Shown here in pieces: positions 1 through 36,706 of a DNA stretch of 36,706 nt. Position 1 is the first letter of the stretch. The number at the start of each line of letters is the position of its first letter. The stretch comes from Pseudanabaena sp. (lineage in GTDB: Bacteria; Cyanobacteriota; Cyanobacteriia; Pseudanabaenales; Pseudanabaenaceae). The stretch is taken from assembly GCA_003249035.1 (NCBI GenBank), contig QBMK01000037.1, positions 1 through 36,706 of the forward strand, given 5' to 3'. The notes beneath the pieces were generated by a model. It saw only the letters and a list, made by a program, of their open reading frames with translations. It was not told where the DNA came from and ran no database searches. The position numbers were made by a program, and so were the translations under genes.

Positions 1-44
1 CTAAATTTCTTTGACATTTGGCTTTGCCTAACTCTTCTTCTTTT

Positions 45-2042
45 TTACCTCTTTTTGCGCGTTGCGTAAGTCCTATATTTAATAAAAGTACTAATTGACC
101 CTGAACTTATATTTTCACAAAATAAATCCTCAGTTTGTTTTATAATAACTCCATAGGGCAAGCGTAGGATAAGTCTTTGATAAATTGTCCAAGCTTTAAA
201 TCCATGACCAAATGAGAAGTGAGTAGTTTGTTCTAAAAATAAATCAGGAAAACAATATCTTTTACAGATTGGGCAATATTTTTTTTGACTTAGATATGCA
301 TCAATACTCTTTTTACATCCATTTTTAAAGAAGATAACATCAATAAATATTCTTTCAATAGCTTTGTCTGAATTTTTATCTGTCAATTCAGTATTGCACT
401 TTGAACATTTTTCTAAAGCTGGTATTTCAATCACTCTGTTTAATTTTGCAGGGGCTAATCGACTATAGCCCTTATGACCCTTTTGCCCACCGATCTTTCT
501 TCTCTCATTATTATCACCAGAATTTCTTTTGGAGATACTTATTTTTGCTTCTTCATAGTTGGCATGGGCGTATTTAAGAATTGTGTCAAATTCATCATGA
601 ATTTGCTTTCCATTTTCTGTAGAGATTTTTTTAGGTCGATCAGCAAAATCTATATTTACCTGAGAATCTGGATTTTCTGAAATCTTGCAAAATTCATTTA
701 CTAATATCACCAAAGCATTACAGTCATTTTGATTGTATCTAATCAACATTTGCTGATATGTGGAATCTTGGCTATCCTCCCATTTGTATCGCCATATAAG
801 ACTCTGTAAACCTGAAGCATTTTGAGCATCCCAAGTGATTCTAATAAAATTGCCGATCGCCTTTAGGCTATTTGAATAAGTCGGGAAATATATCTTGCCA
901 TAAATGTAGGAAGTAAGATTAATTAATCGGTTTTTGATTGCTTCAAAATCTGATGAATATCTTTTACCTAACTCAGTAATTGCCTTAATCTCATAGCTTC
1001 CATAGTGATAAATAGGTGCTTCAGGGTATTCATTTAGTTTTTTAATTAACTGCTCCCAAATTTCTTTCTCATTATTGGTTGTATTTGCCCAAAAAGCATG
1101 ATGGGAGATAGTTTGGTTTTCACACACTGAAAGACCGATTAGATAATGAAAATCCTGATCGGGAATTCCTTCTATATCTAAAAAAAGTTCAATTAATTTT
1201 CTCGTTAGTTTTGGTAGCTCCTGAATGTATATCTTCTGTTCCTTAATTGCTAAAGCTTGCAACTCCAAACTATGCTTGACCACAGGTGTTTTTGTTTTAT
1301 GTTTTCTCTTGCTTCGGGGTCTAAAAAGATAAGAAAGTTGGAGAACTGTAAATATTCCCTTCTTGTTATACTTTTGAATTGCTTTTGGAGTCATTCGATC
1401 TAACAAGCTGAGATTATTTTCCTTCACCGCCTGTTTTTGACATAAATCTTGAAATTGACAAGATGGACAATGTTTATTCAGCATCAAAGTTGGAGGCTCA
1501 AGAGGTTCTTCTTTACTCCATTCCTGTAATATCTTCGCTAATGGTGCGATCACTTTATATCCGCTTTCCAACTTAACTCGATGAGACTCACCATCCATTC
1601 CCACAATTATTCCTGTTGTTGGCAACTGTTTCTGAATTTGTCCCAACACCTTGCCAATAAACAAAAGCTCTATTTTCTGCTCTTTGGTTATGGTACAAGT
1701 TCCAACAACGATTGTCGGTTCAAACATCACCTTTCGATTGGACTCATCCTGCTCAACTTTGGTTAAAACATCGCAATAAGCTTCCCAACACTCTACCTTG
1801 AGTGTAGCTTCAACAAAAAGTTCATCTTTCTTTAAATTTTTTTCATTATAGGGTTTAGCTTCCTCATGTACTTGATTAAAAGTCTGAATATACTCAGCTT
1901 GATGAACTTTTCGACGCTCTTCTAAAATACGAGGATAATCATGAAGCGTACCCCGATTATCTGAGAACAAGAGCAAAAATGCTTTACGAGGACATTGGGA
2001 ATAAGCAACAACCACATCTGACGAGATCACTTTGTCAATCAT
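45..2042 (-). CDS. TM0106/RecB-like nuclease - RNase H-like - IS66 transposase N-half fusion
   Basis: Product is 665 residues with three parts. Residues 1-210 resemble the TM0106 RecB-like family. C17 plus C192, C195 and C201 could bind an Fe-S cluster as in Cas4/AddB nucleases. D91 and E108 are possible active-site acids, but I see no clean (D/E)xK. Residues 285-450 resemble a DEDD RNase H-like exonuclease (RNase_H_2), with D289 and E291 in LFLDIEG and D440 in YNQNDCNAL. Residues 480-660 resemble an IS66 transposase start: GGQKGHKG at 518-525, a zinc finger with C546/C549 and C590/C593, then the helical region through SSGSISTFI. The IS66 catalytic DDE domain is absent and would lie past the window edge. 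The start has a strong ribosome binding site. I saw no exact HIP1 octamer in the gene, unlike its neighbours, which suggests acquisition. Whether it acts in DNA processing or transposition is unknown. The fusion itself is clear from the sequence. Confidence 0.75.
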   Translation of the reverse strand: MIDKVISSDVVVAYSQCPRKAFLLLFSDNRGTLHDYPRILEERRKVHQAEYIQTFNQVHEEAKPYNEKNLKKDELFVEATLKVECWEAYCDVLTKVEQDESNRKVMFEPTIVVGTCTITKEQKIELLFIGKVLGQIQKQLPTTGIIVGMDGESHRVKLESGYKVIAPLAKILQEWSKEEPLEPPTLMLNKHCPSCQFQDLCQKQAVKENNLSLLDRMTPKAIQKYNKKGIFTVLQLSYLFRPRSKRKHKTKTPVVKHSLELQALAIKEQKIYIQELPKLTRKLIELFLDIEGIPDQDFHYLIGLSVCENQTISHHAFWANTTNNEKEIWEQLIKKLNEYPEAPIYHYGSYEIKAITELGKRYSSDFEAIKNRLINLTSYIYGKIYFPTYSNSLKAIGNFIRITWDAQNASGLQSLIWRYKWEDSQDSTYQQMLIRYNQNDCNALVILVNEFCKISENPDSQVNIDFADRPKKISTENGKQIHDEFDTILKYAHANYEEAKISISKRNSGDNNERRKIGGQKGHKGYSRLAPAKLNRVIEIPALEKCSKCNTELTDKNSDKAIERIFIDVIFFKNGCKKSIDAYLSQKKYCPICKRYCFPDLFLEQTTHFSFGHGFKAWTIYQRLILRLPYGVIIKQTEDLFCENISSGSISTFIKYRTYATRKKR

Positions 2043-2046
2043 GATG

Positions 2047-2054
2047 CCTCCTTA
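2047..2054 (-). promoter_or_regulatory. Shine-Dalgarno site of the nuclease/transposase fusion
   Basis: On the minus strand TAAGGAGG lies 4 nt before the ATG at 2042. This is among the strongest ribosome binding sites in the window and fixes the start of the fusion gene. Confidence 0.7.
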
Positions 2055-2186
2055 GTGCAACATGAAAACTTTTAGCCACGATTTATATTGCTCACGATAA
2101 CACCTATCACAAGACAGTTCCATCACCACTCAATAAAAATTCATTTACAAAGTTTTCTAAGCGGCGATTACAATTGTGTTACAAAT

Positions 2187-2248
2187 CAATAGCTTCTAAA
2201 GAAGACTTAATTTGAGCGATCGCATTGTAGATGTGTTGATAGGCGATC
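2187..2248 (-). repeat. Imperfect direct repeat, copy A (downstream of uma2)
   Basis: About 62 bp matching a second copy at 2884-2948, with a 25-nt identical core at 2211-2235. On the minus strand it directly follows the uma2 stop (TAG, 2248-2250) in the same frame. There it would read IAYQHIYNAIAQIK followed by a short tail and a stop. It may be a lost C-terminal extension of the nuclease or the trace of a duplication. Confidence 0.6.
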
Positions 2249-2811
2249 TAGAAAATACCCTCATAAATATCTGCCATCGTTAGCGAGAGATTTACCGAGT
2301 TTAAGACTACTTTATCCTCACTTCCCAAAACTTCCATTGTCCAATCCCCTTGCAAATCTTGACGATAAACCTCTACTTTAATTTCATCTTGAGAAACTAA
2401 AACATATTCCTGCAAACTACCAATCGTTTGATAATTAACCAGCTTTTCGCGGCGATCGCTTACCTCCGTACTAGGTGACAACACCTCAAAAATCACACAA
2501 GGGTAATTCACAAAATACTTATCCCGATCTTTAGGACTGCAAGTAATCAGCACATCAGGATAATAGAATATTGTCTTATTTTGATTAGCAGCCTTTAACT
2601 TGACCTTCATATCTGACATGAAAACATCGCAAGCCCCACCCCGCATTTGAGAACGTAACCAACTTGCAATATTTAAAGTAATGATATTGTGAGCCTTACT
2701 CCCCCCAGCCATCGCAAAAATCTGACCACCCAAATACTCATGGCGAACTTCGCTCTTACTCTCTGCGTCTAAATATTCCGCAACTGAGAAAATATGAATC
2801 GGTGATCGCAT
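2248..2811 (-). CDS. Uma2-family (DUF820) PD-(D/E)XK-like endonuclease
   Basis: A 187-residue protein of the Uma2 family, which is greatly expanded in cyanobacteria and has a restriction-endonuclease-like fold. Its biological role is not established. Visible hallmarks are SVAEYLD near the start, RHEYLGGQIFAMAGGS, the central YYPDVLI with the catalytic-type Asp, VIFEVLSPST (the E of ExL/ExK) and REKLVNYQTI. The C-terminal LTMADIYEG is also typical. I start at the ATG at 2811. A TTG 24 nt upstream keeps the frame open but adds residues that do not look like the family. The gene is flanked by two copies of an imperfect direct repeat and lies between the fusion nuclease and the transketolase-like gene, consistent with an accessory island. 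No partner antitoxin is evident. Confidence 0.85.
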   Translation of the reverse strand: MRSPIHIFSVAEYLDAESKSEVRHEYLGGQIFAMAGGSKAHNIITLNIASWLRSQMRGGACDVFMSDMKVKLKAANQNKTIFYYPDVLITCSPKDRDKYFVNYPCVIFEVLSPSTEVSDRREKLVNYQTIGSLQEYVLVSQDEIKVEVYRQDLQGDWTMEVLGSEDKVVLNSVNLSLTMADIYEGIF

Positions 2812-2883
2812 AATTTTTGCAACTTGACATGTCAACTATCATATCACCTTAAAATTTACGATGCCAGAGAGAGAAGGCTTGCT

Positions 2884-2948
2884 CAATAGTCTAGATAGAA
2901 GACTTTGATTTGAGCGATCGCATTGTAGATGTGATGATATGCGATCGC
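2884..2948 (-). repeat. Imperfect direct repeat, copy B (upstream of uma2)
   Basis: Second copy of the repeat at 2187-2248; the identical core is at 2909-2933. On the minus strand it can be read as AIAYHHIYNAIAQIK and then a stop, with another stop shortly upstream, so it is a fragment and not a gene. With copy A it brackets the uma2 gene. Confidence 0.6.
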
Positions 2949-3152
2949 GCTGCATTAACTCCCTATTATTGCCCCAACCAACAACAACCTTTTGACCCAC
3001 GCCCGACAGTTTAACTTTAGCTAGCAAATCAAGACTTGATGTAACCCTAGACATACTAAAATGACTCTGGAGAAGAAATTTCAACATTTCTTAACCTCTA
3101 TACATTTCATCATTAAATCTTTAGTCTAGATAAACCCAAGGTCAAAAAATCT

Positions 3153-5363
3153 ATGGTCGCAACCCCAGAAACCACAAACGCAGCCACTCCCGCTTTCTGT
3201 GAAGGCATTCAATACTTTGGCGAACCGTTGGAGGGGTTCGACGAGCTAGGACTTGTACCTGTACTCAGCCCAGAAAAATCTGGAGTGACTGACCCTAGCG
3301 ATCGCGCGGCTGTCTTTCAAACCTTACTAGCGGCTGATGCTCTGCGCTATCTCACCTTACAAGTCACAGCTAGCAAAGCATCAGGACACCCAGGCGGATT
3401 TGCCAGTAGCGCCGAAGCCGTCGCCGCCTTTTATATGCTGGGTCACAAGAACATGCCCACAGAAGTTGGACATCATGCGCCTGGATACTACAGCGCCATG
3501 TTTCTCGATCGCTCTCTCGAAGATATGGGCATTAGCACCGTAACGCAAATGCGCGATCGCTATCGTGAAAAACATGGCTTGCTCGGTCACTTATCAGGAT
3601 TTATCCCCGGCATTCTCGCTCCTGCTGGCCCCCTTGGACAAGGACAACATTTTGCGATGGCAGCAGCCCTGCTGCATCGCGACAAGCTTTTTCCAGTGAC
3701 GATGGGGGATGGTGGCATGGGTGAACCCTATCCAATTAGCTCGATCGCTCACTTTCATACTGCTTATCCTGAAGTCACAAATTTTATTCCAATTCTGGTT
3801 TGGAATGGCTATAGCCAAGAACATCACAGCATGGTTTCGACAAAGACCAATGCGGAAATGATTGCTTTCTGGAAAGGGAACGGCTTTGATGAAGTAATTC
3901 TGATCGATGCGAAGGATTTTGACGATCAGAATCAACCAGAAGCCTATGTTGATAGCACCGCTTTCTCTTTCAAACAACGCTTAGCTTTTACAGAAGCAGT
4001 TCTTGTCGGTGTGGACAAAGCCGCAAAACTAGCCTTTGGAGGCAAACTGACTGTATTTATCATCAAACAACTTAAGGGCGCTGGAGTTCATGCACGCGGT
4101 GCAAAATCCCATAACCTCTATGCTCACCACACCCTCGAAAATGCTGATGTTGTTGCTGGTTTAAAAGCCCGTGCGCTCAATCCTGAAGCATGGCAGACCG
4201 TTCGCACAAATTTAGAATGGGCTGGCGGTGGTTCTTCTTCTAAAACTGCGGTTACAGAATCAGTACTAGCATTAACCGATTTGGGAACTTTGCCCTTAGA
4301 AGAGTATGCTGCTGGGGAAGCAAAGATTTCCACAACAGCGATGGGGCGTTTAGTTGGCTACGTCGGACAAACCGATAAGCGCTATATCGTCACTAATGCT
4401 GATGGAAACGAAGCTTCAGGGATTGCCAATATCAACCAAGCTCTAAAAATCAACCACCCCACCGAGGATGCACTTTATAATCAGGGACCAGGTGGACAAG
4501 TTTACGAACCATTGAGCGAAGATGCTTGTGCGGGCTTAGCGGTTGGCTTGGCACTGATGGGTAGCCGTACCCTCTGGTGTTCCTACGAATCCTTTGCGGT
4601 TAATGGACTGCCAATTTGGCAAACAGTTACTCAGGCTATGGCAGAGCTGCGCCGCCCTACTCCTGCAACTGTATGCTTGTTTACCGCAGGAGCTTTGGAG
4701 CAAGGTCGCAATGGTTGGACACACCAACGGCCAGAAATCGAAGGCTACTTTGCCTCAATGATGCGGAATGGAAATATCTTCCCTCTCTTCCCTCTTGATG
4801 CAAATAGCATCCAAGTATGCTATGACTGGGCGCTGAAGGCAGTGAATAAGGGTGTTGTGATTACCGCCAGCAAATCACCTTTGCCAATCCGTACTACTTT
4901 TGAGCAGAACCGCAAGGCTCTCGAAGATGGTGCAATTACTTTGCAAGAAACCGCAGGTAATAAGAAGGTGGTCTTCGCTGTCATCGGTGACATGATGTTG
5001 ATTCCTGTGTACGAAGCGGCGCAAAAACTCGCAGAACAGGGAATTGGTTCCAAAATCGTCTCGATTGTCAGCCCTCGCCGCCTCTATCGTGCGACCGATG
5101 TGGCTTGGGATACTTGCTCAGAGCCAGATGGGAAATTCTTGAGTGATGCTGATTTTGAGACTTTCTTTGGTGGTGATGCTTTGATTGGTATCGTGGGTGG
5201 TGCTTCAGCAATGCTGGAACCTGTAATGCTCCGCAGCAATAGCAAGCGCGATGTCTTCTCATGGAAGCGTGGTGAGACAACTGCCTCTGCTGGTCAGTTG
5301 TTTGATTTCAATGGCATGAATGCTGACGCGATCGCAAATCGGGCAAAGCAGTTAATTAGCTAG
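3153..5363 (+). CDS. Transketolase/phosphoketolase-like thiamine diphosphate enzyme
   Basis: Product is 736 residues, shorter than classical phosphoketolases (about 790). The N-terminal part carries a transketolase-like SKASGHPGG. The rest follows phosphoketolase (XFP) more closely: GDGGMGEPYP (thiamine diphosphate/Mg site), then FIPILVWNGY, which resembles the XFP LPILHLNGY. Later come EPLSEDACAG, CSYESFAVN, NGWTHQRPE and LFPLDANS, matching the order of XFP motifs. A role in splitting sugar phosphates in central carbon metabolism is likely, but the substrate cannot be read from the sequence. From memory, Synechocystis has a divergent second putative phosphoketolase (sll0529) that this may correspond to; I could not check. 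Several HIP1 sites mark it as native. The start is the first ATG, without a clear Shine-Dalgarno site. The next gene follows after 67 bp on the same strand. Confidence 0.8.
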   Translation: MVATPETTNAATPAFCEGIQYFGEPLEGFDELGLVPVLSPEKSGVTDPSDRAAVFQTLLAADALRYLTLQVTASKASGHPGGFASSAEAVAAFYMLGHKNMPTEVGHHAPGYYSAMFLDRSLEDMGISTVTQMRDRYREKHGLLGHLSGFIPGILAPAGPLGQGQHFAMAAALLHRDKLFPVTMGDGGMGEPYPISSIAHFHTAYPEVTNFIPILVWNGYSQEHHSMVSTKTNAEMIAFWKGNGFDEVILIDAKDFDDQNQPEAYVDSTAFSFKQRLAFTEAVLVGVDKAAKLAFGGKLTVFIIKQLKGAGVHARGAKSHNLYAHHTLENADVVAGLKARALNPEAWQTVRTNLEWAGGGSSSKTAVTESVLALTDLGTLPLEEYAAGEAKISTTAMGRLVGYVGQTDKRYIVTNADGNEASGIANINQALKINHPTEDALYNQGPGGQVYEPLSEDACAGLAVGLALMGSRTLWCSYESFAVNGLPIWQTVTQAMAELRRPTPATVCLFTAGALEQGRNGWTHQRPEIEGYFASMMRNGNIFPLFPLDANSIQVCYDWALKAVNKGVVITASKSPLPIRTTFEQNRKALEDGAITLQETAGNKKVVFAVIGDMMLIPVYEAAQKLAEQGIGSKIVSIVSPRRLYRATDVAWDTCSEPDGKFLSDADFETFFGGDALIGIVGGASAMLEPVMLRSNSKRDVFSWKRGETTASAGQLFDFNGMNADAIANRAKQLIS

Positions 5364-5430
5364 ATAGTTAAAATCTAGTTTTTTGACCTCTCAAGGCACT
5401 GCTTATTTTTAAATTGGTCTATCAGATTTT

Positions 5431-7959
5431 ATGAGTACAGGTCGGTTAATCGTCCAGTTAGGTATCGCCGCCTATATTCTATTTACCCTATTGCCCGATA
5501 GCAGTACCCAGATGGTTTCGTTCCCTTGGGTATTGCTGTGGCAAGTAGGACTGCTATGCTTTGCGATCGCAGGTTTACTAAATCTATGGCGGCGTGAGAA
5601 ACCATTTTATTTATTAGGCAGTGGCTTTGATTGGGCGATTGGCGCAGGCTTTGTAACACTGTGCTTGTCAACGATGTTTTCACAGTTCCCAAATCAGGCG
5701 ATGTGGTATAGCCTGATTGCCTTTGGCTATTTTATAGCGTTGTATGTAACTAATAATTTTTTACATGGAGCATCACCGCCAGTAGCGGTAAAGAAAACCT
5801 CGGCAGTTTTACCAATTTTGCGCTTTCAAGGCTTATTAGGATTTGCCGTAATTATTACAAGTTTGTTTCTGTGGATCACTCAGTCATGGTTGCCACAATT
5901 AAATAATTTTGCCAAGCTGAATCAATGGGGGCTAAATCTTAGTTACGATTTTTCGGATTTACAATCCCGTAATTGGGCACCGATGGGGCATCAGAATTAT
6001 GTGGCAGGATTTTTGATGTTGGTTTTGCCGATTTTTGCAAGTTTAGCGATCGCCCAGAAGGGAATGTGGCGCTCGCTATGGCTAACAGCAATTGGTTTAG
6101 GCTTAATTGATTTATACACCACCAGTTCACGAGGCGGATTTTTGGGGCTAGGTGCAATAGTTTTGTATGGAATTATTGTGGCGCTATTTCGGATTAAGGG
6201 CAATCGATGGTTGGTTGGTTTGGGTGGAGTTGTCGCGATCGCCATAGTGGGATTATTGATTGCGACAAACAATCGCTTGCGATCGCTCATATCAGGATTA
6301 ATCACCAGTTTTGCTAATCCCGCTCAAGGATCGGGAGAATTATTATTTAGAGCGATCGCAGCGGATGTGGGCTGGCGGATTGGCTTAGAACATTTGTTAT
6401 TTGGTGCAGGGGCAGGCTCAGCAATCATGCTCTATCAGCAATATCGTCCTCAATGGGCGGGAAGAGAAGCTGAGCTTTTATTTCAATTACATAGTACGCC
6501 TGTTCATCTTTGGGCTGAGCTGGGAATCGGGGCGGTAATCACCTTTTTGTTTTTATGCGTGGCGCTTGTATCTCTATTCATCAAATTACATAGATCTCAG
6601 ACTTGGCAAGCTAATTCAGAAGAACAGGCGATCGCCTATGGATTATTTGGCAGTGTAATTGGTTATGGAATGCTAGCAATTACCGATTATCAGCTAGATG
6701 TTCCTGCAATTAGTGGCAGCTTGGTGATTGTATTTGCTAGTCTGGCTTATCTAGGTCAGATACATACAGGCGAATTGATTAGTCTTGGTCATCAAAAATT
6801 GCCGCGCTTTTGGTTAGCAACTATTGCGACAGTTTATTTGATATCCGCGATCGCCTGGCTTGTTCCTGTGAATTTGGCTTGGCAAGCCTCAAGTGTAGGG
6901 TTTATCTATCTATCGAGAGCAAGAGAAGATTTGGCGACAGGAAAGCAGGAATTTCTACCTGAAGCGATCGCAGCGATTGATAAATTCCAAGATCGCCTCA
7001 AATTTGCGCATCACCAAGTTCCTTGGGAACCTTACTATCCTTATCAATTGGGTTGGAATCTCGCCGATCTTGCCGTTAACTATCCAAATTTACCGCAGGC
7101 TTCAGCTTGGCAAAAAGATGGTTTAGCATGGATCAAAACGGCGATCGCCACTAATCCCAATAACGAAGCAGGATTCAATGCTGCCTCATGGCTTAGTCTA
7201 AGGCAAGATTCTGCCGAAAAATCTGCTCAAGAAGCAGAGGCTTATTTCCGTCGTGGTTTAGAGCTAGTTCCCACCAAGCGATCGCTAAACTTTGGTTTCG
7301 GATTGAGTTTATTGCGTCAAGGTAAGACCGATGCGGCAGTTGCAGCAATGACTACGGAAGTAATCAACGACCCCATTTTTATTACTAGCCCAATTTGGAA
7401 AGAGCCACCATTCCAAAGCCTTTATCCACAAGTAGTAGCCAATCTGGAAAAATTCTATCGTAATGATCCTAGCAAAGCACTAAATCTTGCAGTTTTGAGA
7501 TGGTGGAATGGTAATCCTAATGCAGTGGAGGAACTCAAGCAAACAGGAAATCCCACGGCAGTTCTATTAGCTAATGCGATCGCTAATGACAGTAGCACCT
7601 TGCAAGGGGTCGCAAAAAATCCCCAAACCCCTCTAGAAATGGTAATTTCGGCATGGCTAAATCCTAATTTGCGTGACAAGTTACTAGAACGCGCCTACGT
7701 ATTTGCCACGAATAGTCCACCTGACGATCGTTCAGCTGCCATAGTCAAAGCTATGAGCGATCGCATGGCTCAAGCTCCTAATTTTGATGCTTGGATTCGT
7801 TTACCTTTACCAGTCAACAGTCCCCTAGTGATTAACTATCGTAGGGCAAGACTTGGCTTTGGTGTAGTCAGTCGGCATTTGGATGGAGTTGTCCCCCTTG
7901 ACTTCTTTAATGTAAGCGATCGAGCTGAGATATCGCTTTTTCTCAAAGATTTATTCTAA
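5431..7959 (+). CDS. O-antigen ligase/polymerase-family membrane protein with TPR-like C-terminal region
   Basis: Product is 842 residues. The first 480 are strongly hydrophobic with about ten to twelve membrane segments. A large extramembrane loop lies around residues 290-350. The pattern LTAIGLGLIDLYTTSSRGGFLGL and the later HLWAELGIGAV are typical of the Wzy/WaaL/IctB superfamily, whose members join or polymerise glycans at the cytoplasmic membrane; the actual substrate is unknown. Residues 490-842 are soluble and helical, with repeats that look like TPRs (for example LATNPNNEAG-like and RGLELVPTKRSLNFGFG). This is a common layout in cyanobacterial members. It lies 67 bp downstream of the transketolase-like gene and may be cotranscribed. 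It ends before two large palindromes. Confidence 0.8.
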   Translation: MSTGRLIVQLGIAAYILFTLLPDSSTQMVSFPWVLLWQVGLLCFAIAGLLNLWRREKPFYLLGSGFDWAIGAGFVTLCLSTMFSQFPNQAMWYSLIAFGYFIALYVTNNFLHGASPPVAVKKTSAVLPILRFQGLLGFAVIITSLFLWITQSWLPQLNNFAKLNQWGLNLSYDFSDLQSRNWAPMGHQNYVAGFLMLVLPIFASLAIAQKGMWRSLWLTAIGLGLIDLYTTSSRGGFLGLGAIVLYGIIVALFRIKGNRWLVGLGGVVAIAIVGLLIATNNRLRSLISGLITSFANPAQGSGELLFRAIAADVGWRIGLEHLLFGAGAGSAIMLYQQYRPQWAGREAELLFQLHSTPVHLWAELGIGAVITFLFLCVALVSLFIKLHRSQTWQANSEEQAIAYGLFGSVIGYGMLAITDYQLDVPAISGSLVIVFASLAYLGQIHTGELISLGHQKLPRFWLATIATVYLISAIAWLVPVNLAWQASSVGFIYLSRAREDLATGKQEFLPEAIAAIDKFQDRLKFAHHQVPWEPYYPYQLGWNLADLAVNYPNLPQASAWQKDGLAWIKTAIATNPNNEAGFNAASWLSLRQDSAEKSAQEAEAYFRRGLELVPTKRSLNFGFGLSLLRQGKTDAAVAAMTTEVINDPIFITSPIWKEPPFQSLYPQVVANLEKFYRNDPSKALNLAVLRWWNGNPNAVEELKQTGNPTAVLLANAIANDSSTLQGVAKNPQTPLEMVISAWLNPNLRDKLLERAYVFATNSPPDDRSAAIVKAMSDRMAQAPNFDAWIRLPLPVNSPLVINYRRARLGFGVVSRHLDGVVPLDFFNVSDRAEISLFLKDLF

Positions 7960-8004
7960 TGAAAGCGAAATGTTGGTATTAGGGACTTACACAAAATAAT
8001 CGAT

Positions 8005-8049
8005 CCCCAAAATATGGCGACGGGCGGAGCCCGTCGCCATATTTTGGGG
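8005..8049. repeat. Perfect 21-bp inverted repeat, extragenic palindrome family 1
   Basis: Arms 8005-8025 and 8029-8049 are fully complementary around a 3-nt loop. The outer arm reads CCCCAAAATATGG. It is followed by TTTTATATGGATCG, which is also found in similar form after the palindrome at 23488-23548. It can act as a terminator for the upstream gene. Confidence 0.85.
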
Positions 8050-8122
8050 TTTTATATGGATCGTTTTTTCCTTGGAGTTCCCTTAGACTAGCTAAGGAAT
8101 GAAAATTAAATTACATGTGCAT

Positions 8123-8179
8123 ATAAAACCCAAAATTGGTTCGGCGAGCGAAGCCCGCCGAACCAATTTTGGGTTTTAT
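8123..8179. repeat. Perfect 24-bp inverted repeat, extragenic palindrome family 1
   Basis: Arms 8123-8146 and 8156-8179 pair completely around a 9-nt loop (AGCGAAGCC). The outer arm ATAAAACCCAAAATTGG and the GC-rich centre GGCG...CGCC are shared with the palindrome at 23488-23548 and partly with 8005-8049, so these are members of one repeated family. Confidence 0.85.
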
Positions 8180-8343
8180 TAAATTATCATTCCTAACTTA
8201 AAAAAATCTAGCAATATACAGCAATAAGTCTTGCGATTTTTTGTTATTAACAGTTAACATACATAGATTATGGAAGAAAGACGTTAATTCATTAAGATTT
8301 TATCTAAGCTGGAATATAGGAAATCAATCTACATGGCTACACT

Positions 8344-11300
8344 ATGCTAGTAAACATTCTCGACTATCAAGTTCTTGAGAAGATTGAAGAAAGTCCTAAT
8401 TCTCAAGTTTATCGAGGCGTCCGTAGACAAGATAACTTACCAGTTATCCTTAAAGTCTTAAACTCAGACTTTCCCTCAATTGAAGCCATAGGCAGATACA
8501 AATTAGAATATGAAATCACCAGAAATATTGATTCTAACTGGGTGATTAAAGCTTATAATTTGCGGCGTTATCAGAATAGCTTTGCGATCGAACTAGAAGA
8601 CTTTGGCGGTCAATCTCTAGCGAAAATATTAGATCAAAAAAGGTTGACGCTAGTTGACTTTTTAACCTTGGCAATTCAGATTTGCGAAGGTGTTGGGCAC
8701 ATCCATACTGCTCATATTGTTCATAAAGATATTAACCCATCTAATATCGTCTTCAATCCTGAAACTCAGCAACTAAAAATAATTGATTTTGGGATTGCGT
8801 CAGTATTAGAGAAAGAGCTGTTAATTCTTAATTACAATCAAATACTGGAAGGAACTTTAGAATATATTTCACCTGAACAGACAGGGCGGATGAACCGATC
8901 GCTTGATTATCGGACAGATATTTATTCGATGGGCGTGACTTTTTATCAAATGTTGACGGGGCGGTTACCGTTTCAATCAGATGATCCGTTAGAAATAATT
9001 CATTATCATTTAGCGTTAGAACCGATCGCACCGCATTTAATTAATCCTGAGATTCCACCGATGGTCTCTGAAATTGTCTTGAAGTTAATGGCCAAGACTG
9101 CTGAAGCTAGATATCAGAGTGCTTGGGGCGTAAAAGCGGATTTGGAGAATTGTCTACAACAGTTGCAGACAGAATCTAAGATCGAGACTTTTGAGTTAGC
9201 GGAGCAGGATATTACGGATAAATTCTTAACTTCTGAAAAGCTTTATGGTAGAGCGAAGGAGGTTGAGAGCCTATTGGCTACTTTTGGAAGAGTAGCTGCA
9301 ATTGGAGAATCAGGAGATCTCGTGGAGATGGTCTTGATCTCAGGTTATTCAGGCATTGGTAAATCAAGATTAGTGCAGGAAATTTATAAGCCTATCACCA
9401 AAAGTCATGGCTATTTTATTTCGGGAAAGTTTGACCAATATCAACGTAATATCCCCTATTTTGCAATTATTCAGGCTTTTCAGGGATTAATTAAGCAACT
9501 ACTAACCGAAAGTGAGGCTGATTTAGAACAATGGCGATCGCAAATTAGGACCGCACTGGGATCTAATAGCCAGATGATCGCTCAAGTGATTCCATCTCTA
9601 GAGTTGATTATTGGCATAGAAAGTAATAAACCGCTATCTACAAACATATCAACTAGTGAAGCCCAAAATCGATTTAATAAAATTTTTCAGAAGTTGATTA
9701 GAGTCTTTGCTCAATCAAAACATCCGTTAGTTATCTTTTTGGACGATCTTCAATGGGCTGATCGTGCTTCTCTTGGATTACTAGAGATATTAGCAACTAC
9801 AACCGAACCACAGAATCTGCTTTTGATTGGTGCATACAGAGACAATGAAGTTAATGCAGCTCATCCAATCATGCAAATGGTGGAGAATATTCAACAGATA
9901 AATGGAGTAATCCATCAGCTTTATTTGTCAGCATTAAACCTTAGCGATATCAATCAGCTTATCGCCGACACTTTACACTGTTCCACGCAATCTTGCCTGC
10001 CACTTGCTGAACTATTGCAAGAAAAGACAGGTGGTAATCCCTTCTTTCTAAATGAATTCCTCAAGACACTGTATGCGGATGATTTAATTAGGTTTGACTA
10101 TCGATCGCTAGAGTGGCAATGGTCGATAGCCCAGATTCAGGAGCAGGCAATTACGGATAATATCGTGAGTCTGATGACTGGAAAAATCCAAAAATTGGGC
10201 GCTCTCCCCAAGCATCTGTTGACGATCGCTGCTTGCATTGGAAATCAGTTTGATCTTGAAACGTTAGAGATCACATTAGATCAAAAAAGCTCTTATATTG
10301 AGACTATTCAAGCCCTCCGAGCGTTAATTACTGAAGGATTAATCTTGTCCCTAGATAATGCGCACCAATCTATTCACTATGGAATCGAATTAACTAACAA
10401 TCGCCCTGCGATCGCCTATAAATTTGGGCATGATCGTATCCAACAAGCTGCCTATTTTCGGATTGATGAAGCTAAACAAGCCGAAATTCATCAACGAATT
10501 GGACAGCAATTGCTCAAGAATACTAATGATTCTCAACTTGAATTAAAAATATTTGATATTGTAAATCAACTTAATCTTGGTATAGAGCTGGTTTCAAGTC
10601 GGCTAGAACGAGATCAATTGGCTCAACTCAATTTTATTGCAAGTCAGAAAGCCAAATCCTCAAATGCTTATAGATCTGCATTTAACTATGTAAAAACTTG
10701 CGTGAAATTACTAGGGGTTGAAAGCTGGAAAAGTCAATATGAGCTAACTTTAAGGCAATATCAGTTAGGGGTTGAGGTCGCTTTTTTAAACGGTGATTTT
10801 GCTCAGATGGAGAACTGGTCGATAGTTATTTTAAGTCATGCAAAAACTTTGCTAGACAAGACTAAAATCTATGAAATTCAGATCCAAGCATTAGTTGCTC
10901 AAAATCAGCGGTTAGAAGCAATCAAAGTTGGAGTTGAAACTTTAAAGCTACTAGGTCTTGAACTCCCTAAGCAAACTTCTCAAGCTGATGTAGCAGTGGC
11001 TCTACAGGACTTCCAAGCAATCATAGCCTTGCACCAGATTGAAGATTTGTTAGAGCTTCCATTGATGATCGATGAGATCGCATTAGCCGCGATGAATATT
11101 CTCCTAAGTATTGCGGCAGCATCTTATGTAGCGGCTCCAGAGTTATACATTATTGTTGTATTACAGCTAACGAAGCTATCGATCTCCAAAGGAAATGCCA
11201 TAGGCTCAACCTATGGATATTCAGCTTGTGGACTGATTCTCTGTGGACTTATGAATCGAATTGAACTAGGCTTTCAGTTTGGGCAACTAGCATTGCAATT

Positions 11301-14300
11301 ATTAGAGCGATTTGAGTCGCAAGAATTGACCGCAAAAACACTGGTCATTGTCAATGTATTTATTAATCACTGGAAATGTCATTTGCGAGAGACCTTACCC
11401 CCTTTATTAAGTGCTTATGCAATTGGGATTGAAACAGGTGATTTTGAATTTAGTGCCTATGGATTATGTCTTTACTGTAATTATCAGTACTTTCTTGGTA
11501 AAGAGTTAGTCAGTCTAGAAAGGGAAATGTCTGACTACGGAATGTTAATCAGCCAAATAAAACAACAAACCACTTTAAACTGGCTGCATACATATCAACA
11601 AGCAATCTTAAATTTACTGGGAAAATCTCAAGATCCTTGCTGCCTAATTGGTGAAATCTACAACGCTGAGACGATGTTGCCAGTTCATACAAAGACAGGC
11701 GATCGCAGTTCTTTGCATATGTTGCACTTTCACCAGCTAATTCTTTGCTATCTGTTTGAGAATTACGATCGAGCGCTTCATAATGCTTCTCAAGTGATTC
11801 TATATGCTGAGGCGGCTATTGGTCTATTTACCTCTGCAATATTCAATCTCTATTATAGTCTTACAAATTTAGCGGTCTATGCTGAATTGTCTCCAAGCAA
11901 AAGAACCGAAACTATGGCTTTGGTTGAGGCAAATCAAGAAAGAATGAAACTATGGGCGCATCATGCTCCGATGAATTATCTACACAAATGGCAACTTGTT
12001 GAAGCTGAACGATATCGAGTTTTGGGGCAAGTGCTAGAAGCAATCGAATTTTACGATCTGGCGATCGCTGGAGCTAAGGAAAATGGATATATTCAGGAAG
12101 AAGCATTAGCCAATGAACTAGCAGCTAAATTTTATCTCGCTCAAAACCGTGTGGCGATCGCTAAAGTTTATATAAAAGAGGCAAGATACTGCTATTTGAG
12201 CTGGGGGGCATCTGCTAAGGTTCAGCATCTAGAGAATTGCTACTCGGATATCTTGGAACCCTATGCGACAAATAAAAGTTTAAATAAAAGGTTAACCAGA
12301 GCTAGTTCCCATCAATCATCATCTAGCGAGATTGGAGATATAGATCTACAAGCTGTAATCAGAGCTTTCCAAGCGATCGCTAATGAAATAAAACTCGATC
12401 AACTTCTCGCCACCTTAATGAATATCTTGATTGAGAATGCAGGCGCGGAAACAGGTTATTTACTATTACCAAAGATTTTATCTAATTTCTCAAGTCAAGA
12501 TCAATGGTGTATTGAAGCTGTCAAGATGATCGCCAATGAGCAAGTGGTAGTGATGCAATCAATTCCAATCAATGAAATCACCATAACTGGTAATGGCTAT
12601 CTACCGCTCTCTTTAATTAGTTATGTCACCAGAACTCAAGAGACTGTTGTGTTAAATAATGCTGCTCAAGTCGGTGATTTTCAAAACGATCCTTGGATTG
12701 TGCAATACCAATCAAAATCGCTGCTATGTATGCCTTTATTAAATCAGGGAGATACTACTGCAATTGTATTTTTGGAAAATAGTCTGATCGCCGATGCATT
12801 TACACCAGAACGGATCGAAGTTCTTAAGTTACTCTCCACTCAAGCTGCTATATCGATCATCAAATCCCGCCTATTGCAGCAACAAGCGGAGCTAAATCAG
12901 TCTTTGCAAGCAGAAATATCCGATCGCCAATTAGCCGAAAAGGATCGCGATCGCCTCATCGCGATCATCCAAGCCTCAACCGATATTATTGGAATGTCAT
13001 CACCTCAGGGGCAAGTTCTTTGGAATAACGCTGAGGCTAATAGAGTCCAAGGGTTACCAGCAAATGCCGATATTTCTAATTTAGATATCCCGACTTATCA
13101 TCCACGGTGGGCGTTAGAGATCGTTCAAAATCAAGGTATTCCCTCGGCGATCGCCAATGGCTCATGGTTAGGAGAGACAGCTATATTAACTCACGAAGGA
13201 ATAGAGATTCCAGTTTCGCAAATGATTATTGCCCATAAATCCGAGAATGGAGAACTAGAATATATATCTACAATCATGCGTGATATTAGTGAAGCCAAGC
13301 AGAGAGAAGAAGAACTTAAAAGATCCGAAACAACATTGCAAAGTTTAGTCGCTGGGACTGCGGCTGTCACAGGCGAAGACTTTTTTCCCGCACTAGCAAA
13401 ACATATTGCTGAAGCCTTGCATGTCAAATACGCGCTAGTCACGGAGCTAGTTGACGATCAGCTTCATGCATTAGCATTTTGGGCACATGGGGCGCTTCAA
13501 CTACCAATTATTTATGTCCCTGCTTACACTCCTTGCGAAATAGCATTGAGGAATGGCGAATATATTTGTGATAGCTTGGTACAGCAACTATTTCCCAAAG
13601 ATCTCGATCTAGTTTCGATGCAAGCTGAGAGCTACATGGGAATTTCACTTAAGGACGCGGCTGGAAATGCGATCGGGAATCTTTGTATTCTCGATACACA
13701 ACCGCTTCAAGACACTAAACGGATTGGAAATATATTGCAAGTATTTGCCGCGAGAGCATCCGCAGAGTTACAGCGCAAATCTGCTAGCGAGGCTTTGTAT
13801 CAACTTAATCAGTCTCTTGAAAATCGAGTGACTCAAAGAACTGCTCAACTTGAAGCGGCAAACAAAGAACTAGAATCCTTTTCCTATTCGATCTCCCATG
13901 ACCTTCGCGCACCATTGAGGGCGATCAATGGATTTTCAAAGATTTTACAAGAAGATTATAGTGATTTGATCGATGAAACTGGCAGTCGCTATCTCAAAAT
14001 TGTGCGTGACAATGCCAATCGCATGGGTGAATTAATTGATGATCTTTTAAACCTATCCCGCATGAATCGCAAGGAAATTTCGCGGCGATCAATTGTTGTA
14101 AATGACCTCATAAATCAAATTCTGCAAGACTTTGAATCAGAAATAGGCGATCGCCAGATTACGTTTGCAATTGCCAATTTACCCAACTGCCAAGCAGATC
14201 TTTCTCTATTAACTCAAGTTTGGATCAATCTATTATCAAATTCGATCAAATACACAAGCAAAACTGAAAATGCTCATATTGAAATAAATTTCCAAATAAT

Positions 14301-14532
14301 TAACGAAGAAAAAATATACTTTATCCGCGATAATGGTGCTGGATTTGATATGCAATATGCTGACAAATTATTTGGCGTATTTCAGCGAATGCATCTTGAA
14401 AAAGATTTTGAAGGCACTGGCATCGGTCTTGCGATCGTCCAACGCATCATTCAACGTCATGGAGGGAGAATCTGGGCAGAAGCAGCAGTCAATCAAGGTG
14501 CAACTTTTTACTTCGCAATTCCAGATCAATAA
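8344..14532 (+). CDS. Hybrid Ser/Thr kinase - AAA ATPase - GAF/PAS - histidine kinase
   Basis: Product is 2062 residues. An N-terminal Ser/Thr kinase domain (about 8-275) has the ATP lysine K37, a catalytic loop HKD (127-129, not HRD) and DFG (148-150). A large AAA_16-type ATPase region has Walker A GYSGIGKS at 334-341 and Walker B LDDLQWAD around D467-D468. A long helical, TPR-like region runs to about 1300. Then come a GAF domain (about 1335-1500), a PAS domain (about 1530-1660), a second GAF domain (about 1670-1815), a HisKA domain with H1852 in SYSISHDLRAP, and an HATPase domain with GTGIGLAI near 2025. This is the trifunctional architecture common in cyanobacteria and a few other bacteria. 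Ligand and targets are unknown. No membrane segment is evident, so it is probably cytoplasmic. The response regulator begins 9 nt after the stop, indicating one operon and a shared phosphorelay. Confidence 0.93.
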   Translation: MLVNILDYQVLEKIEESPNSQVYRGVRRQDNLPVILKVLNSDFPSIEAIGRYKLEYEITRNIDSNWVIKAYNLRRYQNSFAIELEDFGGQSLAKILDQKRLTLVDFLTLAIQICEGVGHIHTAHIVHKDINPSNIVFNPETQQLKIIDFGIASVLEKELLILNYNQILEGTLEYISPEQTGRMNRSLDYRTDIYSMGVTFYQMLTGRLPFQSDDPLEIIHYHLALEPIAPHLINPEIPPMVSEIVLKLMAKTAEARYQSAWGVKADLENCLQQLQTESKIETFELAEQDITDKFLTSEKLYGRAKEVESLLATFGRVAAIGESGDLVEMVLISGYSGIGKSRLVQEIYKPITKSHGYFISGKFDQYQRNIPYFAIIQAFQGLIKQLLTESEADLEQWRSQIRTALGSNSQMIAQVIPSLELIIGIESNKPLSTNISTSEAQNRFNKIFQKLIRVFAQSKHPLVIFLDDLQWADRASLGLLEILATTTEPQNLLLIGAYRDNEVNAAHPIMQMVENIQQINGVIHQLYLSALNLSDINQLIADTLHCSTQSCLPLAELLQEKTGGNPFFLNEFLKTLYADDLIRFDYRSLEWQWSIAQIQEQAITDNIVSLMTGKIQKLGALPKHLLTIAACIGNQFDLETLEITLDQKSSYIETIQALRALITEGLILSLDNAHQSIHYGIELTNNRPAIAYKFGHDRIQQAAYFRIDEAKQAEIHQRIGQQLLKNTNDSQLELKIFDIVNQLNLGIELVSSRLERDQLAQLNFIASQKAKSSNAYRSAFNYVKTCVKLLGVESWKSQYELTLRQYQLGVEVAFLNGDFAQMENWSIVILSHAKTLLDKTKIYEIQIQALVAQNQRLEAIKVGVETLKLLGLELPKQTSQADVAVALQDFQAIIALHQIEDLLELPLMIDEIALAAMNILLSIAAASYVAAPELYIIVVLQLTKLSISKGNAIGSTYGYSACGLILCGLMNRIELGFQFGQLALQLLERFESQELTAKTLVIVNVFINHWKCHLRETLPPLLSAYAIGIETGDFEFSAYGLCLYCNYQYFLGKELVSLEREMSDYGMLISQIKQQTTLNWLHTYQQAILNLLGKSQDPCCLIGEIYNAETMLPVHTKTGDRSSLHMLHFHQLILCYLFENYDRALHNASQVILYAEAAIGLFTSAIFNLYYSLTNLAVYAELSPSKRTETMALVEANQERMKLWAHHAPMNYLHKWQLVEAERYRVLGQVLEAIEFYDLAIAGAKENGYIQEEALANELAAKFYLAQNRVAIAKVYIKEARYCYLSWGASAKVQHLENCYSDILEPYATNKSLNKRLTRASSHQSSSSEIGDIDLQAVIRAFQAIANEIKLDQLLATLMNILIENAGAETGYLLLPKILSNFSSQDQWCIEAVKMIANEQVVVMQSIPINEITITGNGYLPLSLISYVTRTQETVVLNNAAQVGDFQNDPWIVQYQSKSLLCMPLLNQGDTTAIVFLENSLIADAFTPERIEVLKLLSTQAAISIIKSRLLQQQAELNQSLQAEISDRQLAEKDRDRLIAIIQASTDIIGMSSPQGQVLWNNAEANRVQGLPANADISNLDIPTYHPRWALEIVQNQGIPSAIANGSWLGETAILTHEGIEIPVSQMIIAHKSENGELEYISTIMRDISEAKQREEELKRSETTLQSLVAGTAAVTGEDFFPALAKHIAEALHVKYALVTELVDDQLHALAFWAHGALQLPIIYVPAYTPCEIALRNGEYICDSLVQQLFPKDLDLVSMQAESYMGISLKDAAGNAIGNLCILDTQPLQDTKRIGNILQVFAARASAELQRKSASEALYQLNQSLENRVTQRTAQLEAANKELESFSYSISHDLRAPLRAINGFSKILQEDYSDLIDETGSRYLKIVRDNANRMGELIDDLLNLSRMNRKEISRRSIVVNDLINQILQDFESEIGDRQITFAIANLPNCQADLSLLTQVWINLLSNSIKYTSKTENAHIEINFQIINEEKIYFIRDNGAGFDMQYADKLFGVFQRMHLEKDFEGTGIGLAIVQRIIQRHGGRIWAEAAVNQGATFYFAIPDQ

Positions 14533-14541
14533 TACCAACCA

Positions 14542-15009
14542 ATGACAGACCTAATTCCTGAGCAGTTTTCCGATCAAAGTGTTTTCATCCTATTAGTTGA
14601 AGATAATCCTGCTGATTCTGAGTTAGCGATTCGCGCCTTACGTCGTGGCAGAATCAGCAATCAGATTCAACTATTGGAGGATGGAGCTGAAGCACTTGAT
14701 TTTATATTTTGTCGTGGTAACTATGCGCATCGTCAAATCAATGATTATCCGAAAATGATCTTGCTCGATTTAAAGCTCCCCAAAGTCACTGGGCTTGAAG
14801 TTTTACGGCAGCTAAAATCCGATCCACGCACGAAAATGATTCCTATAGTCGTACTAACTTCTTCAGCTCAAGACAGTGATGTGCTTGAAAGCTATAAACT
14901 CGGTGTGAATAGTTATATTGTGAAACCAGTTGATTTTGAGCAATTTAATAAGGCAATTGAGCAGCTAGGCTTTTATTGGGTTTTAATAAATCGTACGCCC
15001 CATCATTAA
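14542..15009 (+). CDS. CheY-like response regulator, Rcp1 type
   Basis: A single receiver domain of 155 residues. The acidic pocket is E20/D21 in LLVEDNPADSE, and the phosphoacceptor is D76 in MILLDLKLP. The switch Thr lies in VVLTSSAQD and the conserved Lys in YIVKPVDF. The insert with FCRGNYAHRQ before the phosphoacceptor is typical of Rcp1-like regulators that partner cyanobacterial phytochromes and hybrid kinases. There is no output domain, so it probably passes phosphate on or acts by protein contact. It starts 9 nt after the hybrid kinase stop, so that kinase is the likely donor. Three hairpins follow the gene. Confidence 0.92.
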   Translation: MTDLIPEQFSDQSVFILLVEDNPADSELAIRALRRGRISNQIQLLEDGAEALDFIFCRGNYAHRQINDYPKMILLDLKLPKVTGLEVLRQLKSDPRTKMIPIVVLTSSAQDSDVLESYKLGVNSYIVKPVDFEQFNKAIEQLGFYWVLINRTPHH

Positions 15010-15013
15010 AACC

Positions 15014-15058
15014 AAATTTAGGATTTTCAGCACCTGCGGCACCGAAAATCCTAAATTT
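15014..15058. repeat. 15-bp inverted repeat after the response regulator
   Basis: Arms 15014-15028 (AAATTTAGGATTTTC) and 15044-15058 are perfectly complementary with a 15-nt loop. It lies 5 nt after the response regulator stop, so it may terminate the operon. Confidence 0.75.
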
Positions 15059-15076
15059 CATATCTTCGTTCTTTAG

Positions 15077-15132
15077 GGCTTTATACCAATTCACAAAAGT
15101 GTGACGACACTTTTGTGAATTGGTATAAAGCC
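15077..15132. repeat. 26-bp perfect inverted repeat, extragenic palindrome family 2
   Basis: Arms 15077-15102 and 15107-15132 pair over 26 bp around the 4-nt loop GACG. The inner part (TTCACAAAAGTGT, loop, ACACTTTTGTGAA) recurs with one base-pair change at 25283-25312, so it is a repeated element and not a unique terminator. Confidence 0.85.
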
Positions 15133-15150
15133 AAACCCAGTAAGGGTTTT

Positions 15151-15183
15151 AAAAGCACAAAATGTACGCCATTTTGTGCTTTT
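15151..15183. repeat. 14-bp inverted repeat
   Basis: Arms 15151-15164 (AAAAGCACAAAATG) and 15170-15183 are perfectly complementary around a 5-nt loop. It is the third hairpin in a row and could protect a transcript end. Confidence 0.75.
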
Positions 15184-15223
15184 GTATTACGTTGAAAAGT
15201 GGCATTTCTTGAGATTCAATTTC

Positions 15224-15229
15224 TATAAT
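15224..15229 (+). promoter_or_regulatory. Possible -10 element upstream of the HtrA-like gene
   Basis: A perfect TATAAT lies about 115 nt before the chosen start. No good -35 hexamer is seen at 16-18 nt spacing, so this is weak evidence. Confidence 0.3.
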
Positions 15230-15332
15230 GAGGATTGCGAACCAAAGCAACATTAGGCAAACAAAATACTTCTAATATTGAGTGAGTTTGATTTTGGTCA
15301 ATCTAATCTACCCAAACTAAATGACCGCGACT

Positions 15333-15340
15333 GAGGAAAG
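15333..15340 (+). promoter_or_regulatory. Shine-Dalgarno site deciding the HtrA-like start
   Basis: GAGGAAAG sits 4 nt before a GTG at 15345. This favours the GTG over the in-frame ATG at 15321, which has no such site and would leave an acidic stretch before the signal peptide. Confidence 0.5.
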
Positions 15341-15344
15341 TTTT

Positions 15345-16754
15345 GTGAAACAAGGATTAATTAAATTTTTGGCAGCCAGCCTAGTATTGTGCGGCGGGAC
15401 AAGTGCGATCGCTACTTTTCCTCTGATTGCACCGCCCCCAGTAAATGCCCAAGATGAAGATACTAATATTCGTGTCTATAAATTAGCTAGTCCTGCAGTC
15501 GTGTCAATTCAATCCCGTAGTGGTAATGGGAGTGGTTCAATTATTGATCCCAAGGGCTTTGTCTTAACTAATGCCCATGTGGTTCGCGGATCAACCACGG
15601 TAAATGTGATCCTTAGCGATAAGCGCCAATTTCGGGGGGTAGTAATAGCTAGTAGTCGTAATCCCGATCTCGCCGTGATCAGACTAGAGGGAGTAACTAC
15701 AAATCTTCCGACAATCCAAATCGCATCCTCCAGCACAATTCAAGTGGGGCAAAGAGCTTTTGCGATCGGTAATCCATTTGGTCGCTTTGCAGGAACATTG
15801 ACCACGGGGATCATTAGCCGTATTGACACCGATCGCAAATTATTGCAAACCGATGCGGCTCTAAATCCCGGAAATTCGGGGGGCCCATTGCTGAATAGTC
15901 GTGCCGAGCTGGTTGGCGTGAATACTGCTATTTTTACAACTGGTTCAGTCAACAGTGGCATTGGTTTAGCGATCGAGGCTGATACAGTAAAGCAATTTAT
16001 TGCCTCAGTTCGACAAGGGACGATCGCTAATAATCCCGCTCCTGCTGTTGCTAATCCTAATGTCATAAGTCTTAATGGCAATGCGATCGCTGCATCATTA
16101 ACTGCATCAGACAATACTTTGCCTGATGGCAGCTATTACAAAGCCTATCAATTTCAAGGTCAAGCAGGGCAGTCAGTGGTGATTGAGATGCGTGGTAATG
16201 AGATCGATCCGTATTTAGTACTGTTTGATGCGATGGGGCGAAAAATTGCCGAAGATGATGATGGCGGCGGCGGAAAGAATGCGCGCATTAAGGTTACTTT
16301 GCCTAGTTCTGGTAGATATACTATTTATGCCAACTCCTATGAAGTTGGACAGGCGGGATCATTTACGATCTCAGGTCAACTGAGCAATAACCCTACTGCT
16401 CAATCAACGATTAAGCCAACGGGGGATCAGCGCATCATTTTGCAAAAAGATGGAGTCTTAGGAACTCAAAGTCGAGTTGTTGCTAAAGATGGCAGGCTAT
16501 TTGAAGCTTTTAGTTTTAATGGTAAAGCAGGTCAAGTAGTTCAAATTGAACTTGTCAGCTCCGATTTTCATCCCTATTTGGTCTTGCTTGCCCCAGATCG
16601 TAAAGTATTGAAAGAAAACAACGGTTTACCAAGTCGAAAAAATGCATCAATGACACTCGAATTACCGATAACTGGAACCTACCGCACAATTGTGACTGCA
16701 TTTGATCGCAAAGGCAAAGGTGCATACAAACTTATAATTAAAAGAGTTAGATAG
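15345..16754 (+). CDS. HtrA/Deg-like secreted serine protease with PPC-like domains
   Basis: Numbering here is from the upstream ATG at 15321 (477 residues). The chosen GTG is residue 9 and gives a classical signal peptide starting MKQGLIKF and ending near VNAQ (residue 43), so export to the periplasm is likely. The trypsin-like domain has the triad H86 (LTNAHVV), D116 (NPDLAVI) and S186 (LNPGNSGGP). No PDZ domain follows. Residues of about 250-355 and 365-475 instead form two similar beta-rich modules of the pre-peptidase C-terminal (PPC) kind, each with a Y-F/Q-G-x-A-GQ-V pattern and DPYLVLF or HPYLVLL. The family degrades or handles misfolded exported proteins. Replacement of PDZ by PPC suggests different substrate recognition; this is inference. 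Confidence 0.88.
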   Translation: MKQGLIKFLAASLVLCGGTSAIATFPLIAPPPVNAQDEDTNIRVYKLASPAVVSIQSRSGNGSGSIIDPKGFVLTNAHVVRGSTTVNVILSDKRQFRGVVIASSRNPDLAVIRLEGVTTNLPTIQIASSSTIQVGQRAFAIGNPFGRFAGTLTTGIISRIDTDRKLLQTDAALNPGNSGGPLLNSRAELVGVNTAIFTTGSVNSGIGLAIEADTVKQFIASVRQGTIANNPAPAVANPNVISLNGNAIAASLTASDNTLPDGSYYKAYQFQGQAGQSVVIEMRGNEIDPYLVLFDAMGRKIAEDDDGGGGKNARIKVTLPSSGRYTIYANSYEVGQAGSFTISGQLSNNPTAQSTIKPTGDQRIILQKDGVLGTQSRVVAKDGRLFEAFSFNGKAGQVVQIELVSSDFHPYLVLLAPDRKVLKENNGLPSRKNASMTLELPITGTYRTIVTAFDRKGKGAYKLIIKRVR

Positions 16755-16759
16755 AACAG

Positions 16760-16809
16760 CCAAAAGGTAAGACGCGTCACAAAGCGCTGTATCTAACCTT
16801 TGGATTTTT
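16760..16809 (+). terminator. Possible rho-independent terminator of the protease gene
   Basis: CCAAAAGGTAAGA and TCTAACCTTTGG can pair with small bulges across a 19-nt loop and are followed by a run of five T. The stem is imperfect. Confidence 0.4.
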
Positions 16810-16918
16810 AGACCGACGAAAGCAATTATTTCTGAAGCTTTTCTATAAATTCCTTGCGCAGCAACTAGAAAATCTGCCAAGATGTAGCTAGTGTCGTTTC
16901 CTTTAAGGGAAGATTTTC

Positions 16919-19588
16919 GTGACTGTTGCTGCTTCTGTTTCTTCGCCTGATGTCAAGAGTTTGACTGATTCGGGAATTTATATTACGATTCACGGTCACT
17001 TTTATCAGCCTCCGCGTGAGAATCCCTACCTGAATGCGATCGAGCGGCAAGAAAGCGCAGCTCCTTTTCATGACTGGAATGCGCGGATTCACCATGAATG
17101 CTATCGCCCCAACGCATTCTCTCGGATTGAGCGCCATGATGGCAAGATCGTCAAGATTGTTAACAACTATGAGTACATGAGTTTCAACATGGGGCCAACG
17201 CTGCTCTCATGGATGGAATTTCACGATCGCGATACCTACCAAGCGATTTTAGATGCCGATAAACGCAGTGCCGATCGCCTAAATGGTCATGGCAATGCTA
17301 TCGGACAGGTGTATAACCACATCATTATGCCTTTAGCGAATTGGCGCGACAAATTGACGCAAATTCGTTGGGGCAAGGAAGATTTTAAGGCTAGATTTGG
17401 TCGCGAGACTGAAGGGATGTGGCTGGCTGAGACTGCTGTTGACTATGAAACCCTTGAAGCTCTGGTTTTGGAAGGGATCAAGTTTATTATTCTTGCCCCA
17501 TCACAGGCGCAACGATGCCGTCCCATGCCCACCAAAGATAATCCTAACCCTGCATGGGAGGAAGTAGGCGGAGCCCAGATTGATCCCAATCGTCCCTATC
17601 GTTGTTATTTACGTCGCCATAATGCCAATAACAGCAATGTATCTGAACTTGGGCAATACCATTTGCCTGCTGATACTGATGCTTATATAGATGTGTTTTT
17701 CTATGATGGGCCGATCTCACGTGATATGGGCTTTGGCGATCTCTTAGGTAGTTCTCATAATTTTGCCAAGCGGCTCAGTCAAGCAGTCCGCGAAGATCAT
17801 CGTTCGCATCAGATTGTTTCCGTGGCAACCGATGGTGAGACCTTTGGACATCATAAGCACTTTACTGAAAAAACCCTTTCCTATGCTTTTGTCGAAGAAT
17901 TTCCTAAGCGCGGTTGGACTGTCACCAATTATGCCCATTATTTAAGTCTCTTTCCACCCCAATGGGAAGCAGAGCTAAAATCTGTAACGGCTTGGAGCTG
18001 CGCCCATGGAGTCGATCGCTGGCAGGGTGGTTGTACATGTGGTGGCGAAGGATCTGGCTATCAACTCCTATGGCGGCGACCACTGCGCGATAGTCTTAAC
18101 TGGCTACGCGATCGCCTAGCTGCTGTCTACGTAGATATCGGGCGCAAATATTTTAATGATCCTTGGGAAGCACGCGATCGCTATATTGACGTGCTGCAAT
18201 ATTCTCTGCGTGATGGCATATCTGAACATTCTCCAGTTTTAGAGAAATTTTTTGCGCAGCAGTCTGGGAGCAAAGTTTCGACCTCGGCTCAGAGGGTTGA
18301 TGCTCTCAGGTTGTTGGAAATGCAACGCCACGCTTTGCTCATGTTTACCAGTTGTGGTTGGTTTTTTGAAGAATTATCACGACCTGAAACCGTACAGATT
18401 TTGCGCTATGCCGCCAGAGCGATCGAACTAGCGGCTGATGTTGCAGGTGTATTGCTAGAGGATGAGTTTATTCATCGCATGGCAAAATCACCCAGCAATC
18501 TCGTTGAATTTAAAGACGGAGAAGGAGTCTTTAAACACCAAGTAGCGACTAACCGCATTACCCTCGCTCAAGTTGCAGCACAATATGCCCTGAGTTCGAC
18601 TTTGGGTAACTATGCGCGATCGCAACAAATCTATTGCTACCAAATCCAACAACAGGATTATCAACTGCAAAGGATTGGCTCAATGTCTTTAGCGATCGGG
18701 CAAATTCAATTAGTTTCTGGGATCACGCAAGAATCTGTAAATTACATTTTTGCAGTACTGCACCTTGGTGGTGATGACTTCCATTGCTGTATTCAACCCT
18801 TTACAGGAAGACGTGAATACGAGGAGATCAAAGCAACTTTATTTAAGGTTCTCAAACAAGCGAATACGGCAGCCGTAATTCTGGCGATGGCAAGCAACTT
18901 TAGTGGAGAGCAGTTCAATCTGCATCATCTCTTTGCGGAAGAGCGCCATCGGATTTTGCGAATGCTCGCCGACGAAACATTAACTAGACTCGATCAGCTT
19001 TACGAACAAGTTTATCGTGATAACTATGGAATCTTGATCTCATTCCGTCGGGACGATCTACCAGTACCGCGTGAACTGCAAGTCGCTGCGGAGATTGTGC
19101 TAAATAATCGACTCACTGAAGAACTAAAGCGACTAGAAACTGGCGAATCACTTCCGAATGTGGGGTTAGACGCCGTCGCGATTGAGGCACTTAATTTGGG
19201 CTGTAAGTTTACTCATGCCGAAGATGCCGAAATCCTCGAAAACTATATTTTGAGTCAAATTCAGCAACTTTCCCAACTTCAAGATATCGATGAAAAGTCG
19301 CTATTTACCTATCTCAATCAAATTGAGCAGTCTTTAATCATTAGCGATCGCTTAGCTCTAGAGCTAAACCTTGACCTCTCCCAAGAGGCTTTCCTTAACT
19401 ATCTGTCAGCACGGATTGCCCCAAAGTGTGTACTTGCTCGACAGATTCTCGATTTGGAATCTGCACAAAAGCAACCAATTCACATTGAAGTCAATCTTTG
19501 CGAAAGCATTTCTAATTTGGAGCTGCATCAGTTAATTGATACAGCTAGTAAATTAGGGATTGCCACCGAAGCTTGGCTTCACGATTAG
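16919..19588 (+). CDS. Glycoside hydrolase family 57 protein, DUF3536 type
   Basis: Product is 889 residues. It begins at a GTG with AAGGGAAG six nt upstream. The N-terminal GH57 domain opens with YITIHGHFYQPPRENPYL, characteristic of this subfamily. It contains GMWLAETAVD, whose Glu fits the GH57 nucleophile, and VATDGETFGHHK, whose Asp fits the acid/base. The C-terminal part from about residue 520 corresponds to DUF3536. GH57 enzymes are retaining alpha-glucanases, branching enzymes or amylopullulanases. A role in glycogen turnover is plausible, but this subfamily is poorly studied. No signal peptide is present, so it is probably cytoplasmic. A strong stem-loop follows the stop. HIP1 sites are frequent and codon use looks like its neighbours. 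Confidence 0.9.
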   Translation: MTVAASVSSPDVKSLTDSGIYITIHGHFYQPPRENPYLNAIERQESAAPFHDWNARIHHECYRPNAFSRIERHDGKIVKIVNNYEYMSFNMGPTLLSWMEFHDRDTYQAILDADKRSADRLNGHGNAIGQVYNHIIMPLANWRDKLTQIRWGKEDFKARFGRETEGMWLAETAVDYETLEALVLEGIKFIILAPSQAQRCRPMPTKDNPNPAWEEVGGAQIDPNRPYRCYLRRHNANNSNVSELGQYHLPADTDAYIDVFFYDGPISRDMGFGDLLGSSHNFAKRLSQAVREDHRSHQIVSVATDGETFGHHKHFTEKTLSYAFVEEFPKRGWTVTNYAHYLSLFPPQWEAELKSVTAWSCAHGVDRWQGGCTCGGEGSGYQLLWRRPLRDSLNWLRDRLAAVYVDIGRKYFNDPWEARDRYIDVLQYSLRDGISEHSPVLEKFFAQQSGSKVSTSAQRVDALRLLEMQRHALLMFTSCGWFFEELSRPETVQILRYAARAIELAADVAGVLLEDEFIHRMAKSPSNLVEFKDGEGVFKHQVATNRITLAQVAAQYALSSTLGNYARSQQIYCYQIQQQDYQLQRIGSMSLAIGQIQLVSGITQESVNYIFAVLHLGGDDFHCCIQPFTGRREYEEIKATLFKVLKQANTAAVILAMASNFSGEQFNLHHLFAEERHRILRMLADETLTRLDQLYEQVYRDNYGILISFRRDDLPVPRELQVAAEIVLNNRLTEELKRLETGESLPNVGLDAVAIEALNLGCKFTHAEDAEILENYILSQIQQLSQLQDIDEKSLFTYLNQIEQSLIISDRLALELNLDLSQEAFLNYLSARIAPKCVLARQILDLESAQKQPIHIEVNLCESISNLELHQLIDTASKLGIATEAWLHD

Positions 19589-19593
19589 ATCCT

Positions 19594-19645
19594 AATTCCC
19601 AAACTGTAGGGATAATTCATGAATTGCCCCTACAGTTTGGGAATT
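19594..19645 (+). terminator. 18-bp perfect inverted repeat, terminator-like
   Basis: Arms 19594-19611 (AATTCCCAAACTGTAGGG) and 19628-19645 pair perfectly and are followed by CCTTTT. It lies 5 nt after the GH57 stop. The loop holds ATTCATGAATTGC, which resembles the hairpin at 30914-30950, so it is also a repeated palindrome (family 3). An in-frame ATG inside the loop at 19619 should not be taken as the nadC start. Confidence 0.75.
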
Positions 19646-19675
19646 CCTTTTCAATCATTTAAGAATATCCAGATC

Positions 19676-20530
19676 ATGCTCCCTCCTTTTATTGTTGTAG
19701 ATCCGCTCCTTGAAGACTGGTTACGCGAAGACATTGGACGTGGCGATCGCAGTACTAGCGGTTTATTCCCAGATGGTAATTCTCCAATCGGCAAGGCGGT
19801 TTGGATTGCTAAGGCTGATGGTGTGGTTGCAGGATTAGCGATCGCGGCAAGAGTATTTTATTTATTAGATCGCTCGGTAAATTTTGTGGCGATCGCACAG
19901 GATGGCAAGCCTGTTAAATCTGGAGAACTCATTGCCGAAATCACCGGCAGTCTCGCCACATTGCTTATGGGTGAGAGGGTTGCACTCAATCTGGTGATGC
20001 GATTATCGGGAATTGCTAGCACCACAGCGGAATATGTAAAGGCGATCAACAGTACAAAAGTGCATCTAGTTGACACCCGCAAAACTATTCCAGGGATGCG
20101 AATCCTAGAGAAATATGCCACCTTTATTGGCGGTGCCATTAATCATCGTTATGGATTGGATGATGCTGTGATGCTTAAAGATAATCACATTGCGGCGGCT
20201 GGAGGCATTACAGAAGCAGTGCTTCGAGTACGCGCAAACATTCCATTTACCACATCAATTGAAGTGGAAACTGAATCAATCACGCAGGTAAAGGAAGCTG
20301 TGCATCTAGACCTTGATGTAATTATGCTTGATAATATGCCAGTGGAAATGATGCGTGAGGCGATCGCCATCATCCGTCAACATAGCTCTCACACAAAAAT
20401 TGAAGCTTCGGGAAATATTACTCTCAATACGATTGCTCAGATTGCAAATCTAGGTGTAGATTATATTTCTACTTCGGCAATGGTGACGCGATCGCATTGG
20501 CTCGATATCAGTATGAGAATTAGCTCCTAG
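19676..20530 (+). CDS. nadC: Nicotinate-nucleotide pyrophosphorylase (carboxylating)
   Basis: Product is 284 residues from the ATG at 19676, the usual NadC length. It converts quinolinate and PRPP to nicotinate mononucleotide, CO2 and pyrophosphate in de novo NAD synthesis. Family features in order are LLEDWLREDIGRGDRST at the start, GERVALNLVMRLSGIAS, VDTRKTIPGMRILEKYA (Arg/Lys ligands of the phosphoribosyl donor), NHRYGLDDAVMLKDNHI, IEVETES and DVIMLDNMP. It ends with EASGNI and the glycine-rich barrel end VDYISTSAMV. The frame is open upstream to 19619, but that ATG lies inside the preceding hairpin and its extra 19 residues do not fit the family. The enzyme is cytosolic and usually a dimer or hexamer. 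Confidence 0.95.
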   Translation: MLPPFIVVDPLLEDWLREDIGRGDRSTSGLFPDGNSPIGKAVWIAKADGVVAGLAIAARVFYLLDRSVNFVAIAQDGKPVKSGELIAEITGSLATLLMGERVALNLVMRLSGIASTTAEYVKAINSTKVHLVDTRKTIPGMRILEKYATFIGGAINHRYGLDDAVMLKDNHIAAAGGITEAVLRVRANIPFTTSIEVETESITQVKEAVHLDLDVIMLDNMPVEMMREAIAIIRQHSSHTKIEASGNITLNTIAQIANLGVDYISTSAMVTRSHWLDISMRISS

Positions 20531-20555
20531 AAAGTAAGCATGTAAAGCGAACCTA

Positions 20556-20584
20556 TTAGTTAGTATGGAACTTTCCTGTAGAAT
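20556..20584 (+). promoter_or_regulatory. Possible sigma-70-type promoter of the permease gene
   Basis: TTAGTT (20556-20561) and TAGAAT (20579-20584) are separated by 17 nt and lie about 33 nt before the permease ATG, suggesting it is transcribed separately from nadC. Confidence 0.35.
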
Positions 20585-20616
20585 GAATAGCAATTAAGTT
20601 CAATTAAATTCTTTTA

Positions 20617-21528
20617 ATGATTGAAGTCATCCAATCAATTCTGCAATCAACCGTTGACGGTATCGCTGTCGGCAGCATTATTGCTCTCGCTGCAGTCGGC
20701 TTAACACTTACCTATGGCATCTTGCGCCTTGCCAACTTTGCCCATGGCGATATTCTCACCTTAGGTGCTTACCTCGCCTTCCTAGCCAATACCTCTCTCA
20801 AGCTTGACATTTGGTTGTCGATCGCATTTGGCAGTCTTATCTCCATCGTCCTAGTATTAATTTGCGAAAAAATATTGTGGCAACCCTTACGAGCCAAAAA
20901 AGCCACCTCAACAACAATGATGATCGTCTCGATTGGTCTAGCTCTGGTGATTCGTAATGCGATCGTCCTTGTTTGGGGCGCAAAACCACAGAAATACAAT
21001 TTGCCAACTTTTCCAGCGATCGACGTATTTGGTTTAGCAATCACCCGCAATAAAATCGTAGTCATTGTGGCAGCGATCGCAATCATCGCGGGGCTTTACT
21101 ACTTATTGCAAAACACTAAAATCGGCAAAGCTATGCGAGCAGTAGCAGACAATCCTGAACTCGCGAAAGTAGCAGGAATAAACGTTAATGCAGTAATTAT
21201 CTGGACATGGGTAATTGCTGGAGGCATGACCGCTTTTGGTGGCAGCATGTACGGCTTAATTACCAATTTACGTCCAAATATGGGTTGGTTTTTGATTTTG
21301 CCGATGTTTGCTGCTGTAATTCTTGGGGGGATCGGCAATCCCTATGGTGCGATCGCGGGTGCGCTAATTGTCGGTATTTCCCAAGAGGTTGCTACTACTT
21401 GTCCAGCGGCATTGGGAGAATTGCAAAAATACTGTATTGGGACAGAATATAAACTGGGAGTAGGTTTGGTCATTATGATTTTGGTTTTGCTCTTTAAACC
21501 GCAAGGCTTATTTAAGGGAACGATATAG
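20617..21528 (+). CDS. LivH-type branched-chain/neutral amino acid ABC transporter permease
   Basis: Product is 303 residues with about eight membrane segments. The N-terminal GSIIALAAVGLTLTYGILRLANFAHGD is the hallmark of the LivH family, and the cytoplasmic loop TKIGKAMRAVADNPELAKVAGI is the site that contacts the ATPase. The later GMTAFGGSMYGL and AVILGGIGNPYGAIAGAL are also conserved. In cyanobacteria such a permease (NatD) is part of the N-II neutral amino acid transporter; UrtB of the urea transporter is related but its N-terminal sequence differs. No LivM, ATPase or binding protein is next to it here. Scattered Nat genes are known in cyanobacteria, so this is not unexpected. The substrate cannot be read directly. 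Confidence 0.9.
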   Translation: MIEVIQSILQSTVDGIAVGSIIALAAVGLTLTYGILRLANFAHGDILTLGAYLAFLANTSLKLDIWLSIAFGSLISIVLVLICEKILWQPLRAKKATSTTMMIVSIGLALVIRNAIVLVWGAKPQKYNLPTFPAIDVFGLAITRNKIVVIVAAIAIIAGLYYLLQNTKIGKAMRAVADNPELAKVAGINVNAVIIWTWVIAGGMTAFGGSMYGLITNLRPNMGWFLILPMFAAVILGGIGNPYGAIAGALIVGISQEVATTCPAALGELQKYCIGTEYKLGVGLVIMILVLLFKPQGLFKGTI

Positions 21529-21756
21529 ACCGTTACAAGCCTTGACAAAGATAACTTTAGCGGTTATCAGCCTACATTCTACTCGTAATGGAAGGTTAGA
21601 ATAATGTCGTACCGCTTACGTTAAGGGTAAGCAGCATAATTTCTAATTATTCAAAACCAGTGGAGTTCATTTTCTTTAACAGACAGAGGTTTTTCTAGTT
21701 TACAAAAGTTGCATCCTAACTCACAAATTTCCATCAAAAATCATGAAAATAGCTGA

Positions 21757-21936
21757 TTATTCAATGAATATAATCGGTTTAATCTTCAAATTGCAAATCA
21801 AAGTTTTGCTATTGAGCCTGTTAATCGTTGTCTGGAATTTCTTAAGATTCTCTCTTTACCTTATCGTAAAAGTCGCCGTTTTGGCTTGCGTTACAATTTG
21901 ATTACAGGCATCGACTTCCCCCCATCTAAGAATTAG
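21757..21936 (+). pseudogene. Short open frame, possible remnant coding sequence
   Basis: A 59-codon open stretch without a start codon contains FAIEPVNRCLEFLKILSLPY and then KSRRFGLRYNL, which looks more like folded-protein sequence than noise. It ends within the palindrome at 21926. A competing frame, ATG 21743 to stop 21901, gives a 52-residue hydrophobic peptide. I recognise neither. Confidence 0.2.
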
Positions 21937-21967
21937 TGGCGCGGAGCGGAGTGCCACTAATTCTTAG
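21926..21967. repeat. 15-bp perfect inverted repeat
   Basis: Arms 21926-21940 (CTAAGAATTAGTGGC) and 21953-21967 pair around the 12-nt loop GCGGAGCGGAGT. The GC-rich centre with outer AT-rich arms is the same design as the family 1 palindromes, though the arm sequence differs. Confidence 0.75.
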
Positions 21968-22045
21968 GTTTTACTATCTATTTTTAGACTGGGAAAGGAG
22001 TAGTCGTACTTTATCTAGTACGCCAAAATTCAATTACTAATTGAT

Positions 22046-22197
22046 TAATTAACCCAAGTTGCTACCTATCAAAAACCGTCTCAAAACAAGTTAAAAACAG
22101 CCTATATAAGTGCTAAGCAACGCTTTTTTGGATAAAAATCTAGCATTTTTATTTTGATTTTAGTTTTGGATGAATAAGTAGCAACTTGGGTTAATTA
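22046..22197. mobile_element. MITE-like element with 20-bp terminal inverted repeats
   Basis: The ends TAATTAACCCAAGTTGCTAC (22046-22065) and its exact complement (22178-22197) enclose 112 bp of AT-rich DNA without an open frame. The size, perfect ends and noncoding interior fit a miniature inverted-repeat transposable element. No transposase is encoded inside. The outermost TAATTA is itself palindromic, so a target duplication cannot be set apart from the ends. I cannot name the parent insertion sequence. Confidence 0.6.
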
Positions 22198-22274
22198 CGA
22201 ATTATCAATTAGTGTACGCAGCAGGCAATCCTATACTCGCAAACATCTTTCTTCGTAATTCCCAATTCGTAATT
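22193..22274. repeat. 11-bp inverted repeats AATTACGAATT/AATTCGTAATT
   Basis: Arms 22193-22203 and 22264-22274 are perfect complements, with a further CGTAATT at 22254. The element overlaps the right end of the MITE-like sequence. Such short AATTCGTAATT words recur between cyanobacterial genes. Confidence 0.4.
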
Positions 22275-22280
22275 CATAGT

Positions 22281-22463
22281 TCAAGAGACAAACCTCTCCA
22301 AAGATATAAACTTCCTCACGTACTCAGGAATCAAATCGCTCTCGACCAATTGCCGACATGAGTTGTTGATTTAACTACTCAGTATTGTTTGTAGCATCTG
22401 ATTCAGAATTGGAAATAGAGACTGTGTTATCAAATAAGTATTGAGATCCTGAAACTTTGGCAA
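22281..22463 (-). pseudogene. Possible C-terminal remnant of a lost minus-strand gene
   Basis: Minus-strand reading ends in QLVESDLIPEYVRKFISLER and FVS before a stop at 22281. Upstream in another frame is INFAKVSGSQYLFDNTVSIS, ending at a stop at 22375. The two pieces look protein-like but are out of frame with each other and have no start. I do not recognise the family. The piece runs against the start of the substrate-binding protein gene. Confidence 0.25.
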
Positions 22464-22468
22464 AATTA

Positions 22469-23455
22469 ATGCAAATTCGTAGACGAAACTTTTTACAGTT
22501 ATTAGGAGGAACGACTGGTGCAATTTTCACCAATTCATTGAGTAGTAGCGCTCAAGGTAAAAGCCCAAAAATTGTCATTGGTTATCCAGCCGTAACTCCA
22601 GCATTGCCACTCTACTTAGCTTTAGAAAAGGGCTACTTCACGAAAATGGGATTAGATGTAGAAGCGATTGCCTTTGCTAATCCTCAAGAAGTTGTCGAAG
22701 GAATTATTAAAGGAAAGATTCAAGCGGCGGGCAATGGAGTCTCTTCAGGGAATTTAGCGATCGGGGAGGATAAATCTCCAGGATTTTTCAAAATTATCTG
22801 TTCCAATAGCAGTAATGCTAAGTTTGTCCTTGAACAGTTTGTCGTTGCCAAAAATAGTGCAATCAAACAGATTAGTGAACTTAACGGGAAAAAAGTTTGT
22901 TCGGGATTGGGACCTCAAAACATTGCTTTAGCCAAGGCGATTTTGGCAAAAAATGGCTATCCTAATGCTCAAATAGTGCCTTTACCTTTTGATAAGCATA
23001 TTGCCGCGATCGAGTCAGGAGAAGTGGATGGTGCTTATACTTTGGAACCGATCGGTACTGTGGGACGAAGTGAAGGCAAAACACGCACCCTCGAAGTAGG
23101 AGTGGTTTCTAAGTACATTCTTGGCGATCCTTTAGCGCCTTGGTTTGGAGGCTCGGCTGCGATCAGTACTAAGTTTCTCCAAGAGTATCCTGCGATCGCG
23201 CAAAAATTTATTACAGCCTATCGAATGGGAGTGATGGAAGTACGTCTCAATCCAATTCTATCGCGTAAATATTTGCAGCGTTTTACTAAAATCAATCCCG
23301 CTTTAACAAGCCGTGTACCTCTTCCAGACTACAGAATGTATGACGAGTTTTCTGCTGAAGATGTTAAATATTTTCAATATTTCTTTGATTTCCTAACCAG
23401 TGAAAAAGTCCTCAGCCGCAAAGTGGATGTGTTGCCATTGCTACTCTCAAAATAA
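22469..23455 (+). CDS. ABC transporter substrate-binding protein (NMT1/SsuA-like) with Tat-type signal
   Basis: Product is 328 residues from the ATG at 22469; a TTG 12 nt upstream is also in frame. The N-terminus IRRRNFLQLLGG has the twin-arginine pattern RRxFL, followed by a hydrophobic stretch and SSSAQG, so folded export is likely. The mature part follows the NMT1/NrtA/SsuA class: IVIGYPAVTPALPLYLALEKGYF, then GLDVEAIAFANPQEVVEGIIKGKIQAAG, ELNGKKV and AIESGEVDGAYTLEPIG. These proteins bind nitrate, taurine/sulfonates, thiamine precursors or similar small molecules; the ligand is not readable. No permease or ATPase of that class is adjacent, so it is an orphan here. It lies downstream of the decayed noncoding stretch and is followed by a family 1 palindrome. 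Confidence 0.88.
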   Translation: MQIRRRNFLQLLGGTTGAIFTNSLSSSAQGKSPKIVIGYPAVTPALPLYLALEKGYFTKMGLDVEAIAFANPQEVVEGIIKGKIQAAGNGVSSGNLAIGEDKSPGFFKIICSNSSNAKFVLEQFVVAKNSAIKQISELNGKKVCSGLGPQNIALAKAILAKNGYPNAQIVPLPFDKHIAAIESGEVDGAYTLEPIGTVGRSEGKTRTLEVGVVSKYILGDPLAPWFGGSAAISTKFLQEYPAIAQKFITAYRMGVMEVRLNPILSRKYLQRFTKINPALTSRVPLPDYRMYDEFSAEDVKYFQYFFDFLTSEKVLSRKVDVLPLLLSK

Positions 23456-23487
23456 TTTCGCATCCAAATGCCAATTGTCAGATTGTC

Positions 23488-23548
23488 AAATAAACCCCAA
23501 AATTGTTGCGGCGAACTTTGCCCGCCGCAACAATTTTGGAGTTTATTT
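23488..23548. repeat. 26-bp inverted repeat, extragenic palindrome family 1
   Basis: Arms 23488-23513 and 23523-23548 pair except for one position, around a 9-nt loop. The outer arm AAATAAACCCCAAAATTG and the GGCG...CGCC core match the palindrome at 8123-8179. The right flank TTTATTTGGATCG resembles that of 8005-8049. Confidence 0.8.
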
Positions 23549-23660
23549 GGATCGCTTAATACTGGCACTGGTTCCATTGGGTGAGGAGACATAAAGCCTT
23601 GATGCTGCTATATTACAGAGATATAGTGTTGTATCCAACCTTAGACATTAGTGAGAGCAG

Positions 23661-23750
23661 ATGATGGAATTATTCTTTCAGAACTGTCCTTGCTGTGACA
23701 GCGCAAGGAATATCGCTAAAGTGAACCTCGGTAAAGTGAAGCTAGGATGA
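23661..23750 (+). CDS. Very small open frame with a CPCC motif (doubtful)
   Basis: A 29-codon frame starts with two Met and includes QNCPCCDSARN, then a basic tail. A weak GAGAG precedes the ATG. It overlaps two hairpins of the putative structured RNA, so coding and RNA readings compete. I do not recognise it. Confidence 0.15.
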   Translation: MMELFFQNCPCCDSARNIAKVNLGKVKLG

Positions 23751-23817
23751 TAAGCTCAAAGCGCCGAACATCCTAGCCCGCAAACCTTGCGAGATGGTAT
23801 GAGAAATACGAGTATTT
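23687..23817 (+). ncRNA. Candidate structured RNA: four hairpins in 131 nt (strand uncertain)
   Basis: Four perfect stems follow one another: TCCTTGC/GCAAGGA (23687-23709), GCTAGGATG/CATCCTAGC (23741-23777), CGCAA/TTGCG (23779-23791) and AAATAC/GTATTT (23804-23817). The last overlaps the epimerase stop and may be its terminator. No known RNA family was recognised. The plus strand is assumed only for convenience. Confidence 0.25.
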
Positions 23818-24694
23818 AAAAGAAATTTGCCGTAATGTGCATTACAGCTGTACAACTAGCATTAGGAGCAAGTACAGTTAGATTCTCTTTGGTATTAAGA
23901 GAATTACGAGTCGCGCTCCAAGGTTCCAAGCAATAGAAGTCTTTGCCCTTAACTGTCCAGAACACAAGATAAGTACTAAAATCATCGTAATCGATCGCGA
24001 TCTTGAGTTTGCGATCATTGTCAGTTACTGAAGTTGAACGGCGAGAAAGCTTCCCAAACACAGAGTCAATCTCATCTTGCTCGAAGTTAAACTTTCCGTC
24101 GAAAGCAAAATTCTCCTTTGTGCGATTATCTTGATAGCTTACGGAAGGAATATCTACTTCGATTTGATTTTTGTCGCCACAGAGAAAGTAGGGATGAAAA
24201 CCAGAAGAGAAAGGCATTGGCGAAGAGGAAAGATTTTTATATTCTTGATGAATCTCTAACGTGTTACCACGCAATGCATATGTAAAAGCTAAATGGAAAT
24301 CAAATGGATAAACAACTTTAGTCTGTTCGTTACTACCTAGCTCGACAGTAAGACTCGCATTGCCATCAGTGCTTTGTGCTGTTGCTCTCCAAGGCAACTC
24401 ACGGGCAAAGCCATGCTGCTTGATTTTGTAATCCGTTCCATCAACATTGTAAGTGTCATTAGGTAAATTGCCGCAAAGTGGGAACAGGATTGGATTACCA
24501 CCCCTAACACTAAGATCTGGATGAGTAAAGCGTTCAGCATCTAGATAGAAAACCTCTTTCCCATTAATGCGCCAACTAGTGACAATGCCACCGCGTTCTG
24601 GGACAACTTCTATGTGAGAACCTGTACTGTCATCAGACAAGGTATAGGTTTGGTATTGCTTTTGGGAGGAGGAGACTTTATACACTGATTTCAC
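23816..24694 (-). CDS. Aldose 1-epimerase family protein
   Basis: Product is about 292 residues with the galactose-mutarotase beta-sandwich pattern. Family residues are H94 in IKQHGFAR, H167 in SSGFHPYF and E257 in CLEPWSA, which act as acid and base in anomer conversion or as sugar-phosphate binders. It also has RGGNPILFPLCGNLPN, typical of the YeaD/glucose-6-phosphate 1-epimerase-like branch. The substrate is either a free aldose or a hexose phosphate. The start is uncertain: the frame opens with GTG at 24694, but a GTG three codons later (24685) has AGGGTGA six nt upstream. No signal peptide is seen. The gene heads a minus-strand group after the DCC gene, with a short gap of about 30 nt. 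Confidence 0.9.
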   Translation of the reverse strand: MKSVYKVSSSQKQYQTYTLSDDSTGSHIEVVPERGGIVTSWRINGKEVFYLDAERFTHPDLSVRGGNPILFPLCGNLPNDTYNVDGTDYKIKQHGFARELPWRATAQSTDGNASLTVELGSNEQTKVVYPFDFHLAFTYALRGNTLEIHQEYKNLSSSPMPFSSGFHPYFLCGDKNQIEVDIPSVSYQDNRTKENFAFDGKFNFEQDEIDSVFGKLSRRSTSVTDNDRKLKIAIDYDDFSTYLVFWTVKGKDFYCLEPWSATRNSLNTKENLTVLAPNASCTAVMHITANFF

Positions 24695-24723
24695 CCTGTA
24701 ACTTTCCAGAAATGATTATACCG

Positions 24724-25149
24724 CTAGAGGGGGCGGGGGGTATTTGGTTTATTCGCAGCACAGCCAATAGGATAGGCAGTGTGATAAGTGCGATCGCGTT
24801 TTCCAAACAATTTATAGCGATTGTCTCGAATCTGGATATAGGTTAAGTCCCCTAGAGCTTTAACTGGTGAAATCGCCCGATAGGCTGCAATTAAAGCGCC
24901 ACCCATTGGTAACAGTCGCGTAATTTCTTCAGCTGCGTTACTGCCTTGCCATCTTTGGCCAGGATCTACGCGATCGATTAAAATCATCCCCATTTCACAA
25001 TCTTCTGGCGTGACATTAAACTGCTGCAATGTCTGATTATCTTGCATTGGGATATAGCGAAACTGACGACCGCGATCGAACTTTTCTAAGATGCTTACAA
25101 AATTCACACAGAGATTACAATTGCCATCATAGATTACAGCGTAGGACAT
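24724..25149 (-). CDS. DCC family thiol-disulfide oxidoreductase (DUF393)
   Basis: Product is 141 residues. The N-terminal IYDGNCNLCVNFV carries the DxxCxxC motif that names the family and suggests a thioredoxin-like redox fold. RYIPMQDNQ, MILIDR and AYRAISPVKALGD fit the DUF393 pattern. The partner and substrate are not known. No signal peptide or membrane segment is evident, so it is probably cytosolic. The ATG has no strong ribosome binding site. It is followed on the minus strand by the aldose epimerase gene with a gap of about 30 nt, so the two may share a transcript. Confidence 0.88.
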   Translation of the reverse strand: MSYAVIYDGNCNLCVNFVSILEKFDRGRQFRYIPMQDNQTLQQFNVTPEDCEMGMILIDRVDPGQRWQGSNAAEEITRLLPMGGALIAAYRAISPVKALGDLTYIQIRDNRYKLFGKRDRTYHTAYPIGCAANKPNTPRPL

Positions 25150-25221
25150 AGTTGCTTTAACTACTTTTTTAAGAGATACGATTCACTCATTGAGAAAGAT
25201 CAGCAGATACTAATTTATCCC

Positions 25222-25254
25222 AAAACTAAAAATGGCTAAGCCATTTTTAGTTTT
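25222..25254. repeat. 16-bp perfect inverted repeat
   Basis: Arms 25222-25237 (AAAACTAAAAATGGCT) and 25239-25254 pair around a single base. It lies between the ArsA-like and DCC genes and may end the ArsA-like transcript. Confidence 0.75.
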
Positions 25255-25282
25255 TAAAATCCTTCCTAAGTTTGGTTTTTAG

Positions 25283-25312
25283 TTCACGAAAGTGTGACAA
25301 CACTTTCGTGAA
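25283..25312. repeat. 13-bp inverted repeat, extragenic palindrome family 2
   Basis: Arms 25283-25295 (TTCACGAAAGTGT) and 25300-25312 pair around the loop GACA. It is a near copy of the centre of 15077-15132, including the following AATTGGTAT. Confidence 0.75.
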
Positions 25313-25391
25313 TTGGTATTACAGTTCTTTGCAGCCAAGCTCGAACCATAATAAACTTGTTAAAAGTTTTTGTGGTTCGTTGGCTTGAAAA

Positions 25392-26573
25392 TTAAACTGG
25401 AGTTGAAAATCGAATTTTCAGATAGTCATCTTCCATCTTTGCGCCAGCAGTTTGGAGAACTGACAAAGCTTGAGGTAGCACCAAATTACGGCGGTGATTG
25501 CCAATACGGATATTTAGCTCATCACCAGTCTTGGTCAACTCAATTTTCTCTTTGGGAACACCTGGTAAATACAATTCCAAACGATACTGCTTGTTTTCTT
25601 CAACTACACGCATCGTATTTTCTTTGTAATAGACCTGAGATGGATCTTCATTCCCATATAGCGTCTCTTTCAACCTCTCTAGGGCAGCAATTCCACACAT
25701 TTCCTCAGCATATAGTGGAATCTCCTTGATTGGCAGAGGATGAAAATCACGGTGAATTTGTTCGCAGTACTGCTTCTGATTATTCTTCCAAGCTTTAAAG
25801 AATGGATCTTGGACTTCTTCAGGAATGATGCGATTGGCGATCACCATATCAGTTGCTACATTGTAGAGACTGAGATAGGAATGTGCTCTCAAGGACTCAT
25901 TGATCACCATTTTCTCTGGATTAGTCACCAGTCTGACCGTTGTGGTGGTATTGTCCGTGAGAATTTTCTCTAAAGCTTCCAGTTCTTCATAAAACTCATA
26001 GGGTGCGTCCATTACCTCTTTATTGGGAAGAGAGAAACCAGTCACCTGCTTGAAAATTGGCTGAAATACAGGACTGAGCACTTGGGCAATTCCCTGCAAA
26101 GGTTTATAAAACTTTCGCATATACCAACCTGCCACTTCAGGCAGTGAAAGCAGTCGAAGTGCAGTTCCCGTGGGTGCAGAGTCAATTACTAATACGTCAT
26201 ATTCTTTTTCGTCATAATGACGCTTGACTCGCACTAAACCAAAAATTTCATCCATGCCAGGTAAGATGGCTAGTTCCTCAGCCTGAACTCCTTCCAGACC
26301 TCTTGCTTGGAGGACCTCACTAATGTAACGCTTGACCGCGCCCCAATTGCCTTCTAGCTCTCGTAATGCATCTAATTCAGCTCCCCAAAGATTTGGACGA
26401 ACTTCTTTAGGATCGTGCCCCAATTCGACCATAAAGCTATCGGCGAGTGAGTGAGCAGGATCGGTACTCAATACTAATGTTCTATAACCCAATTCAGCAC
26501 AGCGCAGCCCTGTGGCTGCTGCAACGGAAGTTTTGCCAACTCCGCCTTTTCCTGTCATTAAAATGATACGCAT
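25392..26573 (-). CDS. ArsA/Get3-like ATPase with Hsp20-like C-terminal domain
   Basis: Product is 393 residues. The start [22 protein letters not shown] is the deviant Walker A (KGGVGKT) of the SIMIBI class. [12 protein letters not shown] (switch I) and [19 protein letters not shown] (switch II, with DTAPTGH-like form) identify the ArsA/Get3/TRC40 branch. Residues of about 320-393 form a second module, [17 protein letters not shown]...[18 protein letters not shown], which matches the alpha-crystallin-like tail known in cyanobacterial and plastid members. I see no CxxC pair for metal binding. No ars genes lie nearby, so handling of tail-anchored or other client proteins is more likely than arsenite transport. 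It is cytosolic and probably dimeric. The DCC gene lies downstream on the same strand beyond two hairpins. Confidence 0.92.
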
Positions 26574-26772
26574 GGTCGATATGACTCGTCTTATTTAAAT
26601 TTTGATTAAACGCAGTCTGAACAGAGATTTGCACTGTCAAGACTAATAAATTTTGAATAAAAATAAATTGCTTTGCAAATCTTTACAATTGCCATTCATT
26701 CTAACATCGATATCGCGATCGCCTGAATAGCTTTTGTGCAGCTTTTTTTCTAATTACTGGATTTTGGGATTG

Positions 26773-26778
26773 TATAAT
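26773..26778 (+). promoter_or_regulatory. Possible -10 element of the HPt gene
   Basis: A perfect TATAAT lies 44 nt before the HPt ATG. The -35 region at 16-18 nt spacing is poor, so the promoter is tentative. Confidence 0.35.
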
Positions 26779-26822
26779 AAGCTTAAAATCAGCTAAATTA
26801 ATCGCTCTAAGGCTTTTGCTAT

Positions 26823-27185
26823 ATGAATCGGCAACCAGATTTACCCGTTAACTTAGAGCGGCTTAACCAAATATCAGAGGGAGATGTAGAGTTTGAGCTT
26901 GAGATCTTACAGGCTTATATTGAGGATTTTGCACAACGCATAGAAAGAATTCGTGATGCGATCGCGATCAATGATTGGTCACAAATTATGGGACAGGCTC
27001 ATCACCTTAGAGGTTCTAGTGGCAATGTTGGAGCTTCTCAAATCCACATGTTAGCCATACAACTTGAAGAGCTAAATTCTTCTCATGATTCAGGAAAAGC
27101 CTTAGACATTATTGGCTCGATGTCTGCAAGCATAAGAGCCATCGAGCTATTTATTGCCGAAAAGTCAGCAAGTTTGCCAACTTAG
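26823..27185 (+). CDS. HPt (histidine phosphotransfer) domain protein
   Basis: Product is 120 residues and nearly all one HPt four-helix bundle. The phosphorylation site is H60 in QAHHLRGSSGNVGA, the HxLKGSS motif with Arg in place of Lys. The first helix carries EFELEILQAYIEDFAQRI and the last IRAIELFIAEK. HPt proteins carry phosphate between receiver domains and histidine kinases in multistep relays. No kinase or regulator is adjacent; the hybrid kinase and regulator are about 12 kb away on the same strand, so a link to them is only possible. The protein is cytosolic. It is followed 140 bp later by a gene for a secreted unknown protein. Confidence 0.9.
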   Translation: MNRQPDLPVNLERLNQISEGDVEFELEILQAYIEDFAQRIERIRDAIAINDWSQIMGQAHHLRGSSGNVGASQIHMLAIQLEELNSSHDSGKALDIIGSMSASIRAIELFIAEKSASLPT

Positions 27186-27324
27186 AAAACATTTCAATTT
27201 TAGATTTAGATAATATAGAAATCCTTAACGGTTTGTTGCATGCCCTATTCAAAGGGTGAAATTTCTTGGAAACAGACAAAACTCCAAATGATTTAGGATT
27301 GCTACATAGCATTATTTAATTAAC

Positions 27325-27864
27325 ATGAACTTGATAATCAACAAACAATGGCGATCGCTTGCCAACATATTCTTTATCTGCCTAATTTGTCTTGGCATTA
27401 CGTTCTCAAATACTTTCGCCTCGAACGTATCAGCAGCAAACGAACCTGTATCAGATCAGATCGTCGAGCGCTTTGAAAACATTAAAAACAAAATGGCAAA
27501 ACTCAGATTTTGCTATAACGAAAGCTGTTTCTATCGAAATGTCACCAGCAAAGTTATTCCACCAACTAATACTAATCCCCATTACACAGCCGAAATTTCT
27601 GCAGCAGTAGAGCGTCCATCCTCAAGCCCAGATCTCGCTGATTATCACTTTGTCTATGCTAATGATCGCTGGCAACTAGTTAAAGGTGAAGAGTTTACCG
27701 ATGTGGCTGACTATGTGTTTATAGGCGATCGCTATGAAATTTACAGCGTTCACAATAGTCATACCTTACGCGGCAATTTAGATAAAGCTAAAGAAGAAGG
27801 TGGCATCAAATCAGGATATTTACCCCTTTATTACGAAGTCTTAGATGCTGGTATTGAACGTTGA
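27325..27864 (+). CDS. Secreted protein of unknown function
   Basis: Product is 179 residues that I do not recognise. It has a clear signal peptide: a basic start MNLIINKQWR, a hydrophobic core IFFICLICLGITF, then a likely cleavage near VSAANE (about residue 38). The mature part has two Cys (C63 and C68 in LRFCYNESCFYRN) that could form a short disulfide loop. The rest is polar with aromatic beta-like stretches such as DYHFVYANDRWQLVKGEEF and YVFIGDRYEIYSVHNSH. The repeated Y/W-rich pattern suggests a small lipocalin- or SnoaL-like fold, but that is a guess. A HIP1 site lies within it. The broken M28 peptidase gene follows 28 nt later on the same strand. Confidence 0.75.
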   Translation: MNLIINKQWRSLANIFFICLICLGITFSNTFASNVSAANEPVSDQIVERFENIKNKMAKLRFCYNESCFYRNVTSKVIPPTNTNPHYTAEISAAVERPSSSPDLADYHFVYANDRWQLVKGEEFTDVADYVFIGDRYEIYSVHNSHTLRGNLDKAKEEGGIKSGYLPLYYEVLDAGIER

Positions 27865-27892
27865 ATCATAGGCTGTGATTATCTATGCAACT

Positions 27893-28735
27893 ATGGAAAA
27901 TCTTCAAGCTCGATTAAGCCATCATCTCGAAAAAATTGTTATAGAGCGCAATCCATTTTATGCTTCGGCAGGACATTTATTTGCTAGGGAATATATCCGA
28001 TCGCATTTTGCAAAATTCGGTCAAGTAATCACCCATGAGTTTGAAGTCAATGGGAATAAGCACCAGAATTTAATTTTAAATATTGCTGCTAATGAACATA
28101 AACAGCGATCGCCGATTATTATTGGCGCTCATTATGACACGGTTCCAGCTTGCGTAGGGGCAGACGACAATGGATCGGGCGTTGCGGTACTGCTTGAACT
28201 TGCTGAATATTTTTCGGCAAATCCTCTCTAATATCCGCTCCAATTAATCGCCTTTGATATGGAGGAATATGGATTGTCAGGAAGTAACGCTTATGCAAAA
28301 AAGCTCAAAGATGAAAAGCAAAAATTGCGGCTGATGATTTCGTTGGAAATGTTGGGATATTGCGGTCGCACTCCCAATTCGCAGAGATATCCCGCAGGAT
28401 TGGATAAGTTCTATCCCAATACAGGAGACTTCATAGGCTTGATTGGCAGTATTCCCACGATTCTCGATCTCATTCATTTGCAGCATCATATGAAATCAAT
28501 CGTCCCCTGTGAATGGCTTCCCGCAGGTTGGCGAGGTCTAGCGATACCTGATACTCGCCGTAGCGATCATGCTCCATTTTGGGATGCTGGCTACAAGGCA
28601 CTGATGGTGACAGATACCGCGAATATGCGTAATCCTCACTATCACAAAAATAGCGGTCGCGTAGAAACTCTAGATTTAGAATTTATCACTAATGTTTGCC
28701 AAGGTTTAATTGCAGGAATTTCTGCTTTAACTTGA
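27893..28735 (+). pseudogene. M28 family zinc aminopeptidase interrupted by an in-frame stop
   Basis: The frame reads continuously from ATG 27893 to 28735 except for one TAA at 28229-28231. Together the two parts form a complete M28 peptidase of about 280 residues. The first part has IIIGAHYDTVP and GADDNGSGVAVLLELAEYF, with the His and Asp zinc ligands. The second has LQLIAFDMEEYGLSGSNAY, with catalytic Glu and ligand, then VTDTANMRNPHYH with the later ligands. The frame does not shift and all expected metal residues remain, so the break is recent, a sequencing error, or read through. A GTG at 27875 extends the frame but lacks support. There is no signal peptide. If functional, it would cleave N-terminal residues from peptides in the cytosol. 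Confidence 0.8.
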
Positions 28736-28813
28736 TCGTGAATCGGTAAGAAATGTCAATTCTGCGTTGCGGTATAATTGATGTAACTAATTTACAAAAC
28801 TTAAAGATTATTT

Positions 28814-30904
28814 ATGAGTGAAATTACGAACCCTATCTTGATTGGTAAAGGGTTGCCACCATTTCCAGAGATTAAGCCAGAGCATGTCGTTCCAGCTATT
28901 ACGCAATTGCTAGAAGAAGCCAGCACAGGCTTATCCAACCTCGAAGCCACATTACAACCAACATGGGCAGGTTTAGTCGAGCCACTAGATCGTCTGACTG
29001 AGCGTATTGGTTGGGGGTGGGGTGCGATCGAGCATTTGCTGAGTGTCAAAAATAGTGCCGAGTTGCGTGAAGCCCATAAGGTTGTCCAACCGAAAGTAAT
29101 CGAATTTTTTAACCGCTTTAGCCAAAGCCAACCAGTTTACAAAGCATTTAAGGCGATTCATGCTTCATCTGATTGGGATAGTTTGGAACCTGCTCAAAAA
29201 CGCATTGTCGAAGCTGCGATCCGTGATGCGGAGTTATCGGGTGTTGGTTTAGAAGGTGAAGCGAAAGAGAAATTTAATGCGATTCAAATGGAACTCGCGG
29301 AAATCTCCACAAATTTCTCCAATCACGTTCTAGATGCAACCAAAGCATTTAGCATGACGTTAACTCTGAAGGACGAAATCGAAGGGCTACCACCAAGCCT
29401 ATTAGGTCAAGCAGCCCAAGCTGCTCGTCTAGACGGTGACGACAAAGCTACACCAGAAAATGGCCCTTGGTGTATCACTCTCGACTATCCTAGCTATGTT
29501 CCATTTATGCAGCATAGTTGCCGTCGCGATCTGCGTGAAACACTCTATCGCGCATTCGTTAGTCGTGCTGCAAGTGGTGAATTTGACAACTCGCCATTGA
29601 TCGATCGCATTTTAGAACTACGCAAACAAAAAGCAGAATTGCTTGGCTATTCTAGTTATGCGGCATTAAGCCTTGCTCGTAAAATGGCTCCCGATGTAGA
29701 TGCGGTAGAAAAGTTACTAGAAGAGTTGCGTCAATCCAGTTACGCTGCCGCAGTTGCAGAGTATGCAGAATTAAAGGAATTTGCTAAGGCTCAAGGCTCA
29801 TCTACATTAGGAGATCTTAAGCATTGGGATACCTCTTACTGGGCGGAGCGTCAACGCGAAGCCAAGTTCAACTTCACCGTTGAAGAGTTACGTCCTTATT
29901 TTCCATTACCTCAAGTTCTCGAAGGTCTATTTGCTCTCGTTAAACGCTTATTTGGCGTGACTGTTGTTCCTGCTGATGGTACTGCCCCTATTTGGCATGA
30001 AAGCGTGCGCTTTTTTGAAATTCAGAATGAGCAGAATCAAGCGATCGCCTATTTTTATCTCGATCCCTATAGCCGTCCTGCTGAGAAACGAGGCGGAGCA
30101 TGGATGAATGACTGCATCGGACGCGCTAAAGTAGTCGAAGATGGCAAACCCATTACCCGCTTACCAGTCGCCTATCTGATTTGCAATCAATCACCACCTG
30201 TGGATGGCAAGCCTAGCCTAATGACCTTCGGTGAAGTCGAAACACTCTTCCATGAGTTTGGACATGGCTTGCAGCATATGTTGACCAAGGTTGACTATGT
30301 GGGCGCTTCAGGTATCAATAATATTGAATGGGATGCCGTAGAGTTGCCCAGTCAGTTTATGGAAAACTGGTGCTACGATCGCGCAACTTTATTCGGTATG
30401 GCGAGACATTACGAAACAGGCGAACCCCTTCCTGAAAGCTATTTCCAAAAGTTGATTGACTCCAAAAACTACATGAGTGGCTCAGGAATGTTGCGCCAGT
30501 TGCATTTCAGCCTCGTAGACATCGAACTTCACCATCGTTATCAAAGTGGCGGTTCCGAGACTCCACTCCAATTGCGATCTCGCCTTGCTGAAACGACAAT
30601 GGTCATTGCACCTTTGCCAGAAGATAACTTCCTTTGCTCCTTTGGTCATATCTTTGCTGGCGGCTATGCTGCTGGTTACTATAGCTATAAATGGGCAGAA
30701 GTTCTTAGCGCTGATGCCTTTGCTGCCTTTGAGGAAGCTGGGCTCGAAGATGAAGTTGCGATCGCCGAGACAGGCAGGCTCTATCGTGATACGGTTCTGG
30801 CTCTTGGCGGCAGCAAACATCCAATGGAAGTCTTTAAGACTTTTCGCGGCAGAGAACCTAGCACAGCTCCGTTAATTCGCCATAGCGGTTTAGTAAAGGT
30901 TTAG
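28814..30904 (+). CDS. prlC: M3 family oligopeptidase A-like metallopeptidase
   Basis: Product is 696 residues, the usual size for oligopeptidase A (PrlC/OpdA). The zinc motif is HEFGH at H480-E481-H484 within ETLFHEFGHGLQHML, and the third ligand Glu lies in NNIEWDAVELPSQFMENW. Flanking features are YFYLDPYSRPAEKRGGAWMN before it and GYAAGYYSYKWAEVLSADAF near the end. The start is typical: NPILIGKGLPPFPEIKPEHV. It degrades cytosolic oligopeptides, including cleaved signal peptides. SppA, the membrane signal-peptide peptidase, is encoded convergently just downstream, a suggestive pairing. There is no signal peptide. An imperfect stem-loop lies between the two genes. Codon use and HIP1 sites match the neighbourhood. 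Confidence 0.95.
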   Translation: MSEITNPILIGKGLPPFPEIKPEHVVPAITQLLEEASTGLSNLEATLQPTWAGLVEPLDRLTERIGWGWGAIEHLLSVKNSAELREAHKVVQPKVIEFFNRFSQSQPVYKAFKAIHASSDWDSLEPAQKRIVEAAIRDAELSGVGLEGEAKEKFNAIQMELAEISTNFSNHVLDATKAFSMTLTLKDEIEGLPPSLLGQAAQAARLDGDDKATPENGPWCITLDYPSYVPFMQHSCRRDLRETLYRAFVSRAASGEFDNSPLIDRILELRKQKAELLGYSSYAALSLARKMAPDVDAVEKLLEELRQSSYAAAVAEYAELKEFAKAQGSSTLGDLKHWDTSYWAERQREAKFNFTVEELRPYFPLPQVLEGLFALVKRLFGVTVVPADGTAPIWHESVRFFEIQNEQNQAIAYFYLDPYSRPAEKRGGAWMNDCIGRAKVVEDGKPITRLPVAYLICNQSPPVDGKPSLMTFGEVETLFHEFGHGLQHMLTKVDYVGASGINNIEWDAVELPSQFMENWCYDRATLFGMARHYETGEPLPESYFQKLIDSKNYMSGSGMLRQLHFSLVDIELHHRYQSGGSETPLQLRSRLAETTMVIAPLPEDNFLCSFGHIFAGGYAAGYYSYKWAEVLSADAFAAFEEAGLEDEVAIAETGRLYRDTVLALGGSKHPMEVFKTFRGREPSTAPLIRHSGLVKV

Positions 30905-30913
30905 CAAAGGTTT

Positions 30914-30950
30914 AGCTTATAGGGCAATTCATAAATTGCCCCTATATGCT
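30914..30950. terminator. Imperfect stem-loop between convergent prlC and sppA, palindrome family 3
   Basis: AGCTTATAGGGCAATT (30914-30929) and AATTGCCCCTATATGCT (30934-30950) pair with one or two bulges. It can stop both converging transcripts. The GGGCAATTCATNAATTGCCCC core also occurs in the hairpin at 19594-19645. Confidence 0.55.
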
Positions 30951-31749
30951 ATCGCCACATCCAGAGAGGCATTCCACTTGTTTCCGCTTCAAATTGCAGC
31001 CGCGCGATCGCATTTTCTGAACCGCCAGGCAAGAATTTACTCGCAAATGACTTGGGAGGCTTAATTGTAAAGACTTTAGTGGTTTTTGGGTCAAGTCCCA
31101 CCAGTTCGGCAGCATAGCACCTTGCATCTTCTTCAGTACCAATGCGATCTACTAAGCCAAGTTGGACAGCTTGCTCACCTGTAAATACTCTGCCATCGGC
31201 AAACGATCTTACTGTCGCGGGGCTAAGTTTACGCCCCTCGGCAACAGTCTCGACAAACTGGTTGTAACTGCTGTCGATTAATGATTGCAGAATGACTCTT
31301 TCTTCGGGAGTGATTTCGCGATCGAAGGAGAGAATATCCTTATAAGTGCCAGATTTGACGACTTTAAAGGAAACCCCAATTTTATCGAGTAGCTTTTCGA
31401 TATTGTTCCCACGCAAAATTACGCCGATGCTACCAGTGATTGTTCCAGCATTTGAGACAATATAATCTGCGCCAACACCGATATATACACCGCCGCTGGC
31501 AGAAATATTGCCAAAACTAGCGACGACTTTTACCTTTTCGCGTATGCGCTTTAGTGCGGCATAGATTTCTTGAGAGTCGCCCACAGTTCCCCCAGGACTG
31601 TCGATACGAAGTAGCAGAGCGGGAAATTTTTGTTCTTCCACAAATTCAAGAGCTTCAAGTACGCGAGTCCTTGTACCTGATCCGATCGCCCCCGTGATTT
31701 CAATACGTGCGATTTTTTTACGAAATTTGCGTTTTAGAAAGCCGAACAT
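30949..31749 (-). CDS. sppA: Signal peptide peptidase SppA, short form
   Basis: Product is 266 residues, the short single-domain SppA of the S49 family. The catalytic Ser is S85 in GNISASGGVYIG and the general base is K137 in VKSGTYKDIL. RIDSPGGTVGDSQEIY forms the oxyanion-binding region, and FADGRVFTGEQAVQLGLVD is the conserved C-terminal signature. The basic start MFGFLKRKFRKKIARIEITG has no strong membrane segment, so it is probably peripheral or soluble, unlike the E. coli long form. It degrades signal peptides left in the membrane and, in cyanobacteria, has been linked to light acclimation. It is convergent with prlC and divergent from the GT2 gene, with a 229-bp shared upstream region. 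Confidence 0.93.
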   Translation of the reverse strand: MFGFLKRKFRKKIARIEITGAIGSGTRTRVLEALEFVEEQKFPALLLRIDSPGGTVGDSQEIYAALKRIREKVKVVASFGNISASGGVYIGVGADYIVSNAGTITGSIGVILRGNNIEKLLDKIGVSFKVVKSGTYKDILSFDREITPEERVILQSLIDSSYNQFVETVAEGRKLSPATVRSFADGRVFTGEQAVQLGLVDRIGTEEDARCYAAELVGLDPKTTKVFTIKPPKSFASKFLPGGSENAIARLQFEAETSGMPLWMWR

Positions 31750-31978
31750 TAAATTATTAGTTTTAGTTTTGAATTGACTTTTACCATACTAGCTTTTACA
31801 GCAAATGATTGTCTGCAGTGGATTTCTGCCGACAGAAAGTAGCTTAAGATACAAAAATAGAGCTGTCTGTTTACTGTGACGCTATTTTTGGGTTTTGAGA
31901 ATTGCAAAAAACCAACGATCAAAAGCTGTATCCTGAGTATATTCACTCTAAACATTTCGCAATATATTAAAACCCCAA

Positions 31979-33358
31979 ATGCACGAGACGGACTTTCGTA
32001 GCAGCCTTCAAACAGGAGGCGATCGCCGCAGACTCAAAACGATCATTGTGATGTCAATTGTCTATGGATTGACATTTGGTATGCATTTTGCTCCTTGGAG
32101 TCGTTGGCTGCTATTAGGGCTATTTAGCATTCAGGCTTTGCGGTTAATATTTGCGCCGCCATTATCAGCGATCCTTCCAGAAGTTAATTTCAAAAATGAA
32201 TCAGAAAACTATTTAGATCAAACTTCTGCTCAAGATTTACCATTTTTCTCCCTATTAGCTTCGGCAAAAAATGAAGAAGCCGTAATTGGTAATTTAGTTA
32301 AAAATTTGTGCCAAATTGACTATCCGAGCGATCGCTTCGAGGTCTGGATTGTTGACGACAATAGTAGCGATCGCACGTCTGAAGTGCTTGCCTCGTTAAA
32401 ACAAAAATATCCCCAGTTAAAGACTCTCCGTCGGGGTGAAGAGGCTCAAGGTGGAAAATCTGGAGCATTAAATCAAGTTTTAGCCTTAACCAAAGGCGAT
32501 ATTATTGGCGTGTTTGATGCCGATGCTCAAGTTCCTGCGGATGTGTTGCAATCGCTAGTGCCAGTATTCCAACAGCCCAAAATTGGGGCAGTGCAGTTAC
32601 GCAAAGCGATCGCCAATGCCTCAGAGAACTGGTGGACATCAGGACAGTCCGCGGAAATGGCTCTTGATTGGTGTTTGCAAGATTTACGGATTAGGGTTGG
32701 AGGCGTGGGGGAATTGCGAGGCAATGGTCAATTTGTGCGCCTTGCAGCGCTTAAAGACTGTGGTGGCTGGAACGAACAAACTATTACTGATGATCTCGAT
32801 CTCACAATTCGTTTGCATTTGTGCCAATGGGATATTGCCTGTCTAAATTCTCCTGCTGTACAAGAAGAAGGTGTAGTTACAGCAAAACAGCTATGGCATC
32901 AGCGCAATCGTTGGGCAGAGGGAGGATTTCAGCGATATCTTGACTATTGGTCTCAACTACTAAGTGGGCGCATGGGATTTCTGAAAACCTTTGATGCTTC
33001 ATTGTTTTACATCAATCAATATTTGCTAACTGTTGCCTTTATCCCCGACACGATCGCGGCAATAGTATTGAGACATAACCCAATGCTTCCTGCGATCGCT
33101 GGGTTCTCTCTTGCTTTAAGTTCGGTAACGATGGCTTTTGGTCTGAGACGATCCTATCAAATGTCATGGCGATCGGCGATCTGGCAAACAACTACAGGCA
33201 TGATTTATATGCTGCATTGGATTCCTGTAATTGCCAGTGTTACGCTCAGAATGTGCATTTTGCCTAAGCGTTTAAAATGGGTTAAAACCCAACACCAAGG
33301 TGCTGGAGACACTATATTAGAAGATATAGACCTTCAAGAGATAGAAACCCATGCATGA
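31979..33358 (+). CDS. Membrane glycosyltransferase family 2
   Basis: Product is 459 residues. Two hydrophobic stretches (about 20-38 and 42-60) precede a GT-A catalytic domain. The nucleotide-binding pattern is VDDNSSDRTSE (D126/D127), the metal DxD is DADAQ (180-182), and later come RGNGQFVR, DDLDLTIRLH with the catalytic-type Asp, and QRNRWAEGG, the QxxRW motif of processive GT2 enzymes. Three or four membrane segments follow from about residue 325. These features resemble cellulose-synthase-like and N-acetylglucosaminyl transferases; the sugar and product are not readable. It is likely at the cytoplasmic membrane. The stop overlaps the start of the FAD oxidoreductase gene by 8 nt (ATGCATGA), which suggests translational coupling. 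Confidence 0.9.
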   Translation: MHETDFRSSLQTGGDRRRLKTIIVMSIVYGLTFGMHFAPWSRWLLLGLFSIQALRLIFAPPLSAILPEVNFKNESENYLDQTSAQDLPFFSLLASAKNEEAVIGNLVKNLCQIDYPSDRFEVWIVDDNSSDRTSEVLASLKQKYPQLKTLRRGEEAQGGKSGALNQVLALTKGDIIGVFDADAQVPADVLQSLVPVFQQPKIGAVQLRKAIANASENWWTSGQSAEMALDWCLQDLRIRVGGVGELRGNGQFVRLAALKDCGGWNEQTITDDLDLTIRLHLCQWDIACLNSPAVQEEGVVTAKQLWHQRNRWAEGGFQRYLDYWSQLLSGRMGFLKTFDASLFYINQYLLTVAFIPDTIAAIVLRHNPMLPAIAGFSLALSSVTMAFGLRRSYQMSWRSAIWQTTTGMIYMLHWIPVIASVTLRMCILPKRLKWVKTQHQGAGDTILEDIDLQEIETHA

Positions 33359-34517
33359 TTGGATTGTAATTGGTGGAGGCATCACAGGCATATCGTTGAG
33401 CTATGAATTGCAAAAAGCTGGCTTTTCGGTATTGCTAATCGAGCAACACCAACAGCTTCAGGGTGGCAGCAGCCTTGGCTATGGTGGCATTCCATACTGG
33501 TCTGGTACAACTCCAGTCACTCAGCAACTTTGTCATGAGGGAATCGCGCGACAAAGAGAACTATCTAATGAGTTGGGCATAGATACGGAATTTCGAGAGA
33601 TTGATTTACTATTGACGCTTGAACCTGAGGCAGATCCACAAGAAATTCTCGCGCAATATGCCAATTGCTTGATCGCGCCGAATTTGCTCAATGCTCAAGA
33701 GGCTTGCGATCGCGAACCTCAGTTAAACCCTAAAGGAATTGGCGGCGCTCTCCTATTTCCTCACGGGCATATCAATCTCGATAGTTTTGGAACTGCCCAT
33801 AGCCAAGCATTCCAAAAATTAGGCGGTGAAATTATCTATGCAAAGGTTGATAGTTTATTAATCGAATGCGATCGCTTAACAGGTGTCGTTACAGAACAGG
33901 GAGAGTTTCGGAGTAATCAGGTTGTTATTTGTGCAGGAGCTTTGTCACGCGCTCTACTTAAAGCTTCAGGTATTATAGCCAGAGTGTATTACACCCATGC
34001 CGAAGCGATCGATACTGAACCCGTCGATCTGGAATTGCGATCGATGGTGATGCCTGCGGATACTAAGCGCTATCAGCTAGAAGGAACCACAACAAATATT
34101 GACCAAGACTCAATTTGGGATATTGCAGGACATGAACTTTTGCCTCCATCCGTGGATGCAGGGGCAATTCAATTTTGCGATCGCCGCATTAGGTTTGGAC
34201 AACTCAGCCGTGTTTTAACCGATCCTTTTGCTGCGATCGATCCGATTCAAAGTGAAGCTGCTATTCGGGAACAGGTGAGTAAAATCCTGCCAAAGATTGG
34301 TGAATTAAAAGGGAAATGGCGAAATTGTCTAGTCGCTTTTAGTAGTGACAATTTGCCCCTAGTTGGTTCATTAAAAGAATACGAAAACCTATATCTATTC
34401 TCAGGATTTACTAGCCCTACAGTCTATGTGCCAACCCTTGCTAAGCGTTTTGCTGAACAGATGAAGGGTTACCCTGATGAGATTATTGCTTTACTCTCTC
34501 CTCAAAGATTTTTATAG
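33351..34517 (+). CDS. FAD-dependent oxidoreductase of the DAO (glycine/D-amino acid oxidase-like) family
   Basis: Product is 388 residues. The N-terminal WIVIGGGITGISLSYELQKAG is the FAD-binding Rossmann motif (GxGxxG form), followed by VLLIEQH with the ribose-binding acid. GGSSLGYGGIPYWSG is in the position of the DAO GASxxNxG-like segment. The mid-domain GHINLDSFGTAHSQAFQKLGGEII and VVICAGALSRALL, and the C-terminal CLVAFSSDNLPLVGSLKEYENLYLFSGFTS, are family signatures. The substrate could be an amine, an amino acid or a similar compound. There is no signal peptide. The start overlaps the GT2 stop by 8 nt, so the two are probably expressed together, though the metabolic link is unclear. 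It is convergent with dnaX, 69 bp away. Confidence 0.9.
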   Translation: MHDWIVIGGGITGISLSYELQKAGFSVLLIEQHQQLQGGSSLGYGGIPYWSGTTPVTQQLCHEGIARQRELSNELGIDTEFREIDLLLTLEPEADPQEILAQYANCLIAPNLLNAQEACDREPQLNPKGIGGALLFPHGHINLDSFGTAHSQAFQKLGGEIIYAKVDSLLIECDRLTGVVTEQGEFRSNQVVICAGALSRALLKASGIIARVYYTHAEAIDTEPVDLELRSMVMPADTKRYQLEGTTTNIDQDSIWDIAGHELLPPSVDAGAIQFCDRRIRFGQLSRVLTDPFAAIDPIQSEAAIREQVSKILPKIGELKGKWRNCLVAFSSDNLPLVGSLKEYENLYLFSGFTSPTVYVPTLAKRFAEQMKGYPDEIIALLSPQRFL

Positions 34518-34586
34518 AATTGAGCATGTGCGAAGCACAGTCTCTATTCTTCTGGGTCGGCTTTGATATCGCCCTTAAAGCAACAT

Positions 34587-36533
34587 CTACTGATCATCAG
34601 AGACTTCATCAAGATCGACAATCTGTCCATTAAACAAATCTGCTAAATTTTTGATCACTCTGTCATCTTCCGACATCCCAACATAACCTTTAGGTTGAGT
34701 CGGAGGTGGATTTACAGGGTTAGGCGGCGCAATGTTTACTTGTGGAACTGTCGGTGGTGTAACTGGAGTATTAGAAACTGAAGGTGGGGTGGGGTTTTGG
34801 TAAGTGACGGGCGGCGGTGCTATCGCAGGACTAACAGGAAGTGGAGCTGTAACTTTCACTGTTTCAGCTTGAGGTGGTGTAGACACAAATGAAAACATCA
34901 CCTTGATCGGGCGCTGCAAATGCTTGGCAAAAACTTCTTCTAGTTCTGGACGCTTCTGAACCACAATATTTTTTGTGGTTTCATCACGCTTTCCAGCTAA
35001 GCCAATTTTGACACTACCACTATCGATCGCGAGAATATGAGCCTGTATCTGGATAAAAACCCATTTTGTCGGTGTTGGCAACATAGTCAAAATGCTTTGC
35101 CACATCTGATCTAGATCGTATCCAACTGAAGCAAGGTTCTCAATATCATCACTCCCAGATGATATCGGCGTTTCAATAGCTGGTAGCGAGGATATTGAAG
35201 GCGCAACTGGTTCAGCTACTTTAGATATTTGAGGGATTGGCGGTGATTCTTGTGTTGGAATTGATAGAGCTTGAGGTGGAGCTTGTACAGCTGTTGGAAT
35301 TGATAGAGCTTGAGGTGGAGCTTGTACAGCAGGATTTGTCTTCGGTGGTTGGGGGGCAACTTGTGAAGTTGCAGGTGTCCGCAATGGAATAAATAGTTGT
35401 GCTGAAGAAGGGAGCGGCGATTGTGACTGGGCGATCGCACCCTGTGCTGACGGTAACAATCCCATGAGCGTAACTTCGAGCCAGAGGCGCGGCTGTGTGG
35501 TGTTACGGATTTGTAACTCTGCCGATCGCAAATGTTGTTGACCTAGCAAAATATTAGAAATTGGTATACTTTGAGCTAGTTGGCTCAGTCTTTCCCAACC
35601 AGCACTAGTCATGGCAACGAGGTCACTCCGATCGCTAGCTGTTTTCGCGATTAATAGATCTCGATATACATTCGCTAAGTTCTGCAAAACGATCAAGGGT
35701 TCGCGACCCCGATCCATAATTCGTCGCACATAATCAATTAGTTGAATGGAATGATCCGATGAGATCGCTTCAATGAGTGACAACAAATCTTGTTCAGGAA
35801 CAGATCCCACCAAATCCCATACTGCCTCAACTGTAATCTCTCCATCCAATAGACTCAACTGATCGAGCAGAGATTCTGCATCACGTAATCCACCCTGAGC
35901 AATCTGTGCAACTAAAGTTAGGGCTTCAATATGAATATTAATATTCTCATTTGCAGCAATCTTCCCTAAATGCTTCACCATCGCATCAAGTGGAATCCGC
36001 CGAAAGTCAAATCTCTGACATCGCGAAATAATCGTTGGTAATACCCGCTGTGGATCGGTGGTTGCCAGAATAAAAGTAACGCGATCGGGAGGTTCTTCAA
36101 GGGTTTTCAGCAATGCGTTAAACGCTGCGGTGCTGAGCATATGACATTCGTCAATAATATAAACCTTAAATCTTGCCTTAACTGGCGCAAACTGGGCGCG
36201 TTCGATTAATTCTCGAATATTATCAACACCTGTATTGCTTGCTCCATCAATTTCGGTAATATCTAGCGCATTGCCATTAGCGATGCTGTGGCATAGTTCA
36301 CACTTGCCACAGGGATTGGGCGTAGGTTGGTCAGAGCTTAGGCAATTGAGCGACTTTGCCATGATTCGCGCACTGGACGTTTTGCCTGTACCTCTTGCGC
36401 CTGTAAATAGGTATGCAGGAGCGATACGCTTAGTGTTTAAGGCATTGCTAAGGGTATGCGCGATCGCCTCTTGCCCAACAAGGTCAGCAAAGATTTGCGG
36501 TCGATATTTGTGGTGTAGTGGCTCATAGCCCAT
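34587..36533 (-). CDS. dnaX: DNA polymerase III subunit gamma/tau
   Basis: Product is 648 residues from the ATG at 36533, which gives the family start MGYEPLHHKYRPQ; an in-frame GTG at 36557 adds 8 residues with no support. Numbered from that GTG, Walker A is GARGTGKTS (53-61), the zinc module has C72, C83, C86 and C89, Walker B is YIIDECHMLS, and sensor 1 and SRC are ILATTDPQRVLPTIISRC. This is the clamp-loader ATPase that loads the sliding clamp and organises the replisome. Residues from about 375 form a proline-rich linker with a perfect 13-residue tandem repeat, then a C-terminal tau-like domain. No intein interrupts it, although inteins occur in some cyanobacterial dnaX genes. I saw no obvious slippery A-run for a gamma form. 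Confidence 0.95.
   Translation of the reverse strand: MGYEPLHHKYRPQIFADLVGQEAIAHTLSNALNTKRIAPAYLFTGARGTGKTSSARIMAKSLNCLSSDQPTPNPCGKCELCHSIANGNALDITEIDGASNTGVDNIRELIERAQFAPVKARFKVYIIDECHMLSTAAFNALLKTLEEPPDRVTFILATTDPQRVLPTIISRCQRFDFRRIPLDAMVKHLGKIAANENINIHIEALTLVAQIAQGGLRDAESLLDQLSLLDGEITVEAVWDLVGSVPEQDLLSLIEAISSDHSIQLIDYVRRIMDRGREPLIVLQNLANVYRDLLIAKTASDRSDLVAMTSAGWERLSQLAQSIPISNILLGQQHLRSAELQIRNTTQPRLWLEVTLMGLLPSAQGAIAQSQSPLPSSAQLFIPLRTPATSQVAPQPPKTNPAVQAPPQALSIPTAVQAPPQALSIPTQESPPIPQISKVAEPVAPSISSLPAIETPISSGSDDIENLASVGYDLDQMWQSILTMLPTPTKWVFIQIQAHILAIDSGSVKIGLAGKRDETTKNIVVQKRPELEEVFAKHLQRPIKVMFSFVSTPPQAETVKVTAPLPVSPAIAPPPVTYQNPTPPSVSNTPVTPPTVPQVNIAPPNPVNPPPTQPKGYVGMSEDDRVIKNLADLFNGQIVDLDEVSDDQ
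35253..35330 (-). repeat. Two perfect 39-bp tandem repeats inside dnaX
   Basis: 35253-35291 and 35292-35330 are identical 39-bp units encoding AVQAPPQALSIPT twice in the proline-rich linker of DnaX. The unit is a multiple of three, so copy number can change without breaking the frame. Confidence 0.85.
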
Positions 36534-36603
36534 AGGAACACGATGATGCTCAAGCACTGCTGGTCAAATATATCATTCACCAGTATAGCGATTACCCTGA
36601 GTT

Positions 36604-36636
36604 TTATAGAGCTGACGCAAAGCGTCAGCTCTATAA
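36604..36636. repeat. 15-bp perfect inverted repeat upstream of dnaX
   Basis: Arms 36604-36618 (TTATAGAGCTGACGC) and 36622-36636 pair around the loop AAA, followed by a short T-run (AAGTTTT). It lies 70 bp upstream of the dnaX start and may be a terminator for a gene beyond the right edge or an upstream regulatory hairpin. The rest of 36637-36706 shows nothing recognisable. Confidence 0.75.
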
Positions 36637-36706
36637 GTTTTGATAGCAATTAGGAGATTTCTGGCAAAGAACTTACCCAAGACTTTAAAATATTCTTGTT
36701 GTACCA

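Follow-up and report, generated by a model that had tools for sequence, protein, structure and literature searches.

A TM0106-type nuclease joined to an IS66-type transposase: a broken copy in Pseudanabaena and its intact relatives

Introduction

The window analysed here, i.e., the entire 36,706-nucleotide contig C30 of a Pseudanabaena sp. assembly, begins with a 665-aa open reading frame (45-2042, minus strand, in the reading-frame listing for positions 1-5000) that raises the question of what a chain joining nuclease domains to part of a transposase might do, and whether its lack of a DDE domain is natural. An earlier note, made from the letters of the sequence, had read it as a three-part fusion of a RecB/TM0106-like nuclease, an exonuclease and the front half of an IS66 transposase, and had taken the missing DDE domain to suggest a domesticated or programmed mobile element. 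One chain carrying a Cas4-type fold, a proofreading exonuclease of the polymerase type and a transposase would represent a new coupling of DNA-end processing to integration; the grounds for interest are a conserved chain of apparently single origin that is found in several phyla and lacks visible transposon ends. For the window itself the lesson is smaller, as its copy is a broken one and the striking absence of the DDE domain is almost certainly an insertion artefact.

Results

Domain organization and composition of the window copy

TIGR03491 (TM0106 RecB-like) matched residues 10-447 of the window protein with 220.2 bits (E=5e-65), well above its curated cut-off of 97.45, and RNase_H_2 (PF13482) matched residues 286-450 (E=4e-26). 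The NCBIfam IS66 model (NF033517) gave a weak match on residues 520-655 (19.8 bits, E=3e-4, under the cut-off of 180); the IS66 homology of these residues is made clear by the intact relatives described below, which share the join, and the proposed three-part fusion is thus borne out. The IS66 part of the window copy stops before the first aspartate of the DDE triad. Features and coordinates are collected in Table 1; we suspect that the middle region (residues 211-284) has a helix-hairpin-helix character.

With regard to composition, the gene has a GC content of 34.0%, as compared to 42.6% for the window, and contains none of the 61 HIP1 sites found in the window, where approximately 3.5 would be expected (Poisson P ~0.03); elsewhere, only 0.3% of equal-sized windows are free of HIP1. 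The HIP1 poverty reported in the earlier note, and the horizontal origin that it was taken to support, are both upheld.

Table 1. Positions of the fusion gene, its parts and its surroundings in the window
Feature	Coordinates	Strand	Basis
End of an IS701-family insertion sequence	1-74	minus	Repeats at contig ends; open IS701 transposase beside an 89% match in genome G435
Stop codon of the listed reading frame, within the insertion sequence	45-47	minus	Reading-frame listing; alignment of contig starts
IS66 transposase front, residues 520-656: zinc finger (C546, C590, C593) followed by the first part of the conserved transposase region	75-485	minus	NF033517 match; alignment with intact relatives
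Fast-evolving linker, residues 456-519	486-677	minus	Low identity in the fusion pairs listed; high dN/dS
B-polymerase-type 3'-5' exonuclease domain, residues 285-455: D289, E291, E351, Y436, D440	678-1190	minus	PF13482; PolB fold match; residue counts
Middle region, residues 211-284: sequence conserved, modelled with low confidence	1191-1412	minus	Invariant residues in alignment A5; pLDDT <50 at 231-251
Cas4-like domain, residues 1-213: C17, C192, C195, C201; PD-(D/E)XK lysine missing	1404-2042	minus	TIGR03491; Cas4 fold; residue counts
Non-coding stretch upstream of the gene	2043-2210		Not found at this site in the two closest relatives
HIP1-containing dispersed repeat where shared DNA meets strain-specific DNA	2211-2248		Flank comparison; repeat also at 2909-2946

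Truncation by an IS701-family element

The first 74-76 bases of the window are also present on nine other contigs of the genome (92-100% identity), at the very contig end in eight of the nine and 265 bases from the end in the ninth (C58), and an additional partial copy (88%) lies inside contig C5. Five contig starts, including that of the window, match letter for letter through base 74 and diverge thereafter. In the same-genus genome G435 (locus L207), an 89% copy of window 1-74 adjoins an open 311-aa transposase frame that scores 353.7 bits with the IS701 model NF049921 (cut-off 250). A search of the same 74 bases against plasmids gave no match. In the window, the start of the IS transposase is an ATG at 17-15 on the minus strand (M S K K F), from which the frame runs off the contig. 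Since the alignment of contig starts and this transposase start together place the end of the insertion sequence here, the listed reading frame enters the IS after residue 656, where the fusion frame is cut; only 75-2042 is the fusion gene's own sequence, and the last nine residues of the reading frame are IS sequence.

The anatomy given above and the loss of the DDE domain to an IS701-type element inserted where the contig ends are thus, taken jointly, almost certain. The lack of a DDE domain is therefore not the natural architecture that it had been taken for and, being insertion damage, cannot suggest domestication. A search of the window genome's own assembly with an intact relative did not find the missing DDE half, and otherwise matched only a distantly related IS66 protein of the ordinary kind, on contig C33; because no second half was recovered, both deletion and an unassembled piece are possible fates of the lost 3' half. 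The window copy, as it has no DDE domain, should not catalyse integration and should be dead.

Architecture and distribution of the intact family

Intact relatives are approximately 910 residues long and consist of the Cas4-like domain, the exonuclease domain, the IS66 zinc finger and a full IS66 DDE domain. The first three identified (906-911 aa each) are a plasmid protein of Calothrix sp. PCC 7716 (BDA76463.1) annotated as "transposase IS66, putative", a plasmid protein of Acaryochloris marina annotated as "TM0106 family RecB-like putative nuclease", and a protein of genome G167, the contig of which is identical to a Snowella MAG contig; in the two annotated records, each half thus hides the other. 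These three proteins match PF03050, the complete IS66 DDE model (1.6e-36, 1.1e-32 and 7.9e-23), and the IS66 part, for which the earlier note had considered that homology might fail, is therefore homologous. All three exceed the TIGR03491 cut-off of 97.45 (253.9, 237.1 and 225.2 bits), and with NF033517 two are above the cut-off of 180 (194.8 and 185.1) and the Acaryochloris protein is below it (147.1). The nuclease-to-IS66 join is common to relatives from other genomes at 63%, 53% and 33% identity.

An alignment scan of 84,980 species genomes identified 21 loci, a lower bound because the scan relies on short exact patterns. Fifteen of these are cyanobacterial, in line with the similar architectures that the earlier note had mentioned for other cyanobacteria; two are Phycisphaerae-type, and one each comes from Ignavibacteria, Thiorhodococcus, a Thermoplasmatota MAG and a Desulfobacterales MAG, although some of the MAG contigs are short and could be mis-binned. 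Additional diverged copies were found by searching 22 host genomes or records. There are 23 distinct open frames with both halves (one of them, L149, runs to the contig end), from cyanobacteria, Planctomycetes, Ignavibacteria and an archaeal MAG, and in all 23 the DDE domain is in the same chain, not in a separate following gene as had been envisaged. At least 10 copies are disrupted or partial (the window copy, L074, L076, L077, L078, L080, L082, L085, L141 and L152), including those of Thiorhodococcus (L076) and Desulfobacterales (L085, counted as partial as tblastn found its nuclease half only); the fragment loci L140, L151, L153, L156, L157 and L158 were excluded from both the intact and the disrupted counts. 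A separate transposase-only subfamily was considered and dropped, as L140 runs up to the end of its contig and L141 appears to contain a frameshift. In the genome of Calothrix sp. PCC 7103 (L154/L155, contig 1 of G421), a 3.2 kb insertion would interrupt the gene, provided that the contig is circular. The flanks of this copy are 97% identical to Dulcicalothrix, and the transposase half between them is diverged by 10%.

In a spread sample of 386 genomes of the phylum, the only near full-length match besides the window genome, among the matches listed, was in G167. None of 22 other genomes of the same genus (G001-G022) carries the fusion, and close-relative scans with the window protein alone gave no matches. 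These 22 genomes also lack any TM0106-type protein detectable with the window protein, whereas 14 of 15 relatives from other families have one. The alignment scan of viral contigs and the search of phage records found no relative, and a profile search had no match among the sequences of solved structures. Overall, the fusion family is conserved, widespread and, as far as the literature was searched, undescribed.

Catalytic residues and structural models

Nuclease residues were counted in 28 fused halves and 42 ordinary cyanobacterial TM0106 rows, the latter representing 41 distinct proteins since L014 and L016 are the same ordinary protein. The four cysteines that the earlier note had picked out for a possible Fe-S cluster (17, 192, 195 and 201; Fe-S-type by sequence) are invariant, being present in 28/28 fusions and 42/42 ordinary rows. 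By contrast, the position that aligns with the catalytic lysine of PD-(D/E)XK motif III is K in none of the 28 fusions and in 16 of the 42 ordinary rows; the ordinary group thus is partly degenerate as well. Exonuclease-type motifs had also been recognized correctly: D289, E291, Y436 and D440 (the acids and Y-x3-D) are found in 28/28 fusions and 42/42 ordinary rows, and position 351 is E or D in 28/28 fusions. Position 375, an asparagine in the window copy, is N in 27/28 fusions and D in all 42 ordinary rows. That this D-to-N replacement kills the exonuclease was considered and dropped, as the aligned metal ligands are other acids; it could, however, impair the enzyme. In the transposase halves, the DDE triad D684, D733 and E853 (Calothrix numbering), which is absent from the window copy, is complete in 30/30, and the zinc-finger cysteines are kept in 29-30 of 30.

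The structure prediction proposed in the earlier note for the full protein was carried out for window residues 1-460 and indicated a Cas4 fold followed by a PolB-type exonuclease fold. The best of five models had a mean pLDDT of 85.9 and a pTM of 0.82, with two of the five reaching pLDDT 85 and three at approximately 70. The best fold match of residues 1-213 was Cas4 in the Cas4/Cas1/Cas2 complex (7mi4 chain A, which we take to be a Cas4-Cas1 fusion; Z 17.3, rmsd 3.2, 190 aligned), and residues 283-460 matched exonuclease domains of B-family DNA polymerases (Z 16.1, rmsd 3.1, 164 aligned). A full-length Calothrix model was weaker (pLDDT 70.0, pTM 0.45), and its domain arrangement is not to be trusted; its C-terminal part matched the ISCth4 transposase (Z 14.5, rmsd 4.5, 254 aligned) as well as Hermes, and Foldseek matched the full model to Cas4 with E ~1e-5.

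Phylogeny, recombination and selection

In quick maximum-likelihood trees, a single branch separated 28 fused rows from 14 of the 42 ordinary TM0106 rows for the nuclease half (support 100), and 29 fused rows from 12 ordinary IS66 proteins for the transposase half (support 100; a caveat here is the long branches among the ordinary IS66 rows). Both trees contain the same two deep groups of fusions and fit a single origin, and the nuclease-IS66 join thus apparently arose once. In L075 (4686-7415, a Leptolyngbya MAG), the nuclease half is 68% and the transposase half 37% identical to Dulcicalothrix and the halves fall in opposite deep groups; this copy is, judging from its two halves, a natural chimaera of the groups. 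Synonymous divergence between L070 and L081 is 0.35 in the first domain as compared to approximately 2 in the exonuclease domain. Because synonymous divergence jumps within genes and the halves of L075 belong to different groups, fusion copies appear to recombine. In six pairs that are not all independent, since some have sequences in common, dN/dS is 0.15-0.35 in each of the three catalytic-fold domains, which indicates purifying selection; in the linker dN/dS reaches 0.72 and is the highest or near-highest in most of the six pairs.

Flanking DNA

The gene is AT-richer than its flanks at 22 of 23 loci. Sequence shared between related copies is mostly confined to the reading frame; in the Calothrix group it extends approximately 600 bp further upstream, and in two Phycisphaerae it takes in some tens of bases on each side. 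At the window locus, the two closest relatives are 94% identical only from 2211 (L117) or 2215 (L118) on and have other genes beyond; the alternative flank of these relatives was not found in the window's own genome. The site beside the Uma2 and phosphoketolase genes (2211-3200) is variable, one relative having an internally repetitive protein and the other a HATPase-domain protein, and may be a hot spot. The repeat that marks the border is present in many copies in genomes of the same genus.

At the Nostoc locus L079, relatives lack the stretch from 7904/7910 to 10771; some have approximately 440 bp (one approximately 700 bp) of other sequence at this site and others join directly to 11097. 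No target duplication was found at this site, and the segment replaces the ~440 bp of several relatives, which is not a simple insertion. The stretch 7904-10771, as seen with the Nostoc loci L191-L204, is a modular variable region with different short cassettes in each species, and it lies downstream of what appears to be the end of a tyrosine-recombinase gene. Flank searches in Nostoc for a further locus, L146, yielded a one-sided border that was consistent at query positions 5301-5313 in four genomes and no clean empty site. Of 31 fusion loci, 7 (two in one genome) have a tyrosine recombinase no more than 1.5 kb away, compared to 0 of 41 ordinary TM0106 and 0 of 13 IS66 loci; further out, at 3-8 kb, recombinases were found at 3 of the 31 (one weak). 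The profile used was derived from recombinases of the fusion loci themselves, and the sets of loci come from different genomic settings; this link is suggestive only and may only reflect genomic setting. Flank comparison does not separate ordinary gene transfer from transposition.

Transposon ends and neighbouring genes

Ordinary IS66 elements have GTAA-type terminal inverted repeats and an 8-bp target duplication, and carry TnpA/TnpB partner genes, although not in all subgroups. An IS66-specific scan found GTAA ends with 8-bp duplications at 0 of 27 fusion loci, against 2 of 100 in a background of mismatched pairs. Flanks of 300 bp or more were available on either side at 23 of these loci; the other four had less than 300 bp on one side, with almost none for L149. 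The target-site duplications of IS66-type ends that would have supported the earlier note were thus not found at these loci. A general scan of 13 ordinary IS66 controls, two of which were spoiled by N runs, found such ends and duplications in three; the IS66-specific scan recovered these three, which were picked as positive controls because the general scan had shown their ends. A general search for inverted repeats with duplications at 19 fusion loci gave best per-locus scores of 24-30, where the background reached 32. In 22 genomes or records there were no near-identical extra copies of the kind that an active IS would leave, although identical copies can be collapsed in short-read assemblies.

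These data bear on the possibility that the fusion is an ordinary autonomous IS66-type insertion sequence with an acquired nuclease module and ends that are too diverged or too far out to be detected. The intact DDE triad, the matches to IS66 models, the single gene with no conserved partner, and the patchy spread and decay would all agree with such an element; the ends and duplications seen in 3/13 ordinary IS66 and 0/27 fusions, sharing that (apart from the Calothrix group and two Phycisphaerae) is mostly limited to the reading frame, and the lack of near-identical copies within a genome argue against it, and we regard it as possible but rather unlikely.

Beside the 23 loci there is no recurrent partner gene, except for orthologous neighbours in the Calothrix group and a short reading frame in four loci, at varying distance. 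The neighbours that do occur are relevant to another explanation, which we consider unlikely and place below the insertion sequence, i.e., a domesticated protein that serves defence or repair on plasmids and in variable islands, with a DDE domain that cuts foreign or broken DNA as an endonuclease and a gene that spreads passively. Consistent with this, IS66 ends are absent, copy number is low and locations are hot spots; an Eco57I-type methylase adjoins L070, a UvrD helicase L077, a PD-(D/E)XK-type protein L072 and a DUF2398 protein, which we take to be Wadjet-linked, L076; an annotated VapC toxin is near L047; and the short reading frame at 4 of 23 loci looks PIN-like. Ordinary TM0106 proteins on proteobacterial plasmids adjoin WYL, HEPN and SIR2 genes, and PADLOC Cas4 models match the Acaryochloris protein (4e-9) and the window protein (2e-3). 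However, no defence gene recurs near the fusion, the 20 annotated neighbours being diverse; PADLOC found nothing beyond Cas4, and nothing for L084; and both the zinc finger and the full DDE domain, which a plain nuclease would not need, are kept. For the family as a whole, the evidence on domestication is thus mixed, with the triad kept in 30/30 halves and IS66 ends found at 0/27 loci.

Discussion

The best overall explanation, and one that we consider probable, is that the fusion is a mobile end-processing integrase. Mobility is suggested by AT-richness relative to flanks, absence from 22 of 22 same-genus genomes, strain-specific segments (at the window and Nostoc loci), at least 10 broken copies and recombination between halves. 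Against an integrase stand the lack of IS66 ends and duplications, the lack of near-identical copies, the D375N replacement and the lack of a target duplication in Nostoc.

How such an integrase might work is proposed more tentatively, and the scheme could well be wrong. The Cas4-like domain, lacking the catalytic lysine, would grip DNA ends as a binding module and would not cleave; the exonuclease domain would trim the 3' end; and the DDE domain would join the trimmed 3'-OH to target DNA. The order of the steps, the substrate and any host role are what we infer. The fusion would most likely move its own gene, or a short surrounding segment, into variable hot spots, of which some lie on plasmids (as in Calothrix sp. 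PCC 7716 and Acaryochloris marina) or near tyrosine recombinases. A more far-reaching version, in which a single chain captures DNA independently of CRISPR, with the Cas4-like domain selecting ends, the exonuclease trimming them and the DDE domain inserting the captured DNA into hot spots, seems improbable; if true, it would make the fusion a DDE-based counterpart of the set of Cas4, trimming exonuclease and Cas1 that serves CRISPR adaptation. Finally, while the reading frame ends at a contig end within a repeat, an assembly chimaera or chance read-through, seen only here, is extremely improbable as the source of the join, which sits within the gene, ~0.5-0.7 kb away from the contig end, and recurs in relatives and in 23 open frames.

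Comparison of the mobile end-processing integrase with known systems begins with IS66 TnpC, which shares the zinc-finger region and the DDE domain with its intact triad; the fusion differs in a 450-residue nuclease module in front, in forming a clade apart from 12 ordinary IS66 proteins, and in having neither GTAA ends with 8-bp duplications nor a recurrent partner gene. The TnsA-TnsB fusions of Tn7-like elements likewise join a PD-(D/E)XK fold to a DDE transposase, but domain order and families differ. A literature search, with most subscription papers outside its reach, returned no description of a TM0106-IS66 fusion. The TM0106/TIGR03491/COG2251 proteins resemble the whole N-terminal half, with four cysteines and a DUF83/Cas4-like domain followed by RNase_H_2; the ordinary cyanobacterial members compared are ~480-580 aa long, as opposed to ~910 for the fusion, which adds IS66, lacks the PD-(D/E)XK lysine (28/28) and has N375 (27/28). 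Four TM0106 proteins on proteobacterial plasmids (L061-L064), three of ~1130 aa with another C-terminal part and one of ~680 aa, have no detectable IS66 part; some of them adjoin DEAD-helicase or DNA-polymerase genes as well as the WYL, HEPN or SIR2 genes mentioned above, which suggests defence or repair islands. In the available part of a 2014 survey of the RNase H-like superfamily (PMC3985635), COG2251 is described as occurring with DUF83 and often AAA domains, and IS66 is mentioned elsewhere and not linked to COG2251. Cas4 and Cas4-Cas1 proteins share the Cas4 fold, the four cysteines and an attached integrase with the fusion. Cas4-Cas1 fusions and mobile-element Cas4 are described in PMC5704561, where, in the portion of the article available, the Cas4 motifs are given as conserved and the word "transposase" is absent from the main text. 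By contrast, the fusion lacks the catalytic lysine, its integrase is a DDE domain instead of Cas1, and a polymerase-type exonuclease is built into the same chain.
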